DNA of 64,000 nucleotides from Streptomyces pseudovenezuelae (GTDB taxonomy: Bacteria; Actinomycetota; Actinomycetes; Streptomycetales; Streptomycetaceae): NCBI RefSeq assembly GCF_029892565.1, contig NZ_JARXVH010000001.1:992001-1056000 (forward strand). The letters are read 5' to 3'. The notes beneath the pieces were generated by a model. The model had not been told where the DNA came from and searched no databases. It saw only the letters and a program-made list of their open reading frames with translations. Shown piece by piece: positions 1 through 64,000 of the stretch (positions are counted from its first letter, which is position 1; every line of letters begins with the position of its first letter). The translations under genes were made by a program, and so were the position numbers.

Positions 1-141
1 CTGGTCCGGTTCGCGCCATCCGAGGTGGCGGACGCCTTCTGCGCCTCGCGGTTGGGCAGCGACGGGGGTGCGACCTTCGGGACGCTGCCCTCCACGCTCG
101 ACCTGGCGTCGGTGGTGGAGCGGGCCCGGCCGCTGTCCTGA
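1..141 (+). CDS. C-terminal end of an AidB-like acyl-CoA dehydrogenase (partial)
   Basis: Only the last 46 codons are inside the window, ending in TGA at 139-141. The reading frame contains EVADAFCASRL followed by FGTLP, a tail I recognise from AidB-type acyl-CoA dehydrogenases linked to the adaptive response to DNA alkylation. The FAD-binding core lies upstream of base 1 and cannot be judged. The call is by family resemblance of a short tail only; a generic acyl-CoA dehydrogenase is the alternative. Confidence 0.6.
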   Translation: MVRFAPSEVADAFCASRLGSDGGATFGTLPSTLDLASVVERARPLS

Positions 142-437
142 CCTGCACGGAGGGCCGGACGCGGGGGTGGTGCTGCGCCGACACGGCACCACCCCCGCCA
201 AGTGGCCCGTAGACAGGCCTGGTACGCCGCTCGGGACGGCGTTGCTCAAGTTTCAACCAGGGTTTGGCAGTTCACCAGGGTTGCAGAGGGTTGCAACTTG
301 CTGCTTTCTGTGGCTGGACAGTGCACTTCCCTCAGGCGGAAACGGCACTATGAGACGGTCAGTCAACGGATTGTCGGCTCCGTGGCCGAATCGCGCCGGT
401 GCGCCGGCGGTCCCGCCCCCTTCTCCCTGGAGGTCCC
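142..437 (+). promoter_or_regulatory. Intergenic region with three direct GGGTT repeats upstream of the GAF regulator
   Basis: No gene is seen in this 296-bp gap. It holds a locally AT-richer patch with three similar ten-base units at 257-266, 275-284 and 285-294 (CCAGGGTTTG, CCAGGGTTGC, AGAGGGTTGC), the last overlapping the perfect palindrome GTTGCAAC at 290-297. Repeated sites ahead of a one-component regulator suggest an operator array for autoregulation. That role is inference from position. Confidence 0.4.
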
Positions 438-1727
438 GTGGCGCTCTCGCCGGCGGACGTCACTCAGCTCGCCGCGGTCGACACCACGCGCGCGGCGCGG
501 GTGCTCAGCGAGGTCCGCTCCGCCACACTCGCGGGGCAGCGCGCGCCCGTCGCGCCGCGGCCGGTGATCGAGCAGTCCTGGGGGCGCACGCTGCGCAGCG
601 GTGTCGATCCCGAGCGGGACCTGCGGGCCGGGGTGCTGTCCACCGACGAGGTGCGGCGACGGCGGGAGTCGACGGAGCTGCGGCATGTCCTGCCGGTGCT
701 GCGGGAGGGGCTGTTGTCGGTCGCGGACGTCGCGCACCACATCATGGTCGTGGCCGGTGCGGACGGCCGGGTGCTGTGGCGGGAGGGCAGCACACCGGTG
801 CTGCGCCGGGCCGACGGGCTGGGCTTCGAGGTCGGCGCCGACTGGCGCGAGGAGGTCGTCGGCACCAACGGCGTGGGCACCCCGGCGGTGGTGCGCAGGC
901 CCGTACAGATCTTCGCCTCCGAGCACTTCGTGCGCTCACTGGCCACCTGGACCTGTACCGGCGCCCCGATCACCGACCCGCGCGACGGCCGGCTGCTCGG
1001 GGTGGTGGACGTCAGCGGACCGCTGGAGACGATGCACCCGGCCACGCTCGCCTGGGTCGACTCGGTGGCCAAGCTCGCCGAGGCCGGGCTGCGCGAACTG
1101 CATCTGACCTCGCTGGAGCGGCTGCGCGCGGTGGCGGCCCCGGTGCTGGCCCGGCTGACCGGGCGGGCCCTGGTGGTGGACCGGGACGGCTGGACCGCCG
1201 CGGTGACCGGACTGCCGGCCGCCAGCCGGATCACGCTGCCCAAGTCCCTTGCGCCGGGCCGCCGGTGGCTGCCGCCGCTCGGGCCGTGCTCGGTGGAGCC
1301 GCTGGCCGAGGGCTGGCTGATCAGGGCGTCCGACGATCCGGGTCCGCGCGGCGCCACCCGCATCGTGCTGGACCTGACGCGCCCGCGCCGCTGGTCGGTG
1401 ACGGTGTCGGGATGCGCGGGCTCCTGGACCCACGAACTGAGCCCCCGGCACGCCGAGTTGCTCTACCTGCTGGCACTGCACCGCACCGGGCGCAGTGCGG
1501 CCGGCCTGGCCGAGGACGTGTTCGGCGACGCGGGCCGTACGGTGACGGTGCGGGCCGAGATGTCACGCGTACGCCGGTATCTCGGGGGGCTGTTGGAGCA
1601 TCGGCCGTATCGTTTCTGCGAGCAGGCGGAGGTCGAAGTGCTCACCCCCGACGACCCGCTGGACCTCCTGCCTCACTCGACGGCCCCGGCATTGACAGCG
1701 GGTCGGAAACCGACAGAGACCCCTTGA
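438..1727 (+). CDS. GAF-domain regulator (AcoR-like sensory domain)
   Basis: A 429-aa cytoplasmic protein. The GTG start at 438 was chosen because CTGGAGG at 427-433 is a good ribosome binding site; longer in-frame starts lack one. Residues of about 85-215 form a GAF domain with the motif order of acetoin/glycerol-metabolism regulators: GTNGVGT, then SEHF, then a C-x-GAPITDP stretch and GVVDVSG. The sigma-54 AAA+ domain of true AcoR is absent. Instead the C-terminus (about 335-415) has a winged-helix-like segment around LSPRHAELLYLL. It is probably a small-molecule-sensing transcription factor; the ligand and targets are unknown. The repeats in the upstream gap may be its own binding sites. 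Confidence 0.7.
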   Translation: MALSPADVTQLAAVDTTRAARVLSEVRSATLAGQRAPVAPRPVIEQSWGRTLRSGVDPERDLRAGVLSTDEVRRRRESTELRHVLPVLREGLLSVADVAHHIMVVAGADGRVLWREGSTPVLRRADGLGFEVGADWREEVVGTNGVGTPAVVRRPVQIFASEHFVRSLATWTCTGAPITDPRDGRLLGVVDVSGPLETMHPATLAWVDSVAKLAEAGLRELHLTSLERLRAVAAPVLARLTGRALVVDRDGWTAAVTGLPAASRITLPKSLAPGRRWLPPLGPCSVEPLAEGWLIRASDDPGPRGATRIVLDLTRPRRWSVTVSGCAGSWTHELSPRHAELLYLLALHRTGRSAAGLAEDVFGDAGRTVTVRAEMSRVRRYLGGLLEHRPYRFCEQAEVEVLTPDDPLDLLPHSTAPALTAGRKPTETP

Positions 1728-1966
1728 GGATGCCGGCCGAGGCCCGCGGAGGACTCCGGCGGAAGCCCCTGAAGCCCCCGACCTGAGCCCATGAATATGC
1801 CGTTCCGTCACCGTGCGTGCCCAAGCGATGGCATCTTCCGCATATTTGCAGGGTCTTCGTCCCCTGCGGCCCTTGCCTGCCGTAGCATCCCACTACGGGC
1901 CACCCCACCTGCTCCTTGGTCAACGCTCGGACCAACAGCCGCAGTTGGCTCGCCTCGGGAGGTTCG

Positions 1967-3241
1967 ATGAAGCAACGCGGCAGACACCGCAGGCAAAGGC
2001 GCGGCCAGGCGGTGCGCGGCTTCCTCGCCGGGACCGCCCTCGCACTCACCGCGGCCGCCACCATGATCAGCGCTTCGCAGGCCACCGTCAGTGACAGTCC
2101 CGGGGGCCTGAAGCCCCTGGCGGCCGACGCCAAGGGGGCCGGCCTCCGACTCCAGGAGCGCCTGGTCCCGCAGGACACCCTCGACCGACTCTCCTCCTCC
2201 ATGGGCAAGCCGGTCGGCGTCCGCGCCGTCCTCGACGACACCGACCGCACCCTGCGCGGCGCGGCCGACTGCACGACCACCGAGCGCAGCGCCCTGCCCG
2301 TCGAACCGACGGCCACGCGCGCGTACTGCTTTGACACCGCCGACACCAGCGGCTGGCAGGCCGGCGCGGTCACCACCTCCGGGGACGCGGACAACGACGG
2401 TCACTGGGGCGAGAACCGGGTGATCCTCTCCGGCTGGAGCCACGACACCGAGCACGGCAAGGGCACCGGCCTCGCCCGGGTCGCCTTCGTGAACGCCGAC
2501 GATCCCGCGCATCTGACGTACACCTGGGCACTCCTCGTGGTCCCGACGGACGGCGGACGCGACTACCGGGGCCTGTCCTCGGCCGTCTCCGGCATGGTCT
2601 GGTACCAGGGCAAGCTGCTGGTCACCACCACCGCCGGCCTCTACGTGTACGACATGCGCCGCGTGCAGCGGGCCGGCGTCGACAGCGGCAAGGTCGGCAA
2701 GGTGCGCGGCGGCTGGGCGGCGTACGGCTACCGGTATGTGCTGCCCGCGATCGGCTCGTACGCGCTCGGCAGCGGGTCCCCCCGCCCCACGGCGATCTCC
2801 CTCGACCGCAGCACCGCGCCCGACAGCCTGGTCGCGAGCGAGCGGGTGCCCGTGGACGGTGATCTGCGCACCCGGCTGTGGCGCTACGCGCTCAGTTCGG
2901 ACCCGGCGCGGGCCGGGCTGCCGGCCGTCGACTCGGCCGGGTACGCGATCGCGGACGCGGCCTACGAGACGAAGGTGACCGGGGTGGCGGGCGTTCTGTC
3001 GCACGGGTCCACCTGGTATCTGGACCGTGCGGCCGACACCGCGGGCGACCACGGCACCCTCTGGCGGCAGGACGCGCACAAGGCGAAGACCACCGAGTGC
3101 GGCTCGGACGCCTCGCACCAGTGCTGGAGCGGCCGGGCGGGTTCGCTCTCCTACTGGGCGGAGACCGGCGAGGTCTGGTCCCAGTCCGGGCGGATGCTGT
3201 ACGCGCTGCCGCTGGCCTCGATCGACAAGTCCGCGGGCTAG
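1967..3241 (+). CDS. Secreted protein of unknown function
   Basis: A 424-aa protein. ATG at 1967 follows GGGAGG at 1957-1962. The N-terminus has a highly basic n-region (MKQRGRHRRQRR), then a hydrophobic core ending near ISASQA, so it is exported, probably by Sec. The mature part has several Gly/Trp/Tyr-rich repeats (for example GMVWYQGKLLVTT and LYVYDMRRV) and paired cysteines, which suggests a beta-rich, possibly propeller-like fold. I recognise it only as a secreted protein type common in streptomycetes and assign no function. The downstream acetyltransferase starts 17 bp after the stop, so the two could be co-transcribed. Confidence 0.65.
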   Translation: MKQRGRHRRQRRGQAVRGFLAGTALALTAAATMISASQATVSDSPGGLKPLAADAKGAGLRLQERLVPQDTLDRLSSSMGKPVGVRAVLDDTDRTLRGAADCTTTERSALPVEPTATRAYCFDTADTSGWQAGAVTTSGDADNDGHWGENRVILSGWSHDTEHGKGTGLARVAFVNADDPAHLTYTWALLVVPTDGGRDYRGLSSAVSGMVWYQGKLLVTTTAGLYVYDMRRVQRAGVDSGKVGKVRGGWAAYGYRYVLPAIGSYALGSGSPRPTAISLDRSTAPDSLVASERVPVDGDLRTRLWRYALSSDPARAGLPAVDSAGYAIADAAYETKVTGVAGVLSHGSTWYLDRAADTAGDHGTLWRQDAHKAKTTECGSDASHQCWSGRAGSLSYWAETGEVWSQSGRMLYALPLASIDKSAG

Positions 3242-3258
3242 ATGATTCCCTGACGGGC

Positions 3259-3831
3259 ATGAGCACCTTCCCCGTGACCACCTGGTCCCTGGAGCAGACC
3301 GCCCCGACCGACCTGCTGCCGGCCGCCGCACCGGACGGGGACGTGCGGATCGTCCGCTCCGAGCTGCCCTCCCCCGAGTTCAGCCGCTTCCTGTACGCCT
3401 CCGTCGGCGGCGACATCCGCTGGATCGACCGGCTCGGCTGGCCGTACGCGCGCTGGGAGCAGTATCTGGACCGGCCGGGCGTGGAGACGTGGGTCGCCCA
3501 CGAGCGCGGGACACCCGCCGGCTACGTGGAGCTGGAGCCGCAGGACGACGGGGTCGTGGAGATCGCCTACTTCGGGCTGATCCCGGCCTTCCGTGGCCGC
3601 CGGATCGGCGGCCACCTGCTGTCGTACGGCGCCGCCCGGGCCTGGGATCTCGCGGACCGCTGGCCGGGTCTCGCGCGCACGAAGCGGGTCTGGCTGCATA
3701 CATGCAGCAAGGACGGGGAGCACGCCATGGACAACTACCTGCGCCGGGGCTTCACCCTCTTCGACACCAAGGTCGAGGAGGAGCGGGAGGTGGCCACGCC
3801 GGGCCCCTGGCCCGGGGCATACCCCGCCTGA
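3259..3831 (+). CDS. GNAT family N-acetyltransferase
   Basis: A 190-aa cytoplasmic enzyme that should move an acetyl group from acetyl-CoA to an amine. The GNAT core is visible at residues of about 75-165: a strand ending in GYVELEP, EIAYFGLIPAFRGRRIGGHLL (split here as the V/I-x-F-G-L-I-P strand and the R-G-R-R-I-G-G pyrophosphate-binding loop), and a C-terminal WLHTCS then NYLRRGF. The ATG at 3259 has only a weak ribosome binding site; the short gap after the preceding gene suggests coupling. The substrate cannot be told. Confidence 0.8.
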   Translation: MSTFPVTTWSLEQTAPTDLLPAAAPDGDVRIVRSELPSPEFSRFLYASVGGDIRWIDRLGWPYARWEQYLDRPGVETWVAHERGTPAGYVELEPQDDGVVEIAYFGLIPAFRGRRIGGHLLSYGAARAWDLADRWPGLARTKRVWLHTCSKDGEHAMDNYLRRGFTLFDTKVEEEREVATPGPWPGAYPA

Positions 3832-3870
3832 CCTGCGCGGACAAGACCGTGCGCGGCGCATGTGATCGAT

Positions 3871-3905
3871 GACACCCTCGTCTCGCACTTCGAGACAAGG
3901 GTGTC
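3871..3905 (+). terminator. Hairpin after the acetyltransferase gene
   Basis: GACACCCT-C-GTCTCG at 3871-3885 pairs with CGAGAC-A-AGGGTGTC at 3891-3905: 8 bp, one mismatch, then 6 bp, around a 5-nt CACTT loop. It lies 39 bp after the acetyltransferase stop. There is no T-run, which is usual for Streptomyces terminators. A role as an operator for the sulfur operon cannot be excluded. Confidence 0.6.
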
Positions 3906-3936
3906 CGCATGTCGGACGAAGCTGGACTGTGTCCAG
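3903..3936 (+). promoter_or_regulatory. Two small inverted repeats upstream of the cysteine leader peptide
   Basis: GTCCG-catgt-CGGAC lies at 3903-3917 and CTGGAC-tgt-GTCCAG at 3922-3936, both perfect, ending 22 bp before the leader peptide start. Tight spacing just ahead of the first translated codon of a sulfur operon suggests operator sites for a sulfur-responsive repressor. No matching regulator gene is in the window, so this is positional inference. Confidence 0.35.
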
Positions 3937-3958
3937 AACGCCGTGACACGCTTCCGTC

Positions 3959-4042
3959 ATGTCCGGAACTGGAATTGCCTTGGTGAGTCGGCGGCACGTC
4001 GACCTCGGCCGCATGTCCAGCGCCATCTGTCCGGCGAGCTGA
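3959..4042 (+). CDS. Cysteine leader peptide (27 aa) of the sulfite reductase operon
   Basis: ATG at 3959 opens a 27-codon frame ending in TGA at 4040-4042, 124 bp before the sulfite reductase start. The peptide contains RRHVDLGRMSSAIC. I recognise this as the actinobacterial putative-leader-peptide type found ahead of sulfur-assimilation genes, with a conserved Cys near the C-terminus (residue 24 here). The expected role is attenuation: slow reading of the Cys codon when charged tRNA-Cys is scarce would change folding of the following RNA. In the 124-nt spacer, CCTGC at 4066-4070 could pair with GCAGG at 4097-4101 or 4123-4127, and GGTAC at 4100-4104 with GTACC at 4117-4121. These would compete, but they are short and unproven. 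Confidence 0.75.
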   Translation: MSGTGIALVSRRHVDLGRMSSAICPAS

Positions 4043-4166
4043 GAGCCGCAGCGACACCGACATCTCCTGCATACGTCTCACCCCGCGCAACGCCGCGCAG
4101 GTACACCCATGCGCCCGTACCCGCAGGTAAGAGCCGCTCACCGTCTGTCCCGGAGGACGTACAACC

Positions 4167-5864
4167 ATGGCCGCCACCCCGCAGAACCCTGCTGCCGCAG
4201 CGCCCCGCCGCAAGGTGAGCCGTCACCGCGGTGAGGGTCAGTGGGCAGCGGGACACTTCACCCCGCTCAACGGCAACGAGCAGTTCAAGAAGGACGACGA
4301 CGGTCTCAATGTGCGGACACGCATTGAGACGATCTACTCGAAGCGCGGCTTCGACTCGATCGACCCGAACGACCTCCGCGGCCGGATGCGCTGGTGGGGG
4401 CTTTACACCCAGCGCAAGCCCGGGATCGACGGCGGCAAGACCGCGATCCTGGAGCCGGAGGAGCTGGACGACAAGTACTTCATGCTGCGCGTCCGCATCG
4501 ACGGCGGCCGGCTGACCACGGACCAGCTGCGCGTGATCGGCGAGATCTCGCAGGAGTTCGCGCGCGGCACGGCCGACCTCACCGACCGGCAGAACGTCCA
4601 GTACCACTGGATCCGGATCGAGGACGTGCCGGAGATCTGGAACCGCCTGGAGGCGGTCGGTCTGTCCACCACCGAGGCCTGCGGTGACACGCCCCGCGTG
4701 ATCCTCGGCTCGCCCGTCGCCGGCATCGCCGAGGACGAGATCATCGACGGCACACCGGCCATCGACGAGATCCAGAGCCGCTACATCGGCACCAAGGAAT
4801 TCTCCAACCTGCCGCGCAAGTTCAAGACCGCGATCTCCGGCTCCCCGCTCCTGGACGTGGCCCACGAGATCAACGACATCGCGTTCGTCGGTGTCGAGCA
4901 CCCCGAGCACGGTCCCGGTTTCGACCTGTGGGTCGGCGGCGGCCTGTCCACCAACCCGAAGATCGGCGTCCGGCTCGGCGCCTGGGTCCCGCTGGACGAG
5001 GTCCCGGACGTCTGGGCCGGCGTGATCGGCATCTTCCGCGACTACGGCTACCGGCGGCTGCGCACGCGTGCCCGCCTGAAGTTCCTCGTCGCCGACTGGG
5101 GCCAGGAGAAGTTCCGCCAGGTCCTGGAGGACGAGTACCTCAAGCGCAAGCTCGTCGACGGTCCCGCGCCCGCGCAGCCGGTGGCCCGCTGGCGCGACCA
5201 CGTCGGCGTCCACCGCCAGCAGGACGGGCGTTTCTACGTCGGTTTCGCCCCGCGCGTCGGCCGTATCGACGGCGCCACCCTCACGAAGATCGCCGAGCTG
5301 GCCGAGGCGCACGGCTCGGGCCGGGTCCGTACCACCGTCGAGCAGAAGATGATCGTGCTCGACGTCGAGGAGGACCAGGTCGACTCGCTGGTCGAGGGCC
5401 TCGCGGCGCTGGACCTGACCGCCAGGCCCTCCTCCTTCCGGCGCGGCACCATGGCCTGCACCGGCATCGAGTACTGCAAGCTCGCCATCGTCGAGACCAA
5501 GGCGCGCGGCGCCGCGCTGATCGATGAACTGGAGCGCCGCATCCCGGAGTTCGACGAGCCGATCACCATCAACGTCAACGGCTGCCCGAACGCCTGCGCC
5601 CGCATCCAGGTCGCGGACATCGGTCTCAAGGGCCAGTTGGTCCTCAACGACCAGGGCGAGCAGGTCGAGGGCTTCCAGGTGCACCTCGGCGGCGCGCTCG
5701 GCCTGGAGGCCGGGTTCGGCCGCAAGGTCCGTGGCCTGAAGGTCACTTCGGACGAGCTGACCGACTACGTCGAGCGCGTCCTCAAGCGGTTCCAGGAGGA
5801 GCGCGAGGACGGTGAGCGGTTCGCCGCCTGGGCCACCCGTGCCTCCGAGGAGGCCCTGTCGTGA
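4167..5864 (+). CDS. sir: Ferredoxin-dependent sulfite (nitrite/sulfite) reductase
   Basis: A 565-aa cytoplasmic enzyme that reduces sulfite to sulfide with six electrons, using siroheme coupled to a [4Fe-4S] cluster. The cluster and siroheme ligands are visible: C431 and C437 (ACTGIEYC) and C473 and C477 (NGCPNAC), the last also the siroheme ligand by family knowledge. Length fits the ferredoxin-type NirA/Sir family. Its place directly before cysH, cysC, cysD and cysN and behind a Cys leader peptide argues for sulfite rather than nitrite as substrate. ATG at 4167 follows GGAGG at 4152-4156. The last bases overlap the next start (GTGA at 5861-5864), so translation is coupled. Confidence 0.93.
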   Translation: MAATPQNPAAAAPRRKVSRHRGEGQWAAGHFTPLNGNEQFKKDDDGLNVRTRIETIYSKRGFDSIDPNDLRGRMRWWGLYTQRKPGIDGGKTAILEPEELDDKYFMLRVRIDGGRLTTDQLRVIGEISQEFARGTADLTDRQNVQYHWIRIEDVPEIWNRLEAVGLSTTEACGDTPRVILGSPVAGIAEDEIIDGTPAIDEIQSRYIGTKEFSNLPRKFKTAISGSPLLDVAHEINDIAFVGVEHPEHGPGFDLWVGGGLSTNPKIGVRLGAWVPLDEVPDVWAGVIGIFRDYGYRRLRTRARLKFLVADWGQEKFRQVLEDEYLKRKLVDGPAPAQPVARWRDHVGVHRQQDGRFYVGFAPRVGRIDGATLTKIAELAEAHGSGRVRTTVEQKMIVLDVEEDQVDSLVEGLAALDLTARPSSFRRGTMACTGIEYCKLAIVETKARGAALIDELERRIPEFDEPITINVNGCPNACARIQVADIGLKGQLVLNDQGEQVEGFQVHLGGALGLEAGFGRKVRGLKVTSDELTDYVERVLKRFQEEREDGERFAAWATRASEEALS

Positions 5865-6040
5865 GCGAGCGGGCCGCCCCCTTCTACTGCCCCTACTGCG
5901 GCGACGAGGACCTGCGTCCCAGCGAGCAGGGCCACGGCGCGTGGGAATGCGGAGCGTGCAATCGAGCCTTCCAGTTGAAGTTCCTCGGGCTGCTGTCCCG
6001 GGGGCTCCAGCTCAACGAAACGGGAGGGGACGAGATATGA
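5861..6040 (+). CDS. Small zinc-ribbon protein in the sulfite reductase operon
   Basis: A 59-aa frame that starts with GTG inside the sulfite reductase stop codon and whose own stop overlaps the cysH ATG at 6037, so it is sandwiched by translational coupling on both sides. It has two CxxC knuckles, C10/C13 (CPYC) and C30/C33 (CGAC), typical of a zinc ribbon or possibly an iron-sulfur site. I know of similar small proteins annotated only as hypothetical at this position in other Streptomyces sulfur operons. Forced co-translation with Sir and CysH suggests an accessory role such as metal or cluster delivery or an electron link; that is inference. Confidence 0.8.
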   Translation: MSERAAPFYCPYCGDEDLRPSEQGHGAWECGACNRAFQLKFLGLLSRGLQLNETGGDEI

Positions 6041-6747
6041 CCACCGTTCAGGAAGACCGCACGACCGACGACTTGAAGGCGCTCGCCGAGCAGGCGGGCC
6101 GCGACCTGGAGGACGCCTCCGCGCTGGAGATCCTCCAGTGGGCCGTCGACACCTTCGGCAAGCAGTTCTGCGTGACCTCCTCCATGGAGGACGCGGTCGT
6201 CGCCCACCTCGCCTCCCGGGCCAGGCCCGGCGTGGACGTCGTGTTCCTCGACACCGGCTACCACTTCCCGGAGACCATCGGCACCCGTGACGCGGTCGAG
6301 GCCGTGATGGACGTCAACGTCATCACGCTCACCCCGCGCCAGACGGTCGCCGAGCAGGATGCGGAGTACGGCCCCAAGCTGCACGACCGCGACCCCGACC
6401 TGTGCTGCAAGCTGCGCAAGGTCCAGCCGCTGGAGCAGGGCCTGACCAAGTACCTGGCCTGGGCGACCGGATTGCGCCGCGACGAGTCCCCGACCCGGGC
6501 GAACACCCCGGTCGTCGGCTGGGACGAGAAGCGCCAGAAGGTCAAGGTCTCGCCGATCGCCCGCTGGAGCCAGGACGACGTGGACGCCTACGTGGCCGAA
6601 CACGGCGTACTGACCAACCCGTTGCTGATGGACGGCTACGCGTCCGTCGGCTGCGCCCCCTGCACGCGCCGCGTCCTGGAGGGCGAGGACGCCCGGGCCG
6701 GGCGCTGGGCGGGCCGCAACAAGACCGAGTGCGGGCTGCACGGCTGA
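6037..6747 (+). CDS. cysH: APS reductase (phosphoadenylyl-sulfate reductase family)
   Basis: A 236-aa thioredoxin-dependent enzyme that reduces adenylyl sulfate to sulfite and AMP. The Cys pairs C123-C124 and C206/C209 are the [4Fe-4S] ligands that separate APS reductases from PAPS reductases, and the C-terminal ECGLH (C232) is the catalytic cysteine motif. LDTGYHFPET near 71-80 is the family pyrophosphate-loop region. The start ATG overlaps the preceding small gene by 4 nt, with GGGAGGGG just upstream as ribosome binding site. With the cluster motif present, APS rather than PAPS is the expected substrate, although cysC is also encoded next. Confidence 0.93.
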   Translation: MTTVQEDRTTDDLKALAEQAGRDLEDASALEILQWAVDTFGKQFCVTSSMEDAVVAHLASRARPGVDVVFLDTGYHFPETIGTRDAVEAVMDVNVITLTPRQTVAEQDAEYGPKLHDRDPDLCCKLRKVQPLEQGLTKYLAWATGLRRDESPTRANTPVVGWDEKRQKVKVSPIARWSQDDVDAYVAEHGVLTNPLLMDGYASVGCAPCTRRVLEGEDARAGRWAGRNKTECGLHG

Positions 6748-6782
6748 CCATGACGATCACTCAGGAGATTCAGGAGACACAC

Positions 6783-7319
6783 GTGACGACCGGAGCCACC
6801 GTCTGGCTCACGGGTCTGCCGAGCGCCGGCAAGACCACCATCGCCTACGAGCTGGCCGGCCGGCTGCGCGAGGAGGGCCACCGCGTCGAGGTGCTCGACG
6901 GGGACGAGATCCGCGAGTTCATCTCCGCGGGCCTCGGCTTCAGCCGCGCGGACCGGCACACCAACGTGCAGCGCATCGGCTTCCTCGCCGAACTGCTCGC
7001 CCGCAACGGCGTCAAGGCGCTGGTCCCGGTCATCGCGCCGTACGCGGACAGCCGCGAGGAGGTGCGGGGGCGCCACCAGGAGAGCGGCGCCGCGTACCTG
7101 GAGGTGCATGTGGCGACCCCGGTCGAGGTGTGTTCCGTGCGGGACGTGAAGGGTCTGTACGCCAAGCAGGCGGCGGGCGAACTGAGCGGGCTCACCGGGG
7201 TCGACGACCCCTACGAGGTGCCCGAGTCGCCCGACCTGCGCATCGAGTCCCAGCACCAGACCGTCCAGGAGTCCGCGGCGGCGCTCCACGCGCTGCTCAC
7301 CGAGAGGGGACTGGCATGA
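6783..7319 (+). CDS. cysC: Adenylylsulfate (APS) kinase
   Basis: A 178-aa enzyme that phosphorylates APS to PAPS with ATP. The P-loop GLPSAGKT is at residues 11-18 and the family motifs DGDEIRE and GLGFSRADR follow. The GTG at 6783 was chosen because AGGAG at 6772-6776 is 6 nt upstream and the protein then begins right at the conserved first strand; an ATG at 6750 would add 11 residues. It overlaps cysD (ATG at 7316) by 4 nt. Since CysH looks APS-specific, PAPS made here may serve sulfotransferases rather than assimilation. Confidence 0.92.
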   Translation: MTTGATVWLTGLPSAGKTTIAYELAGRLREEGHRVEVLDGDEIREFISAGLGFSRADRHTNVQRIGFLAELLARNGVKALVPVIAPYADSREEVRGRHQESGAAYLEVHVATPVEVCSVRDVKGLYAKQAAGELSGLTGVDDPYEVPESPDLRIESQHQTVQESAAALHALLTERGLA

Positions 7320-8251
7320 CGACCGTCGCCACGACCGAGGACGGTACGGCCAGTCCGTACGCCCTCTCCCACCTGGACGCCCTGGAGTCCGAGGCGGTGC
7401 ACATCTTCCGCGAGGTGGCGGGCGAGTTCGAGCGGCCGGTGGTCCTCTTCTCCGGCGGCAAGGACTCCATCGTCATGCTGCACCTGGCGCTGAAGGCGTT
7501 CGCTCCGGCGGCGGTCCCCTTCTCGCTGCTGCACGTCGACACGGGACACAACTTCCCCGAGGTTCTTGAGTACCGGGACCGGACGGTGGAGCAGTACGGC
7601 CTGCGGCTCCATGTGGCGTCCGTGCAGGAGTACATCGACCGCGGTGTGCTGAAGGAGCGTCCCGACGGGACCCGTAATCCGCTCCAGACGCTGCCGTTGA
7701 CCGAGAAGATCCAGCACGAGAAGTTCGACGCGGTCTTCGGTGGTGGACGGCGGGACGAGGAGAAGGCCCGCGCCAAGGAGCGGGTGTTCTCGCTGCGGGA
7801 CGAGTTCTCGCAGTGGGACCCGCGCCGGCAGCGGCCCGAGCTGTGGAATCTGTACAACGGCCGCCACGCACCCGGCGAACACGTCCGCGTGTTCCCGCTC
7901 TCCAACTGGACCGAACTGGACGTCTGGCAGTACATCGCCCGCGAGGGCATCGAGCTGCCGCAGATCTACTTCGCGCACGAGCGCGAGGTGTTCCAGCGGG
8001 CCGGCATGTGGCTGACCGCGGGCGAGTGGGGCGGGCCGCGCGACAGCGAGACCGTCGAGAAGCGGCTCGTGCGCTACCGGACCGTCGGTGACATGTCCTG
8101 CACGGGCGCCGTCGACTCCGAGGCGACCACGCTGGACACCGTCATCGCCGAGATCACCGCCTCCCGGCTGACCGAGCGCGGCGCGACCCGGGCCGACGAC
8201 AAGATGTCCGAGGCCGCGATGGAAGACCGCAAGCGCGAGGGGTACTTCTAA
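7316..8251 (+). CDS. cysD: Sulfate adenylyltransferase subunit 2 (small, PP-loop subunit)
   Basis: A 311-aa catalytic subunit of ATP sulfurylase that joins ATP and sulfate to APS and pyrophosphate, in complex with CysN. The PP-loop SGGKDS is at residues 46-51, and the family signatures HVDTGHNFPE and FGGGRRDEEKARAKER are intact. Length is as expected. It starts inside the cysC stop codon (ATGA overlap) and ends 2 bp before cysN, so cysCDN are translationally linked. Confidence 0.95.
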   Translation: MTTVATTEDGTASPYALSHLDALESEAVHIFREVAGEFERPVVLFSGGKDSIVMLHLALKAFAPAAVPFSLLHVDTGHNFPEVLEYRDRTVEQYGLRLHVASVQEYIDRGVLKERPDGTRNPLQTLPLTEKIQHEKFDAVFGGGRRDEEKARAKERVFSLRDEFSQWDPRRQRPELWNLYNGRHAPGEHVRVFPLSNWTELDVWQYIAREGIELPQIYFAHEREVFQRAGMWLTAGEWGGPRDSETVEKRLVRYRTVGDMSCTGAVDSEATTLDTVIAEITASRLTERGATRADDKMSEAAMEDRKREGYF

Positions 8252-8253
8252 GC

Positions 8254-9588
8254 ATGAGCACCACGGAACTCACGGAACTCGCCGAGACGACCCTGCTGCG
8301 GTTCGCGACGGCCGGTTCGGTCGACGACGGCAAGTCCACGCTCGTCGGGCGCCTGTTGCACGACTCCAAGTCGATCCTCACCGATCAGCTGGAGGCCGTG
8401 GAGCGTGCCTCGGCGAGCCGCGGCGCCGAGGGCCCGGACCTCGCGCTGCTGACCGACGGCCTGCGCGCGGAGCGCGAGCAGGGCATCACCATCGACGTCG
8501 CCTACCGCTACTTCGCCACCCCCAAGCGGCGGTTCATCCTCGCCGACACCCCCGGCCACGTGCAGTACACCCGCAACATGGTCACCGGTGCCTCCACCGC
8601 CGAGCTGACGGTGATCCTGGTCGACGCGCGCAACGGCGTCGTCGAGCAGACCCGCCGGCACGCGGCGATCGCGGCCCTGCTGCGCGTCCCGCACGCGGTG
8701 CTCGCCGTCAACAAGATGGACCTGGTCGAGTACAAGGAGTCCGTCTTCGCGGCGATCGCCGAGGAATTCACGGCGTACGCGCACGAGTTGGGCGTCCCGG
8801 AGGTCACCGCGATCCCGATCTCGGCGCTCGCCGGTGACAACGTGGTGGAGCCGTCCGCGAACATGGACTGGTACGGCGGCCCGACCGTCCTGGAGCACCT
8901 GGAGACGGTCCCGGTCGCCCACGACCTGAGCCACTGCCACGCCCGGCTGCCCGTGCAGTACGTGATCCGGCCGCAGACCGCCGAGCACCCGGACTACCGG
9001 GGATACGCCGGTCAGATCGCCGCCGGCAGCTTCCACGTCGGCGAGCCCGTCACCGTACTGCCCTCGGGCCGCGCCTCCCGGATCTCCGGTATCGACCTGC
9101 TCGGCGAGCCGGTCGACGCCGCCTGGACCACGCAGTCGGTGACCCTCCTGCTGGAGGACGACATCGACATCTCGCGCGGCGACCTGATCGTGCCCAGCAA
9201 GGACGCCCCGGCGACCACGCAGGACGTCGAGGCGACCGTCTGCCATGTCGCCGACCAGCCGCTGACCGTCGGCCACCGGGTGCTGCTCAAGCACGGCACC
9301 CGCACGGTCAAGGCGATCGTCAAGGACATCCCGTCCCGTCTCACGCTCGACGACCTGTCCCTGCACCCGCACCCGGGACAGCTCGTCGCCAACGACATCG
9401 GCCGGGTGAAGATCCGCACCGCGGAGCCCCTGCCGGTGGACTCCTACGCCGACTCCCGGCGCACGGGGTCGTTCATCCTGATCGACCCGAACGACGGGAC
9501 GACGCTCACCGCCGGCATGGTCGGCGAGTCGTTCGCGGCGCCGGAGCCGGTCAAGGGCGAGGCCGACGACGACAGTTGGGACTTCTGA
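8254..9588 (+). CDS. cysN: Sulfate adenylyltransferase subunit 1 (GTPase)
   Basis: A 444-aa translation-factor-type GTPase whose GTP hydrolysis drives APS formation by CysD. The G1 loop GSVDDGKST is at residues 21-29, DTPGH at 98-102 and NKMD at 153-156, followed by two beta-barrel domains. There is no fused APS kinase domain; cysC is a separate gene here. The start lies 2 bp after the cysD stop. Confidence 0.95.
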   Translation: MSTTELTELAETTLLRFATAGSVDDGKSTLVGRLLHDSKSILTDQLEAVERASASRGAEGPDLALLTDGLRAEREQGITIDVAYRYFATPKRRFILADTPGHVQYTRNMVTGASTAELTVILVDARNGVVEQTRRHAAIAALLRVPHAVLAVNKMDLVEYKESVFAAIAEEFTAYAHELGVPEVTAIPISALAGDNVVEPSANMDWYGGPTVLEHLETVPVAHDLSHCHARLPVQYVIRPQTAEHPDYRGYAGQIAAGSFHVGEPVTVLPSGRASRISGIDLLGEPVDAAWTTQSVTLLLEDDIDISRGDLIVPSKDAPATTQDVEATVCHVADQPLTVGHRVLLKHGTRTVKAIVKDIPSRLTLDDLSLHPHPGQLVANDIGRVKIRTAEPLPVDSYADSRRTGSFILIDPNDGTTLTAGMVGESFAAPEPVKGEADDDSWDF

Positions 9589-9589
9589 C

Positions 9590-9694
9590 ATGAACTCCCC
9601 CGACGTCTACTCCACGTTCGCGAAGGAGGGCGGCCGCGTCGGCAGCGGCGCCCTCGGCAGCGGGCAGGGCGGAGTGGCGCGATGTGTGTGCTGA
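9590..9694 (+). CDS. Possible mini-ORF ending Cys-Val-Cys between cysN and the sulfur importer
   Basis: ATG at 9590 follows the cysN stop by one base and opens a 34-codon frame ending ARCVC before TGA at 9692-9694. It is Gly/Ser-rich with no domain. The two Cys codons as the last sense codons but one and last, 129 bp ahead of the binding-protein gene of a sulfur importer, resemble the layout of cysteine attenuators. It lacks the RRHVDL motif seen at 3959, so this could be chance. The rest of the 235-bp gap holds no other convincing gene. Confidence 0.35.
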   Translation: MNSPDVYSTFAKEGGRVGSGALGSGQGGVARCVC

Positions 9695-9823
9695 CGTACG
9701 CGCACCGCTTGCGCGCCCAGTCCCCCCACCCGACGTCCCGGACACGACGAAGACCCCTGCCGAACTTCCCGGCCACGACCTGAGAGACCGTGACCCGCCG
9801 GGCCAACGAGAGGAACGCCTCCC

Positions 9824-10942
9824 GTGCCTGCCAACCGCTCACCCCGTAGTGGGTCCTTTCGCACCGGCATAGCCGTGCTCGCCGCACTTCCCCTGCTGGC
9901 GCTCGCCGCCTGCGGTTACGGCTCCGACTCCGACAAGGCGGAAACCTCCAAGGTCGCCGCCGGCGCCAAGAAGATCGACGGCCTCGACTCCGTCAAGATC
10001 GGCTACTTCGGCAACCTGACCCACGCCACCGCACTCGTGGGCGTGCAGAAGGGCTTCTTCCAGAAGGAGCTCGGCGCCACCAAGGTCGCGCCCGCCATCT
10101 TCAACGCCGGTCCCTCCGAGATCGAGGCGCTGAACTCGGGCTCCATCGACATCGGCTGGATCGGCCCCTCCCCGGCGATCAACGGCTACACCAAGTCCGA
10201 CGGCAAGAGCCTGAAGATCATCGGCGGTTCGGCCTCCGGCGGCGTGAAGCTGGTCGTCAACCCGAAGAAGATCAAGTCCCTGAAGGACGTCAAGGGCAAG
10301 CGGATCGCGACGCCCCAGTTGGGCAACACGCAGGACGTGGCGTTCCTCAACTGGGCCGCCGAGCAGGGCTGGAAGGTCGACGCGCAGAGCGGCAAGGGTG
10401 ACGTCACCGTCGTCCGCACCGACAACAAGATCACCCCGGACGCCTTCAAGTCCGGCTCGATCGACGGCGCCTGGGTGCCGGAGCCGACCGCGTCCAAGCT
10501 GGTCGCCGAGGGCGGCAAGGCGATCCTCGACGAGTCGACGCTGTGGCCGGACAAGAAGTTCGTGATCACGAACATCATCGTGCGGGCCGCCTTCCTCAAG
10601 GAGCACCCGAAGGCCGTCGAGGCCGTGCTGAAGGCCTCCGTCGAGACCAACAAGTGGATCAACGCCAACCCGGACGCGGCGAAGGCCTCGGCGAACAAGC
10701 AGCTGGAGACGGACTCCGGCAAGGCGCTGTCCGCCGACGTCCTGGACCCGGCCTGGAAGTCGATCCAGATCACCGACGACCCGCTGGCCTCCACCCTCAA
10801 CTCCGAGGCGGAGCACGCGGTCAAGGCCGGTCTGCTGGAGAAGCCGAACCTCGACGGCATCTACGACCTCACGCTCCTCAACAAGGTTCTCAAGGCCGCG
10901 GGCGAGAGCACGGTAGACGCCGCCGGTCTCGGCACCAGCTGA
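9824..10942 (+). CDS. Substrate-binding lipoprotein of a sulfonate/sulfur ABC importer (SsuA/TauA-like)
   Basis: A 372-aa exported lipoprotein; GTG at 9824 follows GAGAGG. The signal peptide ends in a lipobox LALAAC. The mature part is an NMT1/SsuA-like binding protein, with GFFQKELG near the N-terminus and FNAGPSEIEALNSGSIDIGW typical of aliphatic sulfonate and taurine binding proteins. Its place after cysN and ahead of matching ATPase and permease genes supports sulfonate or a related sulfur compound as ligand, although sulfate cannot be excluded from sequence. Confidence 0.87.
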   Translation: MPANRSPRSGSFRTGIAVLAALPLLALAACGYGSDSDKAETSKVAAGAKKIDGLDSVKIGYFGNLTHATALVGVQKGFFQKELGATKVAPAIFNAGPSEIEALNSGSIDIGWIGPSPAINGYTKSDGKSLKIIGGSASGGVKLVVNPKKIKSLKDVKGKRIATPQLGNTQDVAFLNWAAEQGWKVDAQSGKGDVTVVRTDNKITPDAFKSGSIDGAWVPEPTASKLVAEGGKAILDESTLWPDKKFVITNIIVRAAFLKEHPKAVEAVLKASVETNKWINANPDAAKASANKQLETDSGKALSADVLDPAWKSIQITDDPLASTLNSEAEHAVKAGLLEKPNLDGIYDLTLLNKVLKAAGESTVDAAGLGTS

Positions 10943-10973
10943 CGTACCCGACGAGTCCCAGGAGGTGACGACC

Positions 10974-11759
10974 ATGGCCACGACCACGACACTCGCCAAG
11001 GCCGACGAGTCCGTCGAGTACGCCGCACGCCTCGATCATGTCTCGAAGTCCTTCGCGACGCCGGGTGGGCAGCAGCTCGTGCTGGACGACATCAGCATCG
11101 ATGTCGCTCCGGGCGAGTTCGTCACCCTCCTGGGCGCCTCGGGCTGCGGCAAGTCCACGCTGCTGAACCTGGTGGCGGGCCTCGACCGACCCACCGGCGG
11201 CTCCATCACGACGGAGGGGCGCCCGGCCCTGATGTTCCAGGAGCACGCCCTCTTCCCGTGGCTGACCGCGGGCAAGAACATCGAACTCGCCCTGAAACTC
11301 AGGGGAGTTCCCAAGCCCGAGCGGCGCGACAAGGCCGAGGAACTCCTCGAACTGGTCCGCCTGAAGGGCGCGTACGGCAAGCGGGTGCACGAACTGTCGG
11401 GCGGTATGCGCCAACGCGTGGCGCTGGCCCGCTCGTTGGCGCAGCAGAGCAATCTGCTGCTGATGGACGAGCCGTTCGCCGCGCTCGACGCCATCACCCG
11501 GGACGTGCTGCACGACGAGATCACCCGGATCTGGGCGGAGACCGGGATCTCCGTCCTGTTCGTCACCCACAACGTGCGTGAGGCGGTGCGGCTCGCGCAG
11601 CGGGTGATCCTGCTGTCCTCCCGGCCGGGCCGGATCGCGCGCGAGTGGACGGTCGACATCCCGCAGCCGCGCCGCATCGAGGACGCGCCCGTGGCCGAAC
11701 TGTCCGTCGAGATCACCGATGTCCTGCGTGGGGAGATCCGCCGTCATGGCCAGCACTGA
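10974..11759 (+). CDS. ABC transporter ATP-binding protein (SsuB/TauB-like)
   Basis: A 261-aa cytoplasmic ATPase energising the adjacent permease. It shows Walker A GASGCGKST, the Q-loop region ALMFQEHALFPW, signature LSGGMRQR and Walker B LLLMDEPFAALD. The ATG at 10974 was chosen because GGAGG at 10961-10965 sits 8 nt upstream; a GTG at 10965 would overlap that site. The 3' end overlaps the permease gene by 14 bp. Confidence 0.9.
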   Translation: MATTTTLAKADESVEYAARLDHVSKSFATPGGQQLVLDDISIDVAPGEFVTLLGASGCGKSTLLNLVAGLDRPTGGSITTEGRPALMFQEHALFPWLTAGKNIELALKLRGVPKPERRDKAEELLELVRLKGAYGKRVHELSGGMRQRVALARSLAQQSNLLLMDEPFAALDAITRDVLHDEITRIWAETGISVLFVTHNVREAVRLAQRVILLSSRPGRIAREWTVDIPQPRRIEDAPVAELSVEITDVLRGEIRRHGQH

Positions 11760-12636
11760 GACCACACCGGTCCGGGACGCCGGCAACGGCAACGGCAGCG
11801 TCGAGGCGGGCCTGGACGCGCTGGAGACGGCGGCCACCGGCCGGCCGACCTTCCGGCAGACCTTCGTCAGCAAGATCCTGCCGCCGATCATCGCGCTCGG
11901 CGTGGTCCTCGCCGTCTGGTTCCTGCTCTACCCGATCGTCGACGACCCGACCAAGCTGCCCTCCCCCGGCGCCGTGGGCAGCGCGTTCAAGGAAGCCTGG
12001 CTGAAGGGCGATCTGCTCGGCTACATCTGGACCAGCGTCTCGCGCGGTCTGCTGGGCTTCTTCTTCGCGCTGCTCATCGGCACCCCGCTGGGACTGCTGG
12101 TGGCGCGGGTGAAGTTCATCCGCGCGGCCATCGGCCCGATCCTGTCCGGGCTCCAGTCCCTGCCGTCGGTGGCGTGGGTGCCGCCGGCCGTGATCTGGCT
12201 GGGCCTGAACAACTCGATGATGTACGCGGTGATCCTGCTCGGCGCGGTCCCCTCCATCGCCAACGGCCTTGTCTCCGGCGTCGATCAGGTGCCGCCGCTG
12301 TTCCTGCGCGCGGGTCGCACGATGGGCGCCACGGGTCTCAAGGGCATCTGGCATGTCACCCTGCCAGCCGCGCTGCCGGGCTATGTGGCCGGTCTGAAGC
12401 AGGGCTGGGCGTTCTCGTGGCGCTCGCTGATGGCGGCCGAGATCATCGCCAGTTTCCCCGATCTCGGCGTGGGCCTGGGGCAGTTGCTGGAGAACGCGCG
12501 CACCGCCAGCGACATGGCCATGGTGTTCGAGGCGATCCTGCTCATCCTGTTCGTCGGCATCGCGATCGACCTGCTGATCTTCAGTCCGCTGGAGCGGTGG
12601 GTGCTGCGCAGCCGGGGTCTGTTGGTGAAGGGCTGA
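11746..12636 (+). CDS. ABC transporter permease (SsuC/TauC-like)
   Basis: A 296-aa inner-membrane protein with about six hydrophobic segments after a roughly 45-residue cytoplasmic N-terminus. The EAA-type loop is seen around RAGRTMGATGLKGIWHVTLP. It forms the channel of the sulfur-compound importer with the two preceding proteins. ATG at 11746 follows GGGGAG at 11730-11735 and lies inside the ATPase gene, so translation is coupled. Confidence 0.9.
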   Translation: MASTETTPVRDAGNGNGSVEAGLDALETAATGRPTFRQTFVSKILPPIIALGVVLAVWFLLYPIVDDPTKLPSPGAVGSAFKEAWLKGDLLGYIWTSVSRGLLGFFFALLIGTPLGLLVARVKFIRAAIGPILSGLQSLPSVAWVPPAVIWLGLNNSMMYAVILLGAVPSIANGLVSGVDQVPPLFLRAGRTMGATGLKGIWHVTLPAALPGYVAGLKQGWAFSWRSLMAAEIIASFPDLGVGLGQLLENARTASDMAMVFEAILLILFVGIAIDLLIFSPLERWVLRSRGLLVKG

Positions 12637-12643
12637 ACGACGT

Positions 12644-13381
12644 ATGCGCTCTCCGGTCCTTCTCGTCATCGCCCACGGCAGCCGTGATCCGCGGCATGCG
12701 GCGACCGTGCACGCCCTGGTACGGCGGGTTCGGGCGGCGCGGCCGGGGGTGCGGGTGGAGGTCGGGTTCCTGGACTTCAACGTCCCGTCCGTGAACGGGG
12801 CGTTGGAGTCGCTGGCGGCGGAGGGGGTTCGGGACGTCGTCGCGTTGCCGTTGTTGCTGACCCGGGCGTTCCATGCGAAGGCGGATATTCCTGCGGTGTT
12901 GCGGTCCGCGCCGGCGCGGTTGCGGATTCGGCAGGCGGAGGTTCTTGGGCCGTCGCCGTTGTTGCTGTCTGCGCTTGAACGGCGGTTGTTCGAGGCGGGG
13001 TTGACGGCTGCGGACAGGTCATCGACGGGGGTTGTGCTGGCGTCTGCGGGGTCCACTGACCCGGAGGCGATCGCGGTGATCTCCGGGATCGCGCGGGAGT
13101 GGCAGCGTGGGGGGTGGTTTGCGGTGCGGCCTGCTTTCGCCTCAGCGGCGCTGCCTCGGACCGAGGATGCGGTGCGGGAGTTGCGGGCGCTTGGGTGTGG
13201 GCGGGTTGCTGTTGCCCGGTATGTTCTCGCTCCCGGATTTCTGCCGGACCGGATTGCGCAGGGCGCGAGCGAGGCGGACATGCTTGCCGAGGTCCTTGGC
13301 CCGGCGCCAGAAGTGGCACAGGTGCTATTGGAGAGGTTCGACGAAGCACTCACGCCGGCGCTTGCTGCCGTAGGGGCCTAG
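12644..13381 (+). CDS. Sirohydrochlorin ferrochelatase (CbiX/SirB-like)
   Basis: A 245-aa enzyme that should insert iron into sirohydrochlorin to give siroheme, the cofactor of the sulfite reductase at the head of this locus. HGSRDP at residues 11-16 carries the metal-binding His, and a second half repeats the fold. It starts 7 bp after the permease stop, so it is the last gene of the run. Cobaltochelatase activity is the alternative, but operon context favours iron. Codon usage has more GTT/GGG-ended stretches than its neighbours, without other signs of transfer. Confidence 0.88.
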   Translation: MRSPVLLVIAHGSRDPRHAATVHALVRRVRAARPGVRVEVGFLDFNVPSVNGALESLAAEGVRDVVALPLLLTRAFHAKADIPAVLRSAPARLRIRQAEVLGPSPLLLSALERRLFEAGLTAADRSSTGVVLASAGSTDPEAIAVISGIAREWQRGGWFAVRPAFASAALPRTEDAVRELRALGCGRVAVARYVLAPGFLPDRIAQGASEADMLAEVLGPAPEVAQVLLERFDEALTPALAAVGA

Positions 13382-13408
13382 GAATTGCCGCGGTTTGTTG
13401 TTTGGCGG

Positions 13409-13448
13409 GTGCGGCTGCATTGTGGCTGGTCGCGCAGTTCCCCGCGCC
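13409..13448. repeat. Dispersed Streptomyces intergenic repeat (GTCGCGCAGTTCCCCGCGCCCC type)
   Basis: The stretch around GTCGCGCAGTTCCCCGCG at about 13428-13445 matches from memory a short repeat found in many Streptomyces intergenic regions. It lies between convergent genes and runs straight into the hairpin at 13449-13471. Only one copy is in the window, so its repeated nature rests on recollection. Confidence 0.5.
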
Positions 13449-13471
13449 CCTTTAGGGCGTTGCCCTAAAGG
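13449..13471. terminator. Perfect 10-bp hairpin, likely bidirectional terminator
   Basis: CCTTTAGGGC (13449-13458) and GCCCTAAAGG (13462-13471) pair perfectly around a 3-nt loop, between the chelatase gene and the convergent reductase gene. The stop codon and last codons of the minus-strand gene lie inside the stem. On the minus strand no T-run follows. Confidence 0.75.
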
Positions 13472-14474
13472 AGTTGGCCTGTTCTGCCAGCCTGAGCAGT
13501 TCCCGTAGCGGCATTGATCCGGGGGCCCGGTGCTCCCTTGCGAACTGGTTGGCCAGGCGTTGCAGCAGGTCGTTCAGGGGAGTTGGTACGTCGTGCAGGC
13601 GGCCCAGGAGGGTGATCTCGCCGTTCAGGTAGTCCGCCTCGATGGTGCCGGTGGCTCGGGTGAGGGACTGCCAGGAGGAGCCGCCGCCCCTTGGGGCTCC
13701 GGCGAGGGGGACCAAGTCGACCTTGTGGCCCCGTAGTTCTCGCTGTTCCTCGACGCTCGCGTACGCGATGCCGGCCGCGTCGAGCACCGCCGCGCCCTCG
13801 GCCCGTACTCGTCCGAACAGCTCCTCGGCCTCCTCGGTGTCGACCGGGCCGGTGACCGCCTCCAGGGCGTTGCCGAGGTTGCCGAGGAGCTTGGCGTACT
13901 GCCAGCGGGAGACGTCCGGGATGACCGGGGCCTCGAAGTGGGACTTCTCCAGGTCGGCGGCTACCAGGCGGGTGGTCTCGTCGGTGCCGTGGGGGTGGCG
14001 GCCGAGGTGGAGGATGCCGGTGAGAGGCGCGCCGCCCGCGGAGACGGAGCCGGGTTCGACGAAGGTGGCCGGCAGCCAGACGCAGACGCCGTATACGTGT
14101 CGGAAGACTCGGAGGGCGAGGCGCTGGCCCTCGACTCCGTTCTGGGCGCAGAAGAGGGGCAGGCGTTCTGCCGCCGTGCCGCCGCCCGCGACCGGTGCCG
14201 GGCCCCAGGACGCCAGGGCGGCGACTGTGTCCTGTGTCTTGACGGCGAGGATCAGGACGTCGTCGGTGCGCAGTTCGCCGAGGTCGTCCGGGCTCTCGAC
14301 GGCCGGCAGGCGGTAGGTGAACTCGCCGTCCGGGACGCGCAGTTGCAGCCCGCCGTCCTGCAAGGCCGCTAGGTGGGCGCCCCTCGCTACCAGAACGACC
14401 TCATGCCCGGCCCCCGCGAGGCGCCCGCCGATCGCGCCGCCGACGGCCCCTGCTCCGATGATGATGTAGCGCAT
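13452..14474 (-). CDS. 2-dehydropantoate 2-reductase-like oxidoreductase
   Basis: A 340-aa NADP-dependent protein of the ketopantoate reductase family (PanE/ApbA). The Rossmann motif GAGAVGGAIGGRLA is at residues 7-20. The C-terminal helical domain holds AKLLGNLGNALEA, matching the K-x-x-x-N catalytic region of the family. True PanE makes pantoate for coenzyme A; many streptomycetes have several homologues, so the substrate is uncertain. Its end lies inside the hairpin at 13449-13471. Confidence 0.75.
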   Translation of the reverse strand: MRYIIIGAGAVGGAIGGRLAGAGHEVVLVARGAHLAALQDGGLQLRVPDGEFTYRLPAVESPDDLGELRTDDVLILAVKTQDTVAALASWGPAPVAGGGTAAERLPLFCAQNGVEGQRLALRVFRHVYGVCVWLPATFVEPGSVSAGGAPLTGILHLGRHPHGTDETTRLVAADLEKSHFEAPVIPDVSRWQYAKLLGNLGNALEAVTGPVDTEEAEELFGRVRAEGAAVLDAAGIAYASVEEQRELRGHKVDLVPLAGAPRGGGSSWQSLTRATGTIEADYLNGEITLLGRLHDVPTPLNDLLQRLANQFAREHRAPGSMPLRELLRLAEQANSFRATP

Positions 14475-14495
14475 GGCACGAGCCTCGCACAGTGC

Positions 14496-15050
14496 TCAAA
14501 CGGGGGTGGCGGTGAGGTCCACCAGCTTGGACACGGTGTTCCAGTTGCGGGTCGTGGCGATCAGGCCCTTGTTGATGCGGGGCTTGGCGAGGTGTTCGGC
14601 GAGCTTGGAGCGGCCGAGGCCGTCGGGGGCGTAGAGGTAGAGGGCGCGGTCGCCCAGGCGGAACGCCTCCGGGAGGTAGGTGTCCCGGTCGATCTCCGCG
14701 AAACGGTCCGCGTCCACGGGGGTGGAGAAGTACGTGACGTGGAGCTGCTTCGGCTCCAGGTCCGCGGCCGGGAAGGGGCAGGCCGCCGCGATCGCTGCCA
14801 GGTAGGCGTGGTCGCGGACGATCACGTCCACCGGGAAGCCGAACTGCTTCTCGATCGCCTGCGTCAGCTCCGCGGCCAGCGACTCCTCGTCGCCGTGGGC
14901 GGTGGTGAAGATCGCCTGGCCGCTCTGGAGGTGAGTGCGGACGTCGCCATGGCCGAGGCCGTCCATGAGCTGACGCAGCTCGGCCATCGGGAGTTTCTTC
15001 TTGCCACCCACATTGATCCCGCGCAGCAGCGCCGCGTACGTCGTCGTCAT
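14496..15050 (-). CDS. DUF1697 family protein
   Basis: A 184-aa cytoplasmic protein with the family hallmarks: YAALLRGINVGG at the N-terminus, THLQSGQAIF, and TTRNWNTV near the C-terminus. Function of the family is unknown. It lies 21 bp upstream of the reductase gene on the same strand, so they may be co-transcribed. The start ATG (15050) is only 11 bp from a 175-bp palindrome, leaving little room for its own native promoter and only a weak ribosome binding site. Confidence 0.85.
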   Translation of the reverse strand: MTTTYAALLRGINVGGKKKLPMAELRQLMDGLGHGDVRTHLQSGQAIFTTAHGDEESLAAELTQAIEKQFGFPVDVIVRDHAYLAAIAAACPFPAADLEPKQLHVTYFSTPVDADRFAEIDRDTYLPEAFRLGDRALYLYAPDGLGRSKLAEHLAKPRINKGLIATTRNWNTVSKLVDLTATPV

Positions 15051-15061
15051 GGGCACACCAT

Positions 15062-15236
15062 AGGTCCTGTCGTCAGATTCCCGTCGTCGCCCGGAGGGCG
15101 GCCCCGCGGCGCCAGGTGCGTGCTCTCGGCATGCCGGGCGCGGCCCCTCGTACTGGTTGTACGTGGGGCTGTGCCCGGTGCGGCGAGAGTGCGTGCACGG
15201 CGTCGCGGGGCAGACGGGAATTTGACGACAGGGCCT
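15062..15236. repeat. 175-bp imperfect palindrome (MITE-like element)
   Basis: The outer 24 bases, 15062-15085 and 15213-15236, are inverted copies with 22 matches. Inside, GCCCCGC (15101-15107) mirrors GCGGGGC (15205-15211) and similarity continues to a central GTAC-tggtt-GTAC at 15150-15162. The left arm has about 14 extra bases. It lies between divergent genes, encodes nothing convincing, and has no clear target duplication. The layout resembles non-autonomous palindromic elements; a decayed mobile remnant is the best reading. Confidence 0.65.
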
Positions 15237-15273
15237 CGGCCGTCGTGCCCCGTGGGGGTGGGCACGACGGCCG
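15237..15273. other. Perfect 14-bp inverted repeat next to the long palindrome
   Basis: CGGCCGTCGTGCCC (15237-15250) and GGGCACGACGGCCG (15260-15273) match perfectly around a 9-nt loop. It looks like a strong terminator, but the genes on both sides transcribe away from it. It may belong to the adjacent palindromic element. Confidence 0.6.
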
Positions 15274-15350
15274 GGTCCGCGTGGGCGAGGTATGCGTGGG
15301 CGGGCTGCGCGAAACTCTCGCCCATGGGCGGGCCGGGGGCAACACCTGCA

Positions 15351-15374
15351 CACAGCTGTGACTTGTTCAACAAG
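15351..15374. promoter_or_regulatory. Adjacent palindromes upstream of the MMPL gene
   Basis: CACAGCTGTG at 15351-15360 is a perfect palindrome, and CTTGTT-c-AACAAG at 15362-15374 is a second. They sit in a less GC-rich patch about 275 bp before the MMPL start and look like operator sites. A poor TTGATG / TAGATG promoter-like pair lies near 15440-15470. The rest of the region up to 15644 shows nothing else. Confidence 0.35.
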
Positions 15375-15644
15375 CTTTCGTAATCACAAACGGGATCCCG
15401 CCCTACGGACCGGACACCTCGACGGGTCGGACACCTTGATGCCGAGCCGCCGTGTCCCGGATAGATGTAGGGGACCCTCGTCCTCCCAGACGGTGACGAC
15501 CGGGGGTTTACCGGGGGGTCGTGGGGATGACACGGGGCGGAACACCTCACCGGCGAGCACGATGAGATGCGTTTATCCGGCCCATACCTTCGAGAGGACA
15601 GGTGGCGGCAGGGGTCGTCACCGTGACGAGGGGGCAAGCCCGTC

Positions 15645-17906
15645 ATGGGGAACGGAGAATCGCGGGTGCGGGGCGTCGCAGCCCGAGCCGGTGGCTGGAG
15701 CGCTCGGCATCGATGGGCGGCGATCGGCATATGGGTGCTGTTCGTCGTCCTGGCGATGGGGCTCGGTTCGGCGACGGGCCGGGTCGATGTCAAGGACAGC
15801 GACCAGCTCAAGGGGGAGACACACACCGCCGCCCAGATCATCGAGGACGCGGGGATCGACGAGCCGGCCAGTGAGACGGTCCTAGTCCAGGCGAGGAGCG
15901 GCGGGGTCAAGGCGACGGACGCCCGGTTCCGGGCCGCGGTGGACGCGGTCGTCAAGGCGGTCGACGGGACCGGCAAGGTCACGGACGTGACGTCGCCGTA
16001 CGACACGGACACGATCTCCAAGGACGGGCGCAGCGCGCTGGTGCAGTTCGACATGCGCGGCGACTCCGAGACCGCGGGTGAGCGGGTGGAGCCGGTGCTG
16101 AAGGCCGTCGAGGGGGTACAGAAGGAGCACGAGACGCTGCGGATCGAGGAGATCGGCGGCGCGAGCATGCAGAAGACGTTCGACGACGCGTTCGGGGACG
16201 ACTTCGAGAAGGCCGAGCTCTCCGCGGTGCCGGTGGCCCTCGGCATTCTGCTCATCGCCTTCGGCGCGCTGGTGGCGGCCCTGCTGCCGGTGGCTCTGGC
16301 GGTCACCGCGATCATGGCGACGATGGGCCTGATGGGCGTCGTCAGCCATGTGATGCCGATGAGCGACACCGCCAACTCCGTGATGCTGCTGGTCGGTCTG
16401 GCCGTCGGTGTCGACTACTGCCTGTTCTATCTGCGCCGTGAGCGCGAGGAGCGCGCCGCGGGCCACGACGCCCACACGGCACTGCAGATCGCCGCCGCCA
16501 CCAGTGGCCGCGCGATCATCGTCTCCGGTGTCACCGTGTGCGTGGCGATGGCGGGCATGCTCTTCACCGGGCTCGCCGAGTTCGAGGCGATGGGCCTGGC
16601 CTCGCTGATGGTCGTGGCGGTCGCCATGGTCGGCTCCGTGACGGTGCTGCCCGCGGTGCTCTCGCTGCTGGGCGAGCGGGTCGAGAAGGGCCGTATCCCC
16701 TTCCTGCGCAAGGCCATGGAGCGCCGGGCCGCCCGCACGGGCGGGGAGAGCCGGTTCTGGACCGCCGTCCTGCGCGGGGTGCTCGCCAAGCCGCTGGTGG
16801 CCGTACTGGTCGCGGCCGGCGCACTGCTGGCGATCGCGGCACCCGCGGTCGGCATGAAGACCCAGAACCTCACGCTGGACCAGGAGTTCGGCGACTCGCT
16901 GCCGATCGTGCAGACGTACAACCGCGTCAACGACGCCTTCCCGGGCGGCTCCGAGCCGGCCGAGGTGGTCGTCAAGGCGAAGGACATCAACGCACCCGCG
17001 GTGAAGTCCGCGCTCGCCGACTTCCGTGACCGGTCGATCAGTTCGGGCGCCTCGCGCGGCCCGGTCGAGATCAAGCTGCACGACGCGCAGAACATCGCCT
17101 ACGTGTACGTCCCGCTGGTCGGCGGCTCCGACCTCGACAAGGCGGGCGCGAGTCTGAAGAAGCTGCGCGACGAGGTCCGGCCCGCGACGCTCGGCAAGGT
17201 GGACGGCGTCCAGGCGCCGATCACGGGACAGGTCGCCGGTTCGCAGGACTTCAACGACCAGCTCGGTGGCGCCGTCGTCCCGGTCTTCGTGTTCGTGGTG
17301 GTCTTCGCCTTCGCGCTGATGCTGCTGTCGTTCCGCTCGCTGACGATCGCGATCACCTCGATCGTGCTCAACCTCCTGTCGGTGGGCGCCGCTTACGGGA
17401 TCCTCGTGGGCGTCTTCCAGCACGGCTGGGGCGCGTCCCTGGTGGGCGCGGAAGGTGTCGGCGCGATCATCACCTGGCTGCCGCTGTTCCTGTTCGTGAT
17501 CCTGTTCGGCCTGTCGATGGACTACCACGTGTTCGTGGTCTCGCGGATCCGCGAGGCGCGGCTGCGCGGGCGCACCACGCGGGACGCGATCCAGCACGGT
17601 GTGGTCACCACGGCCGGTGTCGTCACCAGTGCCGCGGTCATCATGGTCGCCGTGTTCGCGATCTTCGGGACGCTGTCCATGCAGTCCATGAAGCAGATGG
17701 GTGTCGGCCTCGCGGCCGCGGTGCTCATCGACGCGACGATCATCCGGGGCGTACTGCTCCCCGCGGTGATGGCCCTGCTGGGCGAGCGCAACTGGTACTT
17801 CCCGAAGTGGCTGCACCGGCTGCCCGACCTCACGCACGACGAGTCCGCCGAGATCGCCGCACCGCCGGTGACGCGGGACGACGAGGGCGAGCGGGTCCGG
17901 GTCTGA
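15645..17906 (+). CDS. MMPL family RND-type membrane transporter
   Basis: A 753-aa inner-membrane protein with the duplicated MMPL architecture: one TM helix (about 24-44), an extracytoplasmic domain, five TM helices (about 190-340), then a second TM plus domain (from about 385) and five more TM helices (about 545-720). GVDYCLFYLRRERE in the first half and GLSMDYHVFVVSRIRE in the second are the paired TM4-region motifs with Asp residues for proton coupling. Streptomyces homologues are often associated with lipid or drug export, but the substrate is unknown. ATG at 15645 follows a GAGGGGG site. No regulator gene is adjacent. Confidence 0.9.
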   Translation: MGNGESRVRGVAARAGGWSARHRWAAIGIWVLFVVLAMGLGSATGRVDVKDSDQLKGETHTAAQIIEDAGIDEPASETVLVQARSGGVKATDARFRAAVDAVVKAVDGTGKVTDVTSPYDTDTISKDGRSALVQFDMRGDSETAGERVEPVLKAVEGVQKEHETLRIEEIGGASMQKTFDDAFGDDFEKAELSAVPVALGILLIAFGALVAALLPVALAVTAIMATMGLMGVVSHVMPMSDTANSVMLLVGLAVGVDYCLFYLRREREERAAGHDAHTALQIAAATSGRAIIVSGVTVCVAMAGMLFTGLAEFEAMGLASLMVVAVAMVGSVTVLPAVLSLLGERVEKGRIPFLRKAMERRAARTGGESRFWTAVLRGVLAKPLVAVLVAAGALLAIAAPAVGMKTQNLTLDQEFGDSLPIVQTYNRVNDAFPGGSEPAEVVVKAKDINAPAVKSALADFRDRSISSGASRGPVEIKLHDAQNIAYVYVPLVGGSDLDKAGASLKKLRDEVRPATLGKVDGVQAPITGQVAGSQDFNDQLGGAVVPVFVFVVVFAFALMLLSFRSLTIAITSIVLNLLSVGAAYGILVGVFQHGWGASLVGAEGVGAIITWLPLFLFVILFGLSMDYHVFVVSRIREARLRGRTTRDAIQHGVVTTAGVVTSAAVIMVAVFAIFGTLSMQSMKQMGVGLAAAVLIDATIIRGVLLPAVMALLGERNWYFPKWLHRLPDLTHDESAEIAAPPVTRDDEGERVRV

Positions 17907-17969
17907 CCCTCCGCGCGTGGTCCGGCCCTCCACAGGGTCGGACAACCGTGGGGCCTCAACCACCGCGCG

Positions 17970-18012
17970 GCTAGGGCCCGTTGGCATCCCGGGGGAGCCA
18001 ACGGGCCCTAGC
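17970..18012 (+). terminator. 16-bp perfect hairpin after the MMPL gene
   Basis: GCTAGGGCCCGTTGGC (17970-17985) pairs perfectly with 17997-18012 around an 11-nt loop, 63 bp after the MMPL stop and 37 bp before the next start. No T-run follows, as is usual in this genus. Confidence 0.85.
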
Positions 18013-18049
18013 CGTCCCGGTGTCGGACCCGGGCACTACGGTTCCCGGC

Positions 18050-18910
18050 ATGACTTCTGAACTGCGGGACAGATTAGGTCCCTTCCGTGACGCGGCGATC
18101 TCCCGGGGCATCCCCGCCGAGGACGTGGAGCGGTGGCTGGACCTCGCTCGCCCCTGCGCGACCCTGTCGAAGGACGGGGACGGGCCGATGGTGGGCCGCT
18201 TCGGCGGACCCCTGCTGCTGCCCGCCGACGCCCCGGACCCCTACTTCCCCTTCGTCGCCTCCATCGACCTCGCGGCCCTGCCCGCCGACGCGACGGACCT
18301 CTCCCTGCCGGCCGACGGCCACCTGCTGCTGTTCGCCTTTCCCGAAGGCGAGGGCGACCTCGCCAACATGGGCGAAGTGGTGTACGTGGCCGCGGGTACG
18401 GCCGTGACGGAGCGGGACAAGAACGCCGGCCCCTGGTCCGAGGTCGACGAGTACCAGGAGCTGATCGAGAGGTTCCCGCAGGAGGAGCTGCGCGCGACGA
18501 CCAACGTCTCCCTGCCCTACCACGGCGCGGTCGAGACCCCCGAAGTCCGCTACAGCCAACCCCTCCCCGGACACCCCCACTCCAAGGAACTGGCCCGTTT
18601 GTGGGACGACGTCCTCGACGACATCGTCGGCAAGGGGCCGCTCCAGATCGGCGGATACGCCTCGGAGGAGGCCGTCTATCTCGACCCGGTCGCCGCTGTC
18701 GTGCACGGCGCGGTCACGGCGGCGCAGGACGGCCGCTGGGGCGGCGGCGAGGCGGTCTCCGCCGATGTCGGGGACTGGGTCCTGCTCGCCGACTGGGACC
18801 CCGGCATCGACGGCATCGAAGGTGCCACGGTCCACTGGGCGATGCAACGCGAGGACCTGGCGGCCCACCGCTTCGACCGCACGTACACCACGGTGTTCTG
18901 GAACCCGTGA
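18050..18910 (+). CDS. DUF1963 (YwqG-like) protein with an early TTA codon
   Basis: A 286-aa cytoplasmic protein with the DUF1963 layout: PMVGRFGGPLLLP near residue 45, PFVASIDLAALP, HLLLFAF, and the C-terminal IGGYASEEA and DWVLLADWD. The family has no established biochemical role. Codon 9 (18074-18076) is TTA, read in Streptomyces by the developmentally regulated bldA tRNA, so production may be limited to late growth. The gene stands between a strong terminator and a convergent glycosyltransferase gene 9 bp away. Confidence 0.85.
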   Translation: MTSELRDRLGPFRDAAISRGIPAEDVERWLDLARPCATLSKDGDGPMVGRFGGPLLLPADAPDPYFPFVASIDLAALPADATDLSLPADGHLLLFAFPEGEGDLANMGEVVYVAAGTAVTERDKNAGPWSEVDEYQELIERFPQEELRATTNVSLPYHGAVETPEVRYSQPLPGHPHSKELARLWDDVLDDIVGKGPLQIGGYASEEAVYLDPVAAVVHGAVTAAQDGRWGGGEAVSADVGDWVLLADWDPGIDGIEGATVHWAMQREDLAAHRFDRTYTTVFWNP

Positions 18911-18919
18911 CACCAGCAA

Positions 18920-20179
18920 CTACGAGGTGTGCGACGGCAGTTCGGCCTCGACCAGGTCGGCCGCCCTTCGGGTGCCGCCCTCCTTGGACATGTCCGCCTG
19001 GATCTCCTTGAGACGGCCGGCGACCTCGGGGTCGTCGACCAGGGACAGGGCGGTCGCGCGCAGGGCTTCGGGCGTCGCTTCCTCCGTGGGCAGGTGGCGG
19101 GCCACGCCGAGGGACTGAAGCACATCCGCGTTGCCGAACTGGTCGACGGCCTGCGGTACGGCGATCATCGGGGTGGCGGTGGCCAGACCCTCCTGGCTGC
19201 CGCCCGCGCCGGCGTGCGTCACGAACAGGTCGGCCTGCTTGAGAATCGCCAACTGCGGGACCCAGGAGTGGACTTCGACGTTCGCCGGTACGTCCCCGAG
19301 GGCGGCCGGGTCCACGTGCTTGCCGATCTGGAGGACGAGGTGCCAGCCCGGCAGCCCGCCGAACGCCTCGACGCAGGCGCGGTAGAAGTCGGGCCGGTCG
19401 GTGAAGGTCGACCCGAGCGACACGAGCACCACCTTCTCGGCGCCGGCCGGCCGCTGCCAGTCACCCTGTGCCACGCGGTCGCCCTGGCAGGCGCCGACGA
19501 AGGAGTACACCGACTCGTCGACCCGGTCGGCGTTGGGCTGCAACGCCCTCGGTATCAGGACGAGCGAGCGAGTGGGATGGCCGGCGAACGCGTCCGGGTG
19601 CTGGGTGATCCCGTTCTCCTCCAGCCAGGCGTGGAAACGGGCGTAGTAGGCCTGGCCGCGCTCGGTGCTGCGCGGCTCGGCCCACATCGGCTCGGCGACC
19701 TCCTCCTCGTAGCCCTTCCAGGCGACGAGGTTGGGCGAGAGCGAGACCGTGGGCACGCCCCAGCGGTGGGCGAGGACGCGCGCCGGGTACGACGTGATGT
19801 CGTGCAGCACGAGGTCCGGTTCGTCCCCGTCGTAGGCCTCGATCAGCTGGGGCAGCGCCTGGATCGCGTCGGCCAGGAACGGCTCGACGTTGTCGAGAAG
19901 GGTGCTGCCCCAGGCCGCCGGATCGGCGTCGGGCCCCGGCAGCGTGGAGTTCCACGGCCTGGGCTCGGCACCGGTCTCGGCGACCTTCTCGACGAACGCC
20001 GGCGGGATGGCATAGGTGACCCGATGCCCACGGGCGACGAGCTCACGGATCACTTCGAGGCTCGGGTTCACGTGACCGTGGGCGGCGATGGAGAACATGG
20101 CGATGTGGGCGGGGGTGGTGGTGCGGGTGGAAGCGGTGGTGGTGTGGGCGGGAGCGGCGGGGCGGGGGCGACTGGTCAT
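18920..20179 (-). CDS. mgt: Macrolide glycosyltransferase (OleD/Mgt type)
   Basis: A 419-aa GT1 enzyme that inactivates macrolides by moving glucose from UDP-glucose to the desosamine 2'-hydroxyl. From residue 24 it runs nearly parallel to OleD as I remember it: [20 protein letters not shown] holds the catalytic His region (HGH at 34-36), and [21 protein letters not shown] then GGSQEGL form the UDP-sugar site (each given in part). About 14 extra N-terminal residues rich in Thr/Pro/Ala precede the OleD-like start, so the real start could be internal. It lies directly behind erm, the order known for S. lividans lrm-mgt. Confidence 0.92.
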
Positions 20180-20197
20180 GCCAGTGACGGTAGGCGA

Positions 20198-20213
20198 GAC
20201 GAGACGTCTCGTC
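20198..20213. promoter_or_regulatory. 16-bp perfect palindrome upstream of mgt
   Basis: GACGAGACGTCTCGTC is perfectly symmetric and lies 18 bp before the mgt start, in the 88-bp gap after erm. An AT-rich TAATTAG lies just upstream on the minus strand and could be part of a -10 region. This looks like a TetR- or MarR-type operator giving mgt its own regulated promoter. Confidence 0.6.
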
Positions 20214-20267
20214 CAACTAATTACGGACCCGCCGAGCCCGCCTCCCACCGCCAACGCCACGCCCGCC

Positions 20268-21047
20268 CTACCCCGCCAACACCTCATGCAGCCTCAACCA
20301 CTGCCCCGGCGACACCTCCCCCACCAGCACCCGCGGATCCAACCCCGCCGCCCGGAACGCCGCATCCACCCGCCGCCGAGGACGCGCCCGCCGCAGCGAG
20401 GCGTGCAGTGAGCCGCCCACTCCCGAGAAACCCAGCTCGACCAGGTGCCGCCAGCTCTCGTACGCGGCTGGTTCGAGCAGCGGAGTCGGGCGCCGCTCGA
20501 TCCGGACGATCCCCGCGTCGACGCTCGGCATCGGCCGGAACCGCGTTCGTGCGACGCGGCCGACCAGCCGCCACTCGTGGCGGGGCCAGCTGCGGACGGT
20601 GAGCAGGGTCCAACTGCCGTAGTCGCCGGTGCGTTTGCGGGCGTATTCGAGCTGGGTGAGCAGGGTCGCGTCGGTGAGCGCGGGTGCCCGCAGACACCAG
20701 TCGACGATGTCGGCGGTACGGGAGAAGGGCACGTTCCCGGCGACGGAGAACGGGGTTCGTGGGGGCCTGGTGTCCATGAAGTCCCCGACGACGACGTGTA
20801 CTTGGGGTGTGACGGAAAAGCGGGTGCGGAGCTTGGGTACGAGACGGGGGTCGATCTCGTGGGCGTGCAGCTCCCGGCAGTGGGGCGCGAGCCGCGCGGT
20901 CAACGCGCCTTTCCCTGCTCCCACTTCGAGCAGGAGGGGCACCTGTCGTCCGCGCGGGACGGCGAGGCGGGCGACGTATTCGGCGGTGGCGCGGTCGGCG
21001 AGGAAGTTCTGCGAGAGCGCGCGGGACGTCTGTGTGGGGCGGGCCAT
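20268..21047 (-). CDS. erm: 23S rRNA adenine N6-methyltransferase (Erm family)
   Basis: A 259-aa SAM-dependent enzyme that methylates A2058 of 23S rRNA and so protects ribosomes from macrolides and lincosamides. It has LSQNFLAD at the N-terminus, SAM motif [10 protein letters not shown] around 41-50, and the catalytic NVPF at 105-108. It belongs with the Streptomyces Lrm/ErmO-like group judged by its pairing with mgt. Upstream lie a leader peptide and a hairpin covering the start region, the signs of antibiotic-inducible translational or transcriptional attenuation. The producer context is absent, so this is a resistance unit rather than part of a macrolide cluster. Confidence 0.93.
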
Positions 21048-21060
21048 GGCCTGCGGTCCT

Positions 21061-21110
21061 TGTCTTCCGTGAAGGGGGAAAGGGCAGCCGAAGGCCCTGA
21101 CCGGAAGACA
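21061..21110 (-). promoter_or_regulatory. Hairpin sequestering the erm translation start region
   Basis: TGTCTTCCG at 21061-21069 and CGGAAGACA at 21102-21110 pair perfectly (9 bp), enclosing an inner GGGC/GCCC pairing. On the minus strand the distal arm carries the GGAAGACAAGGA stretch ending about 12 nt before the erm ATG, so the hairpin would mask its ribosome binding site. This is the expected layout for inducible erm attenuators. Confidence 0.65.
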
Positions 21111-21182
21111 GGAGAGAAAGCAGGAGGGAGCGCGAGCCGCACCGCGAGGAAATCAGCGAAGGTCAGCTGAGATCAGTGGCGA

Positions 21183-21296
21183 TCAGCGGGCGTGGCTTCC
21201 CGTACCGGTCAGGGCACCGGGGCCACGACGCATCCGGATGGAGTACGTGGTGCCCCGGCCGAGACCGGTGATGATGATCGCGTTGAACGCTGCCAT
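21183..21296 (-). CDS. erm leader peptide (37 aa)
   Basis: ATG at 21296 to TGA at 21183 encodes 37 residues ahead of erm. It contains two candidate macrolide arrest motifs: AIIIT at residues 6-10, like the hydrophobic stalling patch of other erm leaders, and RMR at 21-23, an arginine-x-arginine motif of the +x+ class known from ErmDL-type leaders. Stalling with drug present would free the erm start masked by the hairpin at 21061-21110. The ATG sits at the predicted transcription start, so the message is nearly leaderless. Confidence 0.75.
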   Translation of the reverse strand: MAAFNAIIITGLGRGTTYSIRMRRGPGALTGTGSHAR

Positions 21297-21303
21297 GGAC
21301 GGC

Positions 21304-21333
21304 ACGCTAGGCGGACCCGGCTCCACGCGGCAA
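21304..21333 (-). promoter_or_regulatory. Promoter of the erm leader/erm/mgt transcript
   Basis: On the minus strand TTGCCG (21333-21328) and TAGCGT (21309-21304) are separated by 18 bp, a fair match to the vegetative sigma consensus. Transcription would begin about 21297, at or one base from the leader ATG at 21296. Confidence 0.6.
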
Positions 21334-21412
21334 CGGGTTTTCCGTGCCGTGGGTGTCAACGACGGCGGCGGGCCCACGCTCTGGCACCGGGCCTCAGCTC
21401 TGTCACCGGGCC

Positions 21413-22714
21413 TCAGCGTTGGTAGCGGGCGAGTACCAAGTTGCCGTCCTTCTCCAGCCGTTCGCGCAGTTCGTCGAGGTCGATCGCCCCGCTGTAGTAC
21501 TCCTGGAAGGCGGGGGTCGCCACCTTGTCCTTCCATTCCGGATAGCCCCGCACGGACTGCGCGGGCGCCGGCCGCAGGTACCGCGCCAGGGCCGTGCCCG
21601 TGGCCCAGCCGTTCTCGGCGGTGTGCAGGGCCGGGTCCTTGAGGGCCTGGGTGCCGGTGGGCAGCATCCAGTCGCCGAGGGCGAGCCGCACCATGTTCTT
21701 GGGCCGCAGCAGGAAGTCGATGAACTCCGCGGCCTCCTTCTTGTGCGGGCTGTCCTCGGCGATGGACAGGGTCTGCGGGCTGACTCCCTGGGTGAGTCCG
21801 TCGGCGCCGGCCGGCGCGGGCAGCACCTGCCACTTGAAGCCCTTGGGTGCCTGCTGCATGATCTGCTGGCGGTAGGAGAAACCGAGCGGGACCATCGCGT
21901 ACCTGCCGCCGAAGAACCCGGGCAGGGTGTCCGAGCCGCCGCTGCCGAGAGTCGAACTCGGCGCGCCGTCATCGGTGTTCACCTGGTCGTGCACCGTGCG
22001 CGGCACCGTCTCGTCGGCCGCCTCGAAACGGACCGTCACCTTGCCGTCCGCGCCCCGGTGGAAGAGCTGTCCGCCGGTCGACAGGGACAGGTTGAGCGTG
22101 GCGGAGACGGGCTCCTTGAGCGGCCAGGCGACGCCGTACTTCCCGTCCCCGCTCAGCCGACGGGTGACGTCTCCGAACTCCGCCCAGGTCCAGGGGTGTT
22201 CGGGCGTCGGGATGCGTACGCCCGCCTTCTTCAGCCAGGTCGCGTTGGCGATCAGCACGCGCGGCTCCTGGAGGAACGGCACGCCGTAGACGCCGTCCCC
22301 GAAGGTCGCCGTCTCCCAACTGCGCTGCGGGATATCGGACTTCAGTCGCTCGGGCAGCAGCTCGCTCAGATCGGCGAGGTAGCCGCCGTAGGCGAAGTCG
22401 GCCAGGTCGTCCGAGGCGTCGTGGATGATGTCGGGCGCCTCACCGCCCTCGAAGGAGGTGAGGAGCTGGTCGTGGACGCTGTCCCAACTGCCCTGGACGT
22501 ACTCGACCTTGACGTCCGGATGGCTCTTGTTCCACTCCGCGACCAGCTCCTTGTTGGCTTCGACCGACTCCTCCTGCCAGGCCAGGGACTGGAAGCGCAG
22601 GGTGATGCGGCCGTCCTCGGTGCCGCCGCCGCTCGTGCAGCCGGCCAGCAGCAGGGCCAGGACGGTCAGGAGGGCCAGGGACGCAGGGAGGACACCAACT
22701 GCCTTGCCGCGCAT
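21413..22714 (-). CDS. Sugar ABC transporter substrate-binding lipoprotein
   Basis: A 433-aa family-1 extracellular solute-binding protein. The signal peptide ends in lipobox LLLAGC, followed by a Gly/Thr-rich linker. The mature domain shows WNKSHPDVKVEYVQGSWD and later EAPDIIHDASDDL, typical of oligosaccharide-binding proteins. It ends a three-gene unit with two MalF/MalG-type permeases; its ATG overlaps the permease stop (TGATG). Direction of transcription puts it last, unlike most Streptomyces operons of this type, where the binding protein is first. The sugar is unknown. Confidence 0.88.
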   Translation of the reverse strand: MRGKAVGVLPASLALLTVLALLLAGCTSGGGTEDGRITLRFQSLAWQEESVEANKELVAEWNKSHPDVKVEYVQGSWDSVHDQLLTSFEGGEAPDIIHDASDDLADFAYGGYLADLSELLPERLKSDIPQRSWETATFGDGVYGVPFLQEPRVLIANATWLKKAGVRIPTPEHPWTWAEFGDVTRRLSGDGKYGVAWPLKEPVSATLNLSLSTGGQLFHRGADGKVTVRFEAADETVPRTVHDQVNTDDGAPSSTLGSGGSDTLPGFFGGRYAMVPLGFSYRQQIMQQAPKGFKWQVLPAPAGADGLTQGVSPQTLSIAEDSPHKKEAAEFIDFLLRPKNMVRLALGDWMLPTGTQALKDPALHTAENGWATGTALARYLRPAPAQSVRGYPEWKDKVATPAFQEYYSGAIDLDELRERLEKDGNLVLARYQR

Positions 22715-23547
22715 CAGTTCTTCACCGCCCCGGTGAGCATGCCGCCGGTGATACGCCGTTGGATGACCGCGAAGACGACCAGTGAGGGCAGCGTCGCGAG
22801 GAAGGCCGCCGCCGCCAGCGGGCCGAGGTCCGCCACGCCCTCGGCGCCGATGAAGTGGGTGAGCACCACCGGCAGGGTCTGTTTGTCGGAGGTCTTCAGC
22901 AGGACCAGCGCGAAGAAGAACTCGTTCCACGCGGTGACGAAGGCGAACAGCGCGGTCGCCACGATTCCCGGCATGAGCAGCGGCGCCACCACCGACACCA
23001 GTGTCCGCAGCCGCCCGGCCCCGTCGACCGCCGCCGCCTCCTCCAACTCGGCCGGTACCGCCCGGACATACCCGGCCAGCATCCACAGGGAGAACGGCAG
23101 CGCCCACACGACGTAGACGAGGATCAGGCCGACCAGGGAGTCGATCAGGCGCAGGTTCTTCAGCACCAGGAACAGCGGGATGATCACCAGGACGAGCGGG
23201 AAGGCCTGGCTGACCACCACCCAGCCGGTCGCGGCCCGGGTGAGCGGACCGCGCTGCCGGGCCATGACGTAGGCCAGCGGGGTCGCGATCACCACGGCGA
23301 CCAGCGCGGCACCGGCCGCGGCGAGCAGGGAGTTGAACGCCGCGTGCAGCAGAGGCTGTTCGTCGAAGGCCTGGCGGAAGTTGTCCAGGGTGGGGTGTTC
23401 GGGGATCCAGGTGGGGTGCAGGCTGCCCAGCTCGCGCGGTGACTTGAACGCGGTGGAGATGAGCCAGAGGAAGGGGAAGGCGAGGAAGACGAGGTACGCG
23501 AGCAGGGCCGTGTACTGGCCGACTCGGGTGCCGGTCCGGGTCCTCAT
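22714..23547 (-). CDS. Sugar ABC transporter permease (MalG-like)
   Basis: A 277-aa inner-membrane protein with six TM helices. The EAA loop is visible as LEEAAAVDGAGRLRTLVSVV, the contact site for the ATPase. Its stop overlaps the binding-protein ATG by one base and its start overlaps the preceding permease gene by 4 nt, so the three genes are coupled. No ATPase is encoded nearby; in Streptomyces such importers generally share the MsiK ATPase. Confidence 0.9.
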   Translation of the reverse strand: MRTRTGTRVGQYTALLAYLVFLAFPFLWLISTAFKSPRELGSLHPTWIPEHPTLDNFRQAFDEQPLLHAAFNSLLAAAGAALVAVVIATPLAYVMARQRGPLTRAATGWVVVSQAFPLVLVIIPLFLVLKNLRLIDSLVGLILVYVVWALPFSLWMLAGYVRAVPAELEEAAAVDGAGRLRTLVSVVAPLLMPGIVATALFAFVTAWNEFFFALVLLKTSDKQTLPVVLTHFIGAEGVADLGPLAAAAFLATLPSLVVFAVIQRRITGGMLTGAVKN

Positions 23548-24452
23548 GCGTCGTCACCTCCCCTGAGCCGGCCCACCAGGAAGAGGGCCAGGAGTACCGA
23601 GATCGCGGCGACCATCACGCAGCCCATGGCCGCCGCGTAGCCGAACTGCCCGTAGCGGAAGGCCTCTTCGTAGGCGAACAGCATGGGCAGCCGGGTCCGG
23701 CCGCCGGGGCCGCCGCTGGTCAGCACGTAGACCAGGGCGAAGGAGTTGAAGTTCCAGATCAGGTTGAGCGCGGTGATGGCGAGGGCGATCGGTCTGAGGG
23801 CGGGCCAGGTGACGGTGCGGAAGCGGCGCCAGGCGCCCGCGCCGTCGACCGCCGCCGCCTCGTGGAGTTCGCGCGGGGTGTTCTGCAGGCCGGCGAGCAG
23901 CGCGACCGTCGTCTGCGGCATGCCCGCCCAGACGCCGACGACGATCACCGCGGGCAGAGCGGTGCCCAGGCCGCTGAGCCAGTCGCGGCCGTCGCCGAGG
24001 CCGAGGTCGCGCAGGGTCTCGTTGAGGACGCCCGCGTCCGGGTTGTAGACGAGCCGCCACATGATGCCGACGACGACCTCGGGCATGGCCCACGGGACGA
24101 TGGCCAGGGCGCGGGCCAGCCATCTCATGCGCAGGTCCTGGTTGAGCAGCAGGGCGAGGCCGAGCGCGAGCAGGAACTGCGGCACGGTCACCCCGACCGC
24201 CCACACCAGCCCGATCCGGAACGACTCCCAGAACAGCGTGTCGTGCAGCAGATCCTGGAAGTTGAGACCGCCGATCCACTGGGTGGACCGGGTGCGGCCC
24301 GACTGGGCGTCGGTGAAGGCCAGCAGGATTCCGTAGAGCAGGGGTCCGACGCTCAGCACGAGGATCGGCAGCAGCGCGGGCAGCACGAGGAACCATGCGG
24401 TGCGTTCGCCGGGGCGCGCAGTCGGTCTCCCGGCATTCGACACCAACGCCAC
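23544..24452 (-). CDS. Sugar ABC transporter permease (MalF-like)
   Basis: A 302-aa inner-membrane protein with six TM helices and the EAA loop LHEAAAVDGAGAWRRFRTVT. The GTG at 24452 was chosen because AAAGGGGAAG lies just upstream on the minus strand; a TTG 45 bp further upstream would add 15 polar residues without a good binding site. It is the first gene of the sugar importer unit. The promoter must lie in the 178-bp gap to the divergent phosphotransferase gene. Confidence 0.88.
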   Translation of the reverse strand: MALVSNAGRPTARPGERTAWFLVLPALLPILVLSVGPLLYGILLAFTDAQSGRTRSTQWIGGLNFQDLLHDTLFWESFRIGLVWAVGVTVPQFLLALGLALLLNQDLRMRWLARALAIVPWAMPEVVVGIMWRLVYNPDAGVLNETLRDLGLGDGRDWLSGLGTALPAVIVVGVWAGMPQTTVALLAGLQNTPRELHEAAAVDGAGAWRRFRTVTWPALRPIALAITALNLIWNFNSFALVYVLTSGGPGGRTRLPMLFAYEEAFRYGQFGYAAAMGCVMVAAISVLLALFLVGRLRGGDDA

Positions 24453-24630
24453 GGAATCTTCCCCTTTGCTCGACTCTCCTTGGTTCGGCGTGGCCAAACC
24501 CGGTCATGGTCGTGAACGCGAACCGCCCCGTCAAGGGCGTGCGCACCAGGTCTCACCTGTACGGATGCAAGACTGAACGTCCGATGGCGAGAACTCGACG
24601 CCAACGCGAGGTCGAACACGGAGGCGGACG

Positions 24631-25503
24631 ATGGACGAGGCACGGGCGCGGGACGTACTGGCCGCGGCGGAGATGCTGCCCGGCCCGGCGCGGGACGCGC
24701 AGCTCCTCGCCCTGGGCGAGAACGCGGTGTTCGCCGCCGGTGACCTGGTCGTCAAGGTGGGCCGCGACGCCGAACTCCTGGACCGCGCGCGCCGCGAGTT
24801 GGACATCGCCCTGTGGCTGGCTGAGTCGGGCGTACCCGCGGTGCGCGCGGCGCAGCCGAAGCCGCTGCTGGTCGAGGGGCATCCGGTGACCGTGTGGCAC
24901 CGCATGCCCGATCCCGTACGCCCCGCCGAGCCCCGGGATTTGGCCGAACTGCTACGCCTCGTCCACGCCCTCCCCTCCCCCGCCCCCGGCACTCTCGAAC
25001 TCCCGCCCCGCGAGCTGCTGGGCGGAGTGGAGCGCTGGCTGCGGCTCGCGGGCGACGCGATCGACCCCGCGGACGCGGCGTATCTGCGCGAGCGCCGCGA
25101 CGGGTTCGCGTCGGCCTCGGCCGCGCTCACCCCGCAGTTGCCGCCCGGCCCGATCCACGGCGACGCGCTGCCCCGCAATGTGCACGTCGGCCCGGACGGC
25201 CCGGTCCTGGTCGACCTGGAGACCTTCTCTGCCGACCTGCGCGAGCACGACCTGGTGGTCATGGCCCTCTCCCGCGACCGCTACGGCCTGCCGGCCGAGG
25301 CCTACGACTCCTTCACCGAGGCGTACGGCTGGGACGTGCGCGAGTGGGACGGCTGCTCGGTGCTGCGCGGTGCCCGCGAGACGGCCAGCTGCGCCTGGGT
25401 CGCCCAGCACGCGCCGAGCAACCCCAAGGCACTGGCCGAGTTCGAACGCCGGGTGGCGTCCCTGCGGGACGGGGACGAGTCGGTGCGCTGGTATCCGTTC
25501 TGA
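24631..25503 (+). CDS. APH/choline-kinase-like phosphotransferase
   Basis: A 290-aa cytoplasmic kinase-fold protein. Catalytic features of the aminoglycoside phosphotransferase family are intact: H176-G177-D178 with N183 (HGDALPRN) and the metal-binding D195 (VDLE). ATG at 24631 is preceded by GGAGG at 24620-24624. The family includes antibiotic and small-molecule kinases; nothing here fixes the substrate. The gene is monocistronic and followed by a likely bidirectional terminator. Confidence 0.8.
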   Translation: MDEARARDVLAAAEMLPGPARDAQLLALGENAVFAAGDLVVKVGRDAELLDRARRELDIALWLAESGVPAVRAAQPKPLLVEGHPVTVWHRMPDPVRPAEPRDLAELLRLVHALPSPAPGTLELPPRELLGGVERWLRLAGDAIDPADAAYLRERRDGFASASAALTPQLPPGPIHGDALPRNVHVGPDGPVLVDLETFSADLREHDLVVMALSRDRYGLPAEAYDSFTEAYGWDVREWDGCSVLRGARETASCAWVAQHAPSNPKALAEFERRVASLRDGDESVRWYPF

Positions 25504-25510
25504 GCCCTTC

Positions 25511-25556
25511 GCGCGAGGGGACTCCGCTACGAGGCCCCACTGCGAAGTCCCGCGCG
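25511..25556. terminator. Hairpin between convergent phosphotransferase and exonuclease genes
   Basis: GCGCGAGGGGACT at 25511-25523 pairs with AGTCCCGCGCG from 25546, with a 2-nt bulge, around a loop of about 22 nt. It lies in the 62-bp gap between convergent genes and could end transcription from both sides. Confidence 0.5.
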
Positions 25557-25565
25557 GGATTCAGC

Positions 25566-26288
25566 TCAGACGGTCTCGTCGGCCGGTTCCCGCAGCGGCC
25601 AGACGCCGTCCACCACCGCCGTCTCGTCGCCCTTGCGGCGCAGGAAGCTCTGGAAGTCCGCCGCCCACTCGGCGTACCACTCGATCTGCCGGCGGTGCAG
25701 CTCCGCCGGGCCGAGGGCCGCGATCTTGGGGTGGCGGTCGGCTATGGCGCCGGCCAGCCGGGCGGCGGCCAGCGCGTCGGCCGAGGCGTCGTGGGCGGAG
25801 TCGAGCGGGACGCCGTACTCCGTGCAGACCGCCTCCAGGTTGCGCTTGCCGCGACGGTAGCGGTCGACCCAGCGGTCGATGGTGTACGGGTCGATGACCG
25901 GGGCCGGGTCGATGCCGCCCAGGCGGTCGCGCAGGGACGGCAGGGCGTACCTGCGCAGTTCGGCGGAGAGCAGGCTCAGGTCGAAGGCCGCGTTGTACGC
26001 GACGACCGGGACGCCCGTCTTCCAGTACCCCGCGAGGACGTCCGCGATGGCGTCCGCCACCTGGTCGGCGGGGCGGCCCTCGCCGGCCGCCCGTTCGTTG
26101 CTGATCCCGTGCACGGCGACCGCGTCCGCCGGGATCTCCACGCCCGGGTCCGCCAGCCACTCCCGGTGCCCGGCGGGTTCGCCCGCCCTGACCTCGATCA
26201 CGGCGCCCGTGACGATGCGCGCCTGCCGTGGATCCGTCCCGGTCGTCTCCAGGTCGAAGCCGACCAGCAGCTCCTGGTGCCAGCCCAT
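25566..26288 (-). CDS. DEDDh 3'-5' exonuclease (DnaQ-like)
   Basis: A 240-aa nuclease domain protein. Exo I FDLETTG (D and E metal ligands), Exo II YNAAFDLSLL, and Exo III HDASADALA with the catalytic His are all intact, so activity is expected. ATG at 26288 follows AAGGGGGG at a good distance; upstream in-frame starts lack one. It has no polymerase or helicase fusion, so it is a stand-alone proofreading- or processing-type exonuclease like those annotated in most streptomycetes. Confidence 0.88.
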   Translation of the reverse strand: MGWHQELLVGFDLETTGTDPRQARIVTGAVIEVRAGEPAGHREWLADPGVEIPADAVAVHGISNERAAGEGRPADQVADAIADVLAGYWKTGVPVVAYNAAFDLSLLSAELRRYALPSLRDRLGGIDPAPVIDPYTIDRWVDRYRRGKRNLEAVCTEYGVPLDSAHDASADALAAARLAGAIADRHPKIAALGPAELHRRQIEWYAEWAADFQSFLRRKGDETAVVDGVWPLREPADETV

Positions 26289-26400
26289 CGGCGGCCCCCC
26301 TTCTTGGTGGTGCTTTCCCCCAGTGGTCTCCACGATCCCATGGGCCACTGACAATCAGAGGACCGCGTTCCGCTTACCGGTGGAAGGCGTGCACGACACT

Positions 26401-27639
26401 TCAGGACACGGGCCGCGAATCCACCCAGGACGTCTCGAACTCCTCGCGGTAGGTCGGGAAGAGGCCGGTGTCGTCCACATCGCCCGACTTGACCACCCGG
26501 TTCCCGCTGCGCAGGACCAGCACCGGGCCCTCCATGCCTCTGGAGCGCCGCAGATAGGACTGGACGACCGCTATGCCGTCGGCGCCGTCGCCGTCCACGA
26601 GGTAGGCCGTGAAGCGCGGGGTCTCGTCGTAGACCTGGATCTCGAAGGCGCCCGGGTCGCGCAGTCGGGAGCGCACCCGGCGCATGTGCAGGATGTTCAT
26701 CTCGACGGCGCGGCTCAACTCGCCGCGTTTCATGCCGAGTTCGCGCTCGCGCCGCTTGACCGCGCTGGAGGCCGGGTTGAGGAAGAGCAGCCGCACCCGG
26801 CAGCCCGCCTCGGCCAGGCGCACCAGACGGCGCCCGGAGAAGTTCTGCACGAGCAGGTTGAGGCCGATACCGACGGCGTCCAGGCGGCGGGCGCCGCCGA
26901 AGATGTCCTCGGCGGGGAACTGGCGCAACAGCCGTACCCGGTCGGTGTGTACGGCGACCACGTCCGCGTACCGGTCGCCGACCAGGTCCTCGACCGCGTC
27001 AACAGGCAAGCGGCGCGCGGACGGTACGTCGCCGCCGGCGCCGAGGATGTCCAGCAGCTTCGCCGAGGCCCGCTCGGCCTGGTTGAGGACGGCCTCGGAC
27101 AGCGCCCGGTTGCGGGAGACGACGTTGCGGGTCACCTCCAGCTCGTCCAGGGCCAGTTCGACGTCCCGGCGGTCGTCTATGTACGGCTCGAAGCACGGCC
27201 AGTGCTGCACCATCAGCTCGCGCAGCTGGGGCAGGGTGAGGAAGCTGAGGACGTTGTCGTCGGCCGGGTCGAGCAAGTAGCCCTTGCGGCGGCTGACTTC
27301 GCGCACGGCGACCGCGCGCTGGACCCACTCCTGGCCGGCTGGTCCGGCGGCGGCGACCACCCAGTCGTCGCCGTGGACGGGTTCGTAGATGGGACGCAGA
27401 ACAGCGGCCACGACAGCTCGCAGCCGCTGTTCGACGAGGTTCAGCCAGATGTAGGCCCGGCCGGCTCGCTGGGCGCGCGTACGCACCTCGCGCCAGGCGT
27501 CGGCGTCCCAGTCCAGCTCCGGCCCGATGGAACTCGTCTCCATGGGCCTGGCCAGGGACACCGTGCCGGGCGGGACGTCTGTGGAGTTCCCCTCGTGACC
27601 CTCGTCACCAGGGGGCAGCTCCAGCCCTCCCGAGCCCAC
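26401..27639 (-). CDS. SAV2148-family HEPN-domain protein
   Basis: A protein of about 412 aa conserved in streptomycetes. I recognise it from the sequence around LDWDADAWREVRTRAQRAG and VHGDDWVVAAAGPAGQEW as the SAV2148 family, annotated with a HEPN domain. HEPN proteins are often RNases or toxin-related, but this family has no established role; the R-x4-6-H catalytic signature is not obvious by eye. GTG at 27639 was chosen near a GGAAGG site; GTG at 27669 is an alternative. A TTGACA on the minus strand at 27681-27676 may be a -35 element. Confidence 0.7.
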   Translation of the reverse strand: MGSGGLELPPGDEGHEGNSTDVPPGTVSLARPMETSSIGPELDWDADAWREVRTRAQRAGRAYIWLNLVEQRLRAVVAAVLRPIYEPVHGDDWVVAAAGPAGQEWVQRAVAVREVSRRKGYLLDPADDNVLSFLTLPQLRELMVQHWPCFEPYIDDRRDVELALDELEVTRNVVSRNRALSEAVLNQAERASAKLLDILGAGGDVPSARRLPVDAVEDLVGDRYADVVAVHTDRVRLLRQFPAEDIFGGARRLDAVGIGLNLLVQNFSGRRLVRLAEAGCRVRLLFLNPASSAVKRRERELGMKRGELSRAVEMNILHMRRVRSRLRDPGAFEIQVYDETPRFTAYLVDGDGADGIAVVQSYLRRSRGMEGPVLVLRSGNRVVKSGDVDDTGLFPTYREEFETSWVDSRPVS

Positions 27640-27742
27640 CCGCGCACCGCCTTCCGCTCCCCCGAGCACTCTCCGTGTCAACGATCAAGGAAGGGTACTC
27701 CGGGAGCGGTCGGCGGTGCAGCCGGATGGACAGGGTCGTTTC

Positions 27743-29059
27743 TCAACTCCTCGGTTGCCAGTGGCCGTTCTGTGACGCGAGGGCGTCGGGAGTGAGCGGA
27801 TTCATGGCGGTGACGTCCCGCGGGGCGATCGAGAAGCCCTGCCAGTGGACCGGCATGGGCTGCTGGTCCTCGTCCCGGGCGATGTGGTGGAAGCCCACGT
27901 TCATCCAGACGATCGGGTGCGTGAGCGTCTGCCCGTTGACCCACTTGTCCACCGTCTTGCCCGCTCCGGCAGGGCAGTTGCCGGGGTTGTTGCTGGCGTA
28001 CTGCTCGCACTTGTTGTACTGGGTGAAGTACACGTCGTGCTTGGTGAAACTGCGCCCCGGGTACCTGGTGGTCGTACCGGGGACTATCTCGTACGAGCGC
28101 GCGTGGTTGTCCTTGTTCTTGCCGGTCGCGCTGACCATGCGCCACCAGCGGTAGGTCTTGGCGTCGCCCGCCAGTTCCTTGGTGACGCTGGTGCGGGTGG
28201 TCTTGTTGGTCGGGGCCTGCTGGCCGGCCGCGGGCGCGGTGACGGCCGAGTCGTACTGCTCGACCTTGCCCTTGGAGGAGCCGTCCAGGCCGAAGTCGAG
28301 CCGCCAGAAGACGTTGTGGCTGTGGCTGGTGGCGTAGGCCTTGGCGCCCTTGCCGATGGGCCAGCCGCGGCCGTCGCCGGCGTCGTAGTCCTCGTAGGAG
28401 AGGCTGCCGGTGGCGCCGACGTTCATGTTGATGGTGCCGTCGTCCTGGAAGCGCCACTCGGTCATGTACTCGTACCAGCCGACCTGGTTGACCGTGTAGA
28501 CGAGCAGGTCCTTGCCCTGGGCCTGGTAGACCTGGTTGGCGCTGTTGCCCTGCATGCGGTAGGCGTGGCCGCGCGAACGCGTGGTGGTGCACAGGCCCTT
28601 GACGTTCGGGTGCTCCGGGTCCCAGGCGTCGGGAACCTTGACGGTCTTGATGGTGCCGCCGGGGCACTCGCCGGACGCCAGGTTCACCAGTCCCTGGGCG
28701 AAGCCGAAGCCGGTCAGGTCGTCGTACTCGACGCTGCCGTCGTCGTAGGGGACGTCGATCTGGGCGAGCCGGGCGCTGTTGAGGACCTTGATCGGCTTGG
28801 TCTCGCCCTTGGGCTGGTAGGAGATGTTGTTCAGGACCAGCCCGGCCTTGCTGTCGTAGCGATAGCACATCCGCCAGGTGGTGCCGGTGGAGAGCTTCTG
28901 CTCGATCGTGTAGGCGGCGCTGCAGTCGGCGGCCGCCGCGGCGGCCTTCGGCTGGGCCACGGCCGGTCCGGCACCGGTGGTCGCACCGGCCGCCAGCGCG
29001 GCCACCGAGAGGCCGACGGCCGTGCGGGTGCGGGCGCGACTGAGTCTGTTCACGCGCAT
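27743..29059 (-). CDS. Secreted copper amine oxidase, catalytic domain
   Basis: A 438-aa exported protein (signal peptide to about residue 36) that corresponds to the catalytic barrel domain of copper amine oxidases, which oxidise primary amines to aldehydes, ammonia and hydrogen peroxide. Visible landmarks: RLAQIDVPYDDG; the acidic D113/D114 at the catalytic-base site; a Cys pair C132/C157; WYEY at 195-198 at the topaquinone site; HSH at 246-248 and HHIARDED at 391-398 as copper ligands. The usual Asn before the topaquinone Tyr is Trp. The N-terminal domains of full-length enzymes are missing here but seem to be in the neighbouring gene. Confidence 0.82.
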   Translation of the reverse strand: MRVNRLSRARTRTAVGLSVAALAAGATTGAGPAVAQPKAAAAAADCSAAYTIEQKLSTGTTWRMCYRYDSKAGLVLNNISYQPKGETKPIKVLNSARLAQIDVPYDDGSVEYDDLTGFGFAQGLVNLASGECPGGTIKTVKVPDAWDPEHPNVKGLCTTTRSRGHAYRMQGNSANQVYQAQGKDLLVYTVNQVGWYEYMTEWRFQDDGTINMNVGATGSLSYEDYDAGDGRGWPIGKGAKAYATSHSHNVFWRLDFGLDGSSKGKVEQYDSAVTAPAAGQQAPTNKTTRTSVTKELAGDAKTYRWWRMVSATGKNKDNHARSYEIVPGTTTRYPGRSFTKHDVYFTQYNKCEQYASNNPGNCPAGAGKTVDKWVNGQTLTHPIVWMNVGFHHIARDEDQQPMPVHWQGFSIAPRDVTAMNPLTPDALASQNGHWQPRS

Positions 29060-29129
29060 GACGAAGTAACTCCCCTTGCAGGAGGTGTCAGTTGGACAAG
29101 TGGTCGGTGTTCGGCGGGCGGTGGGAGAC

Positions 29130-29939
29130 TCAGCCGCGGTCGAGCCGGGCGACCTTTCGGGCGCTCAGGTCGATCACGAGCTCACGGGCGTCGATCCAGG
29201 GCCCGTTCTTCACCTTCGGGAACAACCGCACGCACCGGTGTTCGCCGCACTGGTCGAGTGCGGCGGGCTGGGCGCCGGGAGTGGCCCGGTACACCGCGCC
29301 GTTGAACAACAGCTGGTCCGGGGAGGTGAGTTCGTTGCCGGTGGCGTCCTTGTAGTCGGCCTTCAGGCCCGCGCCGAGCGGATCGGCGATCAGCAGCCTG
29401 CCCGCCTCGACGTTCTCGGCACGGCTCAGCGGAGGCTGAACACCGTGCTGGGTGCCGGTCTGTTCGACCTTGCCCGTGTCGAGGTTGACGGTCTTGGTGA
29501 CGAGGCTGTCGTCCTTGTAGTCGTAGAACGTGACATCGGCACGCCTTGGCGCGTCCGCGTCCGTCTCGTTGTTCTCGGGATCGGCGAGATCCACGGTGAG
29601 ACGCTGCGGACCGCGCTGACCGGCCACGTTCTCGGTGGAGTTGAGCAGCTGCCGGTTGGCGGCGAGCTGCTCGGCCCGCTTGGTCTCGTCGTCGGTGAGC
29701 GGGTCACCGCCCGTGCCCTTGTCGCCCTCGGCCGGCGCCTGTTGGACGACGCCCGGCTGAACGGCCCCGTCCTGCCCGGCCTGTTGCGCGGCCTGGGTAC
29801 CGCCGCTCTTGCCGTCTCCCGATTCGTCGGCCCCCGCCGTTCCCGGCAGGGTGATCCCGATCATCACGGCGGTCCCGGCGACCGCGATGGCCGCACCGGC
29901 CACCACCTTGCCCAGATGGCGGTGCACTAGATTGCGCAC
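29130..29939 (-). CDS. Secreted protein resembling the N-terminal domain of copper amine oxidases
   Basis: A 269-aa protein transcribed just before the amine oxidase gene (70-bp gap). GTG at 29939 follows GGGGGAAG. One N-terminal hydrophobic segment (about 11-37) acts as signal or anchor, followed by a Gly/Gln-rich linker and, from about 131, RRADVTFYDYKDDSL, VNLDTGKVE and HGVQPPL, the pattern of the N2/N3 domains that precede the catalytic domain in full-length copper amine oxidases. C231 and C236 form a close pair near the end. I infer that it pairs with the oxidase; a stand-alone secreted protein is the alternative. Confidence 0.6.
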   Translation of the reverse strand: MRNLVHRHLGKVVAGAAIAVAGTAVMIGITLPGTAGADESGDGKSGGTQAAQQAGQDGAVQPGVVQQAPAEGDKGTGGDPLTDDETKRAEQLAANRQLLNSTENVAGQRGPQRLTVDLADPENNETDADAPRRADVTFYDYKDDSLVTKTVNLDTGKVEQTGTQHGVQPPLSRAENVEAGRLLIADPLGAGLKADYKDATGNELTSPDQLLFNGAVYRATPGAQPAALDQCGEHRCVRLFPKVKNGPWIDARELVIDLSARKVARLDRG

Positions 29940-29994
29940 ATCTTCCCCCTACTCCCCCTTGGTCACAGGGAGTACGTGTCTGCCCCACATGGTT

Positions 29995-30011
29995 GGCATA
30001 CCGCGTATGCC
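29995..30011. promoter_or_regulatory. 17-bp palindrome between the amine oxidase unit and glgX
   Basis: GGCATAC-cgc-GTATGCC is perfect and lies 56 bp before the minus-strand start at 29939 and 112 bp before glgX. It is operator-like and could control either divergent unit. No regulator gene is adjacent. Confidence 0.5.
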
Positions 30012-30122
30012 CACTGGTCGCTCGGTAAGAGGGACGTAAGTCATAGGTGGTTCCATCACTTTCGGGGAGACTCATGACCAAGGCGCCCCCCGCGGCGCGC
30101 TCCACCTGAAAGAGTCGTGACC

Positions 30123-32231
30123 ATGCAGGTCTGGCCTGGCGAGGCATATCCGCTCGGTGCCACGTACGACGGCGCCGGCACCAATTTCGCGGTCTTCACG
30201 GAGGCCGCGGACCGAGTAGAGCTGTGTCTGCTGCACGACGACGGCTCGGAGACGGCGGTGGAACTGCGCGAGAGCGACGCTTTCGTGCGCCACGCGTACG
30301 TGCCCGGCATCATGCCCGGACAGCGCTACGGCTTCCGGGCGCACGGCCCGTACGCTCCCGAGCGCGGCCTGCGCTGCAACTCGGCGAAGCTGCTGCTCGA
30401 CCCGTACGCGAAGGCGATCAGCGGCTCGATCGGCTGGGGCGAGGAGGTGTACGGCTACCACTTCGGCGCCCCCGAGGAGCGCAACGACCTGGATTCGGCG
30501 CCGCACACGATGACGTCGGTCGTGGTCAACCCCTACTTCGACTGGGGCGACGACCGGCGCCCGCGGCGCGGCTACCACGAGACCGTGCTCTACGAGGCCC
30601 ATGTGAAGGGCCTGACCATGCGCCACCCGGGGCTGCCCGAGGAGCTGCGCGGCACCTACGCGGCGCTCGCGCACCCGGCGATCATCGAGCACCTCACCGA
30701 GCTCGGCGTCACGGCCCTGGAGCTGATGCCGGTCCACCAGTTCGTCAACGACCACCGCCTGGTGGACATGGGGCTCAACAACTACTGGGGCTACAACACG
30801 ATCGGCTTCTTCGCCCCGCACAACGCGTACGCCTCCTGGGGCGACCGCGGCCAGCAGGTGCTGGAGTTCAAGTCGGCGGTGCGGGCGCTGCACGAGGCCG
30901 GCATCGAGGTCATCCTGGACGTGGTCTACAACCACACGGCGGAGGGCAACCATCTGGGCCCGACGCTGTCCTTCCGGGGCCTGGACAACCCGTCGTACTA
31001 CCGGCTGACGGACGATCCCCGCTACTACATGGACACCACGGGCACCGGGAACTCCCTGCTCATGCGGTCCCCGCACGTGCTCCAGCTGATCATGGACTCG
31101 CTGCGGTACTGGGTCACCGAGATGCACGTGGACGGTTTCCGTTTCGACCTCGCGGCCACGCTTGCCCGGCAGTTCCACGAGGTGGACCGGCTGTCGTCGT
31201 TCTTCGACCTGGTGCAGCAGGACCCGGTGGTCTCCCAGGTGAAGCTGATCGCCGAGCCGTGGGACGTGGGCGAGGGCGGCTACCAGGTGGGCAACTTCCC
31301 GCCGCTGTGGACCGAGTGGAACGGCATGTACCGCGACACGGTGCGGGACATGTGGCGCGGTGAGCAGCGCACGCTCGCGGAGTTCGCGTCCCGGCTGACC
31401 GGGTCCTCGGACCTCTACCAGGACGACGGCCGGCGCCCGCTGGCCTCCATCAACTTCGTGACCTGTCACGACGGTTTCACCCTGAACGACCTGGTCTCCT
31501 ACAACGACAAGCACAACCAGGCCAACGGCGAGGAGAACCGGGACGGCGAGAGCCACAACCGGTCCTGGAACTGCGGGGTCGAGGGCGAGAGCGACGATCC
31601 CGAGGTGCGGGGGCTGCGGGCGCGCCAGATGCGCAACTTCGTCGCCACGCTGATGCTGTCCCAGGGCGTGCCGATGATCAGTCACGGCGACGAGTTCGCG
31701 CGCACGCAGCGCGGCAACAACAACGCGTACTGCCAGGACAACGAGGTCGCCTGGCTGGACTGGCCCACCGAGGACAGCGAACTGCTGGCCTTCACGCGCG
31801 CGATGGTGTGGCTGCGCAAGGACCATCCGGTCTTCCGCAGGCGGCGCTTCTTCCACGGCCGGCCCGTGGAGGGCACCCACGACGAGCTGTCGGACATCGC
31901 CTGGTTCACGCCCGAGGGCGAGGAGATGATCCAACGGGACTGGGACTCGGCCCGGGCCTCGGCGCTGACGGTGTTCCTGAACGGTAACGCGATCTCCGAA
32001 CCCAGCTCGCGCGGTGAGCGGATCGGCGACGACTCGTTCCTGATGATGTTCAACGCCTCACCGAAGACGCTGGAGTTCGTGGTCCCGGTCAATCACGGCC
32101 GGCAGTGGCAGGTGGTGGTCGACACCGCCCGCTCGGACGGGGTGCCGCCAGCCGACGGGCCGAAGGTCCAGGCCGGGGACCGGCTGACGCTGGTGGACCG
32201 GAGCATGACGGTGCTGCAACGGCCGGTCTAG
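30123..32231 (+). CDS. glgX: Glycogen debranching enzyme
   Basis: A 702-aa GH13 enzyme that hydrolyses alpha-1,6 branches of phosphorylase-trimmed glycogen. A CBM48 domain lies at the N-terminus ([22 protein letters not shown], in part), then the catalytic barrel: VVYNHT, nucleophile in DGFRFDLA, acid/base in LIAEPWD and the stabiliser in [14 protein letters not shown] at 30123 is used because AAAGAG lies 8 nt upstream; GTG at 30117 would add two residues. treY follows after 66 bp. GlgX releases linear maltodextrins that TreY and TreZ turn into trehalose. Confidence 0.95.
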
Positions 32232-32297
32232 GCCACGCGGGCACACGCATGGCGGCTGCGATGACACGAAAGGCGGCGGGGCGGGTACGTAGGCTGC

Positions 32298-34652
32298 ATG
32301 ACACCTGAGCGACCCGACCCCGTGGTGCCCACGGCCACCTACCGACTACAGCTGCAGCCCGAGTTCCCGTTCGCGGCCGCCGCGGCGGCCGTGCCGTACC
32401 TGGCCTCGCTCGGCGTCTCGCACCTGCATCTGTCGCCCGTGCTTGAGTCCGTGCCGGGCTCGGCGCACGGCTACGACGTCGTGGACCACGCGCGCGTACG
32501 CGAGGAACTGGGCGGCGAGGAGGGGTTGCGCGCGCTGGCCCGCACCGCGCGGGAGCACGGTGTCGGCCTGGTGGTGGACATCGTGCCCAACCACATGGCG
32601 GCCGTCCCCCGCCACAACCACGCCCTGTGGGAGGTGCTGCGGGAGGGGCCCAAGTCGCCGTACGCGCGCTGGTTCGACATCGACTGGGAGGCGCAGGGCG
32701 GCCAGATGCTGCTGCCGGTGCTCGGGCAGCCGCTCGGGGCGGTCCTCGGGGACCTGCGGGTCGACGGGGACGTACTGCGCTACTACGACCAGGCGTTCCC
32801 GCTCCGCGAGGGGACCGAGGAGCTGCCGCTGCCGCAGCTGCTGGACGCGCAGTGGTACCGGCCGGTGTGGTGGCGGCTGGCCCGTACCGAGCTCAACTAC
32901 CGGCGTTTCTTCAGCATCTCGGAGCTCATCGGGGTGCGGGTCGAGGACCCGGAGGTGTTCGAGGCCACGCACGCCAAGACCCTCCAGCTGCTGCGCGAGG
33001 GCGTGATCGACGGGCTGCGCGTCGACCATCCCGACGGGCTCGCCGACCCGGACGCGTATCTGAGCCGGCTGCACGAGGCGACGGACGGGCGCTGGACGGT
33101 GGTGGAGAAGATCCTGGCGGACGGGGAAACCCTGCCGGCCTCCTGGCCGGTCGCGGGCACCACCGGCTACGACGCCCTGCGGCACGTCGACGGCATCTTC
33201 ACGGACCCGGCCGGGTTCGGTGAACTCCTCGGCCAGTACCGCCGGTTCGCGGCCCCGCAGGCGGACCGGGGCGGCGACTGGGCGGCGACGGTGCGGCGGG
33301 CCGGGTACCGGGTGCTCACGCACGAGCTGGCCGCCGAGGTCGACCGGCTGACCCGGGTGACCGCCCGGCTGTGCGCGACCTCGCCGGATCCCGCGCTGCG
33401 CGACCGGGCCCCCTGGGCGCTGCGCACGGCGTTGCAGGAGCTGCTGGTCCGCATGGAGGTCTACCGGCCCTACACCTCCGGTGACGCGGCGGCCGTCGTC
33501 ACCGAGGAGGCCGCCGCCGAGGCCAAGCTCGCCTTCGTCGTGCCGGAGGAGGCGGGCGCGGTCGACGTGGTGCGCGACCTGGTGCTGGGACGGGCCGGGG
33601 AGGAGCCCGCGCTCACCGAGTTCCAGGTCCGGTTCGCGCAGACCTCGTCCGCGCTGCGCGCCAAGTCCGTTGAGGACACGGCGTTCTACCGCTACGTGCC
33701 GCTGCTGTCGGCGACCGAGGTGGGCGGCGACCCGGGCAGTCCCGCGGTGTCCGTGGCGGACTTCCACGCGTACTGCGCGCGTGTGCAGCGCGACTGGCCG
33801 CTGACCGGGACCGCCCTGTCGACGCACGACGCCAAGCGCAGCGCCGATGTGCGGGCCGCGCTGGCCGTGCTCACCGAGAGCCCGCAGCGCTGGGCGGACC
33901 TGCTGGCCGAGGTGACGCTCGCGGGCGAGGGCGTGCCGGATCCGCAGCTCGCGTGGGTGGCCTGGCAGACGGTGTTCGGGCTCGGCGAGACGGACGTGGA
34001 ACGCGTCGGGCAGGCCCTGCTCAAGCACGTGCGCGAGGCGGGGCTGTACACGAGCTGGACCGAGCAGGAGCCCGCGTACGAGGACGCGGTGGCGGCGTTC
34101 GTCGCGGCGGGGCCGTGCGGGCAGCCCGGCGAGCAGGTCACCGCCCTGCGCCACGAGCTGGCGCCGCACATCCGGGCGAACGTGCTGGGCACGGCCCTGG
34201 TCCACCTGACGATGCCGGGGGTGCCGGACCTCTACCAGGGGACGGAGAGCGAGTACCGGGCCCTGGTGGACCCGGACAACCGGCGCCCGGTGCCGTTCCC
34301 GGCGGCCGATCCCGGAGAGAAGGACGCGGTGACCGAGGCGGCGCTGCGACTGCGCGCCCGCAGGCCGGGCGTCTTCGGCGACACGGCGACCTGCACGGCG
34401 CTGGAGGCCGAGGGCCCGGCTGCGGCCCACTGCGTGGCGTTCACGCGCTCCGGAGAGACCGTCACGGCCGTGACCCGCCTGTCGCTGCGCCTCGCGGAGG
34501 CGGGCGGCTGGCGCGACACCCACCTCACGCTGCCGCCGGGCCGCTGGGCCGACGTACTGGCTCCGGAACGGGAGTTCACCGGGCACGCACGCGTGGAGGA
34601 GCTTTTCGAGCGCCTGCCGGTGGTGTTGCTGGAGCGGGTCGAGGACGCCTGA
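32298..34652 (+). CDS. treY: Malto-oligosyltrehalose synthase
   Basis: A 784-aa GH13 enzyme that converts the reducing-end alpha-1,4 bond of a maltodextrin into the alpha,alpha-1,1 bond of trehalose. It begins with TYRLQLQPEFPF, the family hallmark, and has DIVPNHMA, LRVDHPDGL, a catalytic Glu in VVEKIL and LSTHDAKRSADVRA near the C-terminal third. Length is normal. It sits behind glgX; its partner treZ is 4.4 kb downstream in the same direction. Confidence 0.95.
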   Translation: MTPERPDPVVPTATYRLQLQPEFPFAAAAAAVPYLASLGVSHLHLSPVLESVPGSAHGYDVVDHARVREELGGEEGLRALARTAREHGVGLVVDIVPNHMAAVPRHNHALWEVLREGPKSPYARWFDIDWEAQGGQMLLPVLGQPLGAVLGDLRVDGDVLRYYDQAFPLREGTEELPLPQLLDAQWYRPVWWRLARTELNYRRFFSISELIGVRVEDPEVFEATHAKTLQLLREGVIDGLRVDHPDGLADPDAYLSRLHEATDGRWTVVEKILADGETLPASWPVAGTTGYDALRHVDGIFTDPAGFGELLGQYRRFAAPQADRGGDWAATVRRAGYRVLTHELAAEVDRLTRVTARLCATSPDPALRDRAPWALRTALQELLVRMEVYRPYTSGDAAAVVTEEAAAEAKLAFVVPEEAGAVDVVRDLVLGRAGEEPALTEFQVRFAQTSSALRAKSVEDTAFYRYVPLLSATEVGGDPGSPAVSVADFHAYCARVQRDWPLTGTALSTHDAKRSADVRAALAVLTESPQRWADLLAEVTLAGEGVPDPQLAWVAWQTVFGLGETDVERVGQALLKHVREAGLYTSWTEQEPAYEDAVAAFVAAGPCGQPGEQVTALRHELAPHIRANVLGTALVHLTMPGVPDLYQGTESEYRALVDPDNRRPVPFPAADPGEKDAVTEAALRLRARRPGVFGDTATCTALEAEGPAAAHCVAFTRSGETVTAVTRLSLRLAEAGGWRDTHLTLPPGRWADVLAPEREFTGHARVEELFERLPVVLLERVEDA

Positions 34653-35101
34653 GGGGCCCCGGGGGTCCGGCGCCCGGCGTGCGGAACCTCCTGGCGCGCC
34701 GGTACATCGGGCCGGCCACCGGCTCATGTCGGCGCACGCTCCCGGGGCCGGAGCCGGACGGCCGGCGCGCGGTGCCGAGCGCCGACGCCCGGTGCGCGCC
34801 CGGGCTCCCCACGGCCGTACCGGTACCGGGCGGCGGCAGAATCGGGCCGACCCACCCGCCGTTCACGAAGAAGCGGCCGGCGACCGGGCGTTCGGCATGC
34901 ACCCGGTGGGCCCCGACGCCCGCACGCCGGTGCCCACGCCCCCGGGCTCGCGAGCACCACGCCCCCGCTGGCAGCAACGGCCCTTCCCGCTGGCGGTAAA
35001 TGCCTCTGGGCGCCCCCTGGAGCCTCCCCCGTTCCGTCCTTGACAGCCCCCGAGCGGCCGTGGGGTACTGCGAACTGCGAAGCCGGGCGGACGTGACGGG
35101 G
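34653..35101 (+). promoter_or_regulatory. 449-bp intergenic region with a -35-like TTGACA
   Basis: No convincing gene is seen; open frames here are arginine/proline-rich and lack binding sites. A TTGACA at 35040-35045 is followed by weakly AT-rich GGTACTGC about 19-20 bp later, a possible promoter for the carboxypeptidase gene at 35102. The length of the gap marks a break between treY and the next gene. Confidence 0.35.
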
Positions 35102-36352
35102 GTGAGTCTCCTGCCGCAGCTGCGCTACCCCACCGTGGCCCAACTCGTGGCATTCGCACGGGCATTGGCCTTACGTCGGCCGGCCCTCTGCGCGCTGCGA
35201 CAAGTGGGCGTCTCCCGCGCGGGCAGGCCCATCCACCTGCTGTCCGTGGGCCATGCCCGACGCGCCGTGCTCGTCGTCGCCGGGGCCCACGCCAACGAGC
35301 CGACCGGCGGCGCCACGCTCCTCGCGCTCGCCGAACGCGTGCTGGGGGAACGGGAGTTACGCTCCGACACGTCCTGGCACTTCCTGCTCTGCGCCGACCC
35401 CGACGGAGCGAGCCTGCACGTCACGCCCGCACCGCGCAGCCTGTACGAGTACCACCTCGGTTTCTTCCGGCCGGCCGCCGAGGAACAGCCGGAGTGGGCG
35501 CCGTCGGTGCTGCCGCCGGACCGACTGCCGCCGGAGACCCAGGCGTTGACCGGGGTCATCGACGAGCTGCGCCCCTACCTCCAGGTGACCCTGCACGGGA
35601 CCGATCTGGGCGGCAGCTGGGTCCAGTTGACCAAGGACCTGCCGGGGCTCGCCGAGCCGTTCGCCAAGTCCGCGGCGGAGCTGCACATCCCGGTGGAGAC
35701 GGGCGCCTCGGACGCGGCCGGCTGGTCGGCGTCCGGTCCCGGCGTGCATGTGATGCCCTCGCCCGGCGCGGGCGCCGCGTACCCGAGCATGCCGGACGAC
35801 GCACGGCACAGCACCTGGTACCACGCCCACCGCTACGGCGGCCTGACCGCGGTGGTCGAGGTGCCGATGTGGGCGAGCGACCTGGTGGACGACGCGGCGC
35901 AGCATCCCGCGCCCGCCGCGGCGATCCGCCGGCTGGCGCGCCGACTGCTGCGGGACGGCACGGAGGTCGACCGCGTGCTCGCCGAGGCGCTGCCGCGGCT
36001 GGAGGGTGTCGACGGGCCGCTGCTGCGGGCCGCCAGGTGGGCGCTGGAGCTGGTGCCGGGTCTGGCCGCGGACTGGATGCACACGCCGCCCGCCGACAAC
36101 ACGATGGCGTACGTCGGCAGTGTGGACGCCTTCGCCCGGCGGCTGCCGCTGCGGGCCGCCGCCATGCTGCTGCGGGTCCTGCGGGAGACCGACGACCTCG
36201 CGGCACCACGCCTGGACCGTCTCGTGGCGGTTTGGAGCGACGCCTTCGCGGAACGCTTCCGCGCCCGCTGGGTCCCGCTGGAGCACCAGGTCGAGCACCA
36301 GTCCCGCACGGTCGTGGCGGCGGCGCTGTACGCGCGCGAACGGGCGGCGTGA
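35102..36352 (+). CDS. M14 family zinc carboxypeptidase with two TTA codons
   Basis: A 416-aa protein without signal peptide. Zinc ligands of the carboxypeptidase A family are visible: H63 and E66 (AHANEPTGG) and H165 (TLHGTDLGG), with the catalytic Glu likely in AVVEVPMW. Codons 24 (35171-35173) and 86 (35357-35359) are TTA, so translation should need bldA tRNA. A paralogue lies at 36811-38175 on the other strand, with an SSI-type inhibitor between them. The GTG at 35102 starts the protein at LLPQLRYPTV, matching the paralogue's VPLLRYPTV. The substrate is unknown; a peptidoglycan-peptide or peptide amidase role is possible. Confidence 0.85.
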   Translation: MSLLPQLRYPTVAQLVAFARALALRRPALCALRQVGVSRAGRPIHLLSVGHARRAVLVVAGAHANEPTGGATLLALAERVLGERELRSDTSWHFLLCADPDGASLHVTPAPRSLYEYHLGFFRPAAEEQPEWAPSVLPPDRLPPETQALTGVIDELRPYLQVTLHGTDLGGSWVQLTKDLPGLAEPFAKSAAELHIPVETGASDAAGWSASGPGVHVMPSPGAGAAYPSMPDDARHSTWYHAHRYGGLTAVVEVPMWASDLVDDAAQHPAPAAAIRRLARRLLRDGTEVDRVLAEALPRLEGVDGPLLRAARWALELVPGLAADWMHTPPADNTMAYVGSVDAFARRLPLRAAAMLLRVLRETDDLAAPRLDRLVAVWSDAFAERFRARWVPLEHQVEHQSRTVVAAALYARERAA

Positions 36353-36397
36353 GTCACGCACGCGTACAGCTCATCGCCGTACCGTCGCTCCCTGCCG

Positions 36398-36814
36398 TCA
36401 GCTGTCCAGTGCGAACACCGATCCCGTCCGTGCCGCCATCACACACCCGTTGGAGAAGGTCTCGGTGTACTCGACGGGGCGCCCGTGCCACTCCCCGCGC
36501 GCGTGCGTGGTGACCGGCGCGTAGATCATCGAGCAGAAGACGTCCTTGGCCGGGATCGCGGTGATGTCGCCGTCCACCGCCGCGAGTTCCGCGCAGGCCT
36601 CGGCCGCGTGCCGGTGGCCCTGGGGCGGGTCGCACAGCAGCAGCGTGCCGCGGGTGTCGCTGGAGCGGGCGTCGCCCTTGGTGACGGTGAGGTAGAGGTG
36701 GTTGCCGGGGAAGGAGTCCGCGGGCGCCGCCACCGCGGGGGCCGCGCTGGCGAGGAGCAGGAGGGCGGCCGACAACAGCCCGCCCCGGGTCGCGGTCGAA
36801 GCAGATGCAGTCAT
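36398..36814 (-). CDS. SSI-family (Streptomyces subtilisin inhibitor-like) secreted protease inhibitor
   Basis: A 138-aa precursor with a Sec signal peptide cleaved near residue 30. Four cysteines, C61/C74 and C94/C124, fit the two SSI disulfides. The reactive loop is C94-S95-M96-I97-Y98, giving Met at P1 as in classical SSI, and YTETFSNGC matches the SSI strand after the loop. The expected target is an extracellular subtilisin-like protease. Its ATG overlaps the carboxypeptidase stop (ATGA at 36811-36814), so its translation depends on that upstream, TTA-containing gene. Confidence 0.88.
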   Translation of the reverse strand: MTASASTATRGGLLSAALLLLASAAPAVAAPADSFPGNHLYLTVTKGDARSSDTRGTLLLCDPPQGHRHAAEACAELAAVDGDITAIPAKDVFCSMIYAPVTTHARGEWHGRPVEYTETFSNGCVMAARTGSVFALDS

Positions 36815-38175
36815 TCCAGAGGCATCGGCACGGCGGCCTCGGATCCCCACCCCGGCTCACCCGAACGGGAGCGCCCGGGCGCGTACCGCCCGGCGAGTTC
36901 GAACGCGGCGAGCACGACCCGCGCCTGGTACTCGACCTGGCGCGCGACCGGGATCCACCGCGCCCCGCAGCCGTCCCGGTAGTCGGCGCACCACTCGTCG
37001 ATCAGGCGGTCGAGGTCCTGCCGTACACGGGCCAGGTCGCGGCCCGCGCGCGTGACGAGCTGGTGCAGCAGTCCGGCGGTGCGCAGCGCCAGGCGCCGTC
37101 CCGCGATGCGCAGGGCGGCCAGGTGGGCGGTGCTGAGCGGTGGCAGCGGGCGCGCGCCGGCGGCGATGTCGGGGTCCCAGGTGTCGGCGAGGCCGGGGCA
37201 GACCAGTAAATAGTCGTCCACCGGGGCGAGCAGGCGCGCCGCGTCCGGCACGCCCACGAGGTGCGGGCGGATGCGTGCGAGGAGGTCCGCCAGGCGCCGG
37301 GCGTCGTGGCGCAGGGTGTGGCTGACCGTGCGCAGGACGGCGGCCCCGTCGGCGGGCGGCGAACCGTCGGCCACGGAGTCGACGGCCCACATGGGCGCCT
37401 CGACGACCGCCGTCACGGTCCCGTGCCGGTAGGGGTGGAACCAGGTCGACTCGACGGCGGCCTCGGTGATGGCCGCGGCCAGGTCGCCGCGCTGCGGCGG
37501 CGGGATGCGGTAGACGGCGGGCCCCAGGTTCGGCCAGTACAGGGTGTCGTACGGGCCCAGTTCGCGCGGTACGCCGAGGCGCGCGGCGGTGTGCGCGACG
37601 CGGCGGGCGAGGCCGGGCAGGTCGTGGGTGAGCTCGACGAAGCCGCCGCCGACGTCGACGCCGTGCAGGGAGCACTGCAGAAAGGGCCGCAGTTCGTCCT
37701 GGAGGTCGAGGAGGGTGCGGGTCTCCGGCAGTGCGGCGCCCGCCGCGCCGTCGGGCAGCCATTCGGGCTGTTCCATGAAGCCGGGCCGGAAGAAGTTCCG
37801 GAAGTACCGGCCGAGTGTGTACGGGCCAGGCAGCCAGCCCTCGTTGCGGCGCAGTCCGTCGGGGTCGAGGCAGAGCAGCAGGTTCCAGGTGGCGTCGGCG
37901 CCCTCGGTGAGCCGGGGGTCGGCGAGGGCGCGTTCGGCCAGGCGCAGGACGGTGGCGCCGCCGACCGGTTCGTTGGCATGGGGTCCGGCGACGACGAGGG
38001 CCTGTCTGACGCCGTGTCCGACGGAAAGCAGCCACAGGGGGGTGCCCGCGCGTGAGGTGCCTACCCTGCGCAGCCGGGCGTCCTCGGGGCGCCGGGCGAC
38101 GAGATCCGCCGCCCGCGCGCCGAGTTCGTCGACGGTCGGGTAGCGGAGGAGGGGTACCAGGGCACACCTCCACAT
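36811..38175 (-). CDS. M14 family zinc carboxypeptidase (paralogue) with a TTA codon
   Basis: A 454-aa protein from the ATG at 38175, without signal peptide. Zinc ligands H66 and E69 (PHANEPVGG) and H171 (SLHGVDVGG), with EAPMW supplying the catalytic Glu region, mirror the paralogue at 35102. TTA is codon 323 (37207-37209). The ATG has no ribosome binding site, whereas GGAGG at 38167-38171 lies 6 nt before an in-frame CTG at 38160-38158. Starting there gives VPLLRYPT, the same beginning as the paralogue, so a rare CTG start is possible. The SSI gene is coupled to its stop. Confidence 0.83.
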   Translation of the reverse strand: MWRCALVPLLRYPTVDELGARAADLVARRPEDARLRRVGTSRAGTPLWLLSVGHGVRQALVVAGPHANEPVGGATVLRLAERALADPRLTEGADATWNLLLCLDPDGLRRNEGWLPGPYTLGRYFRNFFRPGFMEQPEWLPDGAAGAALPETRTLLDLQDELRPFLQCSLHGVDVGGGFVELTHDLPGLARRVAHTAARLGVPRELGPYDTLYWPNLGPAVYRIPPPQRGDLAAAITEAAVESTWFHPYRHGTVTAVVEAPMWAVDSVADGSPPADGAAVLRTVSHTLRHDARRLADLLARIRPHLVGVPDAARLLAPVDDYLLVCPGLADTWDPDIAAGARPLPPLSTAHLAALRIAGRRLALRTAGLLHQLVTRAGRDLARVRQDLDRLIDEWCADYRDGCGARWIPVARQVEYQARVVLAAFELAGRYAPGRSRSGEPGWGSEAAVPMPLE

Positions 38176-38375
38176 AGTGGTGCCGTCGATTCACCGGATG
38201 TGCATGGTGTACGCACAGTCAGTCACGGCTGGGGAGGTACGTCAACAGCGCTGCCAGGAAAGGGATTCGGGCCACCACAAGAGATCAACAGCCTGTCATG
38301 CTCGGGCCAAGGCTGGCCGAAAGCAAGCAGTCGAAAGTCGGCGGGAGGGGGCACTGAAAGCGTCGCGGAAAGGCT

Positions 38376-38927
38376 TCAGGTGATGGCGAGCCGGAACGTC
38401 ATCCGCCCGAAGCCGATCTGGTCGCCCTCGCGGACGACGGCGGCACCGATGACACGGCGTCCGTTCACGGTCGTGCCGTTGGTCGAGCCGAGGTCCCGCA
38501 GGACCCACATGCCGCCCTGCCGGCTGAGTTCGGCGTGCACCCGGGAGACCGTCTCATGGGTCAGGCGCAGCCCGTTCGCCGGGTCGCGGCCGATGCGCAG
38601 CGGGTAGCCGCTCGCGGGGTGCGGCAGCAGCAGCTTGGGCAGGCGCTCGGCCTGCCAGGCCCTGCGCAGCCGTACGGTGAAGCCGGAGACGGCCTCCACC
38701 GTGCCGAACACCAGGCGCGAGACGCGGCTCTCGGTGGGCAGGTCGGCGGTGAGCGCGGCCAGTTCGTCGGACCGGCGGGCGGCCAGCGCCACCTCCATCC
38801 GGCGGATGAACGTGTCGTGCGACAGCCGTCCCATGGCGACGCCGTCACGCAACACCTTCAGCGCCTTGTCGCGCTCCGCGTCGGACAGCCGCGCGGGGTA
38901 CGTGTTGAACTCGAATGACGACGTCAC
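38376..38927 (-). CDS. DUF1707 and FHA domain protein
   Basis: A 183-aa cytoplasmic protein. Residues of about 12-65 form a DUF1707 domain (ARLSDAERDKALKVLRDG, then RRMEVALAAR); from about 105 an FHA domain follows with RIGRDPANGLRL, VSRVHAEL and DLGSTNGTTVNG, the residues that bind phosphothreonine. It should dock onto a protein phosphorylated by a Ser/Thr kinase. GTG at 38927 places the start right before the DUF1707 domain; the binding site is weak. It is alone between the carboxypeptidase unit and treZ. Confidence 0.88.
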   Translation of the reverse strand: MTSSFEFNTYPARLSDAERDKALKVLRDGVAMGRLSHDTFIRRMEVALAARRSDELAALTADLPTESRVSRLVFGTVEAVSGFTVRLRRAWQAERLPKLLLPHPASGYPLRIGRDPANGLRLTHETVSRVHAELSRQGGMWVLRDLGSTNGTTVNGRRVIGAAVVREGDQIGFGRMTFRLAIT

Positions 38928-39100
38928 GTTCGTGATTGTCGGGCAGCGAACTCCGGGTGTCCAGAAAACGAGAAAACGGTCACCACACGTGCGTACCTGA
39001 CGACACCCGCCACAAAAGGGCGGATCCAAAAGCGGATTGATCTCGTTTGAAGCACCATGGACGGGCTACATCACGGTGAGCAGACGAAGGGGAACCGTCC

Positions 39101-40846
39101 GTGCAGTTCGAGGTGTGGGCACCGCAGGCAGACCGTGTGACGCTCCATTGCGACGGCGCCACGCGCGCGTTGGAGCGCGATCCGCAGCGGGAGGGTTGGT
39201 GGCGGGGCGAGGCGACGGCGCGGGACGGCACGCGCTACGGATACGCGCTGGACGACGGCCCGGTGCTGCCGGACCCGCGCTCGCGCCGGCAGCCGGACGG
39301 CCCCGACGGGCTGAGCGCGGTCTTCGACCAGGGGCGCTACGAGTGGCGCGCCGAGTGGGCCGGACGGCCGCTGCCGGGCGCGGTCCTGTACGAGCTGCAC
39401 GTGGGCACGTACACGCCCGAGGGCACCCTGGACGCGGCTGCCGAGCGGCTTGAGCATCTCGTCGAACTGGGCATCACGCACGTCGAGTTGATGCCGCTGT
39501 GCCCCTTCCCCGGCCGGCACGGCTGGGGCTACGAGGGCGTCTCGCTGTGGGCGGTGCACGAGCCGTACGGCGGGCCGGAGGCGCTGAAACGGTTCGTCGA
39601 CCGGGCGCACGAACTGGGCCTGGGCGTCGTCCTGGACGTCGTACACAACCACCTGGGTCCCTCCGGCAACTATCTGCCCGCGTTCGGGCCGTACTTCACG
39701 GACACGCACCACACGCCGTGGGGTTCGGCCGTGAACCTGGACGCGCCGGGCTCCGACGAGGTGCGGCCCTACCTGCTGGGCAGCGCGCTGTCCTGGCTGC
39801 GCGACTACCGGCTCGACGGGCTGCGCCTGGACGCGGTGCACGCGCTGGCGGACACGCGCGCGCTGCATTTCCTGGAGGAGCTGTCGAGCGCTGTCGACGC
39901 TCTCTCCGCCGACCTGGGCCGGCCGCTGTTCCTGATCGCCGAGACCGACCTCAACGACCCGCGGCTGATCACCCCGCGCGCGGGGGGCGGACTCGGGCTG
40001 CACGCGCAGTGGAACGACGACTTCCACCACTCCCTGCACACCGCGCTGACCGGCGAGTCGCAGGGCTACTACGCCGACTTCGCGCGCGCCCCGCTGGCCG
40101 CGGTCGCCAAGACGCTCACCGGCGGCTACTTCCACGACAACACCTACTCCAGCTTCCGCGGCCGCCACCACGGGCGCCCGCTGGACCGGGTGCGTGTGGC
40201 GGCGCACCGCCTGCTGGGCTACACCCAGACGCACGACCAGGTCGGCAACCGCGCCCAGGGCGACCGCCTCTCCGCCATCCTCTCCCCCGGCCTGCTCGCC
40301 TGCGCGGCCACCCTCATGCTGACGGCGCCCTTCACACCGATGCTGTTCATGGGCGAGGAGTGGGCGGCCGGCACGCCCTGGCAGTTCTTCACCGACCACA
40401 CCGATCCCGAGCTCGCGGATGCCGTACGGCGGGGCAGGCGGCGGGAGTTCGCGCCGCACGGGTGGGCCGAGGAGGACGTGCCCGACCCGCAGGACCCGGC
40501 GACCCGCGACCGCTCCTGCCTCGACTGGAGCGAACTCGACGACGAGCCCCACGCGCGCGTACTGGCCTGGTACCGCCGCCTCCTCGCCCTGCGTCAGGAA
40601 CAGCCCGACCTCACCGACCCCGACCTCGCCGACACCAAGGTCGCGTACGACGAGGGCGAGCGCTGGCTCGCCTTCCGGCGCGGCGACGTCCGCGTCGCCG
40701 TGAACCTGGCGAAGGAGCCGGCGGCGATCCCGCTGGGGCCGCGTCAGGCGCGCGTGCTCGCCGCGTGGGAGCCGGTCGAGGCACCGGGGGCGGACGGGGT
40801 GCTGAACGTGCCCGGGGAGTCGGCTGTGGTGCTGTTGCAGGGGTAG
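39101..40846 (+). CDS. treZ: Malto-oligosyltrehalose trehalohydrolase
   Basis: A 581-aa GH13 enzyme that releases trehalose from the end of the maltooligosyl-trehalose made by TreY. An N-terminal CBM48-like domain (FEVWAPQADRVTLHCDG, in part) precedes the barrel: VVHNHLGPSGNY, nucleophile in LDGLRLDAVHAL, Glu in FLIAETD, and TQTHDQVGNR. GTG at 39101 follows AAGGGGA at 39087-39093. The upstream 173 bp, shared with the divergent FHA gene, has AT-rich direct repeats around AAAACGAGAAAACGG. Confidence 0.95.
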   Translation: MQFEVWAPQADRVTLHCDGATRALERDPQREGWWRGEATARDGTRYGYALDDGPVLPDPRSRRQPDGPDGLSAVFDQGRYEWRAEWAGRPLPGAVLYELHVGTYTPEGTLDAAAERLEHLVELGITHVELMPLCPFPGRHGWGYEGVSLWAVHEPYGGPEALKRFVDRAHELGLGVVLDVVHNHLGPSGNYLPAFGPYFTDTHHTPWGSAVNLDAPGSDEVRPYLLGSALSWLRDYRLDGLRLDAVHALADTRALHFLEELSSAVDALSADLGRPLFLIAETDLNDPRLITPRAGGGLGLHAQWNDDFHHSLHTALTGESQGYYADFARAPLAAVAKTLTGGYFHDNTYSSFRGRHHGRPLDRVRVAAHRLLGYTQTHDQVGNRAQGDRLSAILSPGLLACAATLMLTAPFTPMLFMGEEWAAGTPWQFFTDHTDPELADAVRRGRRREFAPHGWAEEDVPDPQDPATRDRSCLDWSELDDEPHARVLAWYRRLLALRQEQPDLTDPDLADTKVAYDEGERWLAFRRGDVRVAVNLAKEPAAIPLGPRQARVLAAWEPVEAPGADGVLNVPGESAVVLLQG

Positions 40847-40927
40847 GCGCCGGGGCCGGGGGAAGGAACCAAGGCCGGGCGACGGGCGCCTCGGAGTTCC
40901 TCAGAGTCCCTCGTCCGAGCCGGCCCG

Positions 40928-41875
40928 TCAGGGCTCCCCGTCCGGGCCGTCCTCCCGCAGTTCCGTGACCCGTTCCAGCAGGATCGCCTCCCAGGCGTGC
41001 CGGAGTTGGAGCGCGAGCAGGGGCAGGGGGTCGGTGCCGTGGCCGTTCAGGGCGGCGGCCAGGCGGATCACCGTGTCGCAGCGGGCGAGCCACAGGCCGC
41101 GCAGACAGGGACGGGCACCGTAGCCGGCGAGGGTGGCGGCGCGGACGGCGGCGGGTGAGCCGACGGCGACGGCGAGTCCGGCGATGTCCTCGGCGGGGTC
41201 GCCGAGAGCCGCGTCGGTCCAGTCGAGGACACCGCGCACCCGGCCGTCGGCGCTCACCACGAGGTGCTCGCCCTTGAGGGCGTGGTGGACGAGGACCGCG
41301 CCGCCGTGCTGGGCCGCCGCCAACTGGACGGCGGCCTGCGGCGGCAGCTGGTGCAGCCGTGCCGGGTCGAACTCGTCGGCGGCGCCCAGGCGTTCGGCGT
41401 CCTGCACCGCCATCCGTCGCAGCGCCTCCAGGGAGCGCGGCGGGACGCGCGGTACCCCGAACACCTCGGCCTGTCGCGTGGGCACCTCGCGCAGCCCCGT
41501 CAGCAGCCCCGCGAGGTCGGCCTCGCCGACGGCGGACACGTCGTGCTCGCGCGCCGTGCCGCCGGGCACCAGGGTGTCGAGCGTGTACGTCAGCCCGGGC
41601 GACCACTCGCCGTGCGCCACGCTGGTCGGCACCGCGACCGGCAGGTGCGGGCGTACCAGGTCGCGCAGACGCAGTTCGCGGCGCTGCCGGACGGTGGCCT
41701 CGCGGTCGGGGGCGAGGCGCAGCACATGGCGGGAGCCGACCCACCAGGTGGAGTGCTCGCCGCTCTCGGCGACGGGCCGCACCTCGGGGCCCGTGCCGCT
41801 GTCGGTGCCGTCCTTGAGCAGGGAACGGACCAGTCGGCGGACGGTGTCCGCGGTGGGTGTCGATGCCTGGGTCAT
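40928..41875 (-). CDS. APH-fold protein with altered catalytic site
   Basis: A 315-aa member of the aminoglycoside phosphotransferase superfamily. The catalytic loop, usually H-x-D-L-K-G-E-H in this subgroup, reads H197-H198-A199-L-K-G-E-H: the catalytic Asp is Ala (GCC codon, read directly from the sequence). D218 of VLDWTDA, the metal-binding Asp, is kept. This suggests a pseudokinase or a binding protein, unless the base is supplied otherwise. The gene follows the M24 peptidase gene (50-bp gap) on the same strand. Confidence 0.8.
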   Translation of the reverse strand: MTQASTPTADTVRRLVRSLLKDGTDSGTGPEVRPVAESGEHSTWWVGSRHVLRLAPDREATVRQRRELRLRDLVRPHLPVAVPTSVAHGEWSPGLTYTLDTLVPGGTAREHDVSAVGEADLAGLLTGLREVPTRQAEVFGVPRVPPRSLEALRRMAVQDAERLGAADEFDPARLHQLPPQAAVQLAAAQHGGAVLVHHALKGEHLVVSADGRVRGVLDWTDAALGDPAEDIAGLAVAVGSPAAVRAATLAGYGARPCLRGLWLARCDTVIRLAAALNGHGTDPLPLLALQLRHAWEAILLERVTELREDGPDGEP

Positions 41876-41925
41876 GGTCGCGCCGTTGTCGCTCGGGGGT
41901 GTGCTGGGGTTGTCCACGCGGCCGG

Positions 41926-43053
41926 TCAGTCCACCACGACCAGTTCGCGATCGGTGTTGTTGAGGCGCCGGCCGCCGTCCTCGGTGACCGTGACGATGTC
42001 CTCGATGCGCACGCCGAACCGGCCCGGCAGATAGACGCCGGGCTCCACGGAGAAGCACATCCCGGGTACGAGGGACTGCTGTTCGCCCTCGATCATGTAC
42101 GGCGGCTCGTGCGTGGTGACGCCGATGCCGTGCCCGGTGCGGTGGATGAAGTACTCCCCGTACCCGGCGTCCACGATGACCGCGCGGGCGGCCCGGTCGA
42201 CCTCCTGACAGGCGACGCCGGGCCGCACCGCCCGGAAGCCCGCCTCCTGGGCCGCGCGCACCAGGTCGTGCACCCGGCGCTCCTCGTCGGTGGGCTCGCC
42301 GACGTGGACCGTGCGGGAAGTGTCGGAGCCGTAGCCGTCCTTGAGGCCGCCGAAGTCGAGGACGACCATGTCGCCCTGCTCGATGACCCGCTCGCCGACC
42401 TCGTGGTGCGGGTCGGCGCCGTTGGGACCCGAGGCGACGATGGTGAAGTCGACCTGGGAATGGCCGAATCGGCGCAGCAGGCCGGCGAGGTCCGCGCCGA
42501 CCTCGGACTCCTTCCGGCCGCCGAAGGGAACCTTCCGGATCTCCTCGAACGTTGCGTCCGCAGCCGCGCCCGCGGCTGCCATCAGTTCCAGTTCCGCCGC
42601 GTCCTTGACGGCCCGCAGCATCGGCAGGGCCTCGGTGAGGGCCGCGTACGTGGTGCCGGGCAGGGTCCGCTGGAGGCCGAGCAGGTGCATCGCCCAGGCG
42701 TTGTCGCTGACGCCGAAGCGGCCGGTGCTGTCGAGCAGCGCGGCGGTGGCGGCGTAGGGGTCCTTGCCGTCGGTCCAGTCGCGCAGGTTCAGCGCGGGCG
42801 CGCCCGCGGCCTTCGCGGCGTCCGGGGCCTCCAGGGTGGGGACGACGAGGACGGGGGCCCGGCCCGGGGCGAGGACCAGCAGGGTGAGGCGTTCCGTGAT
42901 CGCCGTGGGCGCGTAGCCGGTGAGCCACACGAGGTCGGGCCCCGGGGCCACCAGGAGCCCGGCGAGGCCGGCCTCGGCGGCGGACCGGGCGGCGCGCTCC
43001 ATGCGGGCCCGGTAGTCGTCGGCGGTGAAGGGCGCGGGCGTGCTGCCGGTCAT
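41926..43053 (-). CDS. M24 family Xaa-Pro peptidase
   Basis: A 375-aa cytoplasmic metalloaminopeptidase-fold enzyme. A creatinase-like N-terminal domain (to about 145) is followed by the pita-bread domain with all five metal ligands in place: Asp in VVLDFGG, Asp in GSDTSRT, His in RTGHGIG, Glu in FSVEPGVY and Glu in VRIEDIV. This arrangement fits Xaa-Pro dipeptidases/aminopeptidases that release residues in front of proline. ATG at 43053. It is probably co-transcribed with the phosphotransferase-like gene downstream. Confidence 0.9.
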   Translation of the reverse strand: MTGSTPAPFTADDYRARMERAARSAAEAGLAGLLVAPGPDLVWLTGYAPTAITERLTLLVLAPGRAPVLVVPTLEAPDAAKAAGAPALNLRDWTDGKDPYAATAALLDSTGRFGVSDNAWAMHLLGLQRTLPGTTYAALTEALPMLRAVKDAAELELMAAAGAAADATFEEIRKVPFGGRKESEVGADLAGLLRRFGHSQVDFTIVASGPNGADPHHEVGERVIEQGDMVVLDFGGLKDGYGSDTSRTVHVGEPTDEERRVHDLVRAAQEAGFRAVRPGVACQEVDRAARAVIVDAGYGEYFIHRTGHGIGVTTHEPPYMIEGEQQSLVPGMCFSVEPGVYLPGRFGVRIEDIVTVTEDGGRRLNNTDRELVVVD

Positions 43054-43170
43054 CCGGGCCTCCCGGGACGGGTGAGGGAACCACTGGGGCCTACGGGGAG
43101 CATCCTGCCCGGACCCAGGGGGTCGCGCGAGCCGGTTCGCGGGTCTCGCGGGCGCCCGACGGGCATGCCG

Positions 43171-43815
43171 TCAGCCCTCCAGGGCGAGGCGGACGCCGAG
43201 GAGCAGCAGCACACCGCCGGAGACCTGCTCCAGGCGCCGACGCACTCCCGCGCGCGACAGGACGGTCCGCAGTCGGCCCACGAACCACACGTACAGGCCG
43301 TAGTAGCCGACCTCGTAGACCGCCCAGAGCGCGGCCAGGCCCACCGTGGTGAGCAGGTGCGGGGCGCCCTGGGGCACGAACTGCGGCAGGAAGGAGAGGG
43401 CGAAGACGGCCGCCTTGGGGTTGGCGAGGTTGAGCAGCAGCCCGCGCCGATAGGCCGCCCAGCCACTCTCCCCCGGCGCGTCCCCGGACTCACCGTCCGC
43501 CACCCCCTCCGCCGCCCCCTTCGTACGGCTCGCCTGGCGCAGCGCCTGCACGCCGAAGCCGACCAGGACGACCGCGCCGACGATCCGCATCACGTCGTAG
43601 GCCATCTGGGAGGCCGCGAGCAGGGCGCTCAGGCCGAACGCGGCGACGACGCCCCAGACGAAGACACCGGTCTCGTTCCCGAGCACGGTGAGGAAGCCGG
43701 AGCGTCGGCTGCGCAGGGACTGCTTGATGATCAGCACGGTGCTGGGGCCCGGCGAGGCCGCGATGAGCGTGCAGGCGCCGAGGAAGGCGAGGAGGGTGCT
43801 CAGCATGGCGCTCAT
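43171..43815 (-). CDS. LysE/RhtB family exporter
   Basis: A 214-aa inner-membrane protein with about six TM helices. ASPGPSTVLIIKQSL in the first helix is the family signature, GNETGVFVWGV follows, and LLLNLANPKAAVFALSFLPQF is the second conserved block. Members export amino acids or related small molecules. A Gly/Glu/Asp-rich cytoplasmic loop lies at about 95-118. The ATG at 43815 has a second ATG three codons later. Confidence 0.9.
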   Translation of the reverse strand: MSAMLSTLLAFLGACTLIAASPGPSTVLIIKQSLRSRRSGFLTVLGNETGVFVWGVVAAFGLSALLAASQMAYDVMRIVGAVVLVGFGVQALRQASRTKGAAEGVADGESGDAPGESGWAAYRRGLLLNLANPKAAVFALSFLPQFVPQGAPHLLTTVGLAALWAVYEVGYYGLYVWFVGRLRTVLSRAGVRRRLEQVSGGVLLLLGVRLALEG

Positions 43816-43894
43816 CGTGGCCCGTGCCGGGGAGCCGGGCCACCGGATTTCCCGGTCGCCCGGACGCGGCGGCTCACCCTCCGCCGCCGGGCGG

Positions 43895-44509
43895 TCAGGT
43901 CACGATGCCGGGTACGGCGGTCAACTGCTGGTAGCCGCCGCTCTGGTGACGAACCGTCAGAGTGACCTCCTGGCCGGGGCGGGCGTGGGCGACGGCTCGG
44001 GCGAGATCGGCGGCCGAGTCGATGCGGGTCTTGTCGAGGTTGAGGAGTACGTCGCCGCGCACCAGGCCCGCCGTATAGCCGGGGCCGGGCACGTGGACGC
44101 CGACGACTAGGGCGCCGGTCTTCTCGGCGTCCACGGCCTCGACGCCGAGGGTGGCGGCCGGGGTGGCCGATGACGGGGTCGACGACGAGTCCGGCGTCAC
44201 CGACGAGCCCGGTGTCGCCGTCGATGCCGGGGGCTTGGGGAGCGCGCCGGCCTGGGACCTCGGCGCCTGCCCGGCCGCTTGGCGCTGCATGTCGGCGAGT
44301 TTGCTCATGCCGATCACGGTGGCGCCGACGGTGCCGAGGCCGACCCCGGAGAGCACCAGGACCGTGCCGACGAACAGGCCGAACAGCAGGGCCCTGAGCC
44401 GGCGCCCGCGCCGACGCGCGGCGTGCGGGCGCCGGGCGGGGTCGGTCGGGGCGCCGCCGCCGGGCTCCTGGCCGGGCATGGGCTTGGGACGCAACGCGGT
44501 CTGTGCCAT
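43895..44509 (-). CDS. Membrane-anchored PDZ-domain protein
   Basis: A 204-aa protein. A basic Pro-rich cytoplasmic N-terminus (to about 40) is followed by one TM helix (about 42-68), a Thr/Ser/Pro linker and a C-terminal PDZ domain with GPGYTAGLVRGDVLLNLDKT. There is no protease domain, unlike HtrA proteins that carry such PDZ domains. It probably binds C-termini of exported proteins outside the membrane. ATG at 44509 follows GGAGG by 6 nt. Confidence 0.8.
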   Translation of the reverse strand: MAQTALRPKPMPGQEPGGGAPTDPARRPHAARRRGRRLRALLFGLFVGTVLVLSGVGLGTVGATVIGMSKLADMQRQAAGQAPRSQAGALPKPPASTATPGSSVTPDSSSTPSSATPAATLGVEAVDAEKTGALVVGVHVPGPGYTAGLVRGDVLLNLDKTRIDSAADLARAVAHARPGQEVTLTVRHQSGGYQQLTAVPGIVT

Positions 44510-44640
44510 GGATCGCCTCCGTGGTTCGGCCTCCGGGAGGGATCTACCCGGGGCACCGGCGCCCGACGTGCCACGAAAGAGTGAGACTGACATGCGGTCA
44601 AAGGCGGGAAGAGGGACCCTTCCGCCGCCCCGACGCACGG

Positions 44641-44683
44641 CGGCTCGCGCCCGCACCCGGTGTCCGGGCGCCGACGCGAGCCG
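44641..44683 (-). terminator. Hairpin after the geosmin synthase gene
   Basis: CGGCTCGCG (44641-44649) and CGCGAGCCG (44675-44683) pair perfectly, with an inner perfect stem CCCGG/CCGGG at 44656-44668. It lies 21 bp beyond the geosmin synthase stop in the direction of transcription. No T-run follows. Confidence 0.75.
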
Positions 44684-44704
44684 TGGTGAAACAGGCCTCG
44701 GACC

Positions 44705-46915
<2,211 letters not shown>

Positions 46916-47073
46916 CTACCCGCGACCCTCCGGGGGCATCCGCGCGGCGACACATGATCACACCATCGCGTGAATCAGGGGCGAAGTCGGGAGCTGTGAG
47001 GGCCTCTTGTGACGTTCACCCCCGCGCGGGGCAGTCCGACTCGTCAGTGGCGTCAGTCCATGACGGAGGGACG

Positions 47074-47937
47074 TCAGTCCTTGGCGAAGTGCGGAAGGAT
47101 CTCGTCGGCGACCCAGCCGAGCGCCTCCGGCAGCTCTTCGGTGGCGACCGGCAGCCACAGCGAGCAGGCGGCGAGCCCGGCCTCGGCCAGCGCGCCGAGT
47201 TCGTCGCGCACGCTCTCGATGCTCGCGTCCGCGCCACCGAGTGGCCGTCCGGGTACCGGAACGGCCGGCGCGAAGCCCGGCGGCACCAGGAAGGCGCCCG
47301 TCGTCAGCGCGAGCGTCCCCGGGTCGCGCCCGGTTCCCTCGGCGAGGCCGTCCAACCGCTCCCGTACGGCGGTCAGTCCGGCGGCGTCGAGCCCGGCCCC
47401 GTGCCAGGCGTCGCCGTACCGCAGCGCCCTGCGCAGCGCCGCGTCGCTTCCGCCGCCGACCCACACCCGCGGGCCGCCCTCGGTGCGCGGCAGCACCCCG
47501 AGCCGCGGCTCGCCCTCACCACGCCACAACTTCCGTACGGTGCCCAGCTGTTCGTCCATCCGGCGGCCCCGGCCGGCGAACGGGACGCTGACGGCCGCGA
47601 ACTCGGACGCGTCCCAGCCGGTGCCGACGCCCAGGGTGAACCGGCCGCCGGAGAGCCGGTCGAGGGTGGCGGCCTGGTGGGCGAGGACGATCGTGTTGTA
47701 GAGCGGCAGGACGAGGATGCTGGTGACAAGGCCGATGCGCTCGGTGGCCCCGGCCACGGCGGCCAGCGTCACCAGCGGGTCCGGGGTCACGCCGGAGTCG
47801 CCCGCCAGGGCGTGGCCGCTCGCGAAGACGTGGTCGAAGCCCAACTCCTCGGCCGTGCCGGCGATTGCCAGGACCCCGTCGACCTCCTCGTCCCGCGCGG
47901 GCCACAGACAGTGCGGTGCCACTCCGATACGCAGCAT
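47074..47937 (-). CDS. LLM-class F420-dependent oxidoreductase
   Basis: A 287-aa luciferase-like monooxygenase-fold protein. It opens with RIGVAPHCLWP, then ELGFDHVFASGH and LSGGRFTLGVGTGWD, the usual pattern of actinobacterial F420-dependent members. The enzyme would reduce or oxidise a small molecule with F420 or flavin; the substrate is unknown. Transcribed alone toward geosmin synthase; nothing fixes a link between them. Confidence 0.85.
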   Translation of the reverse strand: MLRIGVAPHCLWPARDEEVDGVLAIAGTAEELGFDHVFASGHALAGDSGVTPDPLVTLAAVAGATERIGLVTSILVLPLYNTIVLAHQAATLDRLSGGRFTLGVGTGWDASEFAAVSVPFAGRGRRMDEQLGTVRKLWRGEGEPRLGVLPRTEGGPRVWVGGGSDAALRRALRYGDAWHGAGLDAAGLTAVRERLDGLAEGTGRDPGTLALTTGAFLVPPGFAPAVPVPGRPLGGADASIESVRDELGALAEAGLAACSLWLPVATEELPEALGWVADEILPHFAKD

Positions 47938-48088
47938 GCGGTTCGGTACTCCCTCGTCCGGCGGTGCTGGTTCCTTGACCGACCACGCTAAAGGCTACGT
48001 CTGCGCCTGTGCGGACTGTCAGACATAGGCCCGCGCACCACGTCATCTCCGGCCGTATGCACGTTCCCCAGACGAAGTTGACGTGCTG

Positions 48089-49267
48089 TCAGACGCGTAC
48101 CTGGAGCAGTGCGTGGGTGCCGCCGGTCCGCCAGCGCTGTCCCTCGGCCGCCACCAGCGCGGTCTCCGTGTCGGCGTCGAGGCCGGTGATGACATCGGAC
48201 TTGAGGGTGCGCAGGGCGGCGGCCGGGCCGGGGAAGTACGCGGTGACGTCCTGGAAGGGAGTGGTCGGCGGCCAGCGGCGATCGCCCACCAGACGGCGGT
48301 AGTTGAGGTCGCCCTTGACCACCGTCAGCTCGGCGGTGGCGAGTTCGGCGCGCAGGTCGTCGGGCATTTCCGAGAAGGGCAGGGGCGCGGCGGCGAAGGG
48401 ATGGGCGCGGACCGTGAGAGTGCCGTCGGCCGTCGCGGACCACAGGGTGCGGCCGTAACCGGCGGCGGCGCCGCTCGCCCCGGTCAACTTCCGCAGGGCG
48501 TCGACGAAGTCGGCGGTCGTGGCGTCGGAGACGTAGTACGGATACGGCTTGAGGTGCAGGACGGCTCGCCGGACGTGACCCTCATCGAGGAGGTGGGCGA
48601 TGAGCAGGAGGTCGGGGATGAGTTCACGGCCCGCGTTGTCGGCGATCAGGTGCAGCGTGCCCGCGCCGGCGGGCGGGAGCAGCGACCAGAAGGCCTCGCT
48701 GTCGTCGGCGACCAGTGCGGGGGCGACCTCCGCGTCGGCCGCGCTCGCGTCGGAGAGGCGGAAGCCGAGGTCGGCGCGGTTGCCCCAGAGGGAGCCGTGA
48801 AGCAGGGCCCGCCCGCGCTCGTCGGCCGGTTTGTTCGCGAGGTCGTCGAGGGCGGCGAGTTCCTCGTCCGTCTCCGGGCCGTCCAGCTCGGCCAGTTTGA
48901 AGGGGCGGAAGGGGTCGATGCCCTGCCAGGGTCCGGGGGTGAAGTAGCCGACGGCGTCGAGGAGTTGACGGTAGAACCAGCTCTCCGACCACAGCCACGG
49001 TACGTCGAACCAGGACCGGCCGGTGTACTCGGGCAGGCCCCAGGCCGTCCAGCGGTCCTGGTCGGGCGCGTCGGTGGGGAGGGGTTCGATGACGCCCTTG
49101 GTGCAGTTCGCGAGGAGCGCGTCGAGCGCTCGGTGCTGTGCGGGGCCGTACGGGAAGGCCTCCCGTACCTGCCGGATGATCGCGGGGTGGCGCTCGGCGA
49201 GCACGCTGTGCGGGAACGATCCGGGTTCGTCGGCCAGAAGCACGGGCGCGGACGGGGTGGCGGGCAT
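48089..49267 (-). CDS. DUF89 (ARMT1-like damage-control phosphatase) protein
   Basis: A 392-aa cytoplasmic protein. Family landmarks are LIADNAGREL (the conserved D-N-A-G-x-E-x metal site), LHGSLWGNRADL and VVKGDLNYRRLVGDRRW. DUF89 proteins of other organisms are metal-dependent phosphatases for reactive or damaged metabolites. ATG at 49267 is preceded by GTGAGG. The gene starts 22 bp after the cprB stop on the same strand, so it is probably in one transcript with cprB. Confidence 0.87.
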   Translation of the reverse strand: MPATPSAPVLLADEPGSFPHSVLAERHPAIIRQVREAFPYGPAQHRALDALLANCTKGVIEPLPTDAPDQDRWTAWGLPEYTGRSWFDVPWLWSESWFYRQLLDAVGYFTPGPWQGIDPFRPFKLAELDGPETDEELAALDDLANKPADERGRALLHGSLWGNRADLGFRLSDASAADAEVAPALVADDSEAFWSLLPPAGAGTLHLIADNAGRELIPDLLLIAHLLDEGHVRRAVLHLKPYPYYVSDATTADFVDALRKLTGASGAAAGYGRTLWSATADGTLTVRAHPFAAAPLPFSEMPDDLRAELATAELTVVKGDLNYRRLVGDRRWPPTTPFQDVTAYFPGPAAALRTLKSDVITGLDADTETALVAAEGQRWRTGGTHALLQVRV

Positions 49268-49289
49268 GCGCCTCACCGTATCGCGCGGG

Positions 49290-49937
49290 TCAGGCGGGGC
49301 GGATCTCCCGCTCCAGGCGCGAGGCGAGGCTCAGATAGCGGGCGCGGCGGGTGACCGGGACCAGGCCGCGGATCATGACGTGCCACATCTCGGCGACCCG
49401 GCGGGGCTGGCGGGCGACGGGTTCGAGGGAGCGGCCGACCACGCGGGTGCCGACGAACCAGCTGACGAGGGCGTGGGCGACGGCCTCGACGTCGATGTCC
49501 GGGTGGACGTCGGACTCCTTGACCGCGCCGTGCAGCTTGCGGGCGGCCAGGTCCCGCCACTCGGTGAACGGGTGCGTGAGGGGCGGCGGCATCGCGACGA
49601 CCCCGGTGGCGAGCCGGAGTCCGGCGCGCGGGACGGGGTCCTCCACGGACAGGCGCGCGACGCCGAACGTGAAGCGGATCAGGGATTCGAGGGAGGAGTA
49701 GCCCCGGCCCTCCAGCTCGCTCGCCACCTCGCGCGAGACCCTGGACTGGAGCTCCATGATGGCGTGCGCGAGATCTTCCTTCGCGGCGAAGTGGAAGTAC
49801 AGGGCGCCTTTGGTGACTTGGGCGTGTTCGACGATGTCGCTGAGGCTGGTCGATTCATAGCCGTGCCGGTCGAACAGGTCGGCGGCGGCTGCGATGATCG
49901 TCGCGCGGGTCTGCTCGGCGCGTAACTGCCTCGGCAT
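49290..49937 (-). CDS. cprB: CprB-type gamma-butyrolactone receptor homologue (TetR family)
   Basis: A 215-aa dimeric repressor. The TetR helix-turn-helix lies at about 28-47 (LSDIVEHAQVTKGALYFHF), and the ligand domain shows the ArpA/ScbR/CprB pattern: LRLATG, PLTHPFTEWRDLA with the Trp of the ligand pocket, and the ending RGLVPVTRRARYLSLASRLE. Size and sequence match CprB of S. coelicolor as I remember it, which also lies near the geosmin synthase gene. Codon 5 (49925-49923) is TTA, so synthesis may need bldA tRNA. A palindrome at 49962-49987 suggests autoregulation. Confidence 0.88.
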   Translation of the reverse strand: MPRQLRAEQTRATIIAAAADLFDRHGYESTSLSDIVEHAQVTKGALYFHFAAKEDLAHAIMELQSRVSREVASELEGRGYSSLESLIRFTFGVARLSVEDPVPRAGLRLATGVVAMPPPLTHPFTEWRDLAARKLHGAVKESDVHPDIDVEAVAHALVSWFVGTRVVGRSLEPVARQPRRVAEMWHVMIRGLVPVTRRARYLSLASRLEREIRPA

Positions 49938-49961
49938 CGACTGAACACTCCTGGGACTGGA

Positions 49962-49987
49962 AAGAACGGGTCATGCCGTTTGTTCTT
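49962..49987. promoter_or_regulatory. Operator-like palindrome upstream of cprB
   Basis: AACGG-gtcatg-CCGTT is flanked by AAGAAC on the left and GTTCTT on the right, the outer arms offset by a couple of bases. It begins 24 bp upstream of the cprB ATG. The ACGGG...CCGTTT core resembles the target reported for CprB-type receptors, so this is probably the autoregulatory site. Confidence 0.65.
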
Positions 49988-50325
49988 CACTCCCCGTAGA
50001 CGATAGCTCACCGTACGACGGCTCCGACCTGCGCACCTTGAGATCGCCGGCCCGACCGGGAGGCTCATCCGACGGGTTTCGACGACACGTGTCACCGTGG
50101 TACTCGCGCCGACAAACCGGACGGACAGGTTCCCGTGCCGTTGACCGCCAAGAGTACGAGGCGACCGGTTGGTTTTCAATGCGGCGTGGACTGGCCCGTA
50201 ACCCTCGCCCCGTTGACCGGTATTACCCGTCTTCACGCCCGGTGTCACACGATGAACGCGCCGCCCCCTTTTCCCGTACTCCTCGGGAGTACCCCGTTCC
50301 CGCGCCGGCCGAGGAGACGTTCCGG
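49988..50325 (+). promoter_or_regulatory. Intergenic region between cprB and the AA10 oxidase gene
   Basis: No gene is seen. Two TTGACC motifs (near 50142 and 50214) are possible -35 elements for the oxidase gene, but no good -10 follows at proper spacing. No DasR-like symmetric site was found by eye, although many Streptomyces chitin genes have one. Confidence 0.3.
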
Positions 50326-51258
50326 ATGTCCCGGATGACCGCACACCGCACCGCCCTGGCGGCAGTCCTCGTGACCCCGTTCCTGCTGCCCCTGTGGGCG
50401 GCCGGTCCAGCGCAGGCGCACGGCGCCCCGACGGATCCGGTCAGCCGGGTGTACGCCTGCTCCCCGGACGGAGGTTCGGCGGGCACCTCGGCCTGCCGGG
50501 CGGCGATCGCCGCGAACGGCGCGCCCTTCACGCTGTGGGACAACCTTCGGGTGGCGGACGTCAACGGCCGGGACCGGCAGACGATTCCGGACGGCAAGCT
50601 GTGCAGCGGCAATCTGCCCGCCTACAAGGGCCTGGACCTGACCCGCTCCGACTGGCCGTCGACCCAGCTCAAGCCCGGCGCGACGATGACGATGAAGTAC
50701 GCCTCGACCATCCCGCACACCGGCACCTTCAAGCTCTATCTCACCAAGCCCGGTTACGACCCGGCCAAGCCGCTCACCTGGTCCGAGATCCCGGACCAGC
50801 CCTTCGCCGCGGTCACCGACCCGGCCCTGACGAACGGCGCCTACCGCATCACCGCGAAGCCCCCGGCGGACCGCACGGGACACCACGTCCTGTACACGAT
50901 CTGGCAGAACACCAGCACGTCGGACACCTACTACTCCTGCTCCGACGTGGTGTTCCCGACGGCGAAGTCCGGCGGTACGGGGACGACGGCCTCCTCGTCG
51001 AGCGGGGGAAGCGGGCAGAGCATGAGGAAGCCCGCGAGCAAGTCCCCTTCGCCGACGGCCAAGCAGAGCCCCGCGAAGGCGAGTCCCACGCCGGCGACCG
51101 CGGATTCGCCGGCCGCGTCGACGCCCGACAGCACTCCGGTCGCCTCCACGCCCACCGCCGACTCGAGCCCGTCCGCGCCCATGATGGCGGGCGGCGCCGC
51201 CGCGGTGCTCGTGCTCACCGGCGGCGTCGCCCTGGCGCTGCGGCTGCGCCGACGCTGA
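50326..51258 (+). CDS. AA10 lytic polysaccharide monooxygenase with C-terminal membrane anchor
   Basis: A 310-aa secreted copper enzyme that cuts chitin or cellulose oxidatively. Cleavage after AGPAQA leaves His32 as the new N-terminus, the first member of the copper histidine brace; His131 (TIPHTGTFKLYLTK) is the second. Four or more cysteines support disulfides. After the catalytic domain (to about 212) comes a Ser/Pro/Lys/Thr-rich linker and a C-terminal TM helix (about 281-303) ending RLRRR, so the enzyme is tethered to the membrane instead of released. No LPXTG motif is present. ATG at 50326 follows GAGGAGA. Confidence 0.9.
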   Translation: MSRMTAHRTALAAVLVTPFLLPLWAAGPAQAHGAPTDPVSRVYACSPDGGSAGTSACRAAIAANGAPFTLWDNLRVADVNGRDRQTIPDGKLCSGNLPAYKGLDLTRSDWPSTQLKPGATMTMKYASTIPHTGTFKLYLTKPGYDPAKPLTWSEIPDQPFAAVTDPALTNGAYRITAKPPADRTGHHVLYTIWQNTSTSDTYYSCSDVVFPTAKSGGTGTTASSSSGGSGQSMRKPASKSPSPTAKQSPAKASPTPATADSPAASTPDSTPVASTPTADSSPSAPMMAGGAAAVLVLTGGVALALRLRRR

Positions 51259-51291
51259 AGTCGGCGCCGGCGCAGCACTGTTGACAGATCG

Positions 51292-52606
<1,315 letters not shown>

Positions 52607-53260
52607 ATGGCCTCGTCCGCCGACAACACCCCCGAGAACCCCGAAAGCGGTTCCTCGACCGAACCCGCCAGACGCGGCCGGGTCCGGATGCGCCGCGCCG
52701 CCGTGATGGCGGTTCCCGCCGTCGCGGTCACCGCCGGCCTCGCGATCCTCACCGCCGAAGGCGCCCTGGGCGTGCAGTTCTCGATCTCCGGCATGCCCTT
52801 CACGGTCACCGCCAAGTCGCTGGACGGCACCGGCTTCGAGCAGTTCGGCGACCTCGACAACATGATCGAGAACAGCCCCAACGCGGGCGACACCGGCGGT
52901 CAGGTGCTGATCATCACGTCCGCGATCAAGAACGCGACGCTCGACAGCCTCTGCCAGAGCGTCGACCTCGGCGGCATCAACCTGCTCATCAAGGCGGGTT
53001 CGGGCGCGACGAAGGTCACCGCGAGCGACCTCACCACCGACTCGACCGAGCTGTCGGGCGACGCCGCCTTCAACAACATCGAGATCGGCAACGACGCCAG
53101 CACGCTGACCAAGGCCGGGGTGAAGGGCAAGAAGGGCGTCTTCAGCCAGCAGGCCGACACCGTGCACATCGCCAACCTGCGGCAGACCAACTACGCGACC
53201 ACGGCCGGGGTGTTCAAGCTGCCGGGCCTGAAGCTCAGCTTCAGCGACACGGGTTGCTGA
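52607..53260 (+). CDS. DUF6230 family protein
   Basis: A 217-aa protein with a Pro/Ser-rich basic N-terminus and one hydrophobic segment at about 35-52 (VMAVPAVAVTAGLAI), then an extracytoplasmic beta-rich domain starting VQFSISGMPFTVTAKSLDG and ending with a terminal Cys. GGGAG five bases upstream of ATG 52607 decides the start; ATGs at 52589 and 52595 are less likely. The stop overlaps the DUF6114 start (TGATG). This two-gene pair is conserved in streptomycetes, but I know of no function. The fixed pairing suggests a complex at the membrane. Confidence 0.82.
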   Translation: MASSADNTPENPESGSSTEPARRGRVRMRRAAVMAVPAVAVTAGLAILTAEGALGVQFSISGMPFTVTAKSLDGTGFEQFGDLDNMIENSPNAGDTGGQVLIITSAIKNATLDSLCQSVDLGGINLLIKAGSGATKVTASDLTTDSTELSGDAAFNNIEIGNDASTLTKAGVKGKKGVFSQQADTVHIANLRQTNYATTAGVFKLPGLKLSFSDTGC

Positions 53261-53688
53261 TGAAGGGCCGTTCGATGCACGACGTGCGGTCCGCCTTCCG
53301 CGGTTGGCGGGCCGCCCGCCCGTTCTGGGGCGGGCTGCTGCTCACCCTGGGCGGGGCCGAGATCCTGGTCACCGAGAAGGTCTCGCTGAAGGTCGCCATG
53401 CACATCGGCATGCAGGGCCTGACCGGCTATCTGCTGCCCGCCCTGATGGTGCTGTGCGGTCTGCTGACGCTCTTCAGTCCCGCCCAGCGCCTCTTCTACT
53501 CGATCGTCGGCGTCCTGGCCGCCCTGGCCAGTTGGGTCACCTCGAACCTGGGCGGCTTCTTCATCGGGCTGCTCCTCGGGTTGATCGGCAGCAGCATGAT
53601 CTTCGGCTGGCTCCCGGAGCAGGAGCCCCGCGTCAGCCGCCGGCGCCGCAGGAAAGAGGCACGGGCGGCGGAGGCGGTCCAGCTGTAA
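53260..53688 (+). CDS. DUF6114 family membrane protein
   Basis: A 142-aa protein with four hydrophobic helices (about 22-40, 48-68, 72-92, 98-118) and a very basic C-terminal tail (RRRRRKEARAAEA). Its ATG shares one base with the DUF6230 stop, so the two are coupled. It probably anchors or assembles the DUF6230 protein; that is inference from conserved pairing. Confidence 0.82.
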   Translation: MKGRSMHDVRSAFRGWRAARPFWGGLLLTLGGAEILVTEKVSLKVAMHIGMQGLTGYLLPALMVLCGLLTLFSPAQRLFYSIVGVLAALASWVTSNLGGFFIGLLLGLIGSSMIFGWLPEQEPRVSRRRRRKEARAAEAVQL

Positions 53689-53711
53689 CCCCCTCGGCCG
53701 CTCCCCCGACT

Positions 53712-53735
53712 GCGGGTCCACGTCCGTGGGTCCGC
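53712..53735 (+). terminator. Hairpin after the DUF6114 gene
   Basis: GCGGGTCCACG (53712-53722) and CGTGGGTCCGC (53725-53735) pair over 11 positions, counting two G-U pairs; the central bases would open to form a loop. It lies 23 bp after the stop. A perfect palindrome GCGCGATCGCGC follows at 53741-53752. Confidence 0.5.
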
Positions 53736-53894
53736 CGGTCGCGCGATCGCGCAGTCCCTCTCCACCGAGGGCCCCTTCGGTGTGCCTGTCCAGCAGGACC
53801 GGCCCGTGTCCGGTGAGGCTCAAGTGGTTTGCGGTGTCCGGGAGTTGACGAGGTACCCGAGAGACCCGACCGCCCGACGAGAGGAGCGACCAAC

Positions 53895-54713
53895 GTGCCC
53901 GACGACAGTGCCCCGCCGCCCGGCCGCATCGACACCGGGACCGCGCACGCCGCGCGGATCTACGACTACATCCTCGGCGGCAAGGACCACTACCCGCCGG
54001 ACCGGGAGGCGGCCGACGCGATGTGCCGGGAGTGGCCCGCCCTGCCGATCCACATGCGCGCCAACCGCGACTGGCTGAACCGCGCGGTGCGTTGGCTTGC
54101 CCAAGAGGCGGGCGTGCGCCAGTTCCTCGACATCGGCACCGGTCTCCCCACCTCGCCGAACATCCACGAGATCGCCCAGGCGGCGGCCCCGTCCTCCCGG
54201 GTCGTCTACGTCGACAACGACCCGCTGGTCCTCGAACTCTCCCGGGACCTGCTCAGCAGCACCCCCGAGGGCCGGACGGCGTACATCGAGGCGGACATGC
54301 GCGACCCGGCGGCCGTCCTGGACGCGCCCGCCTTCCGCGACACCCTCGACCTCACCGAGCCGGTCGCCCTGACCGTCGTCGCCATCGTCCACTTCCTCCT
54401 CGACGAGCACGACGCCGTCGGCATCGTCCGCCGCCTCATGGAGCCGCTCCCGTCCGGCAGTTACCTGGCGATGTCCATCGGCACGGCCGAGTTCGCGCCC
54501 GACGAGGTCGGCCGGGTCGCGCGCGAGTACGCGGCCCGCGACATGCCGATGCGGCTGCGCACCCTGGCCGAGGCGAACGAGTTCTTCACGGGGCTCGAAC
54601 TCGTCGATCCGGGCGTCGTCCAGGTCCACACTTGGCACCCCGACGGCACGGACTCCGGCAAGATCCGCGACGAGGACATCGCGATGTACGGGGCCGTGGC
54701 GCGCAAGCCGTGA
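53895..54713 (+). CDS. SAM-dependent methyltransferase (PF04672/DUF574 family)
   Basis: A 272-aa enzyme of a family expanded in streptomycetes. Hallmarks: ARIYDYILGGKDHYPPDREAA (in part) near the N-terminus, the SAM site FLDIGTGLPTSPNIHE, YVDNDPLVL and the C-terminal DPGVVQVHTW. Substrates are unknown for most members. GTG at 53895 follows GAGGAG at 53881-53886. The gene seems to be monocistronic. Confidence 0.88.
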   Translation: MPDDSAPPPGRIDTGTAHAARIYDYILGGKDHYPPDREAADAMCREWPALPIHMRANRDWLNRAVRWLAQEAGVRQFLDIGTGLPTSPNIHEIAQAAAPSSRVVYVDNDPLVLELSRDLLSSTPEGRTAYIEADMRDPAAVLDAPAFRDTLDLTEPVALTVVAIVHFLLDEHDAVGIVRRLMEPLPSGSYLAMSIGTAEFAPDEVGRVAREYAARDMPMRLRTLAEANEFFTGLELVDPGVVQVHTWHPDGTDSGKIRDEDIAMYGAVARKP

Positions 54714-54717
54714 TGCT

Positions 54718-54790
54718 CCCGCCAGCCGGAACCACCACGTCCCGCCAGCCGGAATCCACCACGTCCCACTGGCCGGAACATCATCACGAT
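54718..54790. repeat. Short tandem repeat after the methyltransferase gene
   Basis: A unit of about 23 bp (CCCGCCAGCCGGAA then CCACCACGT) occurs twice almost exactly and a third time degenerated (CCCACTGGCCGGAACATCATCACGA), spanning about 54718-54790 just after the stop codon. It may be a slippage product in non-coding DNA. Confidence 0.6.
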
Positions 54791-54962
54791 GGGGCGTCGA
54801 CAACTCACTCCAAGTGGCTGCTCACTTGACTACCGGTGGTCACACACGATTGGCTCCGGCGAGCGAGAGTCACCCGGTCGGCGTACTACGCAGCGAACGC
54901 CGCCCGGAAGGCTCCTTCTCGCCGTTCCTCCAGCTCTGCGCACAGCGAGGTGCCGCACCCTC

Positions 54963-55964
54963 ATGAACACTCCCCCACCCCCCGCGTCCCACAGACTCCC
55001 CCGCGCCGCCGCCCTTGCGGCCGTGGTCGGGCTGCTCGTGGCCGGCTGCTCCTCCGGCGGCGGGTCGGACTCCGGCACGGACTCCGCCGGCAAGGCGGGC
55101 ACCGGGCTCAAGATCACTCTGGTCACGCACGGCGGCAAGGGCGACGCCTTCTGGGACCGCGTACGGAAGGGGGCGGAGGCCGCCGCCGCGAAGGACGGCG
55201 TCCAACTGACGTACGCCAGCGACCCCGACCCGACGGGCCAGGCCGAACTGGTGCGGGACGCGGTCCGCGACAAGGTCGACGGCATCGCGCTGACCCTCGC
55301 CAAGCCGCAGGCCATGACGGGCCCGGTGGCCCAGGCGAAGGCTGCGGGCATCCCCGTGGTCGGCCTCAACTCCGGTATCGACGCCTGGCAGTCCGTGGGG
55401 CTGCTGGAGTACTTCGGCCAGGACGAGAGCGTGGCCGGCCGGGCCGTCGGCGACAAGCTGGACGACCTCAAGGCCAAGCACGCCCTGTGCGTCATCCACG
55501 AGCGCGGCAACGTGGCCCTGGAGGCGCGCTGCGCGGGCGTGAAGAAGACCTTCGACGGCCAGACCGACATGCTCTACGTCGAGGGCACCGACTTCGACGC
55601 GACCGAGGCCATGATCACGGCCAGGCTGCGCCAGGACCCGACGATCGACGAAGTCATCGCCAACGGCGCGCAGTTCGCGCTCACCGCAGTCAAGTCGGTG
55701 AAGTCGGCGAGCAGCAGGGCCCATGTCGCGACCTTCGATCTCAACGACGACCTGGTCAAGGCCGTGCAGAGCGGCGACGTACAGTTCGCGGTGGATCAAC
55801 AACCGTATCTGCAGGGCTATCTGGCGGTGGACGCGCTGTGGCTGTACAAGTCCAACGGCAACGTCAGCGGCGGCGGGGTGTCCCCCGTACTGACCGGCCC
55901 GGCGTTCGTGACCAAGACCAACGTGGCCTCGGTGGCGAGGTTCGCGGCAGACGGCACCCGCTGA
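54963..55964 (+). CDS. Periplasmic-binding (ribose-type) lipoprotein, orphan
   Basis: A 333-aa lipoprotein; lipobox LLVAGC near residue 30. The mature part is a family-2 periplasmic binding protein (LacI/RbsB fold): ITLVTHGGKGDAFWDRVRKG, VDGIALTLAKP, AGIPVVGLNSGID and VQSGDVQFAVDQQPYLQGY. No ABC ATPase or permease is adjacent, so it either serves a transporter elsewhere or works as a sensor partner; the conservon sensor starts 130 bp downstream in the same direction. The ligand is probably a sugar or polyol. Confidence 0.85.
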   Translation: MNTPPPPASHRLPRAAALAAVVGLLVAGCSSGGGSDSGTDSAGKAGTGLKITLVTHGGKGDAFWDRVRKGAEAAAAKDGVQLTYASDPDPTGQAELVRDAVRDKVDGIALTLAKPQAMTGPVAQAKAAGIPVVGLNSGIDAWQSVGLLEYFGQDESVAGRAVGDKLDDLKAKHALCVIHERGNVALEARCAGVKKTFDGQTDMLYVEGTDFDATEAMITARLRQDPTIDEVIANGAQFALTAVKSVKSASSRAHVATFDLNDDLVKAVQSGDVQFAVDQQPYLQGYLAVDALWLYKSNGNVSGGGVSPVLTGPAFVTKTNVASVARFAADGTR

Positions 55965-56094
55965 CGGACACTTCCGTTCCGGTTGTCGGCTCCGATTCGG
56001 TGACCTGCGCCACGTGCGGTCACTTGTACGGATAGCATCCTGAACACCCCTTGTCCCCTTCCCGTTCCCGCCCCGCTGATCGCCTAGGACGACG

Positions 56095-58494
56095 ATGTCT
56101 CCACGGACAGGTGCCCGGCGCCGTCTCGGCTCCATACGTCTCTCCCTGATCCTTCTGGCCCTGGTGCCGAGCGTCACGCTCGCCGCCGTGTGGGGCGTGA
56201 CGACGACCCAGATGTTCGCCGAGGGGTTGCGGCTGCGCGGACAGACGGACCTGAGCCGCTCCACCGGCGCCATGGGCACCGACGCGACCCTCGCGCTGCA
56301 GCGGGAGCGCAGTCTGTCGGCCGTCTGGCTGGCCGGTGCGCCGACGGGCTCCCGGGAGGCGCTCGAAAAGCAGCGCACGGAGACCGACCGGGCGGTCGCC
56401 AAGCTGGTCCGCCAGTCCGACGCGATCCAGAGCGCGCCCGCGCGCATCTCGGACCGGCTCTACTCGGTCCTCGGCTCGGTGGGCAGCCTGGAGTACTACC
56501 GCGGTCAGGTCGACCGGCCGACGGACATCACCGCGGCGCAGTCCCTCGACCAGTACAGCTCGATCATCGACGACCAGATCCACGCCTTCCAGGAGCTGTC
56601 CCAGGTCGACGACGGCGACCTCACCTCGCAGGCCGGCCCGCTGGTCGCGCTGGAGCACGCGGCGGAGCTGGTCTCCCAGGAGGACGCGCAGCTCACCCTG
56701 GCCTTCCCGACCGGGCACTTCGACGCCAAGTCCTGGACCGCGTTCACCCGGGTCGTCGACACCCGCCGGTGGCTGGTCTCGGACCAGATCGTCCCCTCGC
56801 TGCGCGGCAGCGCGAAGACGGAGACCGAGAAGATCCTGCAGAGCCCCGCGTGGCGGACCCTGCAGAGCATCGAGGACCGGGTGCTCGCGGCCCGGCCCAC
56901 GGGCGCCGACGGGAAGGTCGCGCTGCCGAACGAGGCGAAGCAGTGGCGGGCCGCGCTGGTGGAGGTCGGCGACGAGTACGGGAAGTTGATCCAGCGCCAG
57001 ACGACCGGCCTGCTGGACCGCAGCTCCGACAAGGCGGACAGCCTGCTGATCACCGCCGCCTCGCTGAGCCTGGGCGGGCTGGTCGCGCTGCTGCTGTGCG
57101 TGGGCATGTCCTGGCGGATCACCCGCTCGCTCTCCCGCCGCCTGCGCGGCCTGCGGGAGGCCACCCTCAGCCTCGCCGAGGAGCGACTGCCGGACGTGGT
57201 CGCCCGGTTGGACCGGGGCGAGACCGTCGACGCCGACCTCGCGACCCCGCCGCTGGACTACGGCGACGACGAACTCGGCCAGGTGGCACGGGCGTTCAAC
57301 AAGGCACAGCGCACAGCGGTGCACACGGCCGTCGAACTCGCCGACACCCGGCGCGGTTTCCAGAAGGTCATCCTGGGCATCGCCCGGCAGAGCCAGAACC
57401 TGGTCAACCTGCAGCTCACCAAGTTGGACCTGCTGGAGCGCCGGCACAACGACCCGGACGTCCTCAAGGGCCTGTACGAACTGGACTCCACGGCCAGCCA
57501 GTTGCGCCGGTACGAGGAGAACCTGGTCATCATCAGCGGTGAGCAGCCCCGGCGCAGCTGGCGGGAGCCGGTCGCGCTGATCGACATCCTGCGCAGCGCC
57601 GTCGGCGAGGTCGCCGAGTACCAGCGGGTGGAGGTGCACACCGAAGAGGACGTGTACCTCGCGCCGCCCGCGGTGGCCGACGTGATCCACCTGCTGGCCG
57701 AGCTGATCGACAACGCGACCGTGTACTCGCCCGCACCGGCCCCGGTCGGCGTGCGGGCCGCCCTGGTCGCCAGGGGCCTGGCCATCGAGGTCGAGGACCG
57801 CGGTCTCGGCATGTCGGAGGAGGAGTACGGCTCGCTCAACGCCCAGTTGGCGCAGCCGCCGCAGTTCGACGTGGTGGCGCTCGCCGACGACCTGCGGCTG
57901 GGCATGTTCGTCATCGCCCGCCTTGCCACCCAGCACGGCATCGCGGTCACCCTGCGCCCCTCGCCGTACGGCGGCACGACGGCGATCGTGCTGCTCCCGC
58001 ACGACATCGTCGTACAGGAAGCACCGGAGAGTTCGGCTGCGCCCGGGGCGTCCGACCCATCGGGCGTGCCCGCCCCGCGGCAGGCACCCGAGCAGGAGGA
58101 CGCCCGGGAGGAGAGCCACAGCCATGCCGAGGAGAGCCCCTCGGAGGCCGTACGGGAGCCACGTTCCGCTCCGGCGCGCAGCGCGCCGCCGGCCTCCGCC
58201 GCCCGCCCCGAGGGGCTGACGCCGCTCCCCCGCCGGGTCCCGCAGACCAGTCTGGCCGCCGAGCTGCGCGAGGAGGCCGCGCCCGCCGAGGAGGACGTCG
58301 ACGGCGACGAGTTCACCGCCGATCGCGCCGCGTCCTCGCTCGCCGGTTTCCAGCGCGGCACGCTCCAGGCACGTGACGACGACACCGAGGAGCGGTACGA
58401 CCGGGAGGAACCGTCCCCACCGCCGGCACCGGATGCCCACGTTCCCGCCAACGGCACCTCTGTCACCTCGACTCCGCCCGCCGCCGACAGCTGA
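56095..58494 (+). CDS. cvnA: Conservon sensor kinase-like protein CvnA
   Basis: A 799-aa membrane protein. TM helices at about 16-38 and 318-340 flank an extracytoplasmic nitrate-sensor-like helical domain; then comes a HAMP-like region, a helical dimerisation region (about 415-480) and an HATPase domain with ELIDNATVYS and DRGLGM. The C-terminal 140 residues are disordered and Pro/Glu/Ala-rich. In related proteins the phosphoacceptor is in a LDHxxTRxRR motif; here it reads LDSTASQLRR with Ser465 in place of His. It heads the cvnABCD unit, a signalling complex resembling eukaryotic G-protein modules. Confidence 0.92.
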   Translation: MSPRTGARRRLGSIRLSLILLALVPSVTLAAVWGVTTTQMFAEGLRLRGQTDLSRSTGAMGTDATLALQRERSLSAVWLAGAPTGSREALEKQRTETDRAVAKLVRQSDAIQSAPARISDRLYSVLGSVGSLEYYRGQVDRPTDITAAQSLDQYSSIIDDQIHAFQELSQVDDGDLTSQAGPLVALEHAAELVSQEDAQLTLAFPTGHFDAKSWTAFTRVVDTRRWLVSDQIVPSLRGSAKTETEKILQSPAWRTLQSIEDRVLAARPTGADGKVALPNEAKQWRAALVEVGDEYGKLIQRQTTGLLDRSSDKADSLLITAASLSLGGLVALLLCVGMSWRITRSLSRRLRGLREATLSLAEERLPDVVARLDRGETVDADLATPPLDYGDDELGQVARAFNKAQRTAVHTAVELADTRRGFQKVILGIARQSQNLVNLQLTKLDLLERRHNDPDVLKGLYELDSTASQLRRYEENLVIISGEQPRRSWREPVALIDILRSAVGEVAEYQRVEVHTEEDVYLAPPAVADVIHLLAELIDNATVYSPAPAPVGVRAALVARGLAIEVEDRGLGMSEEEYGSLNAQLAQPPQFDVVALADDLRLGMFVIARLATQHGIAVTLRPSPYGGTTAIVLLPHDIVVQEAPESSAAPGASDPSGVPAPRQAPEQEDAREESHSHAEESPSEAVREPRSAPARSAPPASAARPEGLTPLPRRVPQTSLAAELREEAAPAEEDVDGDEFTADRAASSLAGFQRGTLQARDDDTEERYDREEPSPPPAPDAHVPANGTSVTSTPPAADS

Positions 58495-58508
58495 CGAAGG
58501 ACACCGCC

Positions 58509-58940
58509 ATGACACGCCCGATACCCGCCACGCACACTCAACTGGACCAGCTGCTGACCGGTCTTGTGGACCGGGTCGCCGAGGTGAACCACGCCGTCGT
58601 CCTGTCCGAGGACGGGCTGGTGGTCAGCAAGTCGACCGGGTTCCTGCGGGACGACGCCGAACGGCTGGCGGCGACCGCGTCGGGTCTGATGAGCCTGAGC
58701 AAGGGCGTCTCCATGGACTTCCGCGGCGGCCCGGTGCGGCAGGCGCTGATCGAGATGGCGCACAGCTATCTGATCCTGACCACGGCCGGGCCTGGCGCCC
58801 ACCTGGTCGTGCTCACCACCCAGGGCGCGGACGTCGGTGTGGTGGCGTACCAGATGAACATGCTGGTGAAGAAGATCGGCGAGCACCTGAGCGCGGCACC
58901 GCGGGCGGGCATCGGGCCTACCGCCGACTCCGGCGCGTGA
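58509..58940 (+). CDS. cvnB: Roadblock/LC7 domain protein CvnB
   Basis: A 143-aa protein with the roadblock/LC7 fold: LDQLLTGLVDRVAEVNHAVV, then VVSKSTGF, LSKGVSMDF and LTTQGADVGVVAYQMNML. In the conservon it is thought to act on the small GTPase CvnD, as MglB-like proteins act on MglA. It starts 14 bp after cvnA and is followed by cvnC after 1 bp. Confidence 0.93.
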   Translation: MTRPIPATHTQLDQLLTGLVDRVAEVNHAVVLSEDGLVVSKSTGFLRDDAERLAATASGLMSLSKGVSMDFRGGPVRQALIEMAHSYLILTTAGPGAHLVVLTTQGADVGVVAYQMNMLVKKIGEHLSAAPRAGIGPTADSGA

Positions 58941-58941
58941 G

Positions 58942-59298
58942 GTGAGCGGAGGCGACACGGCGGGCCGGCTGGTACGGCCGTTCACGCTGACCGGCGGGCG
59001 GACCTCGCCCAGCCGCGCCGACTTCACCCTCATCACGACCGTGACCGCGGTGGACCCGCCGCCGACCTGGGCCACCCGGTCACAGCCCGAGCACCAGCGC
59101 ATCCTGCGCCGGTGCGCCCAGCCGATCGCCGTCGCGGAGCTCGCGGCCCTGCTCGACCTGCCGGTGAGCGTGGTCGTCATCATGCTCTGCGACCTGCTGG
59201 AGGAGGGCTGGATCACCGCCCGCCCGCCGCACCCCGTCTCCCGCACCCCGGACATGGACCTGCTGCAGAAAGTGAGGGACGGCCTTGGCCGGCTCTGA
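58942..59298 (+). CDS. cvnC: DUF742 protein CvnC
   Basis: A 118-aa protein of the DUF742 family with a winged-helix-like core: RLVRPFTLTGGRTSPS, then QPEHQRILRRC, and LLDLPVSVVVIMLCDLLEEGW. GTG at 58942 follows the cvnB stop by one base. It overlaps cvnD by 14 bp. In conservons it bridges the sensor, the roadblock protein and the GTPase; its direct role is not settled. Confidence 0.92.
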   Translation: MSGGDTAGRLVRPFTLTGGRTSPSRADFTLITTVTAVDPPPTWATRSQPEHQRILRRCAQPIAVAELAALLDLPVSVVVIMLCDLLEEGWITARPPHPVSRTPDMDLLQKVRDGLGRL

Positions 59299-59896
59299 CG
59301 TCACCACCCGGACGGCACCCGACACGGTCAAGATCCTGATCGCCGGGGGGTTCGGCGTCGGCAAGACCACCATGGTCGGCGCGGTCAGCGAGATCGTCCC
59401 GCTGCGCACCGAGGAGCCGCTGACCTCGGCGGGCATGCACGTCGACGACCTCGACGGCATCGAGGAGAAGACGGCCACCACCGTGGCCCTGGACTTCGGC
59501 CGCATCACCATCAGCCAGGAACTGGTCCTGTACCTGTTCGGCACCCCGGGCCAGCAGCGCTTCTGGTTCATGTGGAACGACCTGGCCATCGGCGCCCTCG
59601 GCGCGGTCGTCCTGATCGACGTCCGCCGCCCCGAGTCCAGCTTCGCCGCCATCGACTTCTTCGAACGCCGGGGCATTCCCTTCGTCGTCGGCGTCAACGG
59701 CTTCCACGGCAGCCACCCCTACCCGGCCGAGGAGATCCGCGACTCCCTGGCCCTGCCGGACCATGTGAAGGTCCTGCTGTGCGACGCGCGTGAACGCGGT
59801 TCCTGCCGGGACGTGTTGATCGCGCTGATCGACCAGTTGATCGCCACCGCGTCGGGGTCCGACGGGAACGGCAGGCTCACTCGTCAGGGCCCGTGA
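59285..59896 (+). CDS. cvnD: Small GTPase CvnD
   Basis: A 203-aa Ras-like GTPase of the conservon. The G1 loop GGFGVGKTT (about 21-29), G3 FGTPGQQRF and a G4-like GVNGF are visible. The only usable start is TTG at 59285, inside cvnC with GAGGGAC upstream. The 3' end overlaps the convergent M81 gene by 20 bp, so transcripts of the two strands would clash there. Confidence 0.93.
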   Translation: MAGSDVTTRTAPDTVKILIAGGFGVGKTTMVGAVSEIVPLRTEEPLTSAGMHVDDLDGIEEKTATTVALDFGRITISQELVLYLFGTPGQQRFWFMWNDLAIGALGAVVLIDVRRPESSFAAIDFFERRGIPFVVGVNGFHGSHPYPAEEIRDSLALPDHVKVLLCDARERGSCRDVLIALIDQLIATASGSDGNGRLTRQGP

Positions 59897-61400
59897 GGGG
59901 CTGGTCGGACGGGGCGACGAGCCGTGCCGTGAGGTCGGGCTCGGCCATCTCCGGGTCGAACGGGAACATCGGGCGGCGGATGCGGTGGTGGCCCAGGCGG
60001 GTCAGGTCCTGGTCGACGCCGCCCGGGGTGAGGGCCATCTTCCAGTCGGCGGCCATCGCGAACAGCTCGGGCTCCAGGTAGCCGATCTTGACGACGACGA
60101 GATCCGCCTGACGGGGGCTCAGATCCAGGTCGGTGAAGTCGTGTTCGTGGTGGTACGGCTTACGCAGCCGGGTCAGGATCACATGCACGCTGCCGACCTT
60201 CAGGACGACCTCCGTCCCGGCGTCCCGGTCGCCGTGCCGGATCGCGTGCACCACACCGGTGAGGGTGAGGGGTCCGGCGTGGCGGTCGTCGACCTCCGCA
60301 CCCGCGGTGACGGTGACGGTCGCCCCGAGGCCGGCCCGCTCGGCCGCGTCGACGGCGGCGGGGCCCGGCAGGGAGGCGTAGATCGCCACCGGGCCGGTGC
60401 CGTCCTTGAACTCCGGGCGGGACAGCAGGTGTTGGAGACCCCAGGCCACGTCTCCCGCGCCGCCCGCGGTCGGGTTGTCGCCCGTGTCACTGACGAAGTA
60501 GGGGCGGGCGGCAGAGGCGAGGGCCGCGTCCAGACACTCGTCCAGGGTGCCGGTGGGGGCGACGAACGCGAAGTCGTGCCGTGCCTCCCAGAAGCCGCGG
60601 GCCAGGCGTTCGGCGCCCGCCGCGACGGCCGCCTCGGCCGGCCCGGTGACCACGACCGCGGCCCGGTTGCGCGGCTCGTCGGCCCAGGCGTAGCCGACCC
60701 AGATCGCCGCGTCCGTCACGCCGTCGGCCGCCTCCACCTCCTCGACCGCCGCGTACACGCTCTTCGCGGGCTCGATCCGGGTCGAGGTCTGCTCACCGGC
60801 CAGCAACACCGGTACCGGCACCCAGGCCTTGACCGGTCGGGGCCCGCCGCTGGCCAGGAGGTCCACGAGGTTGCGGGCGGCGCGTTCCTTGGTGTCCATG
60901 GCGTCCTCGTGCGGGGCCATGCGATAGCAGGTGATCAGGTCGCTGCCGTGGACGAGTTCGCGGGAGACGTTGCCGTGCAGGTCCATGGAGGTGGAGACGA
61001 TGACGTCCGGGCCGATCAACTCCCTTATGCGAGCGAGGAGTTCGGCCTCGGCGTCGTCCACGCCCTCGACGGTCATCGCGCCGTGGGTGTCGTACCAGAG
61101 GCCGTCGATCGGCCCCAACTCCCGCAACCGGTCCAGGAGTTCGGCGGTGAGGTCGGCGTACGCGGACGCCGTCACCGTGCCGCCGGGAAGTGCCTTGCCG
61201 ACCAGGGCGCCGCGCCACTCGGCGGCGGTGCGCAGCGGGGTGCCCGGGTCCAGGAAGGGGTAGCGGGCGAGGACGTCCTGGCCGCGCTGCGGGTGGAAGG
61301 CGGGGGCCTCGGTGCGGGCGGGCGAGAAGGTCGACGACTCGATGCCGAGTCCGGCGATCGCGATCACGGGGCGGGGGACGGAGCTGCGGGGCTGCGACAT
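59877..61400 (-). CDS. M81 family metallopeptidase (microcystinase C/MlrC-like)
   Basis: A 507-aa protein of the DUF1485/M81 family. Landmarks: GIESSTFSP at the N-terminus, WYDTHGAM and STSMDLHGNVS (metal-binding Asp and His residues), SDTGDNPTAGGAGD, and VVKIGYLEPE in the C-terminal domain. The cyanobacterial-toxin enzyme MlrC is the named member, but most actinobacterial homologues act on unknown peptides. It follows the ROK regulator gene after 34 bp on the same strand, and a peptide-binding lipoprotein is divergent, so uptake and cleavage of a peptide is a plausible theme. Confidence 0.87.
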   Translation of the reverse strand: MSQPRSSVPRPVIAIAGLGIESSTFSPARTEAPAFHPQRGQDVLARYPFLDPGTPLRTAAEWRGALVGKALPGGTVTASAYADLTAELLDRLRELGPIDGLWYDTHGAMTVEGVDDAEAELLARIRELIGPDVIVSTSMDLHGNVSRELVHGSDLITCYRMAPHEDAMDTKERAARNLVDLLASGGPRPVKAWVPVPVLLAGEQTSTRIEPAKSVYAAVEEVEAADGVTDAAIWVGYAWADEPRNRAAVVVTGPAEAAVAAGAERLARGFWEARHDFAFVAPTGTLDECLDAALASAARPYFVSDTGDNPTAGGAGDVAWGLQHLLSRPEFKDGTGPVAIYASLPGPAAVDAAERAGLGATVTVTAGAEVDDRHAGPLTLTGVVHAIRHGDRDAGTEVVLKVGSVHVILTRLRKPYHHEHDFTDLDLSPRQADLVVVKIGYLEPELFAMAADWKMALTPGGVDQDLTRLGHHRIRRPMFPFDPEMAEPDLTARLVAPSDQPLTGPDE

Positions 61401-61434
61401 GGCTTCTCCGGGCTGCGTGATGGGCTGCGTGCGG

Positions 61435-62631
61435 TCAAGGTTGGTGGTGGCCGGTGACCCTCTGTAGGGCCTGCGCCAGGGCGCGTTGGAGCGCGAACTG
61501 GCCCGCGCCGACCAGGCCGGCGTCCGCGCCGAGGCTGGCCCGCTCGATCACCAGGTGCTCGGTCACCAACGGATGACAGCCCTCGTAGAGCTGGCTTCGG
61601 ACGGCGGCGACGAACGGCTCCAGGGTGGAGAGGATGCCGCCGAGGTACACGGCGTCGGGGTTGAAGAAGTTGACGTTGGCGGCGAGCACCTGGCCGAGGT
61701 AGCGGCCGGCCTGGCGGACCGCGCGGGTCGCCTCGGGGTCGGCGTCGGAGGCGAGGCGTACGACGTCCTCGGTGGAGGTGACCGGCAGGCCCCGCTCGCG
61801 CAGGATGCGGACCAGCGCCGCACCCGAGGCGACCGTCTCCAGGCAGCCCGTGTTCCCGCAGGAGCAGGGGATGTCGTGGGCGGCCTCGACCCGGACGTGG
61901 GTGATCTCGCCTGCGGCGCCCGTGCCGCCCCGGTAGAGGCGGCCGTCGGCGATGACGCCGGCGCCGATCGCGGTGCCGGTCTTGACCATGATCGACTGGC
62001 GGCGCCCGACGGGCTGGACGGTGTGCTCGCCCACGGCCATGCAGTTGGCGTCGTTCTCGATGGCCGCGGGCACGCCGAAGCGGTCGTCCAGCCAGGCGCG
62101 GACGGGGAAGCGGTTCCAGCCCGGCATCCGGGACGGGAGGGTGACGACACCCTGCTCGACGTCGACCGGGCCCGGCAGGGAGAGGCCGACGCCCCGCAGC
62201 AGCGACCGGCCGTGCTTGTCGGCGAGCGCCTCCAGCGTCTCGGCGAGGCCCGGCAGCGCCGCCTCCGGCCCGTCCGCCGTCGGGAACGGCACGGTGGAGA
62301 CGTCGGTGAGCCCGCCGCCCGGCAGCACCACACCCACGTGCGCGTGCCGGCCCCCGAGTTCGGCCGCCACCGCGAACCCGTCACTGCCGCCGAGCCGCAG
62401 CACCTTGCGGGGCCGTCCGCCGGCGGAGGCCACCGTGCCCTCCTCGGCGACCAGCCCGTGGTCGAGCAGCTGGCCCACCGTGAACGAGATCGTCGAGGGT
62501 GCGGCACCGAGCAGACCGGCCAGTTCCGTGCGGGTAGCCGCCTGTCCGGAGGCGAGGAGTTCCAGGACGCGCTCGGCCAGTGAGGAGAAGCCCGCTGCGT
62601 GGCGCCGGGGCGGATGGCTTTTTTCGACCAT
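61435..62631 (-). CDS. ROK family transcriptional regulator
   Basis: A 398-aa repressor-type protein. A winged helix-turn-helix lies at about 17-75 (RTELAGLLGAAPSTISFTV), followed by the ROK kinase-like sugar-binding domain with AIENDANCMAVGEH (E192, N193, D194) and the zinc site C256-x-C258 and C263 in PCSCGNTGCLE. ROK regulators usually sense sugars or phosphosugars. It precedes the M81 gene and is divergent from a peptide-binding lipoprotein gene, its likely target. A perfect inverted repeat lies 19 bp upstream of its start. Confidence 0.92.
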   Translation of the reverse strand: MVEKSHPPRRHAAGFSSLAERVLELLASGQAATRTELAGLLGAAPSTISFTVGQLLDHGLVAEEGTVASAGGRPRKVLRLGGSDGFAVAAELGGRHAHVGVVLPGGGLTDVSTVPFPTADGPEAALPGLAETLEALADKHGRSLLRGVGLSLPGPVDVEQGVVTLPSRMPGWNRFPVRAWLDDRFGVPAAIENDANCMAVGEHTVQPVGRRQSIMVKTGTAIGAGVIADGRLYRGGTGAAGEITHVRVEAAHDIPCSCGNTGCLETVASGAALVRILRERGLPVTSTEDVVRLASDADPEATRAVRQAGRYLGQVLAANVNFFNPDAVYLGGILSTLEPFVAAVRSQLYEGCHPLVTEHLVIERASLGADAGLVGAGQFALQRALAQALQRVTGHHQP

Positions 62632-62813
62632 GGGCGAAGTAACTTCCGATCTCGACGGCCGGGGCGTCGAGAGTAAGCCTCACGGGCACCCTCAAGGGTT
62701 TTTTCAGAACAGCAGTAACAGGCTTTTTACAGCGGCACGCCTGTTTCTTCGCCACCACGAGTCGTTCACTGGGCTCACTCCGCCCCTCAGACCTTTTGCC
62801 TTCGAGGAGAGCC
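62632..62813. promoter_or_regulatory. Shared regulatory region of the ROK/M81 unit and the peptide-binding gene
   Basis: CTCGACG-gccgggg-CGTCGAG at 62651-62671 is a perfect 7-bp inverted repeat, 19 bp from the ROK start. Two T-rich direct repeats, GGTTTTTTCAG (62697-62707) and GGCTTTTTACAG (62721-62732), lie in the middle. They are candidate operator or promoter sites for divergent control. Confidence 0.55.
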
Positions 62814-64000
62814 ATGTCCCCTGCTCGCACAAGACTCCTCACCGGAGCCGCCCTCAGCGCGGGCACGCTGCTGCTCGCGGGCTGTTCCGGGTCGAGCGGT
62901 ACGTCGTCCTCCGGGTCACACGACTCGATCAACTACGCGCTGCCGGCCAACTTCACGCCGAACTGGATCCTGCCGATCGGCACGGCCGCGCACCTCAACA
63001 CCAACAACAAATCCATCTCGAACGCGCTGTGGGAGCCGCTCGTCGCCTACGACGGCTCCACCGGCACCATCGGCTGGAACAAGAAGGGGTCGGTGGCCAC
63101 GGCCGCCGACTTCGCCGCCGACAGCAAGAGCGTCACGATCACGCTGGGCGACCGGCACTGGAGCGACGGCAAGCCGATCACCTCCGCCGACGTGAAGTTC
63201 TGGTTCGACCTCGTCAAGGCGAACAAAGCCGAGTGGGCGGGCTACAGCCCGGGCAAGGCGCCGGACAACTGGACGTCCTTCAAGACCGTGGACGCCCGCC
63301 ACTTCACGATCACCTTCGACAAGGCCTACAACCCGCAGTGGATGCTGGCCAACGAGCTGAGCCAGATCAACCCGCTCCCCCAGCACGCCTGGGACAAGCC
63401 CGGGGACGCCAAGAAGGACTGGACGTACCTGAACGACGCGGCGAAGAACATCGGCGGTTACGCGACCAACGCCCTCTGGAAGACGACCAGCGGCCCCTAC
63501 GACGTGAAGTCCTTCTCGACGGCCGGCAAGGTCGTCCTCGCCGCCAACAAGAAGTACGACGGCGGCGAGAAGCCCGGCATCCCCACGGTGAACCTCCTCC
63601 CCTTCACCACGGCGGACGCCGAGAAGAACGCGCTGCGGTCGGGGACCGTGGACTACGGCTACATCGAGGCGACCGACCTCGACCAGAAGGACAGCTTCAC
63701 CGCGCAGGGCTACGAGGTGAAGCCGTGGTCCGGCTGGGCGATCACGTACATGCCCTACAACTTCAACAACCCCTCGATGGGCGCGGTGTTCAAGCAGCTC
63801 TACGCCCGTCAGGCCGTCCAGCGGTCGATCGACCAGACGACGTTGGCGAAAGTCGTCTTCAACGGCACGGCGGTCCCCGGCTACGGGCCCATCCCGCAGG
63901 CCCAGACGTCCAACTTCGTGTCGCCGACGCAGAAGGCCAACCCGTACCCGTTCTCGACCTCGGCCGCCAAGTCCCTGTTGACCGGGCACGGTTGGACCGA
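62814..64000 (+). CDS. Peptide ABC transporter substrate-binding lipoprotein (partial, SBP_bac_5)
   Basis: ATG at 62814 follows GAGGAGA; 395 codons are present before the window ends, so the C-terminus is missing. Lipobox LLLAGC ends the signal peptide at about residue 25. The mature part is of the OppA/DppA type: NALWEPLVAYDG, DRHWSDGKPITSADVKFWFD (the SDG-P-x-T-A-x-D hallmark), INPLPQHAWDK and the LYARQAVQRSIDQ region. Permease and ATPase genes are expected downstream. Control by the divergent ROK protein is likely. Confidence 0.92.
   Translation, partial: MSPARTRLLTGAALSAGTLLLAGCSGSSGTSSSGSHDSINYALPANFTPNWILPIGTAAHLNTNNKSISNALWEPLVAYDGSTGTIGWNKKGSVATAADFAADSKSVTITLGDRHWSDGKPITSADVKFWFDLVKANKAEWAGYSPGKAPDNWTSFKTVDARHFTITFDKAYNPQWMLANELSQINPLPQHAWDKPGDAKKDWTYLNDAAKNIGGYATNALWKTTSGPYDVKSFSTAGKVVLAANKKYDGGEKPGIPTVNLLPFTTADAEKNALRSGTVDYGYIEATDLDQKDSFTAQGYEVKPWSGWAITYMPYNFNNPSMGAVFKQLYARQAVQRSIDQTTLAKVVFNGTAVPGYGPIPQAQTSNFVSPTQKANPYPFSTSAAKSLLTGHGWT

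Follow-up and report, generated by a model that had tools for sequence, protein, structure and literature searches.

The question raised by this locus is whether a rare TTA codon in a peptidase gene decides if a secreted protease inhibitor can be made from the gene that follows it. In the 64,000-nt stretch of Streptomyces DNA analyzed here (the window), the preliminary description had placed two paralogous M14 genes, with TTA at codons A-24, A-86 and B-323, around a subtilisin-inhibitor family (SSI) gene whose start overlaps the end of gene B, and had argued that the inhibitor could be made only through translation of the TTA-containing gene. A re-reading of the sequence confirmed this layout, with genes A, SSI and B, all three TTA codons, and an overlap of 4 bases between B and SSI. 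Gene A, the convergent M14 paralogue, lies at 35102-36352 on the plus strand (416 aa); gene B, which carries TTA codon 323 and whose product is predicted to be a cytoplasmic zinc peptidase of the M14 family, lies at 36811-38175 on the minus strand (454 aa); and the SSI gene, whose product is predicted to be secreted, lies at 36398-36814 on the minus strand, its ATG being set on the stop of B as ATGA (36811-36814, minus strand). The starts of both M14 genes are uncertain, as most relatives have TTG in place of the ATG with which B begins at 38175, and A could also be read from 35000.

This arrangement recurs: B, SSI and A are all present in 54 of the 80 named loci, which represent the best 80 of 373 confirmed and are thus biased towards near relatives. 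Further comparisons used 178 B loci, which were reduced to 155 distinct loci (122 with and 33 without SSI) by dropping one (L180, 69%) and merging 22 duplicates, as well as a hand-picked, non-random set of 25 loci without B, 15 of which carry SSI. S. coeruleorubidus is an example of a species in which SSI is lacking. The flanks of the distinct B loci are stable, i.e., treY (32298-34652, plus strand; TIGR02401, 888 bits) is present in 126/155, treZ (39101-40846, plus strand; TIGR02402, 764 bits) in 149/155, and a gene with FHA and DUF1707 profile matches (38376-38945, minus strand), a constant neighbour of B, in 151/155. Alignment of 60 of 153 regions upstream of B gave a predicted B promoter with TTGACG and the inverted repeat TGTGC-N9-GCACA (38199-38245, minus strand), and alignment of 60 of 97 regions upstream of A gave a promoter-like TTGACA ... 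TACTGC (35040-35071, plus strand); a plain sigma-70 promoter and terminator scan of the region found neither, and the lack of a promoter hit counts against the SSI promoter proposed below. No description of the locus was found in the titles and abstract starts of the papers listed by searches of open-access PMC.

TTA stands apart from other codons in being read by the bldA tRNA alone. A crude gene call over 864 kb of this genome gave 595 genes, of which 27 contain TTA, so that two adjacent TTA genes are uncommon, not striking. Among the 155 distinct B genes codon 323 is TTA in 90, whereas the remaining 9,527 Leu codons of these genes include only 1 TTA; the conservation of B-323 goes far beyond chance. 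In a more evenly drawn sample, B-323 is TTA in 56 of 98 B genes with 69% identity or more (at least 98 among the matches listed from 295 congeneric genomes). Parsimony indicated a history of about 11 losses and 4 gains. For gene A, TTA was found at codon 24 in 0/105 full-length relatives and at codon 86 in 4/105 (any TTA, 10/105); since neither codon is kept, A is ruled out as a conserved TTA gene, and by these counts only B-323 is conserved among the three TTA codons. The conservation expected of a TTA-controlled gene was thus seen for B, at its exact position, and not for A, and the same division appeared when absence of TTA from orthologues, or failure of the three genes to occur together, was taken as the point on which the proposal could fail, as B withstands it and A does not. 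A tie between loss of the B-323 TTA and loss of A, hinted at by the first 110 loci, did not hold up in the wider set or in independent pairs.

The TTA at B-323 is directly preceded by the rare codon TAT in 84 of the 90 genes, and the pair (codons 322-323; 37207-37212, minus strand) is kept as a unit: of the 15 branches with a change at codon 323, 11 also show one at codon 322, as compared to 5 for the next best of 359 other columns (median 1). Codon 324 changes on 4 of these 15 branches, and codon 321 is too constant for the test. Short-range recombination was rejected as the source of the linkage, as adjoining columns do not change likewise with TTA, and so was a general Streptomyces habit, as TAT precedes just 1 of the 30 TTA codons in the 864 kb, namely that of B itself (T-ending codons precede 6 of the 30, against a background of 4.6%). 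The locking of TAT to TTA, which a tRNA-limited codon alone would not need, and the oddity of TAT as a neighbour of TTA could mean that the pair is a DNA or RNA signal and not a bldA codon. We regard this as unlikely, as the triplet is in frame, where it is the very codon that depends on the bldA tRNA, no further column changes with the pair, and Rfam showed no match in 34700-39100.

Both M14 assignments are above the Pfam Peptidase_M14 cut-off (PF00246, 21.6 bits), at 51.6 bits for A and 35.5 bits for B, and the two paralogues share 44% identity. The zinc and catalytic residues of B (H66, E69, H171 and E259) are each present in 155/155 sequences, and those of A (H-x-x-E, H and E) in 106/106 and 121/121 aligned sequences. 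For B, NCBIfam gave no match and a structure model of moderate confidence suggested an M14 fold, with Foldseek TM scores of just 0.28-0.30 in the top rows; for A, identity with MpaA was rejected, as the MpaA model scored 23.4 bits, far under its cut-off of 157. In agreement with the preliminary description, no signal-peptide-like N-terminus was seen in either protein, as judged from hydropathy and from the start of the M14 match (residue 16 or 24 in A/B) rather than by a dedicated signal-peptide program; when hydropathy was averaged over 13-residue stretches of the N-terminal 45 residues, the maximum was 0.84 for B and 1.8 for A, whereas the SSI proteins, whose hydrophobic N-terminus predicts secretion, have a median of 2.2.

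The inhibitor itself is a clear family member, passing PF00720 (89.7 bits, cut-off 23.9) and aligning to PDB structures of SSI (3ssi, E = 2.3e-18). Four Cys lie beyond the signal region (after residue 25) in 115/117 proteins, and the C-x-M reactive-site segment has Met at the P1-equivalent position in 109/122. The genome holds three SSI genes, of which the strongest (L001) is 39-42% identical to that of the locus.

Could translational coupling to B then be the main source of the inhibitor, with the TTA at B-323 as its gate? The 4-base start/stop overlap recurs in 117 of the 122 SSI loci with B, and the last codon of B is GAA, which yields ATGA, in 115/122 SSI loci as compared to 1/33 SSI-less loci. 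No Shine-Dalgarno match was found at the overlapping SSI starts (median hybrid energy -3.4 kcal/mol, n = 117; -7.6 to -8.7 kcal/mol for A, B, treY and treZ), so that the B/SSI junction, in which stop and start overlap and SSI has no ribosome-binding site to itself, resembles those of translationally coupled pairs. However, a leaderless start at the same place would give the overlap equally well, and in the other 5 loci the stop of B lies 42 or 54 nt upstream of the SSI start; 4 of them keep the TTA. Moreover, TTA is missing in 41/122 SSI loci and present in 9/33 SSI-less loci, and on the tree changes in the one are not matched by changes in the other, loss of TTA not tracking loss of SSI. A sequence element beside SSI, described below, also persists without B and moves as a unit off the start codon. 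Coupling as the main route to SSI is therefore possible but rather doubtful.

This element consists of two boxes inside the last 20 codons of B, i.e., box 1, CCGTTCGGGTGA (36857-36868, minus strand), a BldM-type site of the predicted SSI promoter, and, 27 nt from it, box 2, GCCGAT (36824-36829, minus strand), which is -10-like. The relaxed pattern CGRGTGA-N27-GCCGAT, written after the SSI loci had been seen, occurs in 122/122 distinct B loci with SSI and in 0/33 without. The final 90 nt of B contain a strict form of box 1, CCGNNCGRGTGA, in 98/122 SSI loci as compared to 1/33 SSI-less loci; elsewhere in B this form occurs only 2 times in 197,832 nt. The box tracks SSI in 7/7 independent tree pairs (P = 0.0156, sign test). 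Within B, synonymous positions are held in the presence of SSI, as Gly-439 is GGT in 115/115 SSI loci versus 4/27 SSI-less loci and Arg-437 is CGT in 106/109 versus 1/19; these two codons are the strongest of 325 columns in a test that relatedness inflates (third best column, 5.3e-12). Among the 15 SSI loci without an intact B, the 27-nt spacing is kept in 9 and a 36-nt spacing is seen in 2. In two of the loci that lost B (L252 and L253) both boxes are present at 26 nt, and SSI, with a strong Shine-Dalgarno sequence, starts 87 and 150 nt downstream of box 2. Counting against the element are the two loci with 36 nt, L241, in which box 2 is changed, and L189, which has neither box.

These data bear on two further readings of the conserved stretch. 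That the tail of B is kept for its protein sequence alone, with the boxes as a by-product, draws on the VPM-x-x-E/D tail found also in many SSI-less B proteins, but the synonymous sites at codons 437 and 439 are constrained in SSI loci alone and the boxes are kept in loci without B, and we give this reading hardly any credence. Alternatively, the stretch could be a translation device, i.e., a four-codon mini-ORF (ATG NNN NNN NNA TGA) that overlaps the SSI start with its end and reloads ribosomes. An ATG at -11 is present in 111/116 coupled loci, in 4/5 loci in which B stops early and in 9/12 B-less ATGA loci, and codon 451 of B is ATG in 107/112 SSI loci as compared to 17/25 SSI-less loci (P = 3e-4). 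Against this, five loci have ATA in place of the ATG at box 2 and still keep GCCGAT, box 1, 27 nt further up, is left unexplained, and both boxes of L252 and L253 lie far from the SSI start; the mini-ORF is very unlikely to account for the conservation.

Our preferred explanation, which we hold to be probable, is that the two-box element is SSI's own developmental promoter, predicted to be driven by BldM, and that TTA-323 gates only the translation of B. Judged from the sequence comparisons, the promoter reading is well supported and the choice of BldM as regulator moderately so. BldM, alone or with WhiI, would bind box 1 and switch on the SSI promoter during sporulation; transcription would begin at or beside the SSI ATG and give a leaderless or nearly leaderless mRNA; and the exported inhibitor would restrain subtilisin-like proteases in sporulation. 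B would be a peptidase of the cytoplasm whose synthesis has to wait for the bldA tRNA, and some SSI might also arise by read-through of the B transcript, with coupling at ATGA. Because B contains a promoter-like element for SSI, present in every SSI locus with B and persisting beside SSI where B is gone, the inhibitor would not depend on TTA-323, and the claim that the TTA gene is its sole route is unsupported. A bolder combination, in which the end of a bldA-gated B doubles as a BldM/WhiI promoter for a leaderless SSI mRNA while B itself carries the two-codon TAT-TTA lock, so that one locus holds two developmental switches, is offered tentatively and is somewhat less likely true than false.

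If the promoter reading holds, the sporulation promoter of a secreted inhibitor is written in synonymous sites of a peptidase gene, and SSI is placed under a recognisable developmental element that splits the 155 loci perfectly. B-323 is a clear natural example of selection acting on a single rare codon, in the later part of a gene and with its neighbour locked, that bears on bldA control. An ATGA overlap below a TTA gene is no proof of coupled control.

The predicted link to BldM rests on likeness to published sites. Box 1 contains all fixed bases of the core CCGnnCGGGTGA common to the BldM Group I motif, TCACcCgnncGgGTGA, and the BldM-WhiI Group II motif, TGnnCCGnnCGGGTGA, as given in the available part of the source (Al-Bassam 2014, PMC4125116). 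Compared with these motifs, it fits 12/14 fixed bases of Group I, with one half-site perfect and an outer GCTC where TCAC is expected, and 10/12 fixed bases of Group II, with an outer half that matches TGnn poorly; the TG of Group II is absent from the commonest form of box 1, GCTCCCGTTCGGGTGA (62/98). By sequence alone such matches are no surprise, as CCGNNCGGGTGA occurs twice in the window (0.77 expected; reached by 19/100 shuffles) and the full BldM palindrome with 2 mismatches once (1.08 expected). A scan of the same genome for CGGGTGA-N25-29-GCCGAT gave 20 matches (0 for the reversed-pattern control), 2 of them at exactly 27 nt, one being the SSI element; no regulon follows from these. 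Box 2 matches 6/8 bases of the WhiG -10 sequence, GCCGATAA; the -35 TAAA is absent 15 nt upstream, where the consensus bases are GGGG, and the sigma-WhiG pattern (TAAA plus GCCGATAA) is incomplete here.

Among known systems, the BldM promoters share a developmental setting with the SSI element, which differs from the published sites, as far as the available part of PMC4125116 presents them, in lying within the 3' coding part of the gene ahead of SSI; no SSI gene is named in that part. Compared to the M14 carboxypeptidases (funnelins) and MpaA, A and B show no N-terminal signal and have a long helical C-terminal part. Like adpA, in which TTA is reported in 14/14 genomes (PMC4255298, available part), B keeps an in-frame TTA at a fixed place across Streptomyces, although in B it is found in 90/155 genes, at a late position and with TAT locked in front of it. 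The closest parallel for the inhibitor is Sti/SCO0762 of S. coelicolor, which likewise combines the SSI family with developmental protease control and which, in the available parts of PMC4255298 and PMC2000904, is AdpA-dependent, its dependence on bldA being reported to run through adpA; unlike Sti, the SSI of this locus is a separate paralogue, linked to treY/treZ and B and preceded by a different box.

Gene A (35102-36352, + strand; TTA at codons 24 and 86), the predicted secreted subtilisin-inhibitor family gene SSI (36398-36814, - strand) and gene B (36811-38175, - strand; TTA at codon 323), as well as the overlap of the SSI start with the B stop as ATGA, were all present as the preliminary description had reported. 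A and B are paralogous M14 genes sharing 44% identity, the locus is flanked by treY and treZ, and an FHA and DUF1707 gene (38376-38945, - strand) lies upstream of B. Named relatives (best 80 of 373 loci) were Streptomyces throughout, with SSI in 61, A in 67 and all three genes in 54; in an even sample of 295 congeneric genomes, 98 had B among the matches listed, and these carried SSI in 78 and A in 75 cases. Among 155 distinct B loci, the FHA gene was found beside B in at least 151, treZ in at least 149 and treY in at least 126, these counts being lower bounds as some locus stretches are short. Remoter M14 paralogues (L182-L186, L188 and L248; 44-62% identical to A or B) are, to the extent covered by the stretches, not in the tre locus.

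The TTA codon is conserved in B, whereas those of A are not. Codon 323 of B was TTA in 90 of the 155 loci (CTG in 32, CTC in 21, others in 12), while the remaining Leu positions of B showed 1 TTA per 9,527 Leu codons and the aligned parts of SSI, FHA, treZ and treY showed none. Of 6,140 Leu codons in the aligned parts of A, 13 were TTA, including 7 at position 86; among 105 full-length A relatives TTA-86 occurred in 4 and TTA-24 in none. On a midpoint-rooted tree made without codons 322 and 323, TTA at codon 323 was inferred at the root, followed by 11 losses and 4 gains; independent pairs showed no joint change of TTA presence with SSI or A. The rare codon TAT preceded TTA-323 in 84 of 90 TTA loci; in the rest of B it made up 51 of 1,404 Tyr codons, with 36 of those 51 at codon 12. 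This pair (37207-37212, - strand) is kept and lost as a unit: codon 322 changed on 11 of the 15 branches with a TTA change (next best of 359 columns, 5; median, 1), with a median P = 0.012 (sign test, independent pairs). TAT ahead of TTA was not found as a general habit in an 864 kb sample of this genome; T-ending codons preceded TTA there in 6/30 cases against a 4.6% background (small numbers). TTA-323 is conserved and a real candidate for a control codon of B, unlike the TTA codons of A.

Of 122 loci with SSI, 117 have its start codon overlapping the B stop by 4 bases; in the other five B stops earlier, mostly 42 nt ahead of the SSI start. GAA, which gives ATGA, was the last B codon in 115/122 loci with SSI versus 1/33 without. 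Paired with the 16S end, SSI leaders gave a median hybrid energy of -3.4 kcal/mol (shuffled leaders, -6.1), as compared to medians of -8.4 for B (59), -7.6 for A (103), -8.7 for treZ (148) and -7.8 for treY (77). Loci L234, L236 and L243 have, ahead of SSI, a stretch of four codons that shares the SSI reading frame (12 rather than 11 nt), and SSI may start earlier there. The B start is itself doubtful, as most relatives have TTG in place of the assigned ATG at 38175 (- strand) and there is a GGAGG a short way into the frame.

The aligned 80 bases upstream of SSI contain two blocks, CCCGTTCGGGTGAG (box 1) and TGCCGATG (box 2). The pattern CGRGTGA-N27-GCCGAT, composed after the SSI loci had been inspected, was present in 122/122 B loci with SSI versus 0/33 without and tracked SSI in 7/7 independent pairs; the stricter CCGNNCGRGTGA occurred in 98/122 versus 1/33. 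B codons 437 and 439, the two columns of 325 most strongly linked to SSI, read CGT and GGT where SSI is present and mainly CGC and GGC where it is absent; the third-strongest column (5.3e-12) indicates what relatedness by itself can produce in this test. We also considered 25 loci picked, not at random, for absence of B among the matches listed, 15 of them with SSI. In nine of these 15 the boxes are 27 nt apart and in two 36 nt; L241 has an altered second box, L189 has neither box, and fragments of B remain at L250 and L251. At L252 and L253 the two boxes persist with a 26-nt spacing, and the SSI start, which has a strong Shine-Dalgarno sequence, lies 87 and 150 nt below box 2. A constant distance between the boxes with a variable distance to the start is promoter-like, and a stop/start coupling device would not need it. 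We infer that the element is the SSI promoter. The earlier proposal that the inhibitor is made only when the TTA-containing gene is translated is probably wrong, since SSI looks to have its own developmental promoter inside B. B also has a conserved upstream block that is a candidate operator (38199-38245, - strand; TTGACG plus the inverted repeat TGTGC-N9-GCACA), and A is preceded by conserved TTGACA/TACTGC and a GC-rich inverted repeat (35003-35071, + strand).

The flagellar/WhiG -10 sequence GCCGATAA (PMC8325347) begins with the six bases of box 2; a WhiG promoter was set aside because the -35 TAAA is missing. If box 2 served as a -10, transcription would start adjoining the SSI ATG, which would account for the lack of a Shine-Dalgarno sequence. 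As a BldM-type motif by itself is expected about once per window and the outer bases of box 1 match neither published BldM motif in full, the case for BldM rests on conservation; a second match to CCGNNCGGGTGA in the window lies at 54870-54881 (- strand). Box 1 contains CCGnnCGGGTGA, which is common to the BldM Group I motif TCACcCgnncGgGTGA and the BldM-WhiI Group II motif TGnnCCGnnCGGGTGA given in PMC4125116.
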